In this document: positions 1 through 64,000 of the stretch, in pieces
How the letters are laid out: each line of letters starts with the position of its first letter
Position numbering within the stretch: position 1 is the first letter of the stretch
NCBI RefSeq assembly: GCF_004358095.2
Contig: NZ_SMZJ02000001.1
Coordinates: forward strand, 434,001 to 498,000
Length of the DNA stretch: 64,000 nt
Source of the DNA: Seonamhaeicola sediminis
GTDB taxonomy: Bacteria > Bacteroidota > Bacteroidia > Flavobacteriales > Flavobacteriaceae
Reading direction: 5' to 3'
Translations under genes and position numbers: made by a program
Notes under the pieces: generated by a model
Database searches by the model: none
What the model was told of the DNA's origin: nothing
What the model saw: the letters and a program-made list of their open reading frames with translations, nothing else

Positions 1-1494
1 TATAGTCTTGATATTACTATTGGTAAGACCAACGGGCTTTAATCTGGAATTAAAAATCTTAAATGTATGGTCCTTGAAATTGAACTTAATCAGCCCTTTA
101 CCATTGGTACCAATTAACATGGTATCATCAGAATATTGGGTGATTTTTAGAACTCCAGAATCGTCGAGATATTGAATTAATCTCTCTGGCAACATTTTTT
201 TGACAAATCGTTTTGTTTGTATGTTATATACAAATAATCCTTTATCAAAAGTACCTATCCACAAATCCCCGTCATTACTCACACATAATGATTTTATGTT
301 ATCGCTTTTTAATTCTGAATGGTTTTTGGATGTTAAATGAACCGTTGTATTTGTATCTTTATTTAATATGGAAACTCCACCTCCTTCTGTACCAAATAGC
401 ATTAAATTTTTATAATTTTCTATGGAGCTTACAACCCTAAAACTTAACCCTTTTTGATAAGAATTCTGATTGATATTACTAAAGTTGGCATTAAATTTAT
501 TGTAAACATTTAACCCTCCGTAATAGGTACCCACCCATATTGTACCTACTTTATCCTTAAATAACGTTTTTATAAAATTATCGTTTAAAGATTTAGAATC
601 ATTCCCATTATGATAGATGGCACTGATCTTTCTTTGATTGTCTACAATGTGAAGACCGTTAAAGGTTGCTAACCACAAAGCCCCATCATCATCATAAATA
701 AGTTTCCTTACGTTTCTACTTTTTCCTGTTAGCTCTCTCTCAGTAAAATATGGTTTAATGCTTTTAGTGTCTAAATTAAATTCTACTACACTCTGAGTTT
801 TTGTTGCTAAAAGAATGTTACCGTTATGGGATTCTAGTAAATCATTAATATAAAAACTTTTAGATTGTGGTACTAATATAACTTTATACGTGCCATCGCT
901 TTTCTTAAAACAGTGGTATAATCCTTTATTTGTGCCAATATAAATCGCTCCTTTTTTGGTTTGGATAAGAGATGTTGTTATTTGTAAGTTGATAATTTTT
1001 GTAAAAACATCTGTAGAAGGGACATATATTGAAACCCCACCAAAATGACACACCCAAATATCTTTGTTAGAAAGTTCTTTTACTACTCCTATCATGCTAT
1101 TACCTAAGGGAGCATTAGAATTGTTTAAAAAATAGGTTTTAAATTCGTTGCTTTGAGGATTAAATTTATTTAACCCAAAAGATGTACCAACCCAAATAAA
1201 ACCAGAGCTATCTTCTTCTATACATAAAATACCATTATTACTTATGGAGTTGGGGTTATCTTTTTCATGACGATAAATTTTAAAATCAGTACCATCATAC
1301 TTATTTAAGCCATCTTTTGTACCAATCCACATCTGACCCAAATTATCTTGATGAATAGCCATAATGGAGTTTTGAGACAATCCGTCTGCATCAGTAATAT
1401 GACTGAAATTATAATCTGTATGTTGTGCTTGCCCTAAATGCAACAAAACAAGAGCGAACAAAAAACAAATATTTCTAAGTTTAAATAGTTTCAA
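1..1494 (-). CDS. Hybrid two-component sensor/regulator (HTCS), N-terminal part, cut by window start
   Basis: The frame is open for 498 codons from 1494 to the window edge, so the C-terminal part lies outside. It starts with a signal peptide (MKLFKLRNICFLFALVLL, ending near GQAQ) and then has repeated beta-propeller blades of the reg_prop type (IWIGT.DGLNKYDG, IWVGTSFGLNKF, LWLATFNGL, IWVGTYYGGLNVY, LWIGTFDKGLF). This is the periplasmic sensor of a Bacteroidota HTCS, and it parallels blade for blade the complete HTCS at 55127-59185. By family, the missing part should carry the Y_Y_Y domain, membrane helix, histidine kinase, receiver and AraC-type DNA-binding domain. No ATG is in frame between the GH105 stop and the signal peptide, so TTG at 1494-1492 is taken as the start. 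It follows the GH105 gene and the intervening terminator, and probably senses an oligosaccharide of PUL1. Confidence 0.88.
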   Translation of the reverse strand, partial: MKLFKLRNICFLFALVLLHLGQAQHTDYNFSHITDADGLSQNSIMAIHQDNLGQMWIGTKDGLNKYDGTDFKIYRHEKDNPNSISNNGILCIEEDSSGFIWVGTSFGLNKFNPQSNEFKTYFLNNSNAPLGNSMIGVVKELSNKDIWVCHFGGVSIYVPSTDVFTKIINLQITTSLIQTKKGAIYIGTNKGLYHCFKKSDGTYKVILVPQSKSFYINDLLESHNGNILLATKTQSVVEFNLDTKSIKPYFTERELTGKSRNVRKLIYDDDGALWLATFNGLHIVDNQRKISAIYHNGNDSKSLNDNFIKTLFKDKVGTIWVGTYYGGLNVYNKFNANFSNINQNSYQKGLSFRVVSSIENYKNLMLFGTEGGGVSILNKDTNTTVHLTSKNHSELKSDNIKSLCVSNDGDLWIGTFDKGLFVYNIQTKRFVKKMLPERLIQYLDDSGVLKITQYSDDTMLIGTNGKGLIKFNFKDHTFKIFNSRLKPVGLTNSNIKTI

Positions 1495-1508
1495 AACTGT
1501 GTATAGCC

Positions 1509-1535
1509 AAAAAACGGGAACAACATGTTCCCGTT
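1509..1535 (-). terminator. Intrinsic terminator after the GH105 gene
   Basis: On the minus strand the arms AACGGGAACA and TGTTCCCGTT pair around a tiny loop and are followed by a T run (1514-1509). It sits about 23 bases after the GH105 stop and ends the Gfo/Idh-GH43-GH3-GH105 unit. Its T run is only about 15 bases before the proposed TTG start of the HTCS. Confidence 0.8.
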
Positions 1536-1557
1536 CTATATTATGAAAATTATAGTT

Positions 1558-2703
1558 TTAATCCAAATTTAAAACTTCGCTACCTGCCATTAAAAAGGCA
1601 CCAGTACCAAAGTTTTGCCAACTATCTACCGATGCTGGCTCTGGGAAGGCACCAATATTTTGTACCCAACCTACACGACCATCCTCATGCTGACAGGCTT
1701 TTAAAGCGTTCCATGCTTTTTTAACTGCTGGTGTATGCTTCTTATCCAATAAACCATTATTTATACCCCAAGCTAAAGCAAAGGTATGGAAACCACTACC
1801 ACTTACTTCACCGTGATCATAAGACTCCGGACACAACAAACTAGTTCGCCATAAACCGTCTTCTGGTTGTATTTCTAGTATTTTATCAGCCATTTCTTTG
1901 TATAATTTTTCGTAAAACGGACGGTGTTCATAATCTGTTGGCATATCATCTAAAATTAAGGCTAAACCAGCAAATACCCAACCATTACCTCTAGACCAAA
2001 ATACTTTTTTACCGTTTGGTTCTTTAGTATCTTTGTCATTGCCCTGCCAAACAAAACGCATATCTCTTGCAAATAGTTGTTCTTCCTCATCATACAATTG
2101 GTTATAAGTTTGCATATAAAACTTATGCATCTCATCTAGATACTTTGGTTGCTTAGTATGTTTTGCATACAAGTTTAAAACCGGAGGCGCCATAAATAAG
2201 GCGTCACACCACCACCACAAAATGGTTTTACCCATGCTGCTTTTATCAGTACCTGCTTTCCAATTATCGTCATCATATAGATGTGCATCCAAGAATTTTT
2301 TGGTTGGTTCTAAGTCCACAAAATTTCTTCTTCCGCCCTTCATATCTATATAAATATAACTGTATGAAATGGCCACATCATCGGCATGATGTAAACGTTT
2401 ATATGTTTGCCAATTGTTCCAATACCCTTGGTTTTTTAGGGCTGCCATGTATATCATATCATTGGTGGACTTATGCGCTCTAGCAACACCAACATAATAA
2501 GCTCCTGCCGTCCAATCTGTTGGTGAAATAGCAAAAATAGGGTGTGCTTCTTGCCACTCTAAAGCTTTAATCATTGATGCTTTTATATCGGACTTATCAA
2601 TTGTTGAAACTACTTTTGGAGCTTCTACTGGTGTTACTTTCTGAGCTGTAGAGCAGTTGAATAATAACACTACCGCTACTAATGTTAAAATGGTTTTATT
2701 CAT
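1558..2703 (-). CDS. GH105 unsaturated uronyl hydrolase (YteR-like)
   Basis: It is predicted to remove the 4,5-unsaturated uronic acid that a polysaccharide lyase leaves at the non-reducing end of oligosaccharides, often when linked to rhamnose. The 381-residue protein has a signal peptide ending near NCSTA (residues 16-20); Cys17 may be a lipobox cysteine. The alpha/alpha-barrel motifs are visible: HHADD (105-109), [12 protein letters not shown] with the likely catalytic Asp167, WSRGNGWV, and [17 protein letters not shown] near the C terminus. The length is normal for GH105. It is the last gene of a unit with Gfo/Idh, GH43 and GH3, only 5 bases after the GH3 stop. GH88 is the alternative family, but the [10 protein letters not shown] and SGSGF signatures favour GH105. 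The product is likely periplasmic or lipid-anchored. The substrate (ulvan versus rhamnogalacturonan type) is inferred from context. Confidence 0.88.
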
Positions 2704-2708
2704 GATAT

Positions 2709-4970
2709 TTATTTTTTTAGTTTAAATGTTGTTTCTAAATAGTCTTTTGAAGACGTACCAATCATAACCGTATAATCACCAGATTCTAATACTTTTTCCA
2801 TTGTAATTCCTGTAAATTCCAGCATTTTTGGGGTTATTTTAAAAGACACCGTTTTGCTTTCTCCAGCATCAAATGCTATCTTTTGGAAACCTTTTAGTTC
2901 TTTATCAGGACGTGTAACTGAACCAATTTCATCCTTAATATACATTTGAACCACTTCCTTAGCTTTAACATCGCTTGTATTTGTAACTGTTATGCTAACT
3001 TCCAATTCAGTATCTGGTGTCATTTCAGAATTTGAAATTTTAATATCAGAATATTCAAAATTAGCATAGCTTAAACCATGACCGAATGGGTATAAAGGCC
3101 CTTTACCAAGGAACAAATATTCTTTTTTATAATTGATTTCTTTCATACTATAATGAAAAGGCAATTGCCCTATAGACCTTGGAATGGTTACAGGCGATTT
3201 ACCAGAAGGAGAAACTTCTCCAAAAATAATTCTGGCGGTAGATTCATCACCAAATTCACTTAAATCCCAAGTGTCTAAAATAGCATCGGCATGCTCCGCA
3301 ATGGCATTAATAGAAAGTGTTCTTCTATGCTTTAATACCACAATAACTGGTTTACCCAAGGCTTTTACACGCTCTACTAATTCATCCTGTGGGCCTACCG
3401 GATCTATGGTGGCTCTATCACCTAAAGCATGATTAAAGAAAGCTTCTTTTGAGGTAAACTCATCGCCTCCCATAAATAAAACAATAACATCAGAACTTCT
3501 AGCAATGGATACCAATTTATCTAAGGCTTTTCCATCTCTTGGCAACAATTTTGGTTCACCACCTTTTTCATCTGTTAAATGAAACCCTTTTTCTGCAACA
3601 AATTTAATATTGTCGCCTACCACAGATTCAAACATAGCTTTGGTATTTTCTGTAACAAGAGGACCTAAAAGAGCAATTTTAGTAGGTTTTTTAGCATCAA
3701 GTGGCAACGTTTTAGCTTCATTTTTTAGGAGAATAATAGACTCTAAATCTGATTCTTTTGCTAATTCTAAAGACGATTCGGCTCTGTTTCCTTTCTCTAC
3801 ATCTTCGATATTAATGTAAGGATTATCAAAAAGCCCTAAAATGAATTTTGTTCTTAAAACACGTCTTACAGATCTGTCAATTAGTTTTTCAAGTTCTGGA
3901 TTTTTCTTTACCATTTCAGGAAGATAGGCATAAGAATCTTCTGCATATAAATCGATATCAATTCCAGCCTCTAGTCCCATTTGTGCAGCAGCTTCTGGAG
4001 ATTCGGCAACATTCATAAAATAAAATAAACGGGCTATATCATTTGAGTCTGAAACTACATAACCTTCAAATCCCCATTGGTCTCTTAAAACACCAGTAAG
4101 CAACTCTGGATTACCATGAGACGCCACACCATTAATATCACCATGTGATGCCATTATACCTAAAGTTTTAGCTTCCTTAACCGCAGCTTCAAAGGGCGGA
4201 TATATTTCATCAATTAATGTTCTAGGAGAAATTTCAATAGCTGCAAAGTTAGAGCCACCTAACACTTGTCCGTAAGCTGCAAAATGTTTAGTCACTGCAC
4301 CAATATGGGTACCATTACCTAAGCCTTCGTAATTACCTTGTACACCAATAACAGCGTTTTTTACCATTTGCGTGGTCAAATATGTGTCTTCACCAAAGGC
4401 CTCACTCATACGACCAAAACGAGGATCGCGCACTAAATCTGCTTCAGGTGAATGGCACATGTGCATTCCTCGTAGTCTTGCTTCTCTACCCACAACATCC
4501 CATTGGCGCTGCACCAATTCTGGGTTAAAAGATGCTGCAGATGTCATTGGGCGTCCAAATCGAGTACAACCCTCTGCATCAACACCGTTGTATGACTCTG
4601 TTACGAATAACGCTGGAATACCCCAACGGTTATTTTCAATGATGTATTTTTGAAGTTCGTTGTTCATTTTTGCGGCGGCAACGGCATCAATATGCTCTCC
4701 AGGGTTTTTAATTCCTGCAATGCCCAACTTTAATTTTTCTATAACTTTTTTTGACAATTTTAAGTTGCCATTAGCATCAGGTTTTGTACCAATATTGGCA
4801 TGAAAAATTCGCATTTGTGCCACTTTCTCTTCAATGGACAACTTTGGTAATAGTGCTTCTACACGTTCATCTATTGACAAAGAAGCATCTTTGTAATCTT
4901 TGGAATTTGAGTCTCCCTTTTCACATGAAACAAAAACTGCCAATAACGCTAAAAAAAGTAATTTTCTCAT
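2709..4970 (-). CDS. GH3 family beta-glycosidase, lipoprotein
   Basis: The 753-residue protein has a lipoprotein signal (VFVSC, Cys16), so it is likely lipid-anchored. The GH3 N-terminal barrel contains KHFAAYG (228-234) and the nucleophile segment VVSDSND (Asp308). The (alpha/beta)6 domain spans roughly 400-620, and a fibronectin-III-like C-terminal domain ends at KLKK. GH3 enzymes of this layout are mostly beta-glucosidases or beta-xylosidases. Beside a GH43, and with sulfated-rhamnose and unsaturated-uronate enzymes nearby, beta-xylosidase activity on ulvan-type oligosaccharides is plausible, but specificity cannot be read from the sequence. It lies between GH43 and GH105 in one minus-strand unit with gaps of 23 and 5 bases. 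Confidence 0.9.
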
Positions 4971-4993
4971 TAGTTTGTAATGTTTGTATAGTT

Positions 4994-6346
4994 TTAGTTA
5001 TTAAATGTAAATCGATTTATTGCTAAGGTTTGATGATTATTTTTAAACACAAAGCAAATTGAGTTTACATCGTTTAAATTTTTTATATCAAATTGTCTTT
5101 TTTGAAAGGTATAAATATCATTTTTAGGTATTTCTAGGATTGCTAATAATTTACCATCTGCATTGGATTCTCTTAATTCAATTTTACTAGCCTCGCTTGA
5201 TAAAACTTCTAACTCCAACACTGTTTTATCATCCAACCCTTTCACATTAGGGTAAATCACATAACTGATATCTTTTAATGGTTGAATAGAAAATCCTCCT
5301 AACGTGTTTTCAACTTTTTTGACACCTTTGGCATTAAAATAATCCTCTGCCTCAATACTCATATCGGCATCATAATTACCTACTCCAATACCATCAACTC
5401 TTATGGCCGCCATTTCGCCATCGTCCTTATAATGAATATAACTTATAAAACTATCCCTAAAATAACGATTTCCTGTTTGACTAACATCACAATAAATATA
5501 ATACCATTGGTTATGCCATTCAAAGAAAGACCCATGACGCCCTTGTAAAAACCCATTAGGCCATGTGGGCGCCTCAAAACCTTCTGCAAAACTAGATTCC
5601 TTTATCACAGAATCTTTATAATCATACGGTCCATAAAGATTATCAGCCATAGCATAAAAACAACCCCATGATAAATAATACTTGCCGTTATATTTATGCA
5701 CAAAAGGCTTATCGTCTGTTGGCATTTTTTTGTTGTCTCCATAGGGATTATAGGGCCCTCGTGGGTTATTTATTTCAATTTTCTTTGGTGATTCTGCTAA
5801 ACTTATCATATCCTCATTTAGTTTAGCTATATAATAATCCCATACACCAAATATGATATAATGTTCACCATTGTCTTCAAAAATGGCCATATCGTATTCA
5901 TGTGTAGGTGTTAAATCTGAGGACAATAGTGGTTTACCTAAAACATCCTTCCAAGGGCCTACTGGTGTTTCTCCAACTACCACCCCTGTTTGTTCGTTAC
6001 CTTCGGAAAAATAAAAATAATAGTTCCCATTTCTATAGGCCGCATCGGTAGCCCAACATCTTGAAAATTCTTTTCCAATATAGGTATCTTTGGGACTTAA
6101 AACACTGCGCTTGGTCCAGTTAATCAAATCCGGTGAGGACCATATCCACCAATCTTCCATAATAAATTTATCATTGTCAATAGATTTATCATGCGAAGCA
6201 TAAACGTAAGCAGTATCGTTGTATATATGAATATGTGGATCGTTTAACCCGACGTTTGGGACTATTGGATTTTGCGCGTAAACGGATGTTACAACCAATA
6301 ACATTGCACCGACAATTCCATTTGTTATTTTAAAAACTCTTTTCAT
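4994..6346 (-). CDS. GH43 family glycosidase with CBM6-like C terminus
   Basis: The protein is predicted to hydrolyse xylosyl or arabinosyl linkages in imported oligosaccharides. The start is taken at ATG 6346 because it gives a clean signal peptide (MKRVFKITNG..., ending near SVYAQ) and places the gene 4 bases after the upstream stop. An in-frame ATG at 6373 would overlap that gene and precede the signal. The five-bladed propeller shows the usual GH43 carboxylates: base Asp in GLNDPH (Asp36), THEYDMAIFEDN, and the acid Glu in FAEGFEAPTW. The last ~110 residues (from SIEAEDYF) resemble a CBM6-type carbohydrate-binding domain. Beta-xylosidase activity on ulvan-like material is an inference from neighbours; alpha-L-arabinofuranosidase is the alternative. 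Confidence 0.88.
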   Translation of the reverse strand: MKRVFKITNGIVGAMLLVVTSVYAQNPIVPNVGLNDPHIHIYNDTAYVYASHDKSIDNDKFIMEDWWIWSSPDLINWTKRSVLSPKDTYIGKEFSRCWATDAAYRNGNYYFYFSEGNEQTGVVVGETPVGPWKDVLGKPLLSSDLTPTHEYDMAIFEDNGEHYIIFGVWDYYIAKLNEDMISLAESPKKIEINNPRGPYNPYGDNKKMPTDDKPFVHKYNGKYYLSWGCFYAMADNLYGPYDYKDSVIKESSFAEGFEAPTWPNGFLQGRHGSFFEWHNQWYYIYCDVSQTGNRYFRDSFISYIHYKDDGEMAAIRVDGIGVGNYDADMSIEAEDYFNAKGVKKVENTLGGFSIQPLKDISYVIYPNVKGLDDKTVLELEVLSSEASKIELRESNADGKLLAILEIPKNDIYTFQKRQFDIKNLNDVNSICFVFKNNHQTLAINRFTFNN

Positions 6347-6350
6347 TATC

Positions 6351-7322
6351 TTATTCAATTCCGCAAAAGACATCCATAATTTTAGTGACTACTGCGGCTT
6401 CTTCAACCGAACATGGATTTTCATTTTGTCCTAAAAAGTAACTAACCACTTGTTCTATCATAGGTTGCTGCACATGTTTAGGATTTTCAAACTTAAAAGT
6501 CTCCGTTTTATTACTAGTTTCAACACTAATTTCATCACTGTAAAAAGAAAACGAAATAGTACCTTTTTCTCCAGTAATAATGCATCTATCCTTATCTTTA
6601 GAAGCAGCGAAATCCCAACTACCTTTAAAATGAACACCGTTTTTAAATGCCACTTCACCCTCAACTAAATCATTTGAGGGAGCTTTACCAGTAACATTAC
6701 CTTTTGTTATTTTGGCAACTTCACCAAAATAATAATACATTAAATCTATTTGATGTGGTGCTATATCATGAAAATAGCCACCACCCGAAATCTCTGGATT
6801 AAGTCTCCAATTTTCATCAGTTTTAGCTATTAAATTGGCGTTTTGAGATTGTGCAATATTAATTTCTGCCGAAGATACTTTACCAATTACATTGGCATCT
6901 AGCAATTCCTTTACCTTCATGAATAGAGGTAAATTTCTACGATAGTGTGCTACAGTAACTTTTACATCACTTTGATTCAACACCTTTAAAAGCTCATCGG
7001 CTTCCTTACTATTAAGCACCATGGGTTTTTCCAAATACACATTTTTACCTGCTTTAATAGCTTGTTTTGTAAAGTTTAAATGTGAAGAAGGAGGTGTTGC
7101 TATATAAACCGCATTGACCTTTTTATCATTAATTAACTCTGAAGCACTAGTAGTGTAATTAGGCACATGATGTCTGGTGGCAAAATCTTTTACTTTTTCC
7201 TCATTTCGACGCATGACGCTAATTAAGGCAGAGTTTTTCACCTTTTGAAACGCAGGGCCACTTTTAACTTCGGCAACATCGCCACAACCAACAATTCCCC
7301 AATTAATAACGTTAGAATTCAT
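6351..7322 (-). CDS. Gfo/Idh/MocA family NAD(P)-dependent oxidoreductase
   Basis: The N-terminal Rossmann fold is marked by WGIVGCGDVAE, and the EKP motif (VYLEKPMVL) carries the family's catalytic lysine. The C-terminal alpha/beta domain contains GGGYFHDIAPHQIDLMYYYFG, with the His/Asp pair expected near the substrate. There is no signal peptide, so it is cytoplasmic. ATG 7322 is preferred over GTG 7334 because it directly precedes the Rossmann strand. It heads the unit Gfo/Idh-GH43-GH3-GH105 and probably oxidises or reduces a sugar released by those enzymes; the actual substrate is unknown. A degenerate copy of the putative operator lies about 56 bases upstream (7378-7395). Confidence 0.88.
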   Translation of the reverse strand: MNSNVINWGIVGCGDVAEVKSGPAFQKVKNSALISVMRRNEEKVKDFATRHHVPNYTTSASELINDKKVNAVYIATPPSSHLNFTKQAIKAGKNVYLEKPMVLNSKEADELLKVLNQSDVKVTVAHYRRNLPLFMKVKELLDANVIGKVSSAEINIAQSQNANLIAKTDENWRLNPEISGGGYFHDIAPHQIDLMYYYFGEVAKITKGNVTGKAPSNDLVEGEVAFKNGVHFKGSWDFAASKDKDRCIITGEKGTISFSFYSDEISVETSNKTETFKFENPKHVQQPMIEQVVSYFLGQNENPCSVEEAAVVTKIMDVFCGIE

Positions 7323-7377
7323 GTAATTAATCACAATATAATTTAAAGGCTAAAGATATAATAGGACACCCCAAAAT

Positions 7378-7395
7378 CCGTCCTGTACTGTTATG
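7378..7395. promoter_or_regulatory. Degenerate copy of the CTATCCTG-N2-CTATCCTG direct repeat
   Basis: It reads CCGTCCTG-TA-CTGTTATG, matching the two 8-base units at 6 and 5 positions. The spacing and the position upstream of a transcription unit agree with the stronger copies elsewhere. Alone it would not be convincing. Confidence 0.4.
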
Positions 7396-7500
7396 GTAAA
7401 ACAAGGTCAATTGGTTAATTAAAGCCATGTCTATTTCGAGATTATGATGTTAAAATCTAATCCATCTAGACACTATCTTGATAATGCTAAGGCCTATTCT

Positions 7501-9354
7501 TTATAGCTTTTGAATTAAAATAATCCAATCCTTTTCAGGTAGAGAGGGTGGCGCACCTAATTGCTTTAAGCCATCAGACTTAATCGAAGTTATTGAACCC
7601 TCTTGAAGGCTACCCCCATTTCTGGGGTCAAACCATTTAATCTCAAAGTCTTCACCTGAGTTTCCTAAATCTAAAGTCACATGATCTGCATTGGCCTCTA
7701 CATAAATTGCATAAACCTCTCCTTCCTTAGCAAAACAATAAGCAATGTCTTCTGAAGATACTAAACCATCTTTAGGCTCCATATCCCAAAATGGGATATA
7801 GTTGTTGAAAAAATCCAAAGCATGTTTATTCTGATCCCAAAATAAATCCCGACTTCTAAAGTCCTGACAGGTTAAATCTGAATTAGGACTGGCATAACCA
7901 AAATACCATTCTACACCATAACCACCAGCCATGAGTGTCCCATACATAGCTCTACTTCTAGCATAATTGTGTTCTGGGTCTTCATCGTCTGGTAACAGTG
8001 CAATATTAGCTTTCCCTGGTTCATCAACAGCCAATGCCCATTTTTTTCCAGTGGCATTTGACAATCTTCGCCATTTTAAAACTCTACCATGAACATCGTT
8101 AAAATCAGGATGACTTAACTGGAGAGATGCTCCTGTTAATGGGGATTTATCGCCAACAAAATCATGGTATCTATCGTCTTTATTAGGGAACGTATGCAAC
8201 ACTAAATGACTCTTATACGCATCTAATTTTGAAACATAATTAGCTACTTTCAATACTTCCTCTGTAGGTTGATTATTCTCTTCACCTAGATTCCAGTTCA
8301 TGGACAAATGATGCCCGAAACGTGCAATAAGTTCACGATAGTATAATTTACCCTCTACACCAAACACACCTTTGTCCATTAAATGATCTGTTTCAGTTTC
8401 GTGGGTTTTAAAGTGTAAAAACATACCTTTAGTTTCGGCATATTCAAAAATACGCTCCCATTGATCCAATTTCGACACATCGAAACGTGTTTTATAAAAC
8501 ATGGTTTCCCAGGCTTCTTTATTTTTCTTTACACTGGCATACCTTTCATAGTCTTCAATAGGCACTTTCAAAAGGTGCGGAAAGATATTTCTATCATCAC
8601 CATCTACATTGAAGGTTAAAAATGAAAACACATTTAATTCTTTACTAGCCAAATAGTTAATAGCACCCAAAAGGTTTTTACCTTTGGTTTGTTGCCATAA
8701 ATAAGGTGTTGCAATTTCTTCAAAATCTTTGGCATGTGGTTCCCAAGCCTTTTGAAATCCGAGTGCATTTGTAGATACATCAAAATCTATGTAAGCCAAT
8801 AAATTCTCAGGCGCATCCACTCCCAATTTTATAAAATACTTTTGGTTATCGGCAAATTTCAAATAAGATTCTCCAACGTACTGTAATTTACCTTTAGCCC
8901 TATTATCAATACCTGTTTTATCAGATTCAGTAATCATAAAATTACCTGCTTGACCATCCATAAAACCAGCGCTGGAGGCATTGGTAATATCTTCAGCTAT
9001 GGCAACATTTTCGCCTTCTTTGAAAGAAACTGTATACGTCCATTCTCCTGTAATATTTGGTGTAAATCTAACTTGCCAGATATTACCAGTATCGCTACTG
9101 GTATTAGCTGCATTACCATCGGCAGCAAAAAATCCAGGAATAACAAAAGTTTCTTCACCATTGTTGAAAGTAACATCTAACCGGTAGTTTAAAAATGGAT
9201 TGTTGTCGTCCATTTCACTGGTATGTGGGCCTTCAAAGTTTAGGGTAACTCTATGCCATTTTTTTAATTCGCCATCAATGTTTACTTCTTTATAGTCTTT
9301 ACAAGAAACTAAGGCAAAAACAGCACATAGTATTGAAAAAAAACGTTTTATCAT
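7501..9354 (-). CDS. DUF5060-domain glycoside hydrolase-like lipoprotein
   Basis: The 617-residue protein has a lipoprotein signal (ALVSC, Cys18). The N-terminal part (about 30-145) is a DUF5060-type beta-sandwich with WHRVTLNFEGP and FTPNITGEWTYTVSF. It is followed by a TIM-barrel region with two carboxylate sites typical of clan GH-A retaining enzymes: NWNLGEENNQ (Glu358/359, likely acid/base) and LAVDEPGKAN (Glu445, likely nucleophile). The C-terminal ~90 residues form a small beta-sandwich (EIKWFDPRNGGSLQEGS) of the kind often called a putative collagen-binding domain. It is co-transcribed with the sulfatase/GH78 gene, whose stop is 6 bases upstream. Activity is not established from sequence; a glycosidase acting on oligosaccharides of the same polysaccharide is the reasonable inference. 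Confidence 0.8.
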   Translation of the reverse strand: MIKRFFSILCAVFALVSCKDYKEVNIDGELKKWHRVTLNFEGPHTSEMDDNNPFLNYRLDVTFNNGEETFVIPGFFAADGNAANTSSDTGNIWQVRFTPNITGEWTYTVSFKEGENVAIAEDITNASSAGFMDGQAGNFMITESDKTGIDNRAKGKLQYVGESYLKFADNQKYFIKLGVDAPENLLAYIDFDVSTNALGFQKAWEPHAKDFEEIATPYLWQQTKGKNLLGAINYLASKELNVFSFLTFNVDGDDRNIFPHLLKVPIEDYERYASVKKNKEAWETMFYKTRFDVSKLDQWERIFEYAETKGMFLHFKTHETETDHLMDKGVFGVEGKLYYRELIARFGHHLSMNWNLGEENNQPTEEVLKVANYVSKLDAYKSHLVLHTFPNKDDRYHDFVGDKSPLTGASLQLSHPDFNDVHGRVLKWRRLSNATGKKWALAVDEPGKANIALLPDDEDPEHNYARSRAMYGTLMAGGYGVEWYFGYASPNSDLTCQDFRSRDLFWDQNKHALDFFNNYIPFWDMEPKDGLVSSEDIAYCFAKEGEVYAIYVEANADHVTLDLGNSGEDFEIKWFDPRNGGSLQEGSITSIKSDGLKQLGAPPSLPEKDWIILIQKL

Positions 9355-9360
9355 CGCCTA

Positions 9361-12300
9361 TTAAAAGGAATTAATTTTAAGCTGAATCGTATGCTTCCCT
9401 GGTGATAATCTAATATATTCAAAAGCAGACGGCACTTTTTCTCCATTGTGAATTAAATCTTTTCCATTTAAATCGTTTAAAGAAAATTCAGCCACCATAT
9501 TCCCTGGAATTTCAATTTCATAAGTTTGTAATCTAGCACTATTGAACTTGTAACTCGCTTTTATGGGGCCTCTAACCGTTGGTACTGTTATCTCACTAGA
9601 TTTCAATTTACTCATTTGTGGTTTAATAGTGGCTATACCAAAACCAGGTGTTTTTGGTTTTATACCCCACATACCTCTTGGAATTACATTTGCTGGTGCC
9701 GCTCCCCAGGCATGATTCCAGTCTAAATTTACTTTATATTCATAATCCCAGGCTTCGAGACTAATTGTTGAGCCTACTCTAATCATGTTGTACCAACTTC
9801 TTTTAGCCTTACTAGCTAATAATTCAAGTGCATAATCTGCTTCACCAGCATTATACAAACCATCCATTAAAAACTGTGCACCGTATACGCTACAAGCCAT
9901 TCCTCGAGATTTCACATAATCTACAACAGAACTAAAATGTTCTTCTGGTACTAGTCCAAAAGCCAAAGGCATCATATTGGCATGCAAAGAAGCATGGTCT
10001 GTACCAATACCGTCTACATAAATGCCACGTTCTTTGTCGAACATTTGTTCATTCACTGCTTTTTTAGCTTTGGCTGCTCTATATTCAAAATCTAAAGCTT
10101 CTTGCGTTTTTCCTAATATGGTAGCAAACTCAGCCATAATTTTCATGTTCTCATAAAAGAATGAATTAATAACTGTACTATAAGGCTTAAATACAAAACC
10201 ATCTCGTTCTCCTTTGGTTTTGCTTCCTGCAAAATTAGCTGATGGCCAATCTACAATATCCGTTAATGGTTTCCTATAACCTTTTTCAAACCCAAGCTTA
10301 TACATAAACTCTTCAGTAACTTTTGTAGAGGTTATTAAGCCATCTTCATTAGACAGTTCAAAAAGCGTTTTATGTTTTAGTGGCTCATAGTATCGCTCTA
10401 TTAATTCTGTATTTCCAGTATACATGTAATCTGCATAAATTAATAACGCTACATGCTGTTGCCACTCTGTTGGCCACGTAGGATTTTTCATAAAATATTC
10501 AATAGTACGTCTTGCTATTGCGTATTCCCTGTCTGTGGTGTAATGGCTTAACTGATTAAGATACGCATCGGCTTCATAAGGAATGCGTTCTCTGTCGCCA
10601 TCTACATAAAGACCAGCAAACGTGGTTGCTTTAATGGAGTATTTGCAGAAATCCCAAACTTGGTTTAAAATATCATCATTACTTTCAAAGCTACTTGCAT
10701 TATCATCCCAATAGCTAGTGTATCTTAATTGTTCGAAATCTTCTGCTTTTAAAGCTGTTTGAGCACCTTCAACTTCCGCATATCTAAACGGCTGCAAAAC
10801 AGGCCACCCTTCTTGCAAAGGAATTGCTTTACTTGGCCCTTTAAAGCGCTTATCTGGAACAGGATCAATAGCTATTTGGTACTTTGTTTTTCCAGGGGTT
10901 ACATCAACCTTAATTTCTTGATAGCGAATGTTACTTTTTGCTGGTGGTGTTCTATTTACATTCCCTTCGCCATCCAACATTTCGCCAATTCTAACCGTTA
11001 GGGTATGGGGTTCTGTAGCTGTGTAATTGAAATCGATGGTTGCAAAAGCTGCCTTGCCAAAGTCCATAAAGTAAAAGTCTCCTCTGTTTTCGATTTTAAC
11101 TGGATGTACCTTATCTATAAGATATTTGTTCTCTGTTGAAATGATATAGCTATCACTTTTTCCTGTGGTGAATTTTTGAGCTTCTGAATAATCGACTACT
11201 CTGTTTTCTTGTTCCCAAATTCTAACTTTCCAATAGTAGCTTTTTCCAATTTCTAAAGGACTACCTCCATACTCAACATCTGTTGATTTACTGGAGGCTA
11301 CTCTTCCACTATCCCAAACATCGCCATTGTTGTTATCAATATTCTTCAAGCTTGATGCCACCAATATTTGGTAAGCCCCTTGGAACTTAGAACCTAATGG
11401 TACCGTCCAACCAAACTCAGGCTTTAAATCAAAAATTTCTACATCAGACTGTGGTTCTCTAATTAATTCAACTGTTAAATCTGTTGGTGCAGCACGGTAT
11501 TCATCACTATTTTTCTTAATAAGTTCGTCAAGTTTAGCTCTTAACTTATCGGCTACAGCTTTATATTTTTTCTTACCTATTAAATTTTTAACCTCTTGTG
11601 GGTCTTTCTCTAAATCGTATAACTCTTCTAAAGATTTATCGTTTACATATCTGAAATACTTCCATTTTTTTGTACGCACCCCTTCACTTGGTGGAATGGG
11701 TTCAAAATCCCATAGATGCTCTATAAGAATGGTGTCTCTGCCTATATTATTAGTTTCTTGATTCACAATAGGCAGTAAACTTTTACCTTGCCAGGTATCA
11801 GGCGCTTTTACTCCCGCTATATCAGCAATGGTTTGTGGCACATCTATGTTGAGTACCATGTCTTTAATATCTTGATGTTTATCTACTCTAGGATCAAAAA
11901 TAATTAATGGTACACGAACGGAATTGTCATACATTAACCATTTTCCAGCAAATTGGCGTTCGCCTAAAAAGTAGCCATTATCTCCCATTAAGATAATCAC
12001 CGTATTTTTATCTATACCTTTTGCTTTAAGTTTTTCTCGAATTTTTTTGATTTCTAAATCAATTCCAGAAATCATTCTATAATACCCTTTTAAACTATGC
12101 TGATATTTTTCTGGGGTGTCATAACGCCAAGTCCAACGTAATCTATTAAAACCATCTCTTACCATTTTTGGTTGTGCTAAGAAATATTTATCATCGCCTA
12201 GTGCTGGTTCTGGAATGGTAGTATCTTGAAGAAGCCCGTCTGTGGTATTTTGCCAAAAGTACTGCTCTGGGGCACCATCATGGGCATGTGGAGCACTAAA

Positions 12301-12879
12301 ACTTAGGGATAAACAAAACGGTTTTTCATTGGTGGCATTTTTATCTATAAAATCTAATGCTTGTTGCCCTGTATATCTTGTTAAATGTACCGTGTCATTG
12401 TCTATAGTTTTGTAATAATACCCTCTTCGGTCTTTAAAACGATTGTTTCTATCATACTCATCATATTCATCAAATTGTTTCTCTAAACCGTTATAACGTA
12501 CACCGTACTTTCCAAAAAAACCTGTGTAATATCCATTATTTTTGAGGAGGGTTGGATACGAGTTTGCCATGTATTCATCACGTATATTCCCCGTTTGGAA
12601 ATTATAGTTATGGGTACGTTCGTGTAAACCTGTAAAAATACTTGCTCTACTAGCTGCACAAATTGGTGTAGTAACAATAGCTGTATGGAAATAGGTTCCA
12701 GATTTTGCTAAATCATCCATTTCTGGAGTCTCAACAAATTGATTTCCTGCATAGCCAATCGCATCAAAACGCTGATCATCTGTAAGAATAAAAATGATAT
12801 TTGGTTTGTCTTGAGCAATTACAACATTTAAGCTAAAAATTGCTATTACAAGTCCGAAGAAAAAATTGGTTTTAGACAT
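9361..12879 (-). CDS. Bifunctional S1 sulfatase - GH78 alpha-L-rhamnosidase fusion
   Basis: This 1172-residue secreted protein (signal peptide 1-22, ending VIAQ) joins two enzymes. Residues ~24-460 form a type I sulfatase: LTDDQR (Asp34/35), the formylglycine motif CAASR (Cys74-Arg78), APHAHDG (~196-202), GDNG (299-302) and a downstream Lys (AGKW). A sulfatase-maturing enzyme is required but not encoded here. From ~476 comes a GH78 rhamnosidase: an N-terminal beta-domain, [12 protein letters not shown] (760-771) with the catalytic acidic residues, and [15 protein letters not shown] near the C terminus with the conserved His. Such sulfatase-GH78 chimeras are known from ulvan loci of marine Bacteroidota, where the halves remove sulfate from, then cleave, rhamnose. 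It is the first gene of a two-gene unit with the DUF5060 gene, and two putative operator copies lie upstream. Confidence 0.93.
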
Positions 12880-12943
12880 TAAATTATTATTAACGGTTAA
12901 AAATTTTAATAGTGTATAAAACTAAATTATTTCTAATCTTGCT

Positions 12944-12961
12944 TTATCCTGCACTATCCTG
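12944..12961. promoter_or_regulatory. Putative GntR operator, direct repeat, upstream of sulfatase/GH78
   Basis: It reads TTATCCTG-CA-CTATCCTG, 15 of 16 bases matching the consensus. It lies 65 bases before the sulfatase/GH78 start codon. Confidence 0.65.
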
Positions 12962-12981
12962 AAAAAGATAGGTTTTTAACC

Positions 12982-13022
12982 AAAAAAACTCTCCATGATA
13001 AATTATTTCTATCATGGAGAGT
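12982..13022 (-). terminator. Strong hairpin with T run between two operator copies
   Basis: The arms ACTCTCCATGATA and TATCATGGAGAGT (12988-13000 and 13010-13022) pair perfectly over 13 bases with a 9-base loop. On the minus strand the stem is followed by a run of T (12987-12982). It is either a back-up terminator for the SusC/D unit or an attenuator in the sulfatase leader. Confidence 0.75.
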
Positions 13023-13104
13023 AATGACTAACTCAAATAATTTTACTTACTCTAAAAATTTAAACTCGAATATGTAACAAAAATAGGGGGATATAAAATT
13101 ATAT

Positions 13105-13122
13105 CTATCCTGTAGTATCCTG
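13105..13122. promoter_or_regulatory. Putative GntR operator, second copy upstream of sulfatase/GH78
   Basis: It reads CTATCCTG-TA-GTATCCTG, 15 of 16 bases matching the consensus. It lies 161 bases upstream of the copy at 12944, so the pair could support looping, or this copy could serve a promoter before the 12982-13022 hairpin. Confidence 0.6.
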
Positions 13123-13206
13123 AATATTAAAAATTTACCAGAAATTATTCATTCTATAATTCTAAAAACTAATACAGCCTATTATTTTCAAAGTAATCCT
13201 AAACAA

Positions 13207-13236
13207 AAAAAACGAGCCATAATAGCTCGCTTTTTT
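13207..13236 (-). terminator. Terminator after the SusE-like gene
   Basis: CGAGC and GCTCG pair around a short loop, flanked by A and T runs (aaaaaa...tttttt). It lies 25-50 bases beyond the stop of the 13260-14312 gene and ends the five-gene SusC/SusD unit. Confidence 0.75.
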
Positions 13237-13259
13237 ATTAGTAATTAAGGTTTATTTAA

Positions 13260-14312
13260 CTAATCTTCGTTTATAAGTTCGATAGTAAACTGTTCAAACA
13301 CCACATTTCTGTTTCTAATTACTAACGTATCCTTAACTGCATGTGTTTCATTATTAACAGCATCTGTATAAGTATAATCTAAGTAGATAACATCACGTTG
13401 TTCACCTCCCCAAGCATCACCATCTTCAACAAATCGTCCAGATCCAGACACATTGTAAGGATCGTCTTCAGCACTAGTTATAGTACATGTTTCATCACTA
13501 TTAAATAGTAATTGGATATTAACATTTCCTGGACTAGTAAGTTCTCCTCTACGTACACGATTATCATAATTTACACTAGACCTTCCACTTGTAATTAAAT
13601 CAATCACCTCATCATCAACAACAAATTCTGCTCTATATTCAGAAGTCGTTACCTCACCTGAACTATTTGTCATAACATCAGCTCCACGACGTAGATATTT
13701 ACCCTGATATTTGTTCATAAATTTTATACCAAAAAGCGTATAATCTTTAGGAACAGGGTTCCAATCTTCATCTTTTATTTTAATAGGGTTATCAATAAGA
13801 GGAACTCCTGTTAGTAGAGAATCTAATCCCTCATAATCTGTTATTCTCAGAGGAATTACATAATGTGTTTCATCTACTCCTGCAAAAGCTAAAGGATCGT
13901 CAAAAAAGGCATCTTCTAACTGAACCGGAATACGTCCATTTATAGAACCCGCGGGAATAGTTACTGGGCTTGACTGTTCTATTGTATAATAAGAAGCTGG
14001 TAGTACTTGTACATTCACAGAATCTACTCCTAATAAATCTGCATCTATTAAGTCTGGAGCTAATTCAAAAAACACTCTTCTATCCATGCGATTTTCAACA
14101 ACTCCTGACATTACAACGCCAATTTCAAAACGACCATTATTATCATTGTCATTAAATCCCAAATCGTAATTACCCTGAACTAAAGTCCTAGCAGGTCTTT
14201 GATAAGGAAAAAAGACCGAAGTTGATCCAAAATCTGCAGCTATATTATCTTGATTTTCACAAGCCATAATACTTAGAAGGACTGCGAAAATTATAATTAA
14301 TTTTATTTTCAT
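13260..14312 (-). CDS. SusE-like surface glycan-binding lipoprotein (DUF1735/DUF5627-like)
   Basis: The 350-residue protein has a lipoprotein signal (LSIMAC, Cys18) followed by acidic residues, as expected for surface-exposed Bacteroidota lipoproteins. The N-terminal half (to ~175) resembles DUF1735 domains, with a beta-rich region containing ASYYTI and VPVQL/IPVQL-type strands and ending in PLRITDYEG. The C-terminal half (KYQGKYLRRGADV... to the end) resembles DUF5627 modules of PUL surface glycan-binding proteins. It lies last in the unit, directly after a SusD, which is the usual position for a SusE/SusF-type protein that captures polysaccharide at the surface. Domain assignment is by general resemblance; ligand unknown. 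Confidence 0.72.
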   Translation of the reverse strand: MKIKLIIIFAVLLSIMACENQDNIAADFGSTSVFFPYQRPARTLVQGNYDLGFNDNDNNGRFEIGVVMSGVVENRMDRRVFFELAPDLIDADLLGVDSVNVQVLPASYYTIEQSSPVTIPAGSINGRIPVQLEDAFFDDPLAFAGVDETHYVIPLRITDYEGLDSLLTGVPLIDNPIKIKDEDWNPVPKDYTLFGIKFMNKYQGKYLRRGADVMTNSSGEVTTSEYRAEFVVDDEVIDLITSGRSSVNYDNRVRRGELTSPGNVNIQLLFNSDETCTITSAEDDPYNVSGSGRFVEDGDAWGGEQRDVIYLDYTYTDAVNNETHAVKDTLVIRNRNVVFEQFTIELINED

Positions 14313-14347
14313 GTTAAATATTTTTTAATTCTTTTTAAAGTTTAGCT

Positions 14348-16066
14348 TTACCAGCCTGCATTTTGTTCTATTTCAGGAAATCTCAAAACTTCATCATTAG
14401 GAATTGGCATATATAATGAAGGAAAATCTCTGTTCTCTACAGACGGAATACTATTATAATTGGTTCCATTAAAGAAATACCCTTCAGCTGATTCATTTAA
14501 AGATAAGCCCCATCGTCTTAAATCCCAAAATCTGTGACCTTCAAAACTAAGTTCTAAACGACGTTCATTTCTAATAAGCTCGCGCATAGCTGCTTGTGAT
14601 GTAATAGATGCCAAATAATTATCAGGTTGATCAAGCCCTGCTCTTTCTCGTATTGCTGCAATAACTTGACGAGGTGTGATACCATTAACTTGATGATCTG
14701 GACCCCCTATTTCATTAGCTGCTTCTGCAAATATTAAGAATAGTTCTGTATATCTAAAATATACATCATATGTTCTCTGACCAACAGCAGTTCCATCATC
14801 ATTTAATCTTACGCTTGGGTGTAATGTCTTTTTTAGATAATAACCTGTAGTTGTTGAAAACTCAGGAATAGAATCTAATCTATCAATACCTCCTCCTTCT
14901 CCAGTGTTAATGGTACCACCTCCAAAAGAATCTCCATTACGCACAACAAATTGAGCCAATCTAGGATCTCTGTTTGCATATGGATTTTGTGGGTCATAAC
15001 CATTAGCTGCTGTAGCAGGGAAACCATCTTGCATAGGGAACGCATCTACAAAATTTTGAGTAGGATTAACTTCTCCTCTTCCATTTACAGAAGGTGGAAA
15101 CATACGTCTTTCAATACCAGAACTTACATTATTTGGTATAGAACCTCTCCAAATCATTTCGTCTGTAGTCGATGGACTATATGTTGTAAAATAATCGACT
15201 CCATTAGATGATAATCCAGAAACACCTCCTATAGTATTTAATAATTCACTTGCCAATGAGGCCGCCATTGTGTAATATGATTGATCATTCAAGAACGATG
15301 GGCTGGCCGCAAAAAGCGCTAAACGTGCTTTTAAAGCTCTTACTATTCTACCAGAAATTCGCAAATTATAGGGAGAACCATTAACAACCTGATAATTGTC
15401 AAAATCATATTGTTGATATATTGGATCAACAGCACCGGGATCATCTGAATAATCTGTTGGTAATAGCGCCAATGCCGCATCAAAATCAGCCATAATAGCT
15501 TGAACAGTAGCCTCGAAAGATAAACGCGGTGTATTAAAATCACCATCAGCCTCTATAAACTCTGTTAAGTATGGTACTCCTAACAATTGCCCAGAAGCAC
15601 CAACACCTGCATGTGCTTGTAAAATATAAAAATGATGCAAAGCTCTTAGAGCAAGCGCTTCTCCTTCCATACGCATATAAAACATTTGGTTTATCTCTTC
15701 ATTGGGAGACCATAAAATCTCACCAGCATTGATAATTTCCAAAAATTTATTTACCCATAACACACTTTCATAATTATTCCAACGTGAAGCAGGATTAAAC
15801 TGCGCATTTAAGCCACCACTTGCCATACGCTTAAAGTCATTATCTAATTGATTATTTACAGCATCATCTGTTGCAGCCTCAATAAATGAGAACTGATCTA
15901 TTAAACGCGAATACCCATTCAATAATATACCTTCGGCAGATGCCGGATCTGAACTAATAAAGTCATAGTCCAATCGGTTTTCATCAATAGGTTCTAAGAA
16001 ATTATCACAGCTAATTACGCCCGTAAAGACCGCTATAATTACTATATATTTTATTAAATTTTTCAT
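14348..16066 (-). CDS. SusD/RagB family nutrient-binding lipoprotein (pair 1)
   Basis: The 572-residue protein has a lipoprotein signal (VISCDNFLEP, Cys20). It shows SusD hallmarks: the TPR-like helices with YSRLIDQF and ALRALHHFYILQAHAG, the ERRLELSFEGHRFWDLRRWG segment near the C terminus, and a final PIPNDEVLRFPEIEQNAGW. It is the surface lid over the SusC channel and binds oligosaccharide. It sits 25 bases after the SusC of 16092-19154, with which it should form a complex. Confidence 0.95.
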   Translation of the reverse strand: MKNLIKYIVIIAVFTGVISCDNFLEPIDENRLDYDFISSDPASAEGILLNGYSRLIDQFSFIEAATDDAVNNQLDNDFKRMASGGLNAQFNPASRWNNYESVLWVNKFLEIINAGEILWSPNEEINQMFYMRMEGEALALRALHHFYILQAHAGVGASGQLLGVPYLTEFIEADGDFNTPRLSFEATVQAIMADFDAALALLPTDYSDDPGAVDPIYQQYDFDNYQVVNGSPYNLRISGRIVRALKARLALFAASPSFLNDQSYYTMAASLASELLNTIGGVSGLSSNGVDYFTTYSPSTTDEMIWRGSIPNNVSSGIERRMFPPSVNGRGEVNPTQNFVDAFPMQDGFPATAANGYDPQNPYANRDPRLAQFVVRNGDSFGGGTINTGEGGGIDRLDSIPEFSTTTGYYLKKTLHPSVRLNDDGTAVGQRTYDVYFRYTELFLIFAEAANEIGGPDHQVNGITPRQVIAAIRERAGLDQPDNYLASITSQAAMRELIRNERRLELSFEGHRFWDLRRWGLSLNESAEGYFFNGTNYNSIPSVENRDFPSLYMPIPNDEVLRFPEIEQNAGW

Positions 16067-16091
16067 TTTATATATCTAATTTTTTATTTTA

Positions 16092-19000
16092 TTAAAATGA
16101 CATTCTTATACCTAGTGTATATGATCTAGCCTGAGGTCCAGTACCAACGTTTAACTGACGGATCCTTCTGTTTTCAGCTACTTCTAGCAAATTAGTTCCT
16201 TGTAAATTTAAACTAAAATCTTGAACTCCAATTTTATTACATAAGGCATCCGTAAACTCATACGTTAACTGTGCTCTATTAATTCTGAAAAAACTGTTGT
16301 CATATAACCAGAACGATGAAGTTTGAAAGTTATTTTGATTATCTACAGCTGATAATCTTGGGAATGTTGCTGTGTTAGCTGTTTGTGGTGTCCAACGTCC
16401 TAATACTTCTTCAGAGTATTTATCGTTTCCATTTGGGCTAAAGTAATTATTAAACCCAGTTAATTTATTAGCAAGTGCTCCTGTTTGACCAGTTCCTAAT
16501 ACAAATAAATTAAATCTTTTGTATTTCAAGTTAAGGTTTACACCATAAGTCCAAGGACTGGCACTTTGCCCTAGAGCTACTTGGTCATCTTGATCTATAT
16601 CATTATCACCATTTTGATCTCTATATTTTATATCTCCAGGTTGTACTGCAAACTGTGGTTCAGGTAAACCATCCTTTAATTCATAAACTCCATTTACTAA
16701 ATCAAAATCAGATTCTGAGTAGAACCCTAAGTCTTCTAACCCAAAAATAGTAGATAGTTCTAAACCTTGTCTGTTTTGATATGCAAATTCATTAGTTTCA
16801 GAACGTTTTGAAGCTTCTGTTTGACTGTATAGTACGTTTGCTCCAATACCAACTGAAAAGTCATTAAAGGTTTTGTTAAAGTTCAATCCTAATTCAAAAC
16901 CAGTATATATATTAGCATTAAAATTATCTCTAGGTCTAAACGTGTTATAGTATGACGGATATTGATCGGCTAAAAACACCAGCTGTTTATCTAATTCTGT
17001 TCTAAAATAATTAGCTTCTAACCAAAGTGAATTCATTAAATAGCTTTCAAAACCTACATTTAAGTCTATACGTTCTTCAAATCCCATATCAGGATTAGCT
17101 CCTTGTGTAATAGTTTGTCTTCTGTTAGAATTCAATCCATCTGCCCAAGTAAAACTAGCCCCATCTCTATAATTTTCGTCATATAAATAGTAACCATTAA
17201 TTCCTCTGTCTGAACTAATAATTCCTCCAGAAGCCTTTAATTTAAGATAATTTACAAAATCACTATCTTTTAAAAACGGCTCTTCACTTACAATGTAGCC
17301 TAACCCAACTGTTGGTGAAAAACCTCCTCGGTTACCTTCGGCTAATTTAATTGAGTGTGCATAAGCTCCAGAAAAATCAACAAATAATTTTTTCTTGAAG
17401 TCGTAAGTCAATTGAAACCCTAAATGAGAATCTCTATCGGTTTGAATGGCTCCATCTCTCCTTTCAGAATTGTAATATCCTAAAACCGTAGTGTTGATTG
17501 AGTGATTGGTAGCGAAAGTTTTATCATAATTAACTAATGCATACATACCTATTCTAGTAACAAATCCATTAGAAGCTACATTCTCGGATAAATCTCCTCT
17601 GTCTTGTCCAAAGTCCTGTAAACCAGTTATTTTTCCATTGTCTTGTCCAGTAATAGCATAAGCTCTGTATTGATTCGCTATTGAGGTAGTATAAGCCTCG
17701 TAGAAATCAAAACTTAAATAGGTTTTTGCTGACAGTCCTTCTGTAACCTTAGACAAATCAAAATTAATAGAATTATTCAACTGCGTTACACGAAATACAT
17801 TATTTTGATAACCACCAGCGATAGCTCGTGCCACGGGCGCATTTTCTCGAATTTGCTGAGCCGTACCAAGCAAATTACCATTAAAAACATTAGCTCCAGA
17901 TAATAGCGTTGCTAAATCTGGGTTATTTTCAGTATCTAAGGCACTCACAGGAATTAAAGGTGCATAATCAAACGGTAAAAATGTAGTATTTGCACTTAAT
18001 AGGTTGGATCTAGAACTTTTATTAGTTTGTATGATTGCCACCCCATCAATACTACTGGTAATCCAGTCGCTTACCTTAAAATCTATATTTCCTCTTACGT
18101 TAAAGCGATTAAGCCCTGCATTGATATCTTCATTTATATTAACCCAAGCTTCATTGTAAAGCCACCCTGTGTTAACATAGTATTGTGATTTATCATTACC
18201 TCCAGAAAATTCAGCAATAACATTATGAGTATTAATAAATGGTTGCACAAAATCTAGTAGGTCTGTGTCTGGATATGTAAGCGGATCTAAACCGCTTCTT
18301 GTATTATCAATTCGATTTACTCCATTTTCATCAATACTGTTTCTAAATAAGGCACCATCATCAAGTGACGCACCATCATTAATTCGTGCCTCATCACGTA
18401 ATTCCATAAACGTAGCAGCATCTAAGTAATTTGGTAAAGCTAAAGGTGTTCTAATACCAGAACGCACATTCACATTTACCTCCTTTTTGTTTATTTTACC
18501 ACGTTTAGTGTTAATAATGATGACACCATTTTGTCCTTGGCTCCCATATAGGGCCACGGCATTAGCATCTTTAAGTATGGTGATTTGCTCTACCTCTTCC
18601 ATGTTTAACACGTTAGGATCTCTTCCAAATACACCATCAATTACAAACAGGGCATTTCCAATGCCTCTGATACTACCTGAGCCTCTTACACCCACTGTTA
18701 AACCATTAATATAATCTCTTACAAACTGCGTATTATCATACGTTAAACGGTCTTTTGTATTTACTGACGATACAGAACCAACCATATCACGTCTGTCTCT
18801 GGTAATCACACCCATATTTATTTCATCGTCTTCTGAAGCAAGGAAATCAGATTTTTCTAGAGTTACGTTACCAGCTATGTTAGTTAATCTAACAAGCTGT
18901 GATTCATATCCTTTTTTCTGTATAACAACAGTTTCGTCATTAGCTAATGCTATAATGAATACCCCGTTGGCATCGGTAGACGTTTTAATACCGCTAGGAC

Positions 19001-19154
19001 CGTAAACGTTGACATCACCTAAAGGGTTCCCTTGTTCATCAACGACGGTTGCCGATACTTCCACGCCCGCCGATTGAGCAGTGGCAATACCACCAAAGCA
19101 CAACATGGTGAAGCATATGAGGGCAAACATCCTATATATTTTATTTATCTTCAT
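16092..19154 (-). CDS. SusC/RagA TonB-dependent outer-membrane transporter (pair 1), divergent signature
   Basis: This 1020-residue outer-membrane protein has a signal peptide (to GGIATAQ), an N-terminal carboxypeptidase-regulatory-like domain (~30-100), a plug (IDGVFGRDPNVLNMEEVEQITILKDA..., ALYGSQGQNGVIIINTKRG) and a barrel ending in YTLGIRMSF. The segment where most SusC proteins carry DEVVVVGYG reads EINMGVITRDRRDMVG, so it belongs to a divergent SusC subclass. The first ~68 codons are markedly GC-richer than the rest of the gene (see findings). It imports oligosaccharides with the SusD of 14348-16066 and is downstream of the SusD of pair 2. Confidence 0.93.
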   Translation of the reverse strand: MKINKIYRMFALICFTMLCFGGIATAQSAGVEVSATVVDEQGNPLGDVNVYGPSGIKTSTDANGVFIIALANDETVVIQKKGYESQLVRLTNIAGNVTLEKSDFLASEDDEINMGVITRDRRDMVGSVSSVNTKDRLTYDNTQFVRDYINGLTVGVRGSGSIRGIGNALFVIDGVFGRDPNVLNMEEVEQITILKDANAVALYGSQGQNGVIIINTKRGKINKKEVNVNVRSGIRTPLALPNYLDAATFMELRDEARINDGASLDDGALFRNSIDENGVNRIDNTRSGLDPLTYPDTDLLDFVQPFINTHNVIAEFSGGNDKSQYYVNTGWLYNEAWVNINEDINAGLNRFNVRGNIDFKVSDWITSSIDGVAIIQTNKSSRSNLLSANTTFLPFDYAPLIPVSALDTENNPDLATLLSGANVFNGNLLGTAQQIRENAPVARAIAGGYQNNVFRVTQLNNSINFDLSKVTEGLSAKTYLSFDFYEAYTTSIANQYRAYAITGQDNGKITGLQDFGQDRGDLSENVASNGFVTRIGMYALVNYDKTFATNHSINTTVLGYYNSERRDGAIQTDRDSHLGFQLTYDFKKKLFVDFSGAYAHSIKLAEGNRGGFSPTVGLGYIVSEEPFLKDSDFVNYLKLKASGGIISSDRGINGYYLYDENYRDGASFTWADGLNSNRRQTITQGANPDMGFEERIDLNVGFESYLMNSLWLEANYFRTELDKQLVFLADQYPSYYNTFRPRDNFNANIYTGFELGLNFNKTFNDFSVGIGANVLYSQTEASKRSETNEFAYQNRQGLELSTIFGLEDLGFYSESDFDLVNGVYELKDGLPEPQFAVQPGDIKYRDQNGDNDIDQDDQVALGQSASPWTYGVNLNLKYKRFNLFVLGTGQTGALANKLTGFNNYFSPNGNDKYSEEVLGRWTPQTANTATFPRLSAVDNQNNFQTSSFWLYDNSFFRINRAQLTYEFTDALCNKIGVQDFSLNLQGTNLLEVAENRRIRQLNVGTGPQARSYTLGIRMSF

Positions 19155-19199
19155 TTTATTTTCTTTAGTATTTTAATATTTATAGTTTGTACAAATTTA

Positions 19200-21074
19200 T
19201 TACCACCCTGGGTTTTGAGGGAAACCTTCATAAAACTGTGTTTGGTTAGGTTCAAATGGTAACCAGTAATGTTTTGGATACTCACAAACTCTTTCTACAA
19301 TCAGGTATTCTTCGAAGAAGGTCCAATCCTTATCAAAATATAATCCTGTTTTCATTTTGTATTTGTCCTCATGGGCTACTCCCCAACGACGGATATCCAT
19401 CCATCTGTGTGCCTCGAAAGACATCTCCACTGCTCTCTCACGTCTCAGCTCATCCATAAACTTGATGTTGTCTGCAACAATTGCAGGGTGTACATTGGGT
19501 ATTCCAGCTCTGTCCCTTAACGTGTTTATAGCCTGTTCTGCAGTTAATGCAAAACCATTGGATGGCGTAGTTGCTCCCTTGGCTACATGAAGAGCCTCTG
19601 CATACATTAGGTAAACATCGGTCAACCTCATATGGATGCGCATTCCTGTAAACCTTCTAATGATATTGTTCCCACGCTGTACATGGTGCTGGCCATTGAT
19701 TTCTGGATAGAACTTCTTGAACATATATCCTGTACGCGAAAGACCTCTCCCATCACGGTGAGCACCAGAATTACCGCTCCCATCGTCCCATAACTGGGCA
19801 AATTTATTTGCCGCTGGTACGCCTCCTCTGGTAGAAATCGTGTCCCTATCGGCAAAAATCCATGCATCGAAACGTGGGTCACGGTTATCAAACGGCTTGG
19901 TCGCGTCGTATAGCGTAGGGCCATAAGCACCGCTCAAATCGTCCTCAATGGATAGACCATTGGCCATTCCAAAATTGTTGTATACATAATTATGGGTAGC
20001 CTGTTCATTTCCAGACAAGTTTTGAGCAATCGGTCTTGGGACACCTGCTACCATAAAAGCTCTTGTCTGACCAGCAGATGAACCTCCCGAACCTGCAAAG
20101 ATTAATTCATGAGCTTCTGGAGCAAGGCCGGGCCACCTGTTTGCTGGCACTTCCCATAATACCTTTTTGTAGTCTTCCATGTTCTTTGCCAGTGAATATT
20201 CGCCTGCCTGTTCCAACTTGAGCACCTCTGCAAAAGCCTCGGCGGCCATAGAGGCCAGTTCCGTATCATAGGTATAGGTGTCGATTCCTGGTTGGTTATT
20301 GAAATGCATTAACGGACTAGCCGCCCAAAGTAAATTTTTACCTTGAAATGCATAAGCAGCTCCTTTTGTTACCCTACCGGCATTGTTGCCCAATGTTACC
20401 TCTCCGTAAGACTCATTGTCCCAGTTTACGGGCAATAGCTCGATGGCTTTTTTGTAATCCTCATTAACGGATAATGCAACCTCTTTATAGGTCTCTGGAC
20501 GTGGTGTGGTAACTGCACCCTCGTATACTTCGGTGATGTGAGGAAAACGCCCCCAGAACTTCATGATCTCGTTATGGAAAAACGCTCTGAAAAAGTAGGC
20601 CTGCCCCAATATTACGTTCTTTTCCTCAGTGCTGAGACCTTCCATCAAATCTTGGTTGGCTAGTACTATATTGGCCTTACGAATACCTAATAAACTTCCG
20701 CGCCATACTCTGGGCCTACGTCTAGCTTGAGGGTTATTGGTGTCACCAGGTCTGCCTTGGTGTGTGTTCTTACCTAAGTAAGCAAATCGTTGTCTTACCC
20801 AATTGTCCAACAGACCTCGGTCTACGGCGCCACTGAATTGGTTTTGCCTGTAAGTGTCATCACCAAAGGTATAGTCCTGGAAGGAATGTCCGGAAGTACC
20901 ATACTCCACAACCAAATTGTACATCTCCTCAACAAAACCTTGAGAGCTACGGAAGGTCGCAAAAACATCTGTAATATCTATTTCAGCTTCTGGTGCAATA
21001 TCTAAATATTCTTCGCAAGAAAATGCAAAAAGCAAACCTAGAAGCAATGCTATTTTTATTTTAAAATTTTTCAT
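19200..21074 (-). CDS. SusD/RagB family lipoprotein (pair 2), GC-rich
   Basis: The 624-residue SusD family protein has a lipoprotein signal (LFAFSCEEYLDIAPE, Cys20), helices with ILGQAYFFRAFFHNEIMKFWG, the segment RRERAVEMSFEAHRWMDIRRWG and the C-terminal end FPQNPGW. It follows SusC of pair 2 by 10 bases and should form its lid. Its DNA is unlike the neighbours: sampled lines run about 42-57% GC against 33-38% in the flanking SusC and SusD genes, while the signal-peptide end (after about 20990) is again AT-rich. That suggests exchange of most of the gene by recombination. Confidence 0.94.
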   Translation of the reverse strand: MKNFKIKIALLLGLLFAFSCEEYLDIAPEAEIDITDVFATFRSSQGFVEEMYNLVVEYGTSGHSFQDYTFGDDTYRQNQFSGAVDRGLLDNWVRQRFAYLGKNTHQGRPGDTNNPQARRRPRVWRGSLLGIRKANIVLANQDLMEGLSTEEKNVILGQAYFFRAFFHNEIMKFWGRFPHITEVYEGAVTTPRPETYKEVALSVNEDYKKAIELLPVNWDNESYGEVTLGNNAGRVTKGAAYAFQGKNLLWAASPLMHFNNQPGIDTYTYDTELASMAAEAFAEVLKLEQAGEYSLAKNMEDYKKVLWEVPANRWPGLAPEAHELIFAGSGGSSAGQTRAFMVAGVPRPIAQNLSGNEQATHNYVYNNFGMANGLSIEDDLSGAYGPTLYDATKPFDNRDPRFDAWIFADRDTISTRGGVPAANKFAQLWDDGSGNSGAHRDGRGLSRTGYMFKKFYPEINGQHHVQRGNNIIRRFTGMRIHMRLTDVYLMYAEALHVAKGATTPSNGFALTAEQAINTLRDRAGIPNVHPAIVADNIKFMDELRRERAVEMSFEAHRWMDIRRWGVAHEDKYKMKTGLYFDKDWTFFEEYLIVERVCEYPKHYWLPFEPNQTQFYEGFPQNPGW

Positions 21075-21084
21075 ATCTCTTTTT

Positions 21085-24000
21085 TTAAAAATCTAAATTA
21101 AAACCGACATTAAATTGTGCCATAGTAGGATAGTCTCCTCTAAAAGTCGAATCTTGAGTTTGACTACTGTTAAATTCTCTATCATCTGGTAAATCTGTCC
21201 ATAAGAACAAGTTATTACCATTAGCAAAGATACTTAGCGCTTTAACCCCTATACTTTCACATATCGTTTTTGGGACTTTGTAGTTTAGTGCTATAGCCCT
21301 TAACCTTGTTAAAGACCCATCAAACCATACTCTTCTTGGATCGGTATCTCCTCCTAGCACACTACCATCAGAAAACTGCGGTTGTGTTCTTGTAGCTGTT
21401 GGGTTATCTTTAGTCCAATAGTTTCTCTCATGCGCAAAGAATGTATCTATTTCATTTGAGAACGTTCTACTAGAATAATTTCTATTGGTATTTTGTGTAC
21501 CATAGAACTGAGCAGAAAGACTCCATCCTTTGTATTTTACTCCCACTGTAGAAGCCCATGTTCTTTGTGGACGTGTTGGAAAACCAAATGGCACGTTATC
21601 TAAAGCAGGATTATATACACCATCACCATCATAATCAACTAAGTTATAATACCCTGTACGAATATCCCCTTGTCTATTTAATAATGGCGTTGAACTATAT
21701 AAATCATCTAAACTTGCCAAAATATCTCCGGGAATAGCACCTCTTTGCTGACCAATAGGAAAACCAGCAGCTTTTTGGTAGAACGGACGTAATTCTGGAT
21801 CTTCTCTATCGATTACTAGATCTTTAGCTTGCGTAAAGTTAAAATTACCAAAAATATTAATTCCATTAGCAAAGGTATGGTTAGCACTTAACACAATTTC
21901 ATAACCACGCACTTCAACTTTACCTCTATTAAAAGCAGGTGGGCTAGCTCCAAACAATTCTGACACGGCCCTTTGACCACTAGGTATTAGGATATCATTA
22001 CGATTTTCCCCAAAAAAGTCTACTTCTGCCTTAATGGCATTATTAAACAATCCTAGCTCTACTGCATAGTTATACTTTATAGCTGTTTCCCATTGTAGAT
22101 TAGGATTACCAACATTAGCCTCTGAGAAAAACACATAATCTGAACGTGTATTAGAGGCATTAGGGTTTATAAAAGCACCACCATTGTTAGTCCAAGTTTT
22201 CTGATATTCAAATCTATTTCCTCCACTATCATCTCCAATTAAACCGTAAGACCCTCTAAATTTTAATAGATTTATCCAATCTATGTCTTCCATGAATGCT
22301 TCATTAGATACTGTCCAACCAGCTGCTACCGCTGGAAAGAGATCAAAACGAAATCCTGGACCATATTTTTCAGAACCGTTGTAAGCACCACTAATATCTA
22401 AGAAGTACCTTTTATCATAATCGTAAGTAACCCTACTTACCCAGTCTTCACGAAAAACAGGAAAACCATTACCTGTAGCACGTTGCTGACGTCTTACCAA
22501 AAACAATCCTGTAACAGCATGTTTTTCAGCAAAGGTCTTGTTATAGTTAAAAGAAAAATCATATAATAAATTACGTCTCATACGTTGATTAGCAGAACCT
22601 TCATTACCATCAAGTATTTGTGCAGGTTCCAAACTCCATGGAAATGGCACAAAACCAAAATCATTCACCCCATTTGGAGATTCTATTCGCTCTTCAAAAT
22701 CTTGATTATATATACGATACCTCACATTTTCTTGACTATCTGCTCCATTGTCTAACAAACGCTGTCTGCTTGTAGATCTATTATCTAAGGTCAAACGTCC
22801 TTGAAACGATAAACCCTTGGTTATAAAGTCTAAGTTCTGATTTAAAACAAAGTCAGTATTTATACTGAAGGTATTGGTGGTAGTATATCCTGTATTTGTT
22901 AAAATAACTAAAGGATTTGTGTTTGCAAAAATATCTGCGTCGTCTCTACCAAATGCCCCATCAGGAAAAATGGGTGTAAAAGCATTAGGAGCCAACTCGT
23001 ATATGGAATTTGTTACCAAATTTATATTTCCAGGCGTTTTTTGAATACCATAAAACCCACCAAGTCTAACAGAAAACTGCGTGGTTTTTGTGATATCAAA
23101 ATCAATATTAGTACGGTAGTTAAATCTATCATAAGCATAACCACTCTCATAGCTTTTACCAGTATCATAGCTATTGCCATCAAAAATATCGGACACCTTT
23201 TGGTAAGCTAAACTACCAAAATACCTAGCATTATTTCCGCCACCTCGAACAGATAAATTAACACGATAGTCTTGAGCAAAATCTTTTACAAGCGCATCAC
23301 GCCAATCTACGTTAGGAAAAATTAAAGCCTCCTCTGGACTAGCCGGATTACGAAATCTATCTGCAATGGCTATAGGTCGATAATTATTCCAAGCTTCCTC
23401 CCTCTGAGCAAGCTCACGCAATATGGATGAATTTGCTTCCATAATAGCATCAAAAACATCTAGTTTTTCTGGCAACTTAGAAACAAACTTTGTGGTAACG
23501 TTGGTCTGCAAAGACAGTTGTGCTTTCCCTTTTTGACCTCTTTTAGTTGTAATCAAAATAACACCATTAGCACCCTGAACACCAAAAACAGCTGTAGCAG
23601 AGGCATCTTTAAGCACGGATAGATTTTCAATATCGTTAAAATCGATATTATCAATATCCCTTGGCGCACCATCTACAAGTATTAAAGGCTGCCCGTCACC
23701 ATTCCATGATGCCTGACCACGAATAAAGATTTGCACATCATTATTACCCGGCACACCATTACCTTGTATAGCAACCACACCTGGCAAATTACCTTGTAAG
23801 GCTTGCTCAACGTTAGTAATACCTGAGTTTAACTCTTGTAAGTCATCACCTTTAATTTGGGAAATAGCCCCAACTACACTTTCTTTCTTCTGGGCACCAT
23901 AACCAACAATAACCACTTCATCAAGACTTTCCACGTCTTCTTCCATAGTTACATTAATGGTTGTTCTGTTGTTTACTTGAATCTCAACAGATTTAAAACC

Positions 24001-24279
24001 TAAGTAAGAAAACACTAAGGTTTTTTGACCAGACGTTAATTCAAGCGAATAATTCCCGTCAAAATCTGTTGACGCTCCGCGGGTAGTTCCTTTTTGCAAT
24101 ATACTTACCCCAGGTAAAGGTATACCGCCAACATCTGTAACAACACCAGAAATTTTTTCCTGAGCCTGTAAATTAGCAACTGTAAAACTGGAAAAGACCA
24201 GTGCTACTAAAAGCGCTAATGCAGAAACAGAAAATTGTCCTTTAAATTTTTGTTTCATTTTGAGTTTTAGTTTTAACAT
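21085..24279 (-). CDS. SusC/RagA TonB-dependent outer-membrane transporter (pair 2)
   Basis: The 1064-residue protein is the first gene of the five-gene SusC/D unit. It has a signal peptide (FTVANLQAQE), a carboxypeptidase-regulatory-like domain (ISGVVTDVGGIPLPGVSI...), the classical SusC segment LDEVVIVGYGAQKK, a plug with LILVDGAPRDIDNI and SATAVFGVQGANGVILITTKRG, and a barrel ending in FNVGFNLDF. A second ATG at 24258 (MKQKFKGQF) would give a shorter, more typical signal n-region; either start is possible. A perfect copy of the putative operator lies 99 bases upstream. Transport is energised by TonB-ExbBD, which is not in the window. Confidence 0.95.
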   Translation of the reverse strand: MLKLKLKMKQKFKGQFSVSALALLVALVFSSFTVANLQAQEKISGVVTDVGGIPLPGVSILQKGTTRGASTDFDGNYSLELTSGQKTLVFSYLGFKSVEIQVNNRTTINVTMEEDVESLDEVVIVGYGAQKKESVVGAISQIKGDDLQELNSGITNVEQALQGNLPGVVAIQGNGVPGNNDVQIFIRGQASWNGDGQPLILVDGAPRDIDNIDFNDIENLSVLKDASATAVFGVQGANGVILITTKRGQKGKAQLSLQTNVTTKFVSKLPEKLDVFDAIMEANSSILRELAQREEAWNNYRPIAIADRFRNPASPEEALIFPNVDWRDALVKDFAQDYRVNLSVRGGGNNARYFGSLAYQKVSDIFDGNSYDTGKSYESGYAYDRFNYRTNIDFDITKTTQFSVRLGGFYGIQKTPGNINLVTNSIYELAPNAFTPIFPDGAFGRDDADIFANTNPLVILTNTGYTTTNTFSINTDFVLNQNLDFITKGLSFQGRLTLDNRSTSRQRLLDNGADSQENVRYRIYNQDFEERIESPNGVNDFGFVPFPWSLEPAQILDGNEGSANQRMRRNLLYDFSFNYNKTFAEKHAVTGLFLVRRQQRATGNGFPVFREDWVSRVTYDYDKRYFLDISGAYNGSEKYGPGFRFDLFPAVAAGWTVSNEAFMEDIDWINLLKFRGSYGLIGDDSGGNRFEYQKTWTNNGGAFINPNASNTRSDYVFFSEANVGNPNLQWETAIKYNYAVELGLFNNAIKAEVDFFGENRNDILIPSGQRAVSELFGASPPAFNRGKVEVRGYEIVLSANHTFANGINIFGNFNFTQAKDLVIDREDPELRPFYQKAAGFPIGQQRGAIPGDILASLDDLYSSTPLLNRQGDIRTGYYNLVDYDGDGVYNPALDNVPFGFPTRPQRTWASTVGVKYKGWSLSAQFYGTQNTNRNYSSRTFSNEIDTFFAHERNYWTKDNPTATRTQPQFSDGSVLGGDTDPRRVWFDGSLTRLRAIALNYKVPKTICESIGVKALSIFANGNNLFLWTDLPDDREFNSSQTQDSTFRGDYPTMAQFNVGFNLDF

Positions 24280-24743
24280 ATATTATAGTTTTACTAGTTA
24301 GTATGACCAGAATGAACAATCAATTCTAAAAAAGTCATAGTAATCAACAACAATGTTACAAATTAAGACATTCTATCCTATCCTGTTCTATCCTGATATG
24401 TAGTTATTTTTTCATAAAATATTTAATTTTTAGATTAATAGTTAAACAATAAGCTGCCTAAATTTAAAATAAAACTTTTAAAACACAAATTTGATTTACG
24501 CCTTACCTCATTAACTTATTTTAAAAAACCTGTCAAAGTAAATAATACTAATGTCTATAATTTAACTACCAAAAAAAGTTACCATTTAGCATTTTACTAG
24601 AATTTAACACCCTGTTATTATTGAGGATAAATAAAGAAAGAACAATTACACTATAATATAGAAACTGAAAAGGAAACAATTATCCAACTTCAAACATGAT
24701 AACATATTTAAATAGTCATTCATTTGAAAGTTACACACAAATA
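24280..24743. other. 464-base AT-rich intergenic region upstream of susC
   Basis: It lies between the GntR stop and the susC start. The operator repeats (24373-24395) are the only clear element. The rest is very AT-rich; I see no convincing terminator behind the GntR gene, no reading frame and no RNA gene. Confidence 0.6.
24373..24395. promoter_or_regulatory. Putative GntR operator upstream of the SusC/SusD unit (best copy)
   Basis: CTATCCTG (24378-24385), two bases, CTATCCTG (24388-24395): a perfect 10-bp-period direct repeat. A third partial unit, CTATCCTA (24373-24380), overlaps the first. It is 99 bases from the susC start. Confidence 0.7.
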
Positions 24744-25745
24744 CTATAGCGAGTCTCTAACAATAAGTTTGGTATCTAAATATGTTTTTGGAATTTCATC
24801 TGAAGAAATAAAGTCGGCTACTTTAGTTCCAAATTCTTTAAAATCTATAGAGATGACAGATATTCCTTTATACGTGAATCTTTTAAGCGGTGTATCATTG
24901 TAAGACAAAATACCTACGTCTTTACCAATTTCATAATCTGCATTGGCACTCTGACTTAAAAGCTCGTAAAGAATACGATCATTCACACAAATGTAAGCAG
25001 TACCTTTTTCTACTGTGAGCATTTCTGAGTTAACACAAACACTATGATCTATTTTATTAGATTCACAAAACGCTTTAAAATAATCAACACTCTCATAAGG
25101 ATGGTACGTATACTCCGGATAAACGAATACTAATTTTTTATATTTTTTTAATAAGCATTTTGCCTCTTCAAGACAAGCATAAAAAGCTTTTCCAAAGTCT
25201 TGAAAAACATACCCTCCTGAAACCTGTAAGTTAGCTTTCCAATCAATTAATAGTAGTTTCTTTTTATCTATCATAGCTAGGCTTTTTCTGACTCCGGGGT
25301 GATCAAACCCCATAACGATGTATTTGTAATACTTTGCATTATCAACATCTAACATGGTCTTAAAGTTTTTTACATTATAGTGATGAAACTGTAAATCAAC
25401 AGCAATGTTATCTGGTATACAACTCATAAAAGAATGATAAAATACTTCTTTGTAAGCTTTGAATGTACTTATTAACATAAGCACCTTCTTTCTACTTTCT
25501 GTGATGTAATATCCTTTATTTGGAGTAGAATTAATTAAACCTTGTTTTTTTAATAAGGCATAAGCCTTGTAAACGGTATCTCTGGAAACTCGGTAGTCTT
25601 TACTAAACTCATTTATTGAAGGTATTCGGTCTCCTTGCTTAAGCTTGTTACTTTCAATGGAGCTTTTTATTGCATTGGCTATTTTAATATATTTAGGACT
25701 ATCATTGTCACTTAAGTTTTTTATTGTAATTTTTTGATCTACCAT
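24744..25745 (-). CDS. GntR-type regulator with LacI-like sugar-binding domain
   Basis: The 333-residue protein has an N-terminal winged helix of the GntR family (about 15-85: YIKIANAIKSSIESNKLKQGD, IPSINEFSKDYRVSRDTVYKAYALLKKQGLI). The following ~245 residues resemble the periplasmic-binding-protein-like sensor of LacI-family regulators (LIDWKANLQVSGGYVFQDFGKA..., AYICVNDRIL..., VGILSYNDTPLKRFTYKGISVISIDFKEFG), the layout of AraR-type regulators. It should bind DNA as a dimer and respond to a sugar or sugar derivative in the cytoplasm. It heads PUL1, transcribed alone in the same direction, and carries its own operator copy at 25856, which suggests autoregulation. The ligand is unknown; a rhamnose- or uronate-derived compound would fit the neighbouring genes. 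Confidence 0.88.
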   Translation of the reverse strand: MVDQKITIKNLSDNDSPKYIKIANAIKSSIESNKLKQGDRIPSINEFSKDYRVSRDTVYKAYALLKKQGLINSTPNKGYYITESRKKVLMLISTFKAYKEVFYHSFMSCIPDNIAVDLQFHHYNVKNFKTMLDVDNAKYYKYIVMGFDHPGVRKSLAMIDKKKLLLIDWKANLQVSGGYVFQDFGKAFYACLEEAKCLLKKYKKLVFVYPEYTYHPYESVDYFKAFCESNKIDHSVCVNSEMLTVEKGTAYICVNDRILYELLSQSANADYEIGKDVGILSYNDTPLKRFTYKGISVISIDFKEFGTKVADFISSDEIPKTYLDTKLIVRDSL

Positions 25746-25855
25746 GTATTTTCTTAAATAAACAGTCTAACCTATAAAAATAAAGTGTATTGAAATTCAT
25801 ATTCACACTTGAAGACCGCAGAATGAATCAAATAAATAAAAATTCAAAATATAAT

Positions 25856-25873
25856 CTATCCTGCTCTATCCTT
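25856..25873. promoter_or_regulatory. Putative GntR operator upstream of the GntR gene
   Basis: It reads CTATCCTG-CT-CTATCCTT, 15 of 16 bases matching, 111 bases before the GntR start codon. This supports autoregulation. Confidence 0.62.
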
Positions 25874-26011
25874 GTCTATTATTCAAGAATGTATCAATGG
25901 GAATAAAGCTAAGATCTAGTGCTCCTAGAAACACCTTAAGCTTTCTGAATACAGCAAATAACATTTCCTATAAGAGAAATTTATAAATAAAAAAACTAAA
26001 AATAAAACTCG

Positions 26012-26818
26012 TTAAAGCATTTGAAGCATGCTCAGTTCATCTTTTGATAAGTGTTTCCAATGACCGCGAGGAATGTCCTTTTTAGTAAGATGTCCAATTG
26101 CAACACAATCTACACTAATGATATCATAATTAAAATACTCAAAAATAGTGCGTATGATGGTATTACCCGTGTTCTTTATTTTAAGGCCAACTTCTTTTTT
26201 TGCAGCACCATCTATATAACTAATTTCCTCAACCGAAATGAGTTTGTCTTGTATCTTAAATCCGTTCTGAATTTTCTTTAAATCTTCTAGCTTTAGGTTT
26301 TTATCCAACTCTATATGAAATAAACGTGGTACACCATGTTTAGAATTTTTGAATTTATCTTCAATATCCTTATCATTTGTAAATAGCAGTAATCCTTTAG
26401 AGTTTCTACCTAAACGCCCAATAGGTTTAATTCGTGACGTGGTAGCATTAGCAACCAAGTCCATGACTGTGCGCCCCTTACCCTCACTTGTAGTTGTAGC
26501 AAATCCTTTTGGCTTATTTAAAAGTACATAAACTTTTTGCTCTGGATTTACTCTGGCACCATCATAACGTACCTCATCACTTGGCTTTACTTTATAACCC
26601 ATTTCTGTGATAATTTTTCCGTTTACAGATACCAAACCGGTAGCAATATGAACATCGGCTTCGCGTCTTGAGCAAATGCCTGAATTTGCTATGTATTTAT
26701 TTAATCGGATTTCATTAGAGTTACTTTTATTTACCTCAGCCTTTGGTTTTACATGAGGCTTTGATTGACTCTTATTAAAACGTTTACCCTGTGGTTTTCC
26801 TCCGCGTTGCCTGTTCAT
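26012..26818 (-). CDS. RsuA/RluB/RluF-like rRNA pseudouridine synthase homolog lacking the catalytic Asp
   Basis: The 268-residue protein has a basic N-terminal tail (1-35), an S4 RNA-binding domain (~37-85, RLNKYIANSGICSRREAD), and an RsuA-type synthase domain (~95-260) ending in the family's LTKKDIPRGHWKHLSKDEL. The active-site motif in this family is GRLD..T.GLL, with Asp forming the covalent RNA intermediate. Here residues 134-143 read GRLGRNSKGL, with Gly137 (codon GGT, 26410-26408) in that place. A second conserved basic segment, usually GRNRQVRR, reads GNTIIRTIF (218-226). It may be an inactive RNA-binding protein or have a new role. There is no clear operon partner; the next upstream gene, on the same strand, is 218 bases away. 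Confidence 0.85.
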   Translation of the reverse strand: MNRQRGGKPQGKRFNKSQSKPHVKPKAEVNKSNSNEIRLNKYIANSGICSRREADVHIATGLVSVNGKIITEMGYKVKPSDEVRYDGARVNPEQKVYVLLNKPKGFATTTSEGKGRTVMDLVANATTSRIKPIGRLGRNSKGLLLFTNDKDIEDKFKNSKHGVPRLFHIELDKNLKLEDLKKIQNGFKIQDKLISVEEISYIDGAAKKEVGLKIKNTGNTIIRTIFEYFNYDIISVDCVAIGHLTKKDIPRGHWKHLSKDELSMLQML

Positions 26819-27036
26819 TGAATTTTATTTTCGACAAAGATATGCTATAATAAATGATTTTTAATTTACGATTTGCAATTAGTTAATTAATTGACTGTTT
26901 ACTAGTAATAAAGATGAACTTTTATGCTTAGAAATAGACTCTTGCTTCTCTTTTAAACACGAAAAATATATACCCACAAATACAAGAATAAAATTATCTA
27001 TAAAAGCCCTATCAGACTTAATAGCAACCCAATGAT

Positions 27037-27939
27037 TTATATTCTATTTAGAATTACACTGACATCAATAAGCAAAATACTAAATACTCCTGCAAGTAAA
27101 ATAAACTTTAAGATGTTATGCAAGATTAGGTAATGTATTTTGGTTTTTGAACGCCATAGCAGAATTAAGAACAAACCTAACAAGCCTGTGGCTGAGTAAA
27201 AGAAGATATACATATAACCTACTGTGTAATGAAACAACAATAAATAGGTTGGCAGCAACGTAAAAATAGCTAAAACAGTTAGCATTAGTTTTGATACTTT
27301 TTCGCCATAAGTTACAGGGATAGTTTGGTAGTCTAGTACTAAATCACCTTTAATATTTTCTAAATCTTTGGTGAGTTCACGCATAGAAATAATTAAGAAC
27401 AAATAGGTAGCATGAACAAAAATGACAGTTTCAAAGTTTTTGTAATACATGAAAATGGCAAAAAATGGCGTGACAGTTAACACTGCAGATGTTAAGTTAC
27501 CCACAAAAGGTAGTTTTTTAAGTTTATGAGAATAAAACCAAATACCAAATATATAAACCGAAAAGAAAACTACCGCCCTAAATGATACATAACTGGCCAT
27601 AATTACTGCCAAAAAGTTGAGCACAAAATAGAACGACAATTTTGTGTTTTGACTTATTAACCTATCAAGCTTTGATTTTATAGGACGATTAATTAAATCT
27701 TTTTCTGAATCGTAAAAATTATTTATGATATATCCCCCTGCAATAGTAGCACTTGTTGATAATACCAACATTAAGAGATTAATATCAAAAACTACTTCCC
27801 TGAGAGGTAAGTCTGGAGATAAAATGTAAATGGAAGCTAAGTATTGAGCTATTAAAATAATTAGAATGTTATAACCTCTAACCACAGAAAACATACTAAA
27901 AAACTTTAGCAAAAAATATTTCTGTTTTCTTGAAAGCAT
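27037..27939 (-). CDS. UbiA family prenyltransferase, probable geranylgeranylglycerol-phosphate type
   Basis: The 300-residue integral membrane protein has about eight to nine hydrophobic helices. The two Asp-rich motifs of UbiA enzymes are present: NNFYDSEKDLIN (first NDxxD-like motif) and ELTKDLENIKGDLVLDYQTIP (second). Bacteroidota proteins of this size next to mevalonate-pathway genes are commonly assigned as geranylgeranylglycerol-phosphate geranylgeranyltransferases, but the prenyl acceptor cannot be read directly. It is downstream of the GHMP kinase and mvaD, 39 bases after the kinase stop, so an isoprenoid-related role fits. Confidence 0.75.
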   Translation of the reverse strand: MLSRKQKYFLLKFFSMFSVVRGYNILIILIAQYLASIYILSPDLPLREVVFDINLLMLVLSTSATIAGGYIINNFYDSEKDLINRPIKSKLDRLISQNTKLSFYFVLNFLAVIMASYVSFRAVVFFSVYIFGIWFYSHKLKKLPFVGNLTSAVLTVTPFFAIFMYYKNFETVIFVHATYLFLIISMRELTKDLENIKGDLVLDYQTIPVTYGEKVSKLMLTVLAIFTLLPTYLLLFHYTVGYMYIFFYSATGLLGLFLILLWRSKTKIHYLILHNILKFILLAGVFSILLIDVSVILNRI

Positions 27940-27978
27940 TTGAAGGTATCCTGAAAATTTCAGAATAAAAATAAGGAA

Positions 27979-28908
27979 TTAGAAATTATAAACAACTTCC
28001 AATTTATGTCCTGAAAGTGATTTCTTTGCTTTAGCAATGTCTTCTGTAAAACCAAGAATGTATCCGCCTCCACCAGAACCACAAAGTTTCAAGTAGTAAT
28101 GGTTAGTTTCAATACCTTTCTTCCAAAGTTCATGGAATTGTGAAGGAATCATAGGTTTGAAATGGTTAAGAACCACTTTAGACAACTGTTTTGTGTTTTT
28201 GAACAACGATTTAATGTCTCCCTTTAGAAAATCTTCAACACAAGCATCTGTATGTTTAATAAACTGGTTTTTAATCATTTTACGAAACCCTTCTTGCTTC
28301 ATGTTTTCCATAAAAATACTAATCATAGGAGCAGTTTCTCCGGTGATTCCACTATCCAATAAAAACACAGCTCCTTTGCCATCAGCTTTTTGTGATGGAA
28401 TACCAGTGGCTTCAATATTATCTTTAGAATTGATAAGAATTGGAATACTTAAGTAGCTATTTAATGGGTCTAAGCCAGAAGACTTTCCATGAAAAAATGA
28501 CTCCATAGCTGAAAAAGTAGCTTTCAGCTTTAACAGTTTTTCTCGTGTTAAATTTTCAAGTACCGTTATTTTATCCTGAGCATATTTATCATAAATGGCT
28601 GCCACTAAAGCACCACTACTACCAACCCCATAACCCTGAGGTATTGAAGAATCAAAATACATACCCGCCTCAATATGGTTTTTTAAAGTCTCTAAATCAA
28701 AGGTCACTAGATTTGTATCAATACCTTCAATATATTCAGCAAATCTTCTCAAACTTTCGTTTGATTTTTTAGCTTCTTTGGACGGATTTTTATCAGTTTT
28801 TAAAGCACCATTGTAGAAACTGTAAGGAATAGATAAACCTTTAGAGTCTTTAATAATACCATATTCTCCAAAGAGTAATATCTTAGAGTAAAAAAGTGGT
28901 CCCTTCAT
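27979..28908 (-). CDS. GHMP kinase, probable mevalonate kinase (GYDIA-type)
   Basis: The 309-residue soluble protein begins with YSKILLFGEYGIIKDSKGLSIPY, as mevalonate kinases do, and has the glycine-rich ATP loop QGYGVGSSGALVAAIYDKY (about 92-110), the segment FFHGKSSGLDPLNSY, and the C-terminal GHMP motif LCGSGGGGYILGF. It most likely phosphorylates mevalonate (or phosphomevalonate) for isopentenyl diphosphate synthesis. The neighbouring diphosphomevalonate decarboxylase supports this. No separate phosphomevalonate kinase lies in the window, so which phosphorylation step it performs is not settled. Confidence 0.82.
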   Translation of the reverse strand: MKGPLFYSKILLFGEYGIIKDSKGLSIPYSFYNGALKTDKNPSKEAKKSNESLRRFAEYIEGIDTNLVTFDLETLKNHIEAGMYFDSSIPQGYGVGSSGALVAAIYDKYAQDKITVLENLTREKLLKLKATFSAMESFFHGKSSGLDPLNSYLSIPILINSKDNIEATGIPSQKADGKGAVFLLDSGITGETAPMISIFMENMKQEGFRKMIKNQFIKHTDACVEDFLKGDIKSLFKNTKQLSKVVLNHFKPMIPSQFHELWKKGIETNHYYLKLCGSGGGGYILGFTEDIAKAKKSLSGHKLEVVYNF

Positions 28909-28982
28909 ATTTTTAACTAATTAGGATGCTTGATTTTATTTTGTTTAATAAAATTAAACATTTTTTAAACAAAAACAAACTT

Positions 28983-30065
28983 TTAAACTATTTTTTTTGC
29001 CCCAAAGCCAATTTGGTCACAAATATACTGCCCATTTTGGCAATGTGCAACTAATTCATTTTTAATGAATTCAACAACTTGTTCACATTCTACTTCTGGA
29101 TATAGCACATGAACATTAGCACCAGCATCTAAAGTGAAACATATTTTTGAACCTGTTTCTTTCCTAAAAGCCCATATTTTATTAATGATTTCTAGGGTGT
29201 TTGGTTTCATTAAAATAAAATAAGGCATACTGGTCATCATCATAGCATGCAGTGTTAATGCCTCACTCTCTACAATGTTTATGAATGCTTCTAAATCGCC
29301 AACCTTTAACACATCTATTAAAGATGATAGGTTATGATGCGCTTGTTCAAACCGTTGTTCTGCAAATGGGTGATTATGCATTAAACCATGGCCTACCGAG
29401 CTACTCACTTGTTTTTCTCCTTTATCAACCAACAATATAGCGTCTTGATAGTTTTTAAAATTCTCATGAACTTTATATGGATATTTTATTCCAAATAAAT
29501 CTGAGCTATCTTTAATTTTGTTATGCAACCCCCAAACAACCAAATCGCCTTCAATACTGCGGCAAGCACTTCCAGATCCTAATCGCGCTAAAAATGAAGA
29601 CTTTTTATTAAAGTATTCTTCCGTAATATCAGGATTCAACATCTTTTCAATACTCATTAAACACAGTGCTAATGCACTCATTCCTGATGCTGAAGATGCT
29701 ATTCCAGAACTATGTGGAAAAGTATTAACCGTATCAATTTTAAAATAATAATTCTTTAAAAATGGCAAGTAATTATTTATCCGATTAAAAAAAGTCTCAA
29801 TTTTAGGCTTGAAGCTTTCTTTTAAATCACCATCTAAGAACACATCAAAAGCATATTCTTGATAACTTTCTTTTTTGGAGAAACTTACAGTGGTAGTTGT
29901 TTTACAACCACTTAAAGTAAAACTAATGGAAGGGTTCGCTGGAATTTGATTTTCTTTTTTACCCCAATACTTCACCAATGCAATATTACTGGGTGAATCC
30001 CATGTAACGCTTCCGCTTTCAATGTGTTTAGAAGATGTTTTTGAAATAAAATCTTGTTCAGTCAT
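28983..30065 (-). CDS. mvaD: Diphosphomevalonate decarboxylase
   Basis: It converts mevalonate diphosphate to isopentenyl diphosphate with ATP in the cytoplasm. The 360-residue protein shows the family sequence near its N terminus (SPSNIALVKYWGK, about 25-37, and NPSISFTL), the phosphate-binding loop SSGIASSASGMSALA (about 114-128), the GSGSACRSIEGDLVVWG segment, and FTLDAGANVHVLYP, with the conserved Asp near the C terminus. The length is normal. It directly abuts the DUF1697 gene (stop and start codons adjacent) and precedes the GHMP kinase by 74 bases, forming a small isoprenoid unit. Confidence 0.93.
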   Translation of the reverse strand: MTEQDFISKTSSKHIESGSVTWDSPSNIALVKYWGKKENQIPANPSISFTLSGCKTTTTVSFSKKESYQEYAFDVFLDGDLKESFKPKIETFFNRINNYLPFLKNYYFKIDTVNTFPHSSGIASSASGMSALALCLMSIEKMLNPDITEEYFNKKSSFLARLGSGSACRSIEGDLVVWGLHNKIKDSSDLFGIKYPYKVHENFKNYQDAILLVDKGEKQVSSSVGHGLMHNHPFAEQRFEQAHHNLSSLIDVLKVGDLEAFINIVESEALTLHAMMMTSMPYFILMKPNTLEIINKIWAFRKETGSKICFTLDAGANVHVLYPEVECEQVVEFIKNELVAHCQNGQYICDQIGFGAKKIV

Positions 30066-30605
30066 TTAATCTAATTGAGATGTCAAAGATAATAACTTTC
30101 GTATGGTTTTATAATTTCTTGTAGTAGCTATTACTTTTAATTTTTTTTCAAAAAAAATATTGTTGCATTTTGCCTTACCATATCCTTTAGAACAACAAAA
30201 ATAGACACAACTGGGAGTAATAAAAAAATCCTCATTTGGATAGCTTATATTTGAAATTTCTAAAACTAAATCCTTATTAGGCTTCTCATATAGTAAGGTA
30301 AAGTAACTACTTTCTTTTTTATCTTTTTTAAACGGGCATTCATCAAATATTCGCTTTAAATCCTTAGGAGTAAACACCAACACAGGTACCTCAAGACCAA
30401 AATGCGACTCAATAGTTTTTTGTATTTTTAAGGCTATAATATTATTGTTTTCTTTTAAAAATTGAAAAATAATGTTACCACTTTGAATATAAGTTTGTAC
30501 ATTCTTTAAACCAATTTTTGATAAAGCCTCCCGAAGTTTTGCCATAGACATTTTCTTTTGACCACTGACATTAACACCCCTAAACAACCCTATATAAGTA
30601 TCCAT
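30066..30605 (-). CDS. DUF1697 family protein
   Basis: The protein has about 179 residues if started at ATG 30605, where the conserved sequence MDTYIGLFRGVNVSGQKKMSM begins; an in-frame ATG at 30635 would add ten residues without family resemblance. DUF1697 is a conserved bacterial family of unknown function. The segments LRGVNVSG-like start, VQTYIQSGNIIF and CVYFCCSKGYGKAKCNNIFFEKKL are characteristic of it. No signal or membrane segment is seen. It abuts mvaD with no gap and may be co-transcribed with it, but no functional link to isoprenoids is evident. It is divergent from the lipoprotein gene at 30662, with only 56 bases between starts. Confidence 0.85.
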   Translation of the reverse strand: MDTYIGLFRGVNVSGQKKMSMAKLREALSKIGLKNVQTYIQSGNIIFQFLKENNNIIALKIQKTIESHFGLEVPVLVFTPKDLKRIFDECPFKKDKKESSYFTLLYEKPNKDLVLEISNISYPNEDFFITPSCVYFCCSKGYGKAKCNNIFFEKKLKVIATTRNYKTIRKLLSLTSQLD

Positions 30606-30661
30606 TTGGTTTACTGAATAATTAAAAAATTCCATGTAAATTTAAAACTAAAATCTGCTAT

Positions 30662-31513
30662 ATGTTTAAAACTATCTTTTTATTTCTATTTACCCTAACA
30701 GTATCCTGCCAAACAGGAAATTTGACAGTTATTGCAGATTTACCCTATGCGCTAAAAGAAGTTTCTGGAATTGAAACCACTCCTAATAGCAATTTACTTT
30801 GGATGCTAAATGATGGTGGCAATAAACCACATTTATATGGATTGAATGAAAAAGGAAAAATTATAAAAGACGTAAGCATTTTAGCTAAAAACAGGGATTG
30901 GGAAGACCTAACCTCTGACAGTCAAGGAAATATTTATATTGGCGACTTTGGAAATAATGATAATGACAGTAAAAACTTAGCTATACTTATAGTTTCTGAG
31001 AATGACATTTTAACCAAAACTAAACTAAGCCCTAAAAGGATAAAATTCTCATATCCAGAACAAAATAAATTTCCTCCTAAAAAAAACAAACGCCATTTTG
31101 ATTGTGAAGCCTTTTTCTACTTTCAGGACAGTTTATACCTTTTTACAAAAAGTAGGTCTTCAAAAAAACCAGGAAAGACCAATCTTTATGTTCTACCAGC
31201 AAAACCTGGAACTTACAAAGCAAAACAAATTGATTCTTTTAATACTTGCAATAAAAAAGGATGCTGGGTGACATCGGCTGACATAAATGCCTCCAAAGAT
31301 AAAGTAGCATTATTAACAGAAAACCAATTAATTATACTTACAAATTTTAAAGACAATCAATTTTTTAAGGGTACAGCAGACTATTACCCTTTTGATCATT
31401 CATCTCAAAAAGAAAGTGTTTGCTTTAAAAATGACAGTACCGTTTACATAGCCGATGAATTTAGAGGTATTGATGGTGGTAACCTTTATGAATTTAAAAT
31501 AGTTACACCGTAA
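30662..31513 (+). CDS. Predicted beta-propeller lipoprotein of unknown function
   Basis: The 283-residue plus-strand protein has a lipoprotein signal (LTVSCQTGN, Cys16). The rest looks like irregular beta-propeller blades: EVSGIETTPNSNLLWMLNDGGN, DWEDLTSDSQGNIYIGDFGNND, HFDCEAFFYFQDSLYLFTKSR, and ESVCFKNDSTVYIADEF. This recalls SdiA-regulated/phytase-like propeller proteins, but I cannot name an activity. Its last 11 bases overlap the 3' end of the convergent thioredoxin gene. Confidence 0.75.
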   Translation: MFKTIFLFLFTLTVSCQTGNLTVIADLPYALKEVSGIETTPNSNLLWMLNDGGNKPHLYGLNEKGKIIKDVSILAKNRDWEDLTSDSQGNIYIGDFGNNDNDSKNLAILIVSENDILTKTKLSPKRIKFSYPEQNKFPPKKNKRHFDCEAFFYFQDSLYLFTKSRSSKKPGKTNLYVLPAKPGTYKAKQIDSFNTCNKKGCWVTSADINASKDKVALLTENQLIILTNFKDNQFFKGTADYYPFDHSSQKESVCFKNDSTVYIADEFRGIDGGNLYEFKIVTP

Positions 31514-31814
31514 TACCTCCATGAGATTCAATCACATGGAGAATATCTCTTTTTTGTAATACCCCAGACTGTCTCCATTTGGGAGCACCATCAACAAATA
31601 AAATCATAGTGGGCACACTCCTCACTTGATATTTCACAGCCAACTCTTGATTTTTATCAATATCAATTTTCACGATTTTTACAGCATCACCTATCTCGTC
31701 TTTCACATCTTTTAGAATTGGCATGAGCGCTTGACATGGTCCGCACCAAGTTCCAAAAAAGTCAACAAGGACTACTTTTTCGGAATTTATTATATTATTA
31801 AAACTACTTTTCAT
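31503..31814 (-). CDS. Thioredoxin family protein
   Basis: The 103-residue cytoplasmic thioredoxin has the redox motif GTWCGPCQALMPIL (Cys at about 24 and 27) and the cis-proline segment VRSVPTMILF. Its length and single-domain layout match classical thioredoxins that reduce disulfides. The 3' end overlaps the convergent lipoprotein gene by 11 bases. The next gene upstream on the same strand (31912) ends 97 bases away, so it may have its own promoter. MsrA/MsrB, which depend on thioredoxin, lie about 5 kb away. Confidence 0.93.
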   Translation of the reverse strand: MKSSFNNIINSEKVVLVDFFGTWCGPCQALMPILKDVKDEIGDAVKIVKIDIDKNQELAVKYQVRSVPTMILFVDGAPKWRQSGVLQKRDILHVIESHGGITV

Positions 31815-31911
31815 ATTATTACAATTTACTGTTTATATAGACGAAGAAGACTATCAAAAATTACAAATGAAATTAGGAGACCCCAAAAACAAATTCAGGT
31901 ACCATTTGGTA

Positions 31912-34900
31912 TCAAAAACCAAATCCCATTTTAAAAGCTAGACGCAAACCATCATCACTGTGAAAAGCAGATATATTTAGGGTAGCCATTTCAGCTAAAT
32001 TGGCAAAAACACCGCCTCCAATAGATGTATTCCAATCATCTAAATTATGTTCAGGCATTAAAACTAATTCATCATCTACCCATACTTTACCAATATCAAA
32101 ACCACCATATACCCCTATATTCAAGGGCAACAATCCAGTTTTGAGCTTACGTAAATTGAATCTCAAATCACTGGTCTGCACAAAAGCGGATTTCCCAGAA
32201 AAGCGTTCATTTCTGTAACCTCTTAATCCATTCTTAGCTCCTATATTGGCGGCTTGATAAAACTCAAAAGCATCTCCAAAATTTAAGTGACCTCTAGACT
32301 TGGTAGCAAATACCAGTTGGCCTGCAGTATCAATTTTGTGGTCTATTGATAATTCTGGAATTAAGTACCCAAATCTGTTAGGGTTGCTCAAATTATTAAC
32401 ATAACCTATTTTAACATTCAAAAACATGCCCATTGTTGGAAATGCAGAATTATCACTATTACAATATTCATAATCCATTTCAAAACCAAGAAAATCATTA
32501 CTAATATCAATATTGGAGGAATTTGTAAATTGATTAATAAATCTGTCTTGGGTTTCTTCTACTTCTATAGATTCATACTTTAAACCTATTTTAAAGATTG
32601 CTCCTAAGTCCCCTCTCCAAATTAAAGAAGGTGCTAATTTTAATGTTTGAAGTTTAACACGGTTGTAATCTAAATTTGCATCAAAACCATCATTTTCATC
32701 AGCTTCAGGATTTGGTGTACTATTTCCAAACCCAAAAAAGTTCACAGCATAATTAGGACTTGTAAACTGCGTATCTACCAATAAATTCCAATAACCAAAA
32801 ACATTTGCAAATTCTGCCTTGTAACCCATTTCAAAACCATTGGTTGCAAAGTAATATGCTCCAGAAAAGGTATGTTGTGCAGTGAATGGATTACGCTCAA
32901 AACCATAATTTGTAAATGTATTATTAAACCCTATTTTAAGTCCATCATCTGGATTAGCTCCAATAGCAGGCATTAATTGATTGGAACTGTTTTTTAATTT
33001 TTTATGGTCATAAACGTTGGTTTTGTAATCATCAGTTAGTTTTTTATTAAAACCTCTATTTGTAAAGGTGTTAGGTTTAGACTTATGGTCGTATACTTTT
33101 AATTTAACCTTATTATCAACCATGTAAGTGTCGTTATTTTGTCCACCAATAATTCTAACCTTAATCAATTCATCTCCACTTCCAAACACTTTAAAAACGT
33201 CGTCATCGTCTAATCCATAAATCCAAATTTCCTTAGTGTAATCATGACTATAGGTTCTTTTATGAAACATATCGGTCTTTTCACCACCTTTAATCCTATA
33301 AGCTATTACTTTGGTTTTTCCGTTAGGTAACCTTTCTATATCAAACCAATCATCTTTATTGGTCCCTTTAATAACTGCAAACTTATTGATGTGGTTATAG
33401 TAACTATTTGAAATACCTTGTAAATTGGCTCGTCTTCCAATAAGTTTTTGTTTAATGGTTTGAATGGTATTTTGATTCACCTCTGACGGAAAAAAGGCAA
33501 AAGCTTTATCAATAACCTCATTTGTTAAGTTAGTAACAATTTGATTTACTTCTTCATCCCAAACTGATTTATCAGAGATGTTAATTAAAGCCATATCTAA
33601 AGGGTAAGGCTCCAAATTAAACCACTTAGGACTTTTTAACTCTTCTTCATACGATTGCATCAATCGAAGAGTTGGAACCACTCTAGTTGCAAAACCTAAT
33701 AGAGCACCATCTGCCATGATTGAAAAAGCCTGATCTCTATCCCTAGGCACGGGTCGGTAAACTGTTTTACCATTTTCTTTAAATTTTGCCCAACGCCACT
33801 GGTCTTCATGCCTATCCCAATCTCCAATAAGCATATCAAACAAGCGCGCTCTTATGTAAGCGCGCTCATCCAAAACAATATCTTCGTCTTTATGCAACTG
33901 CTTTAGCAAATCATCAGTGCTTATGAGTTCATCGGAATACCCAAAGCTCTTTTTATCCCCGTGCCCATCTGCAGCACGTTCTTCAATCATGTAGAGTTCA
34001 TTGCCAAAATCTTCATTGAACTGCCCAAGTGCATTTTGTTTTGGCACATAATAAAGCACAGGATTGGTATGAAATACCCCAACCGCATCAGATAATACTC
34101 CTACTGTAAATGGTGCATACGGATGTGAGCCTGTGAATACATCAAGCAATAATGCTTCGGTGTATGTTTTATTAAACTGACCTTCTATATACTGATCTTT
34201 AAAAGCAACAGCCTGTAAATACTGAACTGCATTCTTCCTAAGGGCGCGCATAACGTATTCCCTTCCTTTTTTATCTTCTAAACGTAAGGATTTTGATTGA
34301 TGCCCACCTCCTTTTCTTACTGGGGTTAGCCCACCCAAAAGCGTATCTAAACTAACGGTTGGAACTTTTACAATGGTACTAAAATCTTCTCGATAACGGC
34401 CTCCCCAAAATAATTTGTAAAGCCTTCCTTTTTCAGTTTCATCTTTTGTATAAACAGAAGCCTCTTTTTTTAAAGGAAATTGATTTGGGTAATTAGTCCC
34501 CTGATGCTTTTTGTCTTTTGGAAATACTTGGTTTTGATATACTACCCTATTATTTACTGAAGAATAAAACCTAACAAAAGACGATCCGTCTTTTAAAATA
34601 TCCAAACGCGCATATCCTGGTGTGCCGTGTGAAAACCTACCACCTCCAACATTTCTGGTAGCCGTAATTTTTGAACCCGAACCGCTTACAATTTGAGGCA
34701 GATTATCTTGAACGATATATTGTAAATTATGGTCGTGACCTGATACGAAAATTGTTTTATCATTTTCCTGAGCCAGCGTTATTAAACGTTTTCTAAATTC
34801 ATTGTAACGACTATTTTCGGTATCTACAGTGGTAACACCTCCAGCCTCTCTAACTATGTTTTTTATGGTTCCCAAAACCGGAACTGGACTCATATGGCTC

Positions 34901-35616
34901 CCAAAGGAATATTGCCCTCCATGAGACCCGTTTGTAAACATAGGGTGATGTACTGCTATTATTGTGGTTTTGCCTCTAGCCTTTTTTATTTCTCCTTCCA
35001 GTTCATCAAAAAATTTAGTTCTCGTTTTAATATCACAATCATCATTCATGGTTGGGTGTTTATTCCAATTAGTTAAATACCATTCAGAATCAACAATAAG
35101 TAACAGAATATCTTCAGAAATTTTCACCTTCTCTAACGGACAACCGTTTTCGGGTAAAAAAGTGTTTTTTCCAAGTTTATCCTCTACATATTTTTCTTGA
35201 CGCTTTAATCCTTCTAAACCATTACTATACCAGTCATGATTTCCAGGAATAAAAATAGCATGACCTTTAAAATCTTTTACAACTTCTGTTTGTACCTTAA
35301 GTTGATGCTCCGCAAAAGTTCTACCTTTATGACCTTTTTCTGGCATTCCCTTTGGATAAATATTATCCCCTAAAAAAATAACCGTACTTTGTACTGGAGC
35401 TTTCTTTAACTCTTTTTCAAATGCTAATAAGGCCTTAGATTTTGTACCCATTGGGGAATTACCGGCATCTCCAATTAAATAAAAGGAATGCGCAATGGCG
35501 TCTTCCTGTATATTACCTGAAACCTCAACGTCTTTGTATTGTGGTTTATAGGTTGCACAGGCATTGATTATAATAATGATAACAAAAACTAAAAAGTATT
35601 TTAAATGAGTAGTCAT
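31912..35616 (-). CDS. Calcineurin-like phosphoesterase / kinase-like / outer-membrane beta-barrel fusion
   Basis: This 1234-residue lipoprotein (INACATY, Cys20) has three visible parts. Residues ~43-350 are a metallophosphoesterase with all usual metal motifs: IGDAGN (Asp50), GDNIY (83-87), GNHDWY (125-130), HHPMF (223-227), GHDHN (293-297). Residues ~435-740 look to me like an atypical kinase-like fold: KSLRLEDKKGREYVMRALRK (442-461), MIEERA, LFDMLIGDWDRHEDQW (592-607) and PVPRDRDQAF (622-631), recalling the catalytic DRH and metal-binding Asp of FAM20/CotH-type kinases. From ~880 to the C-terminal GFGF the protein is an amphipathic beta-barrel like surface-antigen (D15) domains. It probably sits in the outer membrane with the phosphoesterase exposed. 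The phosphoesterase and barrel calls are firm; the middle domain is inference. No operon partner. Confidence 0.8.
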   Translation of the reverse strand: MTTHLKYFLVFVIIIIINACATYKPQYKDVEVSGNIQEDAIAHSFYLIGDAGNSPMGTKSKALLAFEKELKKAPVQSTVIFLGDNIYPKGMPEKGHKGRTFAEHQLKVQTEVVKDFKGHAIFIPGNHDWYSNGLEGLKRQEKYVEDKLGKNTFLPENGCPLEKVKISEDILLLIVDSEWYLTNWNKHPTMNDDCDIKTRTKFFDELEGEIKKARGKTTIIAVHHPMFTNGSHGGQYSFGSHMSPVPVLGTIKNIVREAGGVTTVDTENSRYNEFRKRLITLAQENDKTIFVSGHDHNLQYIVQDNLPQIVSGSGSKITATRNVGGGRFSHGTPGYARLDILKDGSSFVRFYSSVNNRVVYQNQVFPKDKKHQGTNYPNQFPLKKEASVYTKDETEKGRLYKLFWGGRYREDFSTIVKVPTVSLDTLLGGLTPVRKGGGHQSKSLRLEDKKGREYVMRALRKNAVQYLQAVAFKDQYIEGQFNKTYTEALLLDVFTGSHPYAPFTVGVLSDAVGVFHTNPVLYYVPKQNALGQFNEDFGNELYMIEERAADGHGDKKSFGYSDELISTDDLLKQLHKDEDIVLDERAYIRARLFDMLIGDWDRHEDQWRWAKFKENGKTVYRPVPRDRDQAFSIMADGALLGFATRVVPTLRLMQSYEEELKSPKWFNLEPYPLDMALINISDKSVWDEEVNQIVTNLTNEVIDKAFAFFPSEVNQNTIQTIKQKLIGRRANLQGISNSYYNHINKFAVIKGTNKDDWFDIERLPNGKTKVIAYRIKGGEKTDMFHKRTYSHDYTKEIWIYGLDDDDVFKVFGSGDELIKVRIIGGQNNDTYMVDNKVKLKVYDHKSKPNTFTNRGFNKKLTDDYKTNVYDHKKLKNSSNQLMPAIGANPDDGLKIGFNNTFTNYGFERNPFTAQHTFSGAYYFATNGFEMGYKAEFANVFGYWNLLVDTQFTSPNYAVNFFGFGNSTPNPEADENDGFDANLDYNRVKLQTLKLAPSLIWRGDLGAIFKIGLKYESIEVEETQDRFINQFTNSSNIDISNDFLGFEMDYEYCNSDNSAFPTMGMFLNVKIGYVNNLSNPNRFGYLIPELSIDHKIDTAGQLVFATKSRGHLNFGDAFEFYQAANIGAKNGLRGYRNERFSGKSAFVQTSDLRFNLRKLKTGLLPLNIGVYGGFDIGKVWVDDELVLMPEHNLDDWNTSIGGGVFANLAEMATLNISAFHSDDGLRLAFKMGFGF

Positions 35617-35734
35617 TTAAGTTCGCTTAATTCTTAGTTATAAAAATAGTGATTTAATATTGTATTACTTCAATTTGAAAGAACCTTGAACCCCCTATAT
35701 GATTACACAATGAAATATTATATCATACTTGTTA

Positions 35735-36679
35735 TCAATTCCAGGTCAGTTGTTTACGTTCCTGCCAATAGTTATATGGTGCTACTTCAAAAGCACTTAA
35801 TTTTGAAAGCTCATCTTCTAATAATGTGAAAGAATTTGCCTTTAAATTTTTAGTTAACTGAGTTGAACTACTTGCGCCACTCAACACAAAACTAGTTGGA
35901 AACGATTGCATACAAAACCTTAAAGCTATGGCATCAATACCAACATGATATTTAGCAGATAGCTTTTCCAGATAGCTATAAAGCCCTTCATAATGCGGAT
36001 AACTTTGATTAGGAAACAATCTACCATTTGCTAAGGTTTCTTTCAAAACAAATTGCCTTCCTTCTTTTGATAATGAGAGTCCCAACTTTAATATACTTTG
36101 ATCCAAAATGTTGTAAGTACTTTGAAATACATCAAAAAGAACGTCTCCGTTTACTTCAATATCAACTGCTTTATTAATCACCTCAACCTGATTATCCCCT
36201 GTAGTGGTAAGACCTATCTTTATCTTATACTCTTGTTTTAACTCTGATAATCTGTCAAGAATTTCCTGATTTTCAAGAACACCTGTTTCTAAAGTTGCCG
36301 AATGAATTTGATAAACCGACAAATTTGGTAATAATGCTTTAGAAGTCTGCCACTGGTCATTTAATTTAGAAAGGCTATGCTCCTTTTGTTCATGAATCTT
36401 GGCATTAAAATCAAAATTTGCCATGTAGGTATAACCCCATTTTGTAGCCACCATTATAGATGCATCATTTTTAGTTTGCAACCATTCTATTAAAAGTTGT
36501 TCAGCTAAACCATATCCAGGTGCGGTATCAAAGTATCTCACACCCCTAGTATAGGCTTCTTCTAAAACTTGAAACCCCTTCTTTTTAAAACTATTTAAAT
36601 CCACAAACCTATCGCCTCCTAACTTAATATTGATGTATTGTGGTCTTCCTAAAGCAGCAGTTCCTAATCCTAAAATCAT
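35735..36679 (-). CDS. Aldo/keto reductase family oxidoreductase
   Basis: The 314-residue cytoplasmic TIM-barrel protein contains the family tetrad in order: YFDTAPGYGLAEQLL (Asp and Tyr), VATKWGYTY (Lys) and VYQIHSATL (His). The GIDAIALRFCMQSFPTSFVLSGASSSTQLTKNL segment forms the NADPH-binding C-terminal part. It resembles the D-threo-aldose/L-fucose dehydrogenase-like branch of aldo/keto reductases, but the substrate is not determinable. It stands alone between the phosphoesterase fusion and msrA, with 118- and 80-base gaps. Confidence 0.87.
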   Translation of the reverse strand: MILGLGTAALGRPQYINIKLGGDRFVDLNSFKKKGFQVLEEAYTRGVRYFDTAPGYGLAEQLLIEWLQTKNDASIMVATKWGYTYMANFDFNAKIHEQKEHSLSKLNDQWQTSKALLPNLSVYQIHSATLETGVLENQEILDRLSELKQEYKIKIGLTTTGDNQVEVINKAVDIEVNGDVLFDVFQSTYNILDQSILKLGLSLSKEGRQFVLKETLANGRLFPNQSYPHYEGLYSYLEKLSAKYHVGIDAIALRFCMQSFPTSFVLSGASSSTQLTKNLKANSFTLLEDELSKLSAFEVAPYNYWQERKQLTWN

Positions 36680-36759
36680 TATAATAATTGTATTTTTATG
36701 AAAACCACCATAGTTTTAGTATTTGTGGCTTCTAATAATCCAATAAATTTTGGCCGTTA

Positions 36760-37296
36760 TTATTTTAACTTTTCGGCATACAACTTTCTAAACTTTGCCA
36801 GTTTTGGGGTAATTACAGCATTACAATACCCCTGCTCTGTGTTGTTTTTATAATAATCCTGATGATAATCTTCGGCATCGTAAAAAATACCTAAAGGCGC
36901 TATTTCTGTTACAATGGGGTCGTCAAAATAATCAGCAAGCTCTTTAACAACTGTTTCTGCCACTTGTTTTTGTACTTCATCATGGTAGTAGATTACAGAA
37001 CGGTATTGAGTGCCTACGTCGGCACCTTGCCTATTTAAAGTAGTGGGGTCATGTGTGGTCATGAATATGACTAAAATATCGTTATATGAAATTACATCAG
37101 CATCAAAAGTTAGCTGTACTACTTCGGCATGCCCCGTTAAGCCAGAACACACTTCTCTGTAAGTTGGTTTTCCTGGAGCATTTCCGCCAGAATAACCAGA
37201 CACCACATTTTCAACACCTTTTAATTCTCTAAACATTGCTTCTGTACACCAAAAGCAACCACCTCCAAAAGTGGCCAATTGTAAATTTTTACTCAT
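36760..37296 (-). CDS. msrA: Peptide methionine (S)-S-oxide reductase
   Basis: It reduces the S epimer of methionine sulfoxide in proteins, using thioredoxin. The 178-residue protein shows the active-site motif GGCFWCTEAMF near the N terminus and the family segments VVSGYSGG, HAEVVQLTFD, MTTHDPTTLNRQGADVGTQYRS and EDYHQDYY. It is cytoplasmic, with no signal peptide. It follows msrB by 5 bases in the same direction, so the two stereospecific repair enzymes are made together. Confidence 0.95.
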   Translation of the reverse strand: MSKNLQLATFGGGCFWCTEAMFRELKGVENVVSGYSGGNAPGKPTYREVCSGLTGHAEVVQLTFDADVISYNDILVIFMTTHDPTTLNRQGADVGTQYRSVIYYHDEVQKQVAETVVKELADYFDDPIVTEIAPLGIFYDAEDYHQDYYKNNTEQGYCNAVITPKLAKFRKLYAEKLK

Positions 37297-37301
37297 TTTA
37301 T

Positions 37302-37748
37302 TTATTCTTTGTCTAGTTGTAATGATTCTGAATTAATACAATAGCGCAAACCACTTGGCTCAGGACCATCAGGAAAGACATGTCCCAAATGAGCATCGCA
37401 AGTATTGCACATAACCTCCACCCGAATCATACCAAAGGAATCATCTCTTTCATATTTAATAGCATTATCTTTTATTGGTTGGGTAAAACTGGGCCATCCC
37501 GTTCCAGAATTGAATTTAATAGTAGAATCAAACAAGGGCGTGTCACAGCAAACACAATGATATTTCCCTGCTTCATAGGCACTACAAAGCGCACCACTAT
37601 GAGGCCTTTCGGTTCCTTTTTGTCTTGTAATTCTATACTGTTCTGGTGTCAATTGCTTACGCCATTCATCCTCATTTTTCTCAACCCTGATATCTGGTTC
37701 TAAATTCCCGTTTACCGAAAAATTAATAATATCGTTCCATTTAAGCAT
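37302..37748 (-). CDS. msrB: Peptide methionine (R)-S-oxide reductase
   Basis: It reduces the R epimer of methionine sulfoxide. The two zinc CxxC pairs ([25 protein letters not shown]), [10 protein letters not shown] and the catalytic cysteine in [13 protein letters not shown] are all present. I start it at ATG 37748 ([10 protein letters not shown]), which gives about 148 residues, normal for the family. The frame is open further to a TTG at 37832, but that extension looks like non-coding sequence. It precedes msrA by 5 bases and is divergent from the HD-PycTM gene. Confidence 0.93.
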
Positions 37749-37933
37749 TTCTGTATTTATTTTGAATTTTGTTTTTTGTTTTTTGTTAAAATATGTCGAT
37801 ACCTTATTTAATTTCTTACAGAATAACCTCAAGTCACTGAAGCTTCAAATTAAAATTGAAATTTACGACAAATAACATCGTTTACATACTTTATCCTAAA
37901 GTTTAGTATTTTTACCATAAACCTAATTGTGTT

Positions 37934-39136
37934 ATGAACAATATTGTTGTTGAAACCGAAAAATTTGCCACAAAACTTCTAAATGAAAAATTAGAAACGT
38001 CATTTCTGTATCATAATTTAACGCATACCCAACGTGTTGTAGAAAAAGCCTCTGAATTAGCTGAACATTGTGAACTAAATGATGATGATAAAGAAATACT
38101 CTTTTTAAGTAGTTGGCTACATGACACAGGTTATACCCAAGGTATAGAAAACCATGAGGAGAAAAGCGTGGTTATAGCCAAAGACTTTTTAAAATTGAAA
38201 GCATACCCTGCTGAAAAAACAAATGCCGTATGCCAATTGATTATGGCTACAAAAATGGACTATAAACCACAAAACCAACTTGAAAAAATAATTAGAGATG
38301 CCGACTGCTCTCATATTGGAAGCAAAAGTTATTTTGAGGTTTCAGAACTTTTGAGAAAAGAATGGGAATTATTATGCAATAAAACTTTTACTGAAAGCCA
38401 ATGGTTAGATCAAAATATCAACTTCCTATCAAAAAAGCATAAATTCCACACCCCACAAGCAGCTTCTAACTGGGACAAACGTAAAGGCAAAAATCTATCA
38501 GAATTGCTCAAGATGAAGAAAAAGTTAGATGCTAATAACAAAAAACTCTCTCAAAAAAAAGAGGAATTAATATTTAAAAAAAACAAAGTTGAAATGCCAG
38601 AACGCGGCATAGAAACTATGTTTCGGGTTACTTTAAAAAACCACATGCACTTGAGTAATATTGCTGACACTAAAGCTAATATTTTACTTTCTGTTAATGC
38701 TATTATCATGTCTTTGGTTTTAGCCAACCTAATACCTAAATTAGATAATGCCTCCAATAAACACTTAATTATTCCAACCATAATTTTTGTTTTGGTAACA
38801 GTAGCCTCAATTATTTTATCTATACTAGCCACAAGACCTAATGTTACCAGAGGCAAGTTCACTAAAGATGATGTTGTAAACAAAAAAGTAAACTTATTGT
38901 TCTTTGGAAACTTCCATAAAATGAGCTTAAATGATTTTGAATGGGCTATGGGTGAAATGATGCAAGACCGCGAATATCTTTACTCTTCTATGAAAAAAGA
39001 CCTGTACTACCTTGGGCTTGTACTTAATAAAAAGTATAAAATTCTAAGATTAACCTACAGCGTGTTTATGATTGGCATTATAGTAAGTGTTATTGCTTTT
39101 GCTATAGCTTTTTACACTTCTGGTGCAGCAAGGTAA
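37934..39136 (+). CDS. HD phosphohydrolase fused to a Pycsar-effector-like (PycTM/DUF5706) membrane domain
   Basis: The 400-residue protein has an N-terminal HD domain (~10-170) with complete metal residues: His31 (HNLTHTQRV), His63-Asp64 (WLHDTGY) and Asp122 (IRDADCSH). A charged linker (~175-215) leads to a C-terminal membrane domain resembling the PycTM effector family: TLKNHMHLSNIADTKANILLSVNAIIMSL with a first helix, a second helix (IIPTIIFVLVTVASIILSIL), and a third near the C terminus (VFMIGIIVSVIAFAIAF). In Pycsar defence, PycTM effectors respond to cCMP/cUMP. No pyrimidine cyclase gene lies nearby, so this may instead be a conserved flavobacterial nucleotide-responsive protein. It is convergent with the GAF gene, only 4 bases apart. 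Confidence 0.82.
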   Translation: MNNIVVETEKFATKLLNEKLETSFLYHNLTHTQRVVEKASELAEHCELNDDDKEILFLSSWLHDTGYTQGIENHEEKSVVIAKDFLKLKAYPAEKTNAVCQLIMATKMDYKPQNQLEKIIRDADCSHIGSKSYFEVSELLRKEWELLCNKTFTESQWLDQNINFLSKKHKFHTPQAASNWDKRKGKNLSELLKMKKKLDANNKKLSQKKEELIFKKNKVEMPERGIETMFRVTLKNHMHLSNIADTKANILLSVNAIIMSLVLANLIPKLDNASNKHLIIPTIIFVLVTVASIILSILATRPNVTRGKFTKDDVVNKKVNLLFFGNFHKMSLNDFEWAMGEMMQDREYLYSSMKKDLYYLGLVLNKKYKILRLTYSVFMIGIIVSVIAFAIAFYTSGAAR

Positions 39137-39140
39137 ATAA

Positions 39141-41516
39141 TTACGCCTTCAACTCCTTCATTAAATCATCGTAAGTATAAAACAATTTATCGTTTTCGGT
39201 TTTATGATACAAGACACTAACTCTAATGGCTTTAAGCCCTGTTACCGCCTGTAAATCTTGAAGTTCCACAATTTCAATATCATTATCTAAATAATTTTTA
39301 TCCTGTAAAAATTTAATGTAGCGCATATACTCAACCTCATCTTGTTTTTGAGAATATACAATACTTATTTTACCCTTTTGTGTAACGCGTTCATTAGTGC
39401 CTTTTATAAAAGCTTTGTCAACCCGTTTTTTTACAATTTCATAGCGGGCATTATAGGTACCATCAACATCAAACTGCTTTTCGTCCATTCTAAAACTTAT
39501 AGATAATGGTTGATTGAACACCAAAATCATAGAGGCAACATCTAAAGAAATTGGAAACTCAGACTGCATTTGGTAATAAGCATTTTCCATTTCACACATC
39601 ACCTGCAACTGCCACAATCTCAAGTTATACAAATACAACAGATTAAAACTTTTCTCTTTGGTAATAGACTCTCCAATATACATGTTATGTTCAACACCAT
39701 CGGTTTTAAAACGCTCAAAAAAATGCGGATACATCGCCTGTGCTTCCTCCTGCTTTTTATCTAATAATGATGCCATTTCCTGGTTTATCCTAGCAATAGT
39801 TTCATCGTAACCTTTTCTGTGCTTGTAAAGCACTTCTACTTTACCGTCAATACTGGCATGATACGTTTCAATTAATTCATTGAGTTCTTTAACTTCTCTT
39901 AAATGAGCAAAAACTGGTTCAACTTCGTTTATAAAAAAACTTGTGATTTGCTGCTCACTATCTACTTGAAAATGCTCTTTTAGTCCTTTTAAATAATCAT
40001 TTGCTTGAAAAACAAACTGTTCATAAATGGGTAAAGCTTTTAGTTCCAGTGCCTTAATGAAAATATTTTTAACAGCATTTAGCTGAAGCGTTAAATCTTC
40101 TCTGGTTGCGATATTCCTGGCCTCTGAAGACCCTTTGATATCTATCTGCCCGTATAGCGGGTAAACATCATCAAAAACAATTTTTTTAAATCTAGCTTCT
40201 TTACCACTCATTTCATCCTTAATAAATGCTTTAGCCTCTTTCTGAAAACGCCAATGCACACTTGGGTGAATGGAGGTACATTCTTTTTGAATAATAGCCT
40301 CAACTAAATTTTCTTCTTCAACCTTAGATCGTTCTACTGCCGACACGATATAAGGCATGATATCTTCTAACTTATTAGCATTAACACTATTTAGCTCTTT
40401 TGGTCTATTTGAAACAATTTCTAAAACCCCCATTAAACTGTCTTCATTAGCTATTGGAGCAAAAATGGCACTTTTGAATCCTTGATCAAACAAAGCCGTT
40501 ATTTGTGGTGCCTTTCCTTTTGATTTATTATAAGCTTTGTCAACATCTGAAACAGAGAAAAACTTGTGCTCTTTTAGAAGTCTGTTCAGAGACCAGTTAC
40601 ACAACACATTATGACAATGTTCTTTTTCTACATTTCCTAATAAAAAGCTGCTTGCAGTAATACCGTAAACATGCTCGAAAGTATCATCTTCTTCATTGTA
40701 GATTGAAAAACCAACCTTAATATCATTTATACCTAACAACGATCTAAAAATATCGTAAAAACCCTCCATGAAGGTATCGTCTTTACATGCCTCGTCTTTG
40801 ATAAGAGTAGATTTAACATTTGATATGGACTGGTCATCTGTAACATCAAACATGTTGGATATAACAAAACCTTTAAAGAGGTAACTATTTGGAGGAAATT
40901 TTTCTTTCCAAAGTTCTAAATTTTCAAAATTATCAAGTAATTCTTCATAATCTTCAACAGTAATCTTTGGTGCCTTTTCAGTAGGAATAATTTCACAAAA
41001 ATCGGCATTATACATAATTTTATAATATCGCATAATACCATTAGCATCCGGAATTTCGTAATAAAATGGCCGCCTAAAATTTAAATTGAAACCATAACAG
41101 AAATTTAATATAACTGTGCAAGCAATAATATACCTATATTCTTCAGGCATATTTTTAATTTTAAGCTCAAAACCTTCACCAGCCGTTTTAATAATATCTT
41201 TAAAGCGTTCTGATCTATTAAATATGAGATTATGGAAAGGAACAGAAGCACTCTTAATCTCATTTTTAGTCAATAGAGGACTAAAAGTATCTTCTAGAAT
41301 AATGCTTATTTCCTTCTTTCTGTCTTTAAGAACCTGAGTATTCGTAATCCCATCCCTTAATTCAGGATACTCTATGGCAGTATTTAAAACGTTTTGTGCT
41401 TTAGCTGCCGTAGTTTGGTCTTCATTTTTCGCCAAATCTTCATAATACTCAAGAAGTTTGTTAAAGCTAACTTTTAGCTGAAAGGGAGATTCAATATTCT
41501 CGTTTATATCAGTCAT
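39141..41516 (-). CDS. GAF-domain-containing protein of unknown function
   Basis: The protein has about 791 residues if begun at ATG 41516 (MTDINENIESPFQL); the frame extends to a TTG at 41537. Long helical segments flank a GAF-like region (roughly 260-410), including VGFSIYNEEDDTFEHVYGI, FFSVSDVDKAY, FKSAIFAPIANEDSLMGVLEIVS and a helix to VERSKVEEENLVEAII. A second half rich in coiled-coil-like helices follows, ending in a mixed region with YMRYIKFLQDKNYLDNDIEIVELQDLQ. There is no signal peptide, kinase or effector domain, so it may be a cytoplasmic sensor scaffold. The function is unknown. Confidence 0.78.
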   Translation of the reverse strand: MTDINENIESPFQLKVSFNKLLEYYEDLAKNEDQTTAAKAQNVLNTAIEYPELRDGITNTQVLKDRKKEISIILEDTFSPLLTKNEIKSASVPFHNLIFNRSERFKDIIKTAGEGFELKIKNMPEEYRYIIACTVILNFCYGFNLNFRRPFYYEIPDANGIMRYYKIMYNADFCEIIPTEKAPKITVEDYEELLDNFENLELWKEKFPPNSYLFKGFVISNMFDVTDDQSISNVKSTLIKDEACKDDTFMEGFYDIFRSLLGINDIKVGFSIYNEEDDTFEHVYGITASSFLLGNVEKEHCHNVLCNWSLNRLLKEHKFFSVSDVDKAYNKSKGKAPQITALFDQGFKSAIFAPIANEDSLMGVLEIVSNRPKELNSVNANKLEDIMPYIVSAVERSKVEEENLVEAIIQKECTSIHPSVHWRFQKEAKAFIKDEMSGKEARFKKIVFDDVYPLYGQIDIKGSSEARNIATREDLTLQLNAVKNIFIKALELKALPIYEQFVFQANDYLKGLKEHFQVDSEQQITSFFINEVEPVFAHLREVKELNELIETYHASIDGKVEVLYKHRKGYDETIARINQEMASLLDKKQEEAQAMYPHFFERFKTDGVEHNMYIGESITKEKSFNLLYLYNLRLWQLQVMCEMENAYYQMQSEFPISLDVASMILVFNQPLSISFRMDEKQFDVDGTYNARYEIVKKRVDKAFIKGTNERVTQKGKISIVYSQKQDEVEYMRYIKFLQDKNYLDNDIEIVELQDLQAVTGLKAIRVSVLYHKTENDKLFYTYDDLMKELKA

Positions 41517-41638
41517 ATGAGTGGTCTGGTAGAACAAATTTACAATATTTTGTGTTAGTCGTTAAAAACAAGACTTCTTAACGCCTTGATTGTTACAAGG
41601 CTTTTTGTTAAATTTAATATAGAAAAGTAAATTTACAC

Positions 41639-43513
41639 CTAAAACTTAGTCGTTAAAAGCAGACTTCCTTTTTTTGTTAGTTTTAAAGTATCATACCAAA
41701 TCAAAGATTCATCAGTGATGATGTTTTTTAGTGTTTTACCTTGTAGTCCAATTTCATTAAATCGGTTTAAATCTAATAAAACAGTATCAACATTTTTATT
41801 GATGATGTTAACAACAACCTCGTCTTCTAAAATTCTAAATAAGACATAAATTCCATTATCTGGAGCAAAGTGAATCGTTTTGCCATTATGAATAGCCTTA
41901 CTGTTTTTTCGATAATTTAAGAGTGTTTTGAGATATAATTGCATTTCGGTCTGTTCTTCTGTTAAACCTTCTCCTGTAAAAGCATTTACGGTATCCCCTT
42001 CCCATCCTCCTGGAAAATCTGATCTTACTAATCCGTGGTCACCAGGTTTATCAAAATCGTTCATTAGTATTTCTGTTCCATAATATATCTGTGGAATTCT
42101 AGGGACGGTTAAAATGTAACCTAAAGCCATTTTCGTGTTTTCAATATCGCCATTTAATAATGTAAAAATGCGACTCATATCATGATTATCAGGAAAAATC
42201 ATGATATCTTTTGGGGTCGCATAATGAAAATCGTTTGCCAATCCTTCATATATTTTAACTAAACCTTCATCCCAAGATTCTTGTTCATTTAAGGCATTAA
42301 CAATGTTTCGTTGCATGGCAAAATCCATAGGGGATTTCAGATTCGATTTATACCCATCTCTATTGTTTGCGCCATCTTGCCAATAACCTATAAGTAACGG
42401 GTTATAACTCCATTCTTCTCCAACAATACTAAAATTAGGGTATTCCTTCATTATTTCCCCAGCCCAGGCGCTCATAAAATATTTGTCTGGGTATGGGTAA
42501 GTATCTTGACGAATACCTCCTAAATTTGATGTTTCTATCCACCAAATACTGTTTTGAATGGTGTAGCGTGCCATAAAAGGATTCCTTTGATTTAAATCGG
42601 GCATTACAGAAACAAACCAACCCACATTCATGTTTTCTTTATCTGATCTAGATGCATACATATCTTGATTGGTGGTTCGCCTATGATTGGTAGTTTTACT
42701 TATACCCTCTTGCCAATTCTCAATATTTTCTTGGTAGTGTCCTTGATGATTAATCCAATCCTTAAATGGTAAATCTTTCATCCACCAATGTTCTAATCCG
42801 CAATGATTTGCCACTTGATCCATAATCAATTTCATACCACGCTTTTTTAATTCTGAAGACAAGTGCAAATAATCTTCCAAGGAACCATATCTGGGATCTA
42901 TTTCATAATAATCGGTAATGGCGTAACCATGATAAGAACTCTCTAACATGTCGTTGGTAAGTAACGGGCAGGACCAAATAGCCGTAAAACCCATATCATC
43001 AATATAGTCAATATGGTTAATAATACCTTGTATATCTCCACCATGTCTGGCATAGTCATCATGTCTATTAATGGTATCCTCATTCAATCCAGTAACCACA
43101 TCGTTTTCTGGATTCCCATTAGCAAACCTATCTGGAGTGATTAAATAAATAACGTCGGTACTATTAAAACCTACAAAATCCTCTGAGCTGTGTTTCCTAT
43201 CTTTTAGCTGGTAGGTTTGGATTAAATCTTCAGAACCTTCATTTTTAAACCTAATATTGAACTGTCCAGGTTGCGTATCTTCAGAAATCTTCAAATCTAT
43301 AAACAGATAATTAGGACTATCAGCTTTATGAAATTTTTCTATAGAAACCCCAGAATAAGTAATATTTGGCACATATTCCGATATATTAGGATGATGCACC
43401 AAAAGCTGTAACAACGGATTTTTAAAGCCTACCCACCAATTTGTAGGTTCAATTCTATGGATATCATTCTTTTCAACAATATGTGGAACATCAGTATTAT
43501 GATTATTGGGCAT
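41639..43513 (-). CDS. GH13 alpha-amylase family enzyme (neopullulanase/cyclomaltodextrinase-like), no signal peptide
   Basis: The 624-residue protein has an N-terminal beta-sandwich (~18-110, as in cyclomaltodextrinases) and a catalytic barrel with the four GH13 regions: MDQVANHC, GIRQDTYPY (nucleophile Asp), VGEEW (acid Glu), and FPDNHDMSR (stabiliser Asp). A C-terminal beta-domain follows. It hydrolyses alpha-1,4-glucans or maltodextrins. The start MPNNHNTDVPHIVEKN gives no secretion signal, and there is no better upstream start in frame, so the enzyme looks cytoplasmic. It stands after the tal-tkt unit but behind a terminator, so it probably has its own promoter. Confidence 0.88.
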   Translation of the reverse strand: MPNNHNTDVPHIVEKNDIHRIEPTNWWVGFKNPLLQLLVHHPNISEYVPNITYSGVSIEKFHKADSPNYLFIDLKISEDTQPGQFNIRFKNEGSEDLIQTYQLKDRKHSSEDFVGFNSTDVIYLITPDRFANGNPENDVVTGLNEDTINRHDDYARHGGDIQGIINHIDYIDDMGFTAIWSCPLLTNDMLESSYHGYAITDYYEIDPRYGSLEDYLHLSSELKKRGMKLIMDQVANHCGLEHWWMKDLPFKDWINHQGHYQENIENWQEGISKTTNHRRTTNQDMYASRSDKENMNVGWFVSVMPDLNQRNPFMARYTIQNSIWWIETSNLGGIRQDTYPYPDKYFMSAWAGEIMKEYPNFSIVGEEWSYNPLLIGYWQDGANNRDGYKSNLKSPMDFAMQRNIVNALNEQESWDEGLVKIYEGLANDFHYATPKDIMIFPDNHDMSRIFTLLNGDIENTKMALGYILTVPRIPQIYYGTEILMNDFDKPGDHGLVRSDFPGGWEGDTVNAFTGEGLTEEQTEMQLYLKTLLNYRKNSKAIHNGKTIHFAPDNGIYVLFRILEDEVVVNIINKNVDTVLLDLNRFNEIGLQGKTLKNIITDESLIWYDTLKLTKKGSLLLTTKF

Positions 43514-43591
43514 AGGGGTTTCTTTTTTTACATGCTACGTTTAAAACTGATAAATATACCAACACCAAATTAATTGGTTGATTAGTTGTAA

Positions 43592-43623
43592 CAAAAAAAG
43601 CTTCTCATTACGAGAAGCTTTTT
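43592..43623 (-). terminator. Terminator after tal
   Basis: AAAAAGCTTCTC and GAGAAGCTTTTT (43595-43606 and 43612-43623) pair fully around ATTAC. On the minus strand, further T residues follow. It ends the tkt-tal unit and could work in both directions. Confidence 0.88.
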
Positions 43624-43642
43624 GTTTTTTTGTAAGAAAATC

Positions 43643-44296
43643 TTAGTTTCCTTTTTTATAATCGGCTAAAAATTTAGCTAAACCAATATCAGTTAGAGGG
43701 TGCTTTAAAAGTCCTGTTATTGACGATAATGGTCCTGTCATCACGTCACTTCCTATTTTGGCACAGTCTATAACATGCATGGTATGACGAATTGAAGCCG
43801 CTAATATCTGGGTTTCAAAACCGTAATTATCATAAATCTGACGAATTTCAGCAATTAAGTTTAAACCATCCGTTGAGATGTCATCTAATCTTCCTAAGAA
43901 AGGAGACACATAGGTAGCTCCTGCCTTGGCTGCCAATAAGGCTTGACCTGCAGAGAACACTAAAGTAACATTGGTTCTAATACCTTTATCTGAAAAGTAT
44001 TTGCAAGCCTTGATACCATCTGCTATTAAAGGTAATTTAACCACAATCTGTGGATGTAAACTTGCTAAAGCCTCACCTTCTTTCACCATACCATCAAAAT
44101 CTGTTGAGATAACCTCAGCGCTCACATCACCATCAACAATCTCACATATTTTTTTGTAATGGTTTAATATATTTTCCTCTCCTGTAATGCCTTCCTTTGC
44201 CATTAATGAAGGATTGGTAGTTACACCATCTAAAATTCCTAAAGCTTGAGCCTCTGCAATATCATCAAGGTTGGCAGTATCTATAAAAAATTTCAT
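43643..44296 (-). CDS. tal: Transaldolase (TalC/Fsa-type)
   Basis: The 217-residue short transaldolase has the family N terminus [16 protein letters not shown] and [12 protein letters not shown], the Schiff-base lysine in [11 protein letters not shown] (about residue 86), [14 protein letters not shown], and [10 protein letters not shown]. It transfers a dihydroxyacetone unit in the non-oxidative pentose phosphate pathway. It lies 20 bases after transketolase in the same direction, so the two pathway enzymes are co-transcribed, with a strong terminator downstream. Fructose-6-phosphate aldolase activity is the alternative for this size class. Confidence 0.92.
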
Positions 44297-44316
44297 TTAT
44301 TTTTATTTTTAGTTTG

Positions 44317-46362
44317 TTATTTAATTAGTACGGTATCTAAGTAGGCCATTACGTTTTTACTTACTTGTTCGCCAGTAAATCCGAACTTCTCATCAAGCAC
44401 ACCTGCAGGAGCCGAATAACCGAAATGGTCTAAACCGAAAACTTTTCCTCTTTCTCCCACTAAAGCCTCTAAATTAACAGGTAAGCCAGCCGTTAATCCA
44501 AACAAAGGTTTATCGGTTGGGATGACACTTTCTTGATATTCTTTTGGTTGTTGTTTGAAAAGACCCTCAGAAATAACCGAAGCAATACTTACTTTTAGTC
44601 CTTTTTCTGCTTCTAAAATATCGGCTGCAGCAACTAATGTTGAAACCTCCGATCCGTTTGCCACTAACACCACATCTGGATTCTCAACCGCTCTCACTAA
44701 GTAACCTCCTTTTTGAGAGCCTAAAGCTTCTTGATATCTTGATGTACCTTGAGCAGGCACATCTTTAATACCTTGTCTTGATAAAATTAACCCGGTAGGT
44801 GTTTTATCATTTTCTAACGCCATCTTCCAAGCTATACTAGTTTCGGCTGAATCAGCAGGACGTAAGGCCAAGAAGCTTTGGTTACCACTATGATTTTTTA
44901 GCTTCTCTAACAATCTTATTTGAGCTTCTTGCTCAATTGGCTGATGTGTTGGCCCATCCTCTCCTACTCTAAAAGCATCGTGTGTCCAAACATATTTTAC
45001 AGGTAATTCTTGTATAGCACTTAATCTGATGGCAGGTTTCATGTAATCTGAAAAAACAAAGAATGTAGCCACTACAGGGATAACACCTCCGTGTAATGCA
45101 ATACCGTTAGCAATACTTGCCATGGTTAATTCGGCCACACCTGATTGAAGAAAAGCACCACTAAAATCTCCTTTTTTTAAGGCTGTAGTTTTCTTTAAGA
45201 ATCCATCGGTTTTATCTGAGTTAGATAAATCGGCGGAAGACACAATCATATTTTCAACATTTTCGGCTAAATAAGCCAGTACGTTTGCTGAGGCTGCTCT
45301 TGTTGCCAATCCTCCTTTGTGCTCAATAGATTCAAAATCTAATTTTGGAAGTTCTCCAGAGAAGAAGTAATCTAATTTATTTGCTAATGCCTCATTTTCT
45401 TGCCTCCAACTTTCTATCTCAGCTTTCTTTTTGGCGGCATTGGATTTTTTAGTCTCAATAACGTTTTTATAGAAATCTGCAACATCAGTATAAATATCAA
45501 ATGGATTATCTACGTCTGCTCCTAAATTTAGTAAGGTCTTTTCGTAATCTGCTCCCGTATCTCCAATTGGTTTTCCATGAAGCTCGCAATGACCTTCATA
45601 CATATCACCATTGGCTGTCACACAACCTTTACCCATGATGGTTTTACCTATGATTAGAGTTGGCTTTTCAGTTTCATTATTAGCATCAGTTAAAGCCTTT
45701 CTAATTTGCTCATGATCATGACCATCTATAGTCACAACCTTCCACCCCCATGCTTCATACTTCATGGCCGTATCCTCTGTAGTCACCTCATCTGTTGAAG
45801 TCGATAATTGGATATCGTTAGAATCGAAGAACATAATAAAGTTACTTAACCCTAAGTGACCTGCAATTCTACCGGCTCCTTGAGAAATCTCTTCCTGAAC
45901 TCCACCGTCTGATATAAATCCATAAATCTTATGGTTTACCCAATCTCCAAATCTAGCTTCAAGAAACTTTGCTGCAATAGCTGCTCCAACACCCATAGTA
46001 TGTCCTTGTCCTAATGGACCAGACGTGTTTTCTATACCTCTTTCAAAATCGACCTCTGGGTGCCCAGGCGTAATTGAACCCCATTGTCTGAAGTTAGCAA
46101 CATCTTCCTTTTTATAGTTTCCTAAAAGGTAATATTGTGCATACATTAAAGTGGACAAGTGACCAGCATCCATAAAGAACCTGTCTCTAAATGGCCAAGT
46201 CATGTCGGTGGGATCGTAATTAAAAAATTCCGAATAAAGAATGTGCATAAAATCTGCGCCTCCCATTGGGCCTCCAGGGTGTCCCGAATTTGCCTTCTCT
46301 ACCATGGCCACTGCTAATGCCCTTATATTATCTGCCGACTGCTGATCTATTTGTTTATTCAT
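44317..46362 (-). CDS. tkt: Transketolase
   Basis: The 681-residue thiamine-diphosphate enzyme of the pentose phosphate pathway is full length and undivided. Motifs include ANSGHPGGPMGGAD near the N terminus, GPLGQGHTMGVGAA, the ThDP-binding segment FISDGGVQEEISQGA to FFDSNDIQLS, GKTIMGKG, and VGEDGPTHQPIEQ with the catalytic-face residues. There is no signal. It is the first gene of the tkt-tal unit. The upstream 266-base region also contains the terminator of the GH2 gene; otherwise I see only an unremarkable AT-rich promoter region. Confidence 0.95.
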   Translation of the reverse strand: MNKQIDQQSADNIRALAVAMVEKANSGHPGGPMGGADFMHILYSEFFNYDPTDMTWPFRDRFFMDAGHLSTLMYAQYYLLGNYKKEDVANFRQWGSITPGHPEVDFERGIENTSGPLGQGHTMGVGAAIAAKFLEARFGDWVNHKIYGFISDGGVQEEISQGAGRIAGHLGLSNFIMFFDSNDIQLSTSTDEVTTEDTAMKYEAWGWKVVTIDGHDHEQIRKALTDANNETEKPTLIIGKTIMGKGCVTANGDMYEGHCELHGKPIGDTGADYEKTLLNLGADVDNPFDIYTDVADFYKNVIETKKSNAAKKKAEIESWRQENEALANKLDYFFSGELPKLDFESIEHKGGLATRAASANVLAYLAENVENMIVSSADLSNSDKTDGFLKKTTALKKGDFSGAFLQSGVAELTMASIANGIALHGGVIPVVATFFVFSDYMKPAIRLSAIQELPVKYVWTHDAFRVGEDGPTHQPIEQEAQIRLLEKLKNHSGNQSFLALRPADSAETSIAWKMALENDKTPTGLILSRQGIKDVPAQGTSRYQEALGSQKGGYLVRAVENPDVVLVANGSEVSTLVAAADILEAEKGLKVSIASVISEGLFKQQPKEYQESVIPTDKPLFGLTAGLPVNLEALVGERGKVFGLDHFGYSAPAGVLDEKFGFTGEQVSKNVMAYLDTVLIK

Positions 46363-46519
46363 TTTAATGTATGGTTATTTTGTATTGTTTTTAATTCCTT
46401 GTTAACTAAGGTTAGAGGAAATAATATTTTTTTGCAAATATATAATCTTTAATGAGTTGAAATGGCAAAAACACAATATTTTCCTTAAAATTAACGAAAC
46501 CGTTTAAGTAGCTTTTTGA

Positions 46520-46555
46520 AACAAAAAAGCTTCTCAAAATTGAGAGGCCTTTTTA
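46520..46555 (-). terminator. Terminator after the GH2 gene
   Basis: AAAAAGCTTCTCA and TGAGAGGCCTTTTT pair with one wobble and one mismatch around a 3-4 base loop, with a T run on the minus strand. It lies about 75 bases beyond the GH2 stop. Confidence 0.78.
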
Positions 46556-46628
46556 AAATTATTAATCTGTGAATAAGGAAATTTTATCGAAACAATATTT
46601 AAATAATCAATAATTTTAACATCATAGA

Positions 46629-49043
46629 TTACTGTATATTTAGATAAGTACCTTTAAAACTTTGATTTAACACCATAACTTGTAAAACCTCTTCATTTGA
46701 AAATTTTTTAACTTCAATAGATGCTTGTCCATTTGCCATTTCAATAACTTCACTTCCCGTTGGAGTACCGTAACTTACAACAGCTTCGCCTCCATTTAAA
46801 CATTGAAAATAGACGCGTTCTTCATAATCTAAACAACGCAAACCTTTGTTATCTATGGCCGTTGCGGTAATTAAGTAATTTCCATTATCTAAGGTAGAAT
46901 ATTCTAGCTTTAAAGATCTAGCTTTACCGTTTTTAACAAACCTGTAAGTTAGCCTCAGTTCATCCCCAACTTCTTTACCATCTGCACTCTTTGCAATAGA
47001 GACTAATTTATTTTCACCTTCTTTAAACTTTACATTCCAATTTAAGCCTGCTGATGGAAACAATTTTGAATCTCTTTTTTTTACACCTAGACTTTCATCA
47101 TTAAGAAACAGTTCTACTTCTGGACAATTACTGTAAACACTAATTGTTCTTGCTTTACCTTTTGGTCCTTGTCTTTCTGTCCAAGTATGAGATTCTATAT
47201 ACGTAAAAGGATCATCACTCCAATAACTCTTAAATACATAAAAAGCATCTTTTGGGTTACCTGCTCTATCCACTAGCCCTTTTTGGTTCATGTAAGGAAT
47301 CGCATTTTCTGGCCTTAACGGTGTGCCAAAATCTTTAAATGCCCATTGTATATTACCAACAAAGATTGAATCATTTTCAGAAATGCGCAAGTGCCAATCA
47401 AATAAGTCTACAATATAGTTCTCACTCCAATCGCCTATTTGGGCTATGTTAGCTACATCGGTTTGCACGATAGCCTCTTCCCAACCATCAGACTGAATTT
47501 TACCTTCCCCTGTGATAGGGTTTTCAGTGTGTCTTCCCACATGGCTTGATCCACCATATTCTGCATGTAAAAAATGAGGGTACTGTGCCTTGTATTGATC
47601 TATAGCTTTTTGATAACTTTTATAACTACCTGAATACCATCCAGACCAAATAGAGGGTGAAAACACATCCACAATATCGGCGCCCTCATAATACTTTCTA
47701 ATGGCCGTTTTCCTTGTTGGGTCTAATTCATGTGCGTAATCATGCAACTCTTTTAAAAATGCGTTAATTTTTTCAGGGTTATCTCCACCTTCAAAATCTG
47801 GCAACCAATAAATTTCATTTCCTAGAGACCATAAAATTATACTGGGATGATTATAATTCTGTTCAATAATTTCTTTAAGCATAGTTTTGGTATTAGCTTT
47901 CCAGACATCATTACCAACACCACCTCTACACCATGGTAGTTCATCCCAAACCAATAACCCTAATTCATCGCAAGCTTTATAAACCTCAGGATCTTGAGGA
48001 TAATGCGCTAATCTTATAAAATTAGCCCCCATTTCTTTTATGAGTTCCATATCTGCTCTATGCTGTTCATTACTCATAGCCGCACCAACACCGGCGTGTT
48101 CCTCGTGCCTATGCGTTCCTCTTAGCAGCAAGCGTTTGCCATTTAAATAAAATGCTCCATAATCCTTAAACTCGAACCAACGAAACCCTACCTGTTCTGA
48201 AATTTCGTCAAGTACTTTCTCATTTTGCAATAACTGTAATTTAAAAGTGTAAAGATTCGGATTTTCGGTATCCCATAACTCAATATCTTTTAATTCATTG
48301 AAGCTAAATTCTAAATCAGAATTATCGAACTCTTTTGTTTGTGATTGAATTTCTGTTCCATTTGAATCCAATAAAATTGCTTTCACCGAAGCTATATCAT
48401 CGGAATTGATGATTTCGAAAGTAGCATTTAAATTGGCATTTTCTTTTGAAATATTAGGTGTGGTAATTTTTAAATTTGATAGATATTGTTGAGGACGTGT
48501 TTCTAACCAAACATCCCTTGTTATACCTCCGAAAATGAAAAAATCACTTTTTTGAGATGGTATCACTTCTGGATTGTAACTGTTATCAACTCGAACCAAT
48601 ACTTCATTCAAACCTGTTGAAATAACATCAGTAATGTCAACAGAAAAGCCTATATAACCTCCCGTATGACCACCAACTTTTTTCCCATTTACATATACCT
48701 CACTTTCAATATTGACCCCTTCAAAATATAGGTTATAAATTTGTCCTTCTATTACCTGTGGAATTTCGAGGCTCTTTTTATACCAACTCACACCACGTCT
48801 GTATCCTGGAGTAATATCGGTAGCATCTAGAGCATTCCAAGTATGTGGTAAGTTAACAGGATTCCAGTGTATCTGTTTTCGAGCAGTATTTATATCTTTA
48901 GTATTATTCTCTAGATATAACCAATCATTATTAATACTAGTTTTGCTTCGTTCAGGATTTTGATTTGATTTGGAATTACATGCTAGTATTAGAAATGCGC
49001 TAATGCCAAAAATAAATCGATATACTAAAAGTTTTATTTTCAT
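46629..49043 (-). CDS. GH2 family glycosidase, lipoprotein (beta-galactosidase/beta-glucuronidase type)
   Basis: The protein has about 804 residues from ATG 49043, where the sequence begins with a clean lipoprotein signal (FGISAFLILACNS); the frame extends to TTG 49064. The GH2 order is visible: sugar-binding jelly roll (GVSWYKKSLEIP, VYVNGKKVGGHTGGY), immunoglobulin-like domain, and barrel with acid/base Glu in LWSLGNEIYW and nucleophile Glu in HAEYGGSS. Extra C-terminal beta-domains follow. GH2 covers beta-galactosidases, beta-glucuronidases and others. Uronate-catabolic neighbours make a uronidase attractive, but no decisive residue is seen. The gene follows GH88 by about 120 bases containing a putative operator and a hairpin, so it likely has its own promoter. 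Confidence 0.9.
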   Translation of the reverse strand: MKIKLLVYRFIFGISAFLILACNSKSNQNPERSKTSINNDWLYLENNTKDINTARKQIHWNPVNLPHTWNALDATDITPGYRRGVSWYKKSLEIPQVIEGQIYNLYFEGVNIESEVYVNGKKVGGHTGGYIGFSVDITDVISTGLNEVLVRVDNSYNPEVIPSQKSDFFIFGGITRDVWLETRPQQYLSNLKITTPNISKENANLNATFEIINSDDIASVKAILLDSNGTEIQSQTKEFDNSDLEFSFNELKDIELWDTENPNLYTFKLQLLQNEKVLDEISEQVGFRWFEFKDYGAFYLNGKRLLLRGTHRHEEHAGVGAAMSNEQHRADMELIKEMGANFIRLAHYPQDPEVYKACDELGLLVWDELPWCRGGVGNDVWKANTKTMLKEIIEQNYNHPSIILWSLGNEIYWLPDFEGGDNPEKINAFLKELHDYAHELDPTRKTAIRKYYEGADIVDVFSPSIWSGWYSGSYKSYQKAIDQYKAQYPHFLHAEYGGSSHVGRHTENPITGEGKIQSDGWEEAIVQTDVANIAQIGDWSENYIVDLFDWHLRISENDSIFVGNIQWAFKDFGTPLRPENAIPYMNQKGLVDRAGNPKDAFYVFKSYWSDDPFTYIESHTWTERQGPKGKARTISVYSNCPEVELFLNDESLGVKKRDSKLFPSAGLNWNVKFKEGENKLVSIAKSADGKEVGDELRLTYRFVKNGKARSLKLEYSTLDNGNYLITATAIDNKGLRCLDYEERVYFQCLNGGEAVVSYGTPTGSEVIEMANGQASIEVKKFSNEEVLQVMVLNQSFKGTYLNIQ

Positions 49044-49069
49044 TTTAAATGGAATAGTTTTCAAATTAT

Positions 49070-49100
49070 AAGTTCCAGAATTTATATCATTCTGGAACTT
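49070..49100 (-). promoter_or_regulatory. Perfect 12-bp inverted repeat in the GH2 leader
   Basis: AAGTTCCAGAAT (49070-49081) and ATTCTGGAACTT (49089-49100) pair around 7 bases. There is no T run on the minus strand, so it is not a standard terminator. It sits between the operator-like repeat and the GH2 start, 27 bases before the ATG, and may be a leader hairpin or another operator. Confidence 0.6.
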
Positions 49101-49141
49101 ATTCTATATTTTCATAAAAGTACTCAAGACCCGAAGACAAT

Positions 49142-49159
49142 CTGTCCTGAACCATCCTG
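49142..49159. promoter_or_regulatory. Operator-like direct repeat upstream of GH2 in PUL2
   Basis: It reads CTGTCCTG-AA-CCATCCTG, 14 of 16 bases matching the PUL1 consensus with the same 10-bp period. It lies 99 bases before the GH2 start and just after the GH88 stop. Confidence 0.52.
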
Positions 49160-49163
49160 CCTA

Positions 49164-50351
49164 TTATTTTAAATCTCGAAGTCTTAAAAGGGTTTGTAAA
49201 AAGTAATAATCGCCATAAACTATAGGTTCATCCATTTCTAATTTTTGAGACCAATCACCAAAACTATGATCTAAAATAAATGGTGCCTCAATATCTTCAG
49301 ACAAAATATATTCTTTCGATTTTAAACTTTTTACAACTTTTTTACTATAATTTAAGAACGATTTATTTTTAGTATAATCATAAAGTTCTATCAATGCTGA
49401 TGCCACAATAGCTGCTGCAGATACATCTCTTGACGTATTTGGGATATCTGGATGGTCAAAATCCCAAAAAGGAATACCATCTTCAGGCATATTTTTATGG
49501 TTTATAAAATAATTAGCTGTTGCTACCGCCCTATCTAAGTACTTTTCATCCTTGGTATATCTGTAAACCGTTGTAAAACCATTAATGGCCCAACCTTGGC
49601 CACGGGCCCAGGCAGATTCGTCACCAATACCCTGGTGTGTTACACGCGCTCTTACCTGCCCCGAAATAGTATCATAATCTAATACATGCCAAGTGCTACC
49701 ATCAGTTCTAAAATGGTTTTTTAAAGTGGTATTTGCATGGTTAACAGCGATATTATGATAAGTACTATCGCCAGATATTTTTGTAGCTTCAAACAACAGT
49801 TCCAAATTCATCATATTGTCTATGATAACTGGAAATTGCCATACATCTTCATTCCAATCCCAAGAACGGATACTACCTATATTCTCATTAAACCGGTTTG
49901 ATAAGGTTTTGGCACTGTGCAGGATAATATCTTTATACACAGTATTATCCTCAACTTTTAAGCCATTGCCAAAACTACAAAACACCTTAAATCCCATATC
50001 ATGGGTTTTGTCATTGTATTTTTCCTGCTCAACAAAAGCAGTCCATGCTTTAGCTCTTTCTATAAAGGCCTCATTACCAGTTAACATATAGATTTGCCAA
50101 AAATTTCCTGCGAAGAAACCACTCGTCCAATTACTTGAAGGTACTTTATTCAAAATACCCGTTTTAGGATTGTAACTTCTTGCAAATGCCATGGAATCCA
50201 GCTCGTAATCTAGTAGTTTGCTATATCTTATCTGTAACAGGCTATCAATCTGCTCCTTTGATAAAGACACATTCTTTTCTTTTCCATTATTGGGCTTACA
50301 CGCTATAAATAGCAATGTAAAGCCCATAATGAAACAACTAACTCTAAACAT
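49164..50351 (-). CDS. GH88 unsaturated glucuronyl hydrolase, lipoprotein
   Basis: It releases the 4-deoxy-unsaturated uronate from lyase-made oligosaccharides; the product rearranges and enters the KDG route. The 395-residue protein has a lipoprotein signal (LLFIAC, Cys18). Both GH88 catalytic-type aspartates are in recognisable places: HDMGF (Asp118) and PVIIDNMMNLELLF (Asp178), followed by ESAWARGQGWAINGF and the C-terminal DEPIVYGDYYFLQTLLR. The length is normal. It is the last gene of the unit SusC-SusD-GH88, 15 bases after the SusD stop. It is clearly different from the GH105 of PUL1, so the two loci process differently linked unsaturated uronates. Confidence 0.92.
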   Translation of the reverse strand: MFRVSCFIMGFTLLFIACKPNNGKEKNVSLSKEQIDSLLQIRYSKLLDYELDSMAFARSYNPKTGILNKVPSSNWTSGFFAGNFWQIYMLTGNEAFIERAKAWTAFVEQEKYNDKTHDMGFKVFCSFGNGLKVEDNTVYKDIILHSAKTLSNRFNENIGSIRSWDWNEDVWQFPVIIDNMMNLELLFEATKISGDSTYHNIAVNHANTTLKNHFRTDGSTWHVLDYDTISGQVRARVTHQGIGDESAWARGQGWAINGFTTVYRYTKDEKYLDRAVATANYFINHKNMPEDGIPFWDFDHPDIPNTSRDVSAAAIVASALIELYDYTKNKSFLNYSKKVVKSLKSKEYILSEDIEAPFILDHSFGDWSQKLEMDEPIVYGDYYFLQTLLRLRDLK

Positions 50352-50366
50352 ACAACTACTAAAACT

Positions 50367-51878
50367 TTAATATCCTGGATTTTGAGGCTCTAAATTTGGA
50401 TTACGTTGCAACTCATCATTCGGAAGCGGTAATAAATAGTCTCTTGTTGGGTTAAAATTTGGACGTTCCTCAAAGCCTCCGGTTCCAAATGCCTGTGTTC
50501 CTAAATCACGTCTTTTGATATCGTACCAACGCTTAAACTCAAATGCCAACTCCCATCTACGTTCTTCTAGTACCATATTTCTAAAATCTAATTGAGACAT
50601 TCCCGGAGTAACATCTGCAGGGAAACTTGAGCCGTTACCACTTCTTGCACGAGCTCTTACTCTATTAACATAGCCGTCTGCTTCTGTACTTCCTGGTGAC
50701 ACCTCGTTGAGTGCTTCTGCAGCAATCAATAATACCTCGGCATAGCGTAACTGGGCATAATTGTGCTCAGATCCACGGCCATTACCATTGGAGGTCTGCC
50801 CAGTATATCTTGCATATTTAGCTATGTAGGCACTTGGAATATTTCTAGCATCATAGGTTGGAAAATTAACAAACGTATCAACCGCACCATTAAAGACCCC
50901 TATGGTGTCTAAACTTACTGCTTTACGGTAATCTCTGCCATCCCATCTGTTATACACTTCTACACTTGGTACAGCTACAGACCAGCCACCACCATTACCG
51001 TCTTCATTAGCTCTAATACCAGTTAAGGCAGCTGTATAATCCTGTCCGTAGTTTCCATCTCTAAAACCATTATGGTCTATAGTAAATAATGCTTCTTTTA
51101 ATCCACTTTGTTTTGTAGCATCAAACAAATCTTGAAAATCGGCTGCAAGTTCTAATCCAAATCTAGCTTCATTATCAATTACGAATTTAGCTTCATTATA
51201 CGCATCCTGAAAATTATTCATAGTTAAATGCACCAATGCTAAATATCCAGCAGCAGAAGCCTTAGTGGGTAACGCCGAAGAAGGTTGTGTGTCTGGCAAC
51301 CATTGTTTAGCGAATTCTAAATCTGCAATGATATTGGCATAAACTGTAGCTTGTGGTGTTTTAGATACCTGAGAAGCCTCTGCAATATTTTGTACAGGAG
51401 TATCAAAATATGGAATATCTCCAAAGAGTCTTACCAAATGGAAATAAGTATAAGCTCTTACAAAATGTGCCTGAGCCACCACTGGGTTAATTGATTCTTC
51501 AGCCAACCCAAGTCCATTACCTCCAACAATTGCTTCATTAGCTCCCGCTATAATTTGGTAAGTCCTTGGCCAAAAGGCAGTAATCATACCATTATCATCA
51601 GCCACTGAAAAGTTATCGTGGTCTTTACGTCTTCCTGCAGTACCTTGGTCTCCAATACCTACCATATCACTTCTTAGCATTAGTGGTAATGAGAATTTTC
51701 TACCCCAGAATGCCTCTGTTGCCATGTTCCCATAACTACCATTAATAACAGTTTGTACGTCTTGAATTGATTTGAAAAAACCATCGGGAGAGAGCACAGA
51801 TACCGGCTCTTCTTCTAAATCTGAACATCCTAAAATGGGTAATACCAACAAAAGGAATATATATTTTAAATTTTTCAT
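50367..51878 (-). CDS. SusD/RagB family nutrient-binding lipoprotein (PUL2)
   Basis: The 503-residue SusD homolog has a lipoprotein signal (VLPILGCSDLEEEPVS, Cys18). Typical segments are VVAQAHFVRAYTYFHLVRLFGDIPYF, YAQLRYAEVLLIAAEALNE, VLEERRWELAFEFKRWYDIKRRDLG and the terminal LPNDELQRNPNLEPQNPGY. It forms the surface lid of the SusC encoded 18 bases upstream and delivers uronate oligosaccharides to it. Confidence 0.95.
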   Translation of the reverse strand: MKNLKYIFLLLVLPILGCSDLEEEPVSVLSPDGFFKSIQDVQTVINGSYGNMATEAFWGRKFSLPLMLRSDMVGIGDQGTAGRRKDHDNFSVADDNGMITAFWPRTYQIIAGANEAIVGGNGLGLAEESINPVVAQAHFVRAYTYFHLVRLFGDIPYFDTPVQNIAEASQVSKTPQATVYANIIADLEFAKQWLPDTQPSSALPTKASAAGYLALVHLTMNNFQDAYNEAKFVIDNEARFGLELAADFQDLFDATKQSGLKEALFTIDHNGFRDGNYGQDYTAALTGIRANEDGNGGGWSVAVPSVEVYNRWDGRDYRKAVSLDTIGVFNGAVDTFVNFPTYDARNIPSAYIAKYARYTGQTSNGNGRGSEHNYAQLRYAEVLLIAAEALNEVSPGSTEADGYVNRVRARARSGNGSSFPADVTPGMSQLDFRNMVLEERRWELAFEFKRWYDIKRRDLGTQAFGTGGFEERPNFNPTRDYLLPLPNDELQRNPNLEPQNPGY

Positions 51879-51896
51879 TTTTATATCTTTTTTATT

Positions 51897-54800
51897 TTAA
51901 AACTTAAGGTTTAAACTAAAGGTTACCGACTCTATATTAGGATAGTTACCGTAATCGAAACCTTGATTTACATTGGCATTCTGAGAGCCAGAGGCTCTGT
52001 AACTTACCTCTGGATCTGTTCCTGGATAATCTGTAAAGGTTAATAAATTCTGCCCACTAACTGAGAATCTTAGGTTATCCAATCCTAATTTATCACAAAC
52101 AGCTTGTGGTAAATTATACCCTAACACTAAGTTTTTTAAACGCACATAAGTGCCATCAAAAACAAATCTAGAGTTCATTCGCTTTTCTCTCGTTCCAGGC
52201 GAAGGCACATTGGTATCTGTATTGCTAGGTGTCCATGCATTGACTGCCTCTGTAGTAGCATTAGAACCTCCTGACGCCAATTCAGATAAGGTAAAACTGT
52301 AAATATCACCCCCAACGGCACCTTGGAAGAAAACACCTAAGTCAAAATTCTTGTACTTAAACGTATTGTTAAAACCAAATGTCCAGTCTTGGTTAGGATC
52401 TCCAATTATTTTTCTATCTGCAGAGTTTATTTCACCACTTCCGTCTACATCAGTAAATAATTCATCGCCTGCAACCGCTCCATTAAATGTAGCTGTTCCT
52501 TCTGGTAATGCACCTCCTTGATACACGCCTCTGTATTCCCATCCAAAGAACTGACCAAGCGCCTCACCTTCTCTTAAAATATGTGTTTCATCTTGTAAGA
52601 AGTGTCCTGGTGCTGCTGAGGGTAAAAAGAAATCTACATCGCTTCCAAATAATTTTTCTACTGTGTTTCTATTTCTAGACCAGTTAAAATCCGTAGACCA
52701 TGAAAAATTATCTGTTACAATATTCTTTGTTGAAAGTGTAATTTCAACTCCTTTATTATTTATCTCTCCAATATTATCTAAGAAATTAGGGTTTAAAAAT
52801 CCTGTATATTCTGGTGTATTACTATTACCTACAATTAAGTCTTTGGTATCTATATTATAGATATCAACACTTAAAGAAGCCTTATTTTTCCAGAGACCTA
52901 AATCGATACCGAAATTGGTTTGATAGGATGACTCCCATTTTAAATTTGGATTAGCAGGTCTTCCAGACACTACAGCATTTACCGTTTGATCTCCTGCAAC
53001 TGCATAAATAGATTCTAATGTTGCTAGTGATTGGTAAGGTGCAATAGATGGATTTCCTGTAACACCATAACTTAGTCTAAGTTTAAGATTTGATATGGTT
53101 GCATTATCCTTTAAAAAGTCCTCGTTAGATATCTTCCAACCTAGAGCTCCCGAAGGAAAGAATGCATATTTATTGTTTTTTGCGAAATTTGATGCGCCAT
53201 CACGACGTGCAGTGAAAGTAATCAAATATTTATCATCATAATCATAATTAACACGCCCATATTGCGATTGAATTTCAAACTCTCTTAAAAAAGATTCTGG
53301 GAATAAGGGTGTTGATGCAGTATCCAGTGCGTAGTAAGACACGCTGTTAGTTACAAAACCTTCGGCTCCGGCAGAATTCGTCACAGTTCTGTCTTTTTGA
53401 TAAGAATATCCTGCTAATAGGGTTAAGCTTCCTTTACCTATCTCTTTGGTATAAGTCAAATAGTTTTCACTTAATAGATTGGTATTCTTCAAGTTTGCTA
53501 TACCTGCAATCCCTCCTTGATCTCCAGCCGAAGTAATTAAGGTTGAAGGCGTGAACTGCCCTCTGGTTTGGTTTCTTGAAGCAAAACCAAATGTAGATTT
53601 AAAGGTTAATCCTTCAATAATTTCGTACTCTCCATAAAAATTAGCTCTATAAATATCTTCAAAAGTTTCATCAACGCGTTCTGTAGCCACTGCAAACGGA
53701 TTATCGATATCGTCGCCCACAGAGTTAAAGGTATTGTTACCATTTTCATCTAGAATCCCCAAATCTGGAGCAAACCTGTAAGCTATTGAAATAACATCGC
53801 CACTACCTCTACCCCCGCTGTTGGCTTGGGTAGAAACGCCATCTTTAGAGCTACGACTTCCAAAAGCATTAAAACCAAGCTTTAACTTGTCATTAATTTG
53901 AGCATCTATATTACTTAAAAACGAAAAACGCTCAAAACCAGAATTGATAACCACACCTTTTTGGTCAAAATAGTTACCAGACACATAATAATTCATATTA
54001 TCTGAGCCTCCTGAAAAAGACAATTGATGGTTGGTTGTATACCCCGAAGTATATATTAAATCTTGCCAATCTGTATTGGCAGCTGCTTGTGTATACGAAG
54101 GATTAATGGCTCTTGTATACGCAGCAAATTGATCTGCGTTCAATAAATCAAGACGGTTAGATGTGCTTTGAATAGCGTAGTTACTATTTAGCTCAACAGT
54201 CATTTTGCCTTTTCTACCCTTTTTAGTAGTTACCAAAATAACCCCATTCGCACCTCTAGAACCATAAATAGCAGTTGCCGAAGCATCTTTTAACACTTCA
54301 ACCGATTCAATATCTCCTGGTTGCGGATAGGTTGCGCCAACAAAACCGTCAACAACCACCAAAGCAGCACTACTAGCATTAATAGAAGTGTTACCCCTAA
54401 TGGTTACATTAATGGGTGTTCCTGGTTCTCCACCGTTATTAGACTGTACAGCCACACCTGCTGCGCGCCCTTGTAAAGCTTGTTGCGCATCTAATACAGG
54501 GAACGCTGTGACCTCTTCTGCCTTAACAGAAGAAACGGACCCCGTGATATCACTTTTCTTTCTGGCTCCATATCCTACTACAACTACTTCGTCTAAACTT
54601 GCAGCGTCTTCAATGAGAGCAACATTAATTTCGTTTCTTACTCCAACTGTAATTTCTTGTGTCACATAGCCTACGTAGCTAAAGACTAGTATCGTGCTAT
54701 CACCCGACACATTAATTGAGTAATTACCATCAAAATCTGTTGCAGTACCAGTTGTGGTACCTTTTACCACAACATTTACACCGGGTAATCCTAACCCATC

Positions 54801-54914
54801 AGATTCTGATGTAACCGTTCCTGTTATAGTCTTGTCTTGTGCACTTGCACTAAGCGCAAAACTAAAACTTAAAACAAGGAAAAGTATCCTTTTAAATTGT
54901 TTGATTTTTTTCAT
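51897..54914 (-). CDS. SusC/RagA TonB-dependent outer-membrane transporter (PUL2)
   Basis: The protein has about 1005 residues starting at ATG 54914 (MKKIKQFKRILF), which gives a normal signal peptide ending ALSASAQD; the frame extends to TTG 54932. It has a carboxypeptidase-regulatory-like domain (ITGTVTSESDGLGLPGVNVVVKG...), the standard SusC segment DEVVVVGYGARKK, a plug with ALVVVDGFVGATYPQ and SATAIYGSRGANGVILVTTKKG, and a barrel ending in VTFSLNLKF. It is the first gene of SusC-SusD-GH88. The 212-base upstream region contains no copy of the GntR-type operator, so it is probably controlled by the adjacent HTCS. Confidence 0.95.
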   Translation of the reverse strand: MKKIKQFKRILFLVLSFSFALSASAQDKTITGTVTSESDGLGLPGVNVVVKGTTTGTATDFDGNYSINVSGDSTILVFSYVGYVTQEITVGVRNEINVALIEDAASLDEVVVVGYGARKKSDITGSVSSVKAEEVTAFPVLDAQQALQGRAAGVAVQSNNGGEPGTPINVTIRGNTSINASSAALVVVDGFVGATYPQPGDIESVEVLKDASATAIYGSRGANGVILVTTKKGRKGKMTVELNSNYAIQSTSNRLDLLNADQFAAYTRAINPSYTQAAANTDWQDLIYTSGYTTNHQLSFSGGSDNMNYYVSGNYFDQKGVVINSGFERFSFLSNIDAQINDKLKLGFNAFGSRSSKDGVSTQANSGGRGSGDVISIAYRFAPDLGILDENGNNTFNSVGDDIDNPFAVATERVDETFEDIYRANFYGEYEIIEGLTFKSTFGFASRNQTRGQFTPSTLITSAGDQGGIAGIANLKNTNLLSENYLTYTKEIGKGSLTLLAGYSYQKDRTVTNSAGAEGFVTNSVSYYALDTASTPLFPESFLREFEIQSQYGRVNYDYDDKYLITFTARRDGASNFAKNNKYAFFPSGALGWKISNEDFLKDNATISNLKLRLSYGVTGNPSIAPYQSLATLESIYAVAGDQTVNAVVSGRPANPNLKWESSYQTNFGIDLGLWKNKASLSVDIYNIDTKDLIVGNSNTPEYTGFLNPNFLDNIGEINNKGVEITLSTKNIVTDNFSWSTDFNWSRNRNTVEKLFGSDVDFFLPSAAPGHFLQDETHILREGEALGQFFGWEYRGVYQGGALPEGTATFNGAVAGDELFTDVDGSGEINSADRKIIGDPNQDWTFGFNNTFKYKNFDLGVFFQGAVGGDIYSFTLSELASGGSNATTEAVNAWTPSNTDTNVPSPGTREKRMNSRFVFDGTYVRLKNLVLGYNLPQAVCDKLGLDNLRFSVSGQNLLTFTDYPGTDPEVSYRASGSQNANVNQGFDYGNYPNIESVTFSLNLKF

Positions 54915-55126
54915 GTTAATTAGTTTTGTCAAATTTTAATTTAAATGAGGTAAATAATAAATAAACTAAAACCAACTATAATTGCCAATAGAATAACAAT
55001 TAGGTAATTGATTTTATGTTTGCGGTTTTTCATCACCTAAATCTAAGGCGACTCAAAGAAATAGAAATACAGAAATAGGGGTAAAATAATACAACACCTT
55101 GATTATCAGTTTTTAAAACCAAAAAA

Positions 55127-58100
55127 CTAGCTAGAAAATTTCTCAGTATATTGAGATGGGGTCTCTCCAAATTTCTTTTGAAAGGACTTACTAAAGTATT
55201 TTGGATCTTTAAATCCTACTTTATAACTTATTTGAGATACATTTAATTTTCCGTTTTCTAATAATTGTGCAGCACGTTTCATTCTAAAATGTAGTATAAA
55301 TTCGTTAGGTGTGAAATTTGACCAAGCTTTTATTTTGGTAAATAGCATGGTTCTACTAACACCTAACTCAGAACAAAACGAAGCAATATCAAATTGCTCG
55401 TTTTCAATATTTTCTTTAACTATTCTAAGTGCCTTTTTGTAAAGCTTTTCATCAAATGACGAAACTAAAACTTCATCAGGCAGTGGACCTTCATTAGCCG
55501 CAAACTTTTCCTTTAATTTTTCTCTAGTTTGTAATACGTTCTTAATCCGAAGCTTAAATTCTTTTACATCAAAAGGTTTACTTATGTAGTCATCAGCGCC
55601 ACTTTCTAATCCATTTAATTTATAAATTAAAGAGGTACGGGAGGTTAATAAAATTATTGGTATGTGACTCGTTTTTAATTCTTGCTTAACTGCAGTACAT
55701 AGTTCTGTTCCCGTCATTTCTGGCATAATAACGTCACTCACAATAAGATCTGGAGATTCTTTTTTTGCTTTTTCAAATCCTAACTTGCCATTTTCAGCCT
55801 CTATAATATTATAGTTTTGCTTAAGTAAATCCTTAATAAATTTTCTTAATGGTTTATTATCCTCTACCAGAAGAATTGTTTGTTTTACAGTTTCAACTGT
55901 GATATCAATATCATCTTGAACCGCAATATTTGATTCCTCCAACTGTTTAACATACTGTGATACATCATCACTAAATTTAAAGTTTTCTATAATTTCACCA
56001 TCACTTAAATGCTCACGTCCCAAAGGCAGTGATACCGAAAATATAGAGCCTTTATTGTTTTTGTTACTTTTAACCTTAATATCTCCTTTGTGAAGTTCTA
56101 CAATGTTTTTAGCAATAGATAAACCTATACCGGTACCTTTATTATAATTACCATCGGGTTTGTTATTGACAGCTACCTCAAAGAATCTTTCAAATATTTT
56201 ATCGCGGTATTCTTGAGCTATTCCAACGCCATTATCTTCAACATCTACCATTAAATTATTTTCTGTTTTTCTTATACTAATAGCAATTTTACCGCCTTTT
56301 GGAGTGTATCTAAAAGCATTTGAAATGAGGTTGTAAAAAACACGCTCTAGTTTATTACGGTCATAATAGACCAAAATCTCTTCATCATCACAACTAAAAC
56401 TAAAATCATACCCATCTTTTTTAGCATATTCTGTAAAAGAAAGGTATATTTCTCTTAAAAATTTCACAATATTACCCTCTGCTGCCTCTAAATTGAATAG
56501 TTTATTTTCAAACTTTCTGAAATCCATTAACCTATTTATGAGCTGCAACAAATGATTTGCACTATTTTCTATAACCAATAGTTTTTTATACATTTTGCTA
56601 CTACCACGATACCCTTCTATAATTTGATTTAATGGCCCTAGTATTAACGCCAAGGGTGTTCTGAACTCATGCGATATATTGGTGAAGAATTCTAGCTTGG
56701 TTTGGTTTATTTCTTTTGCCCTCTCTGTTTCAATATGTTCTAGTTCTAGTTCGTGCTTTAATTTGGTTTTTGATTTTAAAATACTATAAAGAAAAAACAA
56801 AGCAGTTAAAATTAGTAAACCATAAATTGTAAAGGCCCACCAAGTTCTCCAAGGGGCAGGAGCCACATAGATATTTAACTTTGAACTGGTTTCATTCCAA
56901 ACACCGTCATTATTGGCTCCAGCTACTTCAAAAACATATGTTCCAGGATTTTGAATGGTATAAGATGCCGTATTACTGGTTGTTATATTCCATTCTTTTT
57001 CTAAGCCATTTAACCTGTATTTGTATTTATTATTATTGGAGTTTATGAAATTAGGTATTGAAAATGAAATACTGAAATTACCCTGTTCATATGATAAATT
57101 AATAGTCTCAGTAAAAGGCAACGCATATGTTAGCACATTTTCTAAGCTATTAGACTCGGCATCATTCTCTCTAATTTTAAAATCGGTTAAAATAACTTGA
57201 GGTGAATAAACATTAGTTATTAAATTATCAGAATTGATATAGGTTATGCCCTCGGGGCCTCCAAAATAAAACTGCGATGTTCCTACTTTTAAACTGGCAT
57301 TATCATTAAACTCATTACTTACCACACCATCAGTCTGGTTATAAAATTTAATGTGTTCATTTTTATAATTATATTTTACAATACCTTGGTTGGTACTTAA
57401 CCATAAGTTATGCTTATCATCTTCTTGTATACTATGGACTGTTGAAACTAGTGAGTTATCTGCTACCAACACTACAGAACTAAATTTTTCACCATCATAC
57501 TTGTACAATCCTTTAGATTTTGTTCCAACCCAAATGGTATTAAAATTATCTTGGTAAACTGATAAGACATCATCTCCGTATTGTAAGTTTTCATCATAAA
57601 AATAATGAAGAATAGCTCCTGTTTTTAAAATTCTATTAAGCCCCTTTTCTGTACCAACCCAAACGTGGTCTTCTTTATCAATAAAAATAGTTCGGATTAA
57701 ATTATTTGATAAGAGATTTTCTTCTTGGTCTGAACTTTGAAAATGCTTAAAGACCTTAGTTTCAAGGTTAAATTTTATCAAACCTTGACCAAAGGTTCCA
57801 ATCCACACATTATTAAACCTATCTTTATTTATGGCATAAACACCAACATTATTAAGAAATGTAGCTAATTGCTCTGGCAAAACTAATGTTTCAAACCTAT
57901 TTTTACTGAGATTGAAAATTTGTAGACCACTTTTAAATGTTCCTATCCACAACTTATCGTGATCTAATATTTTTAGTTCTTTTATGTTATTATCTAAAAG
58001 AGGCGAATTATTTTGAGTCACATATGTATAAGTATCATCCTTTTTATTCCAAATATTAAGTCCCCCGCCTTCGGTTCCAAAAAACATATAGCCATTATGG

Positions 58101-59185
58101 GTTGCAATAGAACTCACTACCGTATAATTAAGCCCCTTACCGCTTTTATTTTGCGTAATATTTTGAAAATTAACGTTAGCCCTATCCCAAATATTAATAC
58201 CTCCATAATAGGTTCCTATCCAAATAGATCCTTTTCTATCTTTAAATAATGATTTAATGGAGTTTTTAGTTAAGCCATTTTTATTATCAAAACTAGCGTG
58301 TAAATATTCAATACCACCATCTTTTTCTACTAATAACAACCCCTCATAAGTTCCAACCCATAGCATGCCCTCATTATCGTAAAGTAACTTTCTTACATTC
58401 TTTATAGATGCATGTAAATGCTTCTTGTTAAAAAATGATGAGAACAAGTTTATTTCTTGATTATAATCTATTAAACCATGTTCTTGGGTAGCAATCAATA
58501 TATGGTTGTTTTCAGTTTCAATTAAATCTTGCACATAAAAATTTTCACTTCCCTTAATTAAAGTAAGGTCATTTATCTTGCCTTCATTGCTAGCTCCTTT
58601 AAAAATCCCAGCTGCTGTACCTACATAAACCTGTCCGTTTTTAGTTTCTAAAATAGTCATAACACGTTTCCTTGCAGGTTTAGCGTATTGTGTTAAATAG
58701 TTTGTAAAAGTGTCTGATTCTTTATTATAAACCGAAAGCCCTCCCGCTGTACCAATGCATACATTTCCGTTAGAAAGCTTATTTATAGTCCAAATGGTGT
58801 TATTTATAAGTGAATTTGGAGCTTGTTGATGAAAATAATTTTTAAAAGTATCTGTCTTTGGATCAAACTTATTTAAACCATTATAAGTTCCAACCCACAG
58901 GTAGCCATCATTATCTTCTTGAATAGCTAAAATATCATTATTACTTAAAGCGTTTTCATTATCAATTTGATTCCTGTAAATAGTGAATTTAGTGCCATCA
59001 TATTTATTTAAACCATCCCGGGTACCAATCCATATTTGACCCAATGTGTCTTGGTGAATTGCTATTGCAGAACTTTGCGAGAGCCCATCTATTGTTGATA
59101 AGTGAGTAAACTGATAAGATAAGGTTTGGGCATTTACTAAAAAGTTAATGCAAAAAAGTAAAAGACATATAACAATCTTTGGCAT
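55127..59185 (-). CDS. Hybrid two-component system regulator (HTCS), complete
   Basis: This one-protein sensor, kinase and transcription activator is characteristic of Bacteroidota PULs. I start it at ATG 59185 (MPKIVICLLLFCINFLVNAQ), a clean signal peptide; the frame extends to TTG 59230, and the residue numbers here are from that longer frame (1367 residues). It has a reg_prop beta-propeller sensor (~35-700), a Y_Y_Y domain (~705-790), a membrane helix (~800-820), histidine kinase with ISHEFRTPL (His854), NLISNAFRYTP, DNGVGIAQE and GTGIGLSIAKN, a receiver (~1118-1235, phosphoacceptor Asp1166 in VSDVIMPE) and an AraC-type HTH (~1270-1365). It probably binds a uronate oligosaccharide in the periplasm and activates the SusC-SusD-GH88 unit just downstream. 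Confidence 0.95.
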   Translation of the reverse strand: MPKIVICLLLFCINFLVNAQTLSYQFTHLSTIDGLSQSSAIAIHQDTLGQIWIGTRDGLNKYDGTKFTIYRNQIDNENALSNNDILAIQEDNDGYLWVGTYNGLNKFDPKTDTFKNYFHQQAPNSLINNTIWTINKLSNGNVCIGTAGGLSVYNKESDTFTNYLTQYAKPARKRVMTILETKNGQVYVGTAAGIFKGASNEGKINDLTLIKGSENFYVQDLIETENNHILIATQEHGLIDYNQEINLFSSFFNKKHLHASIKNVRKLLYDNEGMLWVGTYEGLLLVEKDGGIEYLHASFDNKNGLTKNSIKSLFKDRKGSIWIGTYYGGINIWDRANVNFQNITQNKSGKGLNYTVVSSIATHNGYMFFGTEGGGLNIWNKKDDTYTYVTQNNSPLLDNNIKELKILDHDKLWIGTFKSGLQIFNLSKNRFETLVLPEQLATFLNNVGVYAINKDRFNNVWIGTFGQGLIKFNLETKVFKHFQSSDQEENLLSNNLIRTIFIDKEDHVWVGTEKGLNRILKTGAILHYFYDENLQYGDDVLSVYQDNFNTIWVGTKSKGLYKYDGEKFSSVVLVADNSLVSTVHSIQEDDKHNLWLSTNQGIVKYNYKNEHIKFYNQTDGVVSNEFNDNASLKVGTSQFYFGGPEGITYINSDNLITNVYSPQVILTDFKIRENDAESNSLENVLTYALPFTETINLSYEQGNFSISFSIPNFINSNNNKYKYRLNGLEKEWNITTSNTASYTIQNPGTYVFEVAGANNDGVWNETSSKLNIYVAPAPWRTWWAFTIYGLLILTALFFLYSILKSKTKLKHELELEHIETERAKEINQTKLEFFTNISHEFRTPLALILGPLNQIIEGYRGSSKMYKKLLVIENSANHLLQLINRLMDFRKFENKLFNLEAAEGNIVKFLREIYLSFTEYAKKDGYDFSFSCDDEEILVYYDRNKLERVFYNLISNAFRYTPKGGKIAISIRKTENNLMVDVEDNGVGIAQEYRDKIFERFFEVAVNNKPDGNYNKGTGIGLSIAKNIVELHKGDIKVKSNKNNKGSIFSVSLPLGREHLSDGEIIENFKFSDDVSQYVKQLEESNIAVQDDIDITVETVKQTILLVEDNKPLRKFIKDLLKQNYNIIEAENGKLGFEKAKKESPDLIVSDVIMPEMTGTELCTAVKQELKTSHIPIILLTSRTSLIYKLNGLESGADDYISKPFDVKEFKLRIKNVLQTREKLKEKFAANEGPLPDEVLVSSFDEKLYKKALRIVKENIENEQFDIASFCSELGVSRTMLFTKIKAWSNFTPNEFILHFRMKRAAQLLENGKLNVSQISYKVGFKDPKYFSKSFQKKFGETPSQYTEKFSS

Positions 59186-59340
59186 TCTTGAATATAATAA
59201 CTTCAAAAATATAAACAAATTAAGAATCAAATTGCATACTTTTTCTAAAAATCAAAAATTTGACAGATTCTGTAGGTACTTCTCTCTAAACATATACGTA
59301 AGTTATTTAGCAAATGGAAAAAAATAATCTTAATTAAACA

Positions 59341-59372
59341 AAAAAGCTGCAATTACATAAATTGCAACTTTT
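59341..59372 (-). terminator. Terminator after the uronate catabolism/transport unit
   Basis: AAAAGCTGCAATT pairs with AATTGCAACTTTT around a short loop (one mismatch), with a T run on the minus strand. It is about 30-60 bases beyond the MFS gene stop and separates it from the HTCS gene. Confidence 0.78.
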
Positions 59373-59401
59373 AATTTATTTAACTAACCTTTAATTAAAG
59401 A

Positions 59402-60703
59402 CTATTCCTTAATAAGATTTAAGTTTTCATCAAGCGGTGTCATTTTTGGCATGATTAAATGAACCAATCCAAGAATTATAAGGTAACAAGATCCTGCTAT
59501 TAAGAATGCCCAAAAATAACCTGTGTTACCAGCCTGGTCTAACACAGATCCTAATGCAAAATCCGCTACTATGCCTGCAACAGCTCCAACCATTCCACCA
59601 ATTCCTACTACTGAAGCTGTGGCTTTTTTAGGGAATACATCTGAAGCTAAGGTAAATATATTAGCAGACCATGCTTGATGTCCTGCAGCTCCCAAGCCTA
59701 TTAAACAAATAGCTAACCACTTACTATCTGTAATAGCAACATATGCCACAGGTAATATTATTAGACCACAGATTAATAACGTAATTTTTCTTGCTTTATT
59801 TACTGACCAACCTTTTCTTATAAATACTCCTGACAAATAACCGCCTAAAATACTACCGCCATCTGCCAATATATATATAACAAAGAATGGCAAGGCAATG
59901 TTCTTAATATTTACATCAAAGGTTTCTGCTAAAAACTTAGCACCCCAAAATAAATAAAACCACCAAACAGCATCTGTGACTTTTGCCAAAGCAAACGCCC
60001 AAGTTTGACGTTTACCTAATACGCTTTTCCATGGTAATTTATCTTCAGATTCTGCTTTACCAGAATCACTTTGTATATAAGATAACTCTTCTTTAGATAC
60101 ACCTGGATGCACTTCGGGTTTCTTATAGGTTCGTAACCATAAAAATACCCACAACGCACTTAATGCTCCTGTAATAAGAAAAGGTATTTGCCAATTTTTT
60201 CCGTTTTCATGTACAATCCAACCTACAACGAAAGGCGCAGCAATGGCACCTATACTAGTTGCGGCGTTGAACAAACCTGTTGCAAAAGCCCTGTCTTTTT
60301 TTGGAAACCATTCTGCTGTGGTTTTAATAGCCGCTGGAAAGTTGCCAGATTCTCCAAAACCTAACCCGAAACGAGCCGCAGCAAAACCTACAACACTAAA
60401 AGCTGGCCTAACTGCCGCATGAAGCATTCCAAAGATACTCCAAAGCCCTATGGATAGAATATATCCCTTTTTTGTTCCTAACTTATCTATTAATCCTCCC
60501 ATTGAAAGCATACCTATGGCATAAGCTACTTTAAATGATATCATAATGTTTGCATAGTCGGCGTTGGTCCAACCAAACATCTTTTCTAAGGTTGGTGCCA
60601 TAACTCCAATAATACTTCTATCAAAATAGTTAATGGTAGTAGCAAACATTAACAACGCTAATATGCGATAGCGATAGTTTCCAATCTTTTTTGTTGTACT
60701 CAT
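59402..60703 (-). CDS. MFS hexuronate transporter (ExuT-like, ACS family)
   Basis: The 433-residue inner-membrane protein has about 12 hydrophobic helices. The family start TTINYFDRSIIGVMAPTLEK, the A-like motif GGLIDKLGTKKGY, RFGLGFGESGNFPAAIKTTAEWFPKKDRAFATGLFNAATSIGAI, and the charged central loop are typical of anion:cation symporters that import glucuronate or galacturonate. Its place directly after uxaC (42 bases) supports uronate uptake from the periplasm. It is the last gene of uxuA-SDR-uxaC-transporter, before a terminator. Confidence 0.9.
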   Translation of the reverse strand: MSTTKKIGNYRYRILALLMFATTINYFDRSIIGVMAPTLEKMFGWTNADYANIMISFKVAYAIGMLSMGGLIDKLGTKKGYILSIGLWSIFGMLHAAVRPAFSVVGFAAARFGLGFGESGNFPAAIKTTAEWFPKKDRAFATGLFNAATSIGAIAAPFVVGWIVHENGKNWQIPFLITGALSALWVFLWLRTYKKPEVHPGVSKEELSYIQSDSGKAESEDKLPWKSVLGKRQTWAFALAKVTDAVWWFYLFWGAKFLAETFDVNIKNIALPFFVIYILADGGSILGGYLSGVFIRKGWSVNKARKITLLICGLIILPVAYVAITDSKWLAICLIGLGAAGHQAWSANIFTLASDVFPKKATASVVGIGGMVGAVAGIVADFALGSVLDQAGNTGYFWAFLIAGSCYLIILGLVHLIMPKMTPLDENLNLIKE

Positions 60704-60745
60704 AATTTATTTAGTTAAGTCGATTAATAAATTTTTAATTTGTTG

Positions 60746-62155
60746 TTATGTTGGAAAATTAAAATAACGCTTAGCATTATAATAACATATATTTTGAACC
60801 ATTTTTCCTAAGAACTCTATGTCATTTGGAATAAGCCCTTGTTCTACATCATTTCCCAAGACATTGCACAATATACGTCTAAAATATTCATGTCTTGGAA
60901 AAGATAAAAAGCTTCTACTATCTGTAAGCATACCAACAAAATGGCTTAAAAGCCCCATGTTTCCAAGACAATTTATTTGCTTTTCCATACCATCTTTTTG
61001 ATCTAAAAACCACCAACCAGAACCCCATTGCATTTTTCCTTGGCAGTCAGCATTCTGAAAATTACCCATCATGGTTGCAAACACCTCATTTTGCGAAGGA
61101 TTCAAATTATAGGTTATAGTTTTAGCCAATTGATTTGTAGCATTAAGTTTATCAAACAATTTTGACATAAATTCTGCCATAGGAAAATCTCCAATGGAAT
61201 CTACTCCAGCATCTAACCCTATTTCTTTTAACAACCTAGAATTATTATTTCTTATAGGGCCTAAATGGTATTGCTGTACCCAGTTTAATTTGTGATATTG
61301 CTTCCCAAGATACTCAAAAAGAAATGATCTGTAAATATTAACCTCTTTAGTTGAAAGTTGGTTGTTATTTAATTTTTTGTCAAAAATTGTTTTTACCTCG
61401 TCATCTGTATAATCCACTATGGTAAGTGCTTCACCTACCCCAAAGTCTGATAGCTTACATCCGTGTTGGTTAAAAAACTCTAAACGATTGTCCAAAGCTC
61501 TTTTAAAATCATCTAATGATTGAATTTTAAAACCTACCGCCGTAGCTAATTTATCAAGATACTTAGAAAACGAATCTGAATTTATAAAAAAGAGGGCATC
61601 TGCACGAAATGTTGGTAATACCTGAGTAAAGAAATTTTGTTCTTTGATAGCTCTATGATACTCTAAACTATCGGTTGGGTCGTCTGTAGTACAAATCACC
61701 TCAACTTTCATGTCTTCCAGAAGTTGCGCCGGTGTTTTTTGCTCTAAAACGGTATTGGCCTTTTCAAAAATAGCCTCGGCTGTAGATGGTTGTAGAATTT
61801 CATCTATCCCAAAATAGCGTTTCAGCTCTAAATGTGTCCAGTGAAATAATGGATTTTTTAATGTATATGGAACCGTTTCTGCCCACTTAAAAAACTTCTC
61901 TTTTTGCGAGGTTTCAGATCCGGTAATAAATTTTTCTTCAATGCCATGAGCTCTCATGGCGCGCCATTTGTAGTGATCCCCATTTAACCAAGCCTGTGTT
62001 ATACTGCTAACAGGTTTGTTTTCAGCAATTTCTTTGGCCGATAAATGGTTGTGATAATCTAAAATAGGTAAATCTTTTGCATACTCGTGATAAAGGGTTT
62101 TAGCTACCTCAGATTGTAACACAAAATTATCTGTGATAAAAGTTTTACTCTTCAT
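60746..62155 (-). CDS. uxaC: Glucuronate (uronate) isomerase
   Basis: It converts D-glucuronate to D-fructuronate (and galacturonate to tagaturonate) in the cytoplasm. The 469-residue protein has the family's LPILDYHNHLSAKEIAENK near the N terminus (metal-site His pair), FHWTHLELKRYFGI, CTTDDPTDSLEYH, FRADAL, and the C-terminal MLTDSRSFLSFPRHEYFRRILCN. The length is normal. Its start overlaps the upstream SDR stop by 11 bases, indicating translational coupling in the uronate operon. Confidence 0.95.
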   Translation of the reverse strand: MKSKTFITDNFVLQSEVAKTLYHEYAKDLPILDYHNHLSAKEIAENKPVSSITQAWLNGDHYKWRAMRAHGIEEKFITGSETSQKEKFFKWAETVPYTLKNPLFHWTHLELKRYFGIDEILQPSTAEAIFEKANTVLEQKTPAQLLEDMKVEVICTTDDPTDSLEYHRAIKEQNFFTQVLPTFRADALFFINSDSFSKYLDKLATAVGFKIQSLDDFKRALDNRLEFFNQHGCKLSDFGVGEALTIVDYTDDEVKTIFDKKLNNNQLSTKEVNIYRSFLFEYLGKQYHKLNWVQQYHLGPIRNNNSRLLKEIGLDAGVDSIGDFPMAEFMSKLFDKLNATNQLAKTITYNLNPSQNEVFATMMGNFQNADCQGKMQWGSGWWFLDQKDGMEKQINCLGNMGLLSHFVGMLTDSRSFLSFPRHEYFRRILCNVLGNDVEQGLIPNDIEFLGKMVQNICYYNAKRYFNFPT

Positions 62156-62939
62156 TTGACGGTTTTCCTATGGTTGCTAAAATACCGCCATCTACATATA
62201 AAACATGACCATTTACAAAATCACTAGCTTTAGAAGATAAAAAGATAGCTGCTCCAGATAAATCATTTGGATCACCCCACTTAGCTGCAGGAGTTCTGTT
62301 AATGATAAATTCATTAAATGGATGCCCCTCCACTCTAATTGGCGCTGTTTGGGACGTTGCAAAATATCCTGGCCCTATACCATTAACTTGAATATTGTAC
62401 TTTGCCCATTCTGTGGCCATATTTTGAGTTAACATTTTAAGCCCTCCTTTTGCTGCTGCATAAGCCCCTACACTATTACGACCAAGCTCACTCATCATTG
62501 AGCAAATGTTAATTATTTTACCTTCCTTTCTGGCTATCATGCCTTTTACCACATGCTTTGAAACGATAAAAGGACTCACTAAATCAACATCAATAACCTG
62601 CTTAAAATCAGATACTTCCATTTCAGCTAAAGGAGTTCTTTTAATAATACCTGCATTATTAATTAGTATGTCTATTTGCCCTACTTCCGCTTCAATTTTA
62701 CCTATGGCTTCAACAACTGCAGCCTCATCAGTTACATTAAACTTATAACCAACAGCATCAATTCCTTCGGCTTTATAAGTTTTTAAGGCATTGTCTATTT
62801 TTTCTTGTGAGGAATTACCGTTAACAATAATTTTAGCACCTGCAAGACCAAGACCTCTGGCCATAGCCATTCCCAATCCGTGAGTACTTCCTGTTACAAG
62901 AGCATTCTTTCCTTTTACGTCAAATAATGATAAACTCAT
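62145..62939 (-). CDS. SDR dehydrogenase of the KduD/gluconate 5-dehydrogenase type
   Basis: The 264-residue short-chain dehydrogenase has the NAD(P)-binding motif TGSTHGLGMAMARGLG, NNAG (NNAGIIKRTP), the catalytic Ser (NICSMMSELGR) and YxxxK (YAAAKGG). ELGRNSVGAYAAAKGG, IQVNGIGPGYFAT and AKWGDPNDLSGAAIFLSSKASDFVNGH closely follow the IdnO/KduD branch. Three roles fit: 2-keto-3-deoxygluconate formation from unsaturated uronates (KduD), fructuronate reduction, or 5-ketogluconate reduction. Set between uxuA and uxaC, which need a fructuronate reductase between them, and with GH88/GH105 feeding the KduI/KduD route, either of the first two is more likely than gluconate metabolism. Confidence 0.82.
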   Translation of the reverse strand: MSLSLFDVKGKNALVTGSTHGLGMAMARGLGLAGAKIIVNGNSSQEKIDNALKTYKAEGIDAVGYKFNVTDEAAVVEAIGKIEAEVGQIDILINNAGIIKRTPLAEMEVSDFKQVIDVDLVSPFIVSKHVVKGMIARKEGKIINICSMMSELGRNSVGAYAAAKGGLKMLTQNMATEWAKYNIQVNGIGPGYFATSQTAPIRVEGHPFNEFIINRTPAAKWGDPNDLSGAAIFLSSKASDFVNGHVLYVDGGILATIGKPSNEE

Positions 62940-62951
62940 ATTTTAATATTT

Positions 62952-64000
62952 TTATATACTATTTGTAATTCCGTATTCTAGACCTCTTAATTCTGCCAAA
63001 CCTCTCAACCTTCCAATTCCGGAATAACCTGGGTTTGTTTTTTTCTTTAAATCATCTAGCATTTGATGCCCATGATCTGGTCTTACTGGTATTGCATAGT
63101 CTTTCATGCCAGCAGCTTTCCTTCTTCTTTCTTCTAATACGACTGCCTTTACTACAGCATACATATCTACATCGCCATCTAAATGATCTGCTTCATAAAA
63201 ATTTCCTTCTGCATCACGTCTTGTACTTCTCAAATGTAAGAAATGTGCGCGATCTGCAAATCTTTCAAAAATTTGTACCAAATTATTATCTGCTCTTACA
63301 CCTAAAGAACCTGTACAGAATGTAATGCCGTTTGCTCTATCAGGAACATTGTCAAATAAATAAGCGTAATCTGACTCTGTACTTACTACTCTAGGCAAAC
63401 CTAAAATTGGATAAGGTGGATCATCTGGGTGAATGCACATTAATACGTTATTTTGAGATGCCACAGGTATAATTTCCTTTAAAAACGCTACCAAGTTATC
63501 TCTTAATTTTTGAGCATCTATATCTTTGTAAGTATCTAATATGTTTTGAAATTGCTCTAAAGTATATCCTTCTTCAGCCCCTGGTAAACCAGCAATGATA
63601 TTATTTACTAACTTAGTTTTTTCATCTTCAGACAACCCTTGTACATAAGTTTTAGCTGCTTGCTTTTGCTCATCAGTGTAAGCATCTTCAGCACCTGGCC
63701 TTTTTAATAAATACAATTCGAAAGCTGCAAAAGCAGTAACATCAAAACGCAATGCCTCAGATCCATCGGCTACTTTGAACGCCAGATCTGTTCTAGTCCA
63801 ATCAAGCACTGGCATAAAGTTATAACACACAATATTGACACCACACGTTGCTAAGTTTTCTATACTCTTCTTGTAGGTTTCTATGTAAGCTTTAAAATTT
63901 CCAGATCGAGTTTTTATATTTTCATGAACCGGAATACTTTCCACTACACTCCAGGTTAAACCCTCATTTTCTATAATAGCTTTACGCTTTTGAATTTCAT
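62952..64000 (-). CDS. uxuA: D-mannonate dehydratase, 5' end cut by window end
   Basis: It dehydrates D-mannonate to 2-keto-3-deoxy-D-gluconate. The frame is open to the window edge: beyond the internal Met at 63944 the protein continues upstream as [19 protein letters not shown], which is the normal UxuA sequence before [12 protein letters not shown], so Met63944 is not the start and the first ~40 residues are missing. Metal-site and family segments are visible: [61 protein letters not shown]. It is upstream of the SDR by 12 bases, in the same operon as uxaC and the transporter. Confidence 0.95.

Follow-up and report, generated by a model that had tools for sequence, protein, structure and literature searches.

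A fixed-register direct repeat marks a candidate ulvan and L-rhamnose regulon of GntR-LacI proteins in Seonamhaeicola sediminis and related flavobacteria

The closest characterised protein to the GntR-LacI regulators considered here is AraR of Bacillus subtilis. It follows the same plan, a GntR winged helix joined to a LacI-type effector domain, and it likewise controls polysaccharide and sugar genes in response to a sugar. AraR is described as binding palindromes and as repressing its targets (PMC4218819). By contrast, the sites that we describe below are not palindromic: they run head to tail with a 10-bp period, in fixed register with a -7 box, and are presumably bound by a GntR protein. 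Direct repeats have been described in the GntR family as exceptions to the usual palindrome, for NanR, NagQ, FarR and the MocR-type GabR, TauR and PdxR (PMC4494728). The opinion of the initial annotation that such an arrangement is unusual for the family is correct, but the arrangement is not unprecedented; the exceptions differ from the present case in their effector domains and in their words, and they are not GntR-LacI chimeras. Another GntR-family regulator of a deoxyhexose operon in Bacteroidota, FucR (BT1272) of Bacteroides thetaiotaomicron, is described as controlling a single operon (PMC3878776).

Rhamnose regulons have been described for AraC, DeoR and LacI regulators, and at the rhamnose genes governed by the DeoR-type RhaR, a member of a different protein family, the direct repeats measure 10-11 bp, much as here (PMC3870299). 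In Bacteroides, PUL regulons have been described for HTCS and SusR, again with direct repeats before PUL genes, those of HTCS lying about 21 bp apart (PMC3878776), whereas the period here is 10 bp and the sites concern many PULs together with monosaccharide catabolism. Among the literature matches listed, from a search that left supplements, preprints and most subscription papers outside, nothing deals with the motif or with a GntR-LacI regulator of rhamnose or ulvan genes in flavobacteria.

The window, that is, the whole stretch of 64,000 nucleotides analysed here (C1:434001-498000 of a 3.54-Mb genome), carries six such repeats (Table 1). In gene orientation all of them take the form CAGGAYAG-N2-CAGGAYAG, followed after 19 nt by the Bacteroidota -7 box (TAnnTTTG), and relative to the downstream gene the six share one orientation. 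Five direct repeats had been claimed beforehand, one of them perfect and three matching at 15 of 16 positions; all five were found at their coordinates, and the four better ones show 0, 1, 1 and 1 mismatch to the strict pattern CTATCCTG-N2-CTATCCTG. With up to three mismatches allowed, this pattern matches the window five times against 0.25 expected, and none of 100 shuffles gave five matches or more. The five matches are those four sites and a new one, the repeat of the second PUL. The degenerate repeat before the Gfo/Idh unit has five mismatches to the strict pattern, yet it reaches 21.2 bits by matrix and keeps the 19-nt register to its -7-like box, as do the other sites of the window. Chance as the origin of the repeat is disfavoured by the shuffle, reversed-matrix and control-pattern counts. 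An inverted-repeat reading was dropped, since in that sense the consensus matches only at its central GT/AC. The further claim, that the repeat stands before every PUL1 unit with a PUL enzyme or importer, was a fair one, although sites also occur beyond PUL1.

Table 1. Direct repeats of the window and GntR-LacI genes of the genome. Coordinates without a contig prefix are positions in the window.
Feature	Position	Strand	Context	-7-like box	Identity to C1:244012 protein
Direct repeat CAGGATAG-AA-CAGGATAG	24378..24395	-	before SusC gene 21085-24279	TAACATTG 24351-24358	
Direct repeat AAGGATAG-AG-CAGGATAG	25856..25873	-	before GntR-LacI gene 24744-25745	TTTATTTG 25829-25836	
Direct repeat CAGGATAG-TG-CAGGATAA	12944..12961	-	before sulfatase-GH78 gene 9361-12879	TAGTTTTA 12917-12924	
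Second, upstream direct repeat CAGGATAC-TA-CAGGATAG	13105..13122	-	sulfatase-GH78 gene 9361-12879	TATTTTTG 13078-13085	
Degenerate repeat CATAACAG-TA-CAGGACGG	7378..7395	-	before Gfo/Idh-GH43-GH3-GH88 unit	TATCTTTA 7351-7358	
Sixth repeat CAGGATGG-TT-CAGGACAG	49142..49159	-	before GH2 gene 46629-49064, second PUL	TACTTTTA 49115-49122	
rha-clade GntR-LacI	C1:244012-245061		beside rhamnose operon, outside window		reference
GntR-LacI paralogue	C1:275852				52%
GntR-LacI paralogue	C23:51608-52636 (L051:11602-12648)				63%, closest
GntR-LacI paralogue	C23:3311		beside galactose genes		40%
Window GntR-LacI regulator, 333 aa	24744..25745	-			35%

The sulfatase-GH78 gene has two promoter-like sites, and a terminator-like hairpin with a T run (12988-13022, minus strand) lies between them. 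A transcript from the upstream site would thus meet this hairpin about 50 nt past its predicted start, and leader control of the gene is possible.

Over the whole genome, the 18-mer with up to three mismatches occurs at 30 places against 7 with a backward control, and 23 of the 30 fall within C1:232165-499287. Scanning C1:200001-518000 with a matrix of the repeat (threshold 16 bits) gives 31 hits, against one with the reversed matrix. Of these, 28 lie outside predicted ORFs; two overlapping hits (271482/271492) fall within an ORF but before its likely ATG, the predicted start being over-long, and the hit at 357871 is inside an ORF without Pfam match. A composite matrix (repeat plus -7 box) at 18 bits or more finds 30 hits in 378 kb, none in the reversed control, and 0 and 1 in two Markov shuffles; it was trained on those same 30 sites, so that tests in other genomes weigh more, and the reversed-pattern control preserves composition only. 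Genome-wide, the motif occurs above the frequency of its control. The evidence supports some 30 such promoters spanning 267 kb of the genome, forming an ulvan/L-rhamnose regulon, in place of the operator tied to PUL1 that had been proposed. PUL1 as the boundary of the regulon was rejected, sites being spread as far as rhamnose catabolism and RhaT.

The first genes behind the sites encode, among others, RhaT, a PL28 ulvan lyase, GH78-type rhamnosidases, sulfatases, GH2, GH5-like and GH39 proteins and an ECF sigma factor. Those in the window head the SusC, sulfatase-GH78, Gfo/Idh and GH2 units. A site also precedes the gene of an aldolase-dehydrogenase fusion, the first of an operon that further encodes an FGGY kinase and an aldehyde dehydrogenase; the lactate genes lutAB are likewise among the targets. 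Behind site C1:499267 lies an SDR gene, with UxaC nearby. Six of the 28 target proteins scanned have no Pfam match at 1e-8, including the presumed rhamnose isomerase, whose identity is taken from position and size only. This combination of rhamnose, uronate and sulfate functions fits ulvan, to which it points as the substrate of the regulon. The ECF sigma factor gene (C1:327161-327730, behind site C1:326965-326988) suggests a regulatory cascade.

To examine the placement of the repeat, 31 sites of this genome were aligned in gene orientation; nothing but the repeat guided their choice, and 30 were strong while one, at 11 bits, was weak. The strongest conservation beyond the repeat is a single element, TAnnTT(T), at one distance, with T in 30 of 31 sites at either of its two key T columns. 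At 19 nt, TAnnTT is present in 22 of 36 sites of this genome. A repeat-only scan of named relatives gave 167 unique sites. TAnnTT starts 19 nt past the repeat at 96 of these, at a distance of 20 nt at 26 and of 10 nt at 19; TTATTTT, a form common in Flavobacterium, allows both a 19-nt and a 20-nt reading. The stricter TAnnTTTR occurs 84 times in the relatives' sites, 68 times at 19 nt and nine times at 29, one unit further. In the window the gap is 19 nt at all six sites, with boxes of variable quality, TAACATTG and TTTATTTG each departing by one base from the -7 consensus.

TAnnTTTG is described as the sigma-A -7 box of Flavobacterium psychrophilum, at -12 to -5 (PMC9723704), which would place the repeat at about -49 to -32. 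The sites thus stand beside the core promoter with fixed spacing and orientation, as in class II activation, and this placement suggests activation of a class II-like kind. The initial annotation speaks of an operator; the constant distance between repeat and -7 box favours a site for an activator over a classic operator. Arrays of three or more head-to-tail units are occasional, being present at 7 of 148 sites in named loci (0.9 at control offsets) and at none of 30 in this genome. Three or four 10-bp units are seen in Zobellia, Maribacter and Arenibacter (L135:12119, L129:13950, L126:13108 and L106:13429), where the last pair is in register with the -7 box.

Which protein might read such a site? 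The genome encodes five GntR-domain proteins, all of them GntR-LacI paralogues (Table 1) with the residues S-R-D-T-V in common within the recognition helix. The window protein matches PF00392 above cut-off (N-terminal GntR winged helix) and PF13377 (C-terminal, LacI-like). The structure predicted for the rha paralogue (from an alignment of five sequences, pLDDT 85) has a winged helix, a poorly predicted linker (residues 80-84) and a LacI-repressor-like domain, and it matches LacI structures. The closest paralogue, C23:51608, has a sulfatase gene and an HTCS-sized gene for neighbours. No recognisable repeat was found beside it in the gaps searched, and over the 80 kb of the C23 stretch the best composite hit has 14.6 bits, none reaching the scores of the C1 sites; its recognition helix is almost identical to that of the rha regulator, yet comparable sites are absent there.

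We consider it probable that the repeat is the promoter-proximal site of a GntR-LacI sugar sensor that turns on the ulvan/rhamnose regulon, with the protein encoded at C1:244012-245061 as its main binder. The sites, their spacing and orientation, their neighbouring genes and their phylogenetic association are observed; from them we infer binding by a GntR-LacI protein, the nature of the effector, and activation over repression. At least two winged-helix domains would occupy successive CAGGAYAG units, 10 bp apart, in head-to-tail order, an arrangement that a flexible linker would allow. Bound where a -33 element would lie, the protein would help sigma-A RNA polymerase onto the TAnnTTTG box. Judging by context, the effector would be L-rhamnose or an ulvan sugar. 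As main binder, the paralogue next to the rhamnose operon is the likeliest candidate. The window paralogue also has the repeat in its promoter and could recognise these sites as well; it may be either a target or a second binder of the repeat.

Other clades of GntR-LacI proteins have repeats of their own. Galactose-linked GntR-LacI genes and their near relatives carry CTRGTAGG-N2-CTRGTWGG (up to three mismatches) just upstream at 25 of 29 usable loci, against 1 in the control; these are L196-L216 and L218-L221, L217 being too short, while L222-L225, the most distant, lack the repeat. It occurs in both orientations (17 and 8), and 6-23 nt separate it from whichever -7-like box is nearest the start codon; at L221 no such box was found. 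This repeat is likely a repressor operator of a galactose regulator. In the sister clade of the window GntR, CAGAACAG-N2-CAGAACRG (up to two mismatches) lies just before the gene at 12 of 13 loci (L233-L240 and L246-L249; control 0), and in six of these the repeat and a -7-like box start 13 nt apart. Several come directly after the -7 box. Two further clades thus carry 8+2 repeats with words of their own: the frame goes with the protein family, and the 8-bp word with the clade.

Outside the bacterial family, a generic 8+2 search (7 of 8 bases identical) found no repeat upstream of GntR-LacI genes at 22 loci, and four downstream (L262, L267, L275 and L277). The composite pattern is modestly enriched in 22 other-family genomes with a GntR-LacI match (92 hits against 19 in the control); it gives 21 against 10 in 14 genomes without such a match, namely G489 and the first 13 other-family genomes listed without one.

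The placement of the repeat looks repressor-like in the galactose and sister clades and activator-like at the rhamnose/ulvan promoters. To us this contrast is the best argument both that GntR-LacI proteins bind the repeats and that the rhamnose clade acts differently. It also bears on the idea that the same regulator, at the same sites, is a repressor, which would cover the -33 region without sugar and leave when rhamnose or a derivative is bound, in the manner of AraR. AraR and most described GntR proteins do repress, and the arrangement in the galactose and sister clades fits repression; the rhamnose/ulvan promoters, however, have a fixed orientation and a 19-nt gap, against both orientations and 6-23 nt in the galactose clade. 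Repression seems to us unlikely, if quite conceivable.

The association of the motif with the rhamnose-operon protein was examined in 199 genomes of the family, including this one. The rha clade was defined by E<1e-100, a cut-off set after viewing the table, in which no genome lies between 1e-80 and 1e-128. The 42 genomes with a rha-clade protein contain 523 composite sites against 65 in the control, while the 48 with a distant GntR-LacI protein only contain 60 against 62, and the 109 without any GntR-LacI match 113 against 96. With the present genome left out, at least five sites are found in 37 of 41 genomes with a rha-clade GntR and in one of 157 without (Fisher p 2e-34, kinship ignored). 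The exceptions are G001, G049, G080 and G121, which have the clade but 1-3 sites, and G017, which has 5 sites without the protein. In such a phylogenetic profile the regulator is not fully separable from other rhamnose genes. Among the best 80 of 521 confirmed named relatives of the rha GntR, which include many Flavobacterium near copies, a site is present at 78 loci (none at L078 and L130), with 161 hits against 2 in the control in 1.55 Mb; 137 of the 145 relatives' sites of at least 20 bits lie outside ORFs. In Flavobacterium, a site lies between the rha GntR gene and the divergent rhaT operon.

That the window paralogue is the main binder appears improbable. It is encoded within PUL1, its promoter has a site, and its orthologues in five of six other genera have a site with 0-1 mismatch just downstream (L231 has none). 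Against this, the orthologues' own promoters have a clear site in two of six cases and a partial one only in four (3-5 mismatches, one better than control). Furthermore, ten genomes have a single GntR-LacI match (E<=1e-20, with every candidate scored), of the rha clade; nine of them hold 6-18 sites (G080 holds 2), so that the window paralogue is not needed. The motif is present near orthologous regulators, as the downstream sites of these orthologues and the rha-clade loci both show. The choice of a GntR regulator in the initial annotation is supported as to the GntR-LacI family but not as to the paralogue, for the motif follows the gene beside the rhamnose operon.

Binding of the repeat by an HTCS, for example the one truncated where the window begins, had also been raised as an alternative, but it is very unlikely. 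Bacteroides HTCS motifs are described as direct repeats before PUL genes, and three HTCS genes lie in the region; yet the published repeats are about 21 bp apart (PMC3878776), against a period of 10 here with no conserved element some 21 bp away. Among the 37 other rha-GntR genomes that have five or more sites, 14 match the window-start HTCS, the one profiled of the three, at E<=1e-250 (three candidates scored per genome), and G010 matches it while having 0 sites. As for a DeoR-type RhaR, which shares the sugar and the periodicity (direct repeats of 10-11 bp at rhamnose genes; PMC3870299), it can hardly be the binder unless the profile misses a divergent DeoR protein, the sole DeoR-profile match in the genome being a 70-aa frame on contig C2.

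Taken together, and tentatively, these observations may describe a GntR-LacI protein that acts as a direct class II activator on head-to-tail repeats held at a rigid distance from the -7 box. A single rhamnose sensor would then govern ulvan use from end to end: secreted lyases, importers, the ECF sigma factor and the catabolism of rhamnose and lactate. The protein family would have changed its 8-bp word while keeping the 8+2 frame, one clade using it in fixed register for activation and others in flexible register for repression.

Coordination of many PULs for the use of a single algal polymer is poorly mapped in marine flavobacteria, and the models described for Bacteroides assign a local HTCS, SusR or ECF regulator to each PUL. 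A single promoter signature makes membership of the ulvan/rhamnose regulon readable from sequence across many genera, and the shared site suggests functions for the unknown genes behind it. The signature also lends itself to a clear test of the ability of a GntR-LacI protein to switch on transcription from direct repeats. If our reading is true, one master switch sensing an end product would command many PULs, as opposed to one local sensor for each of them.
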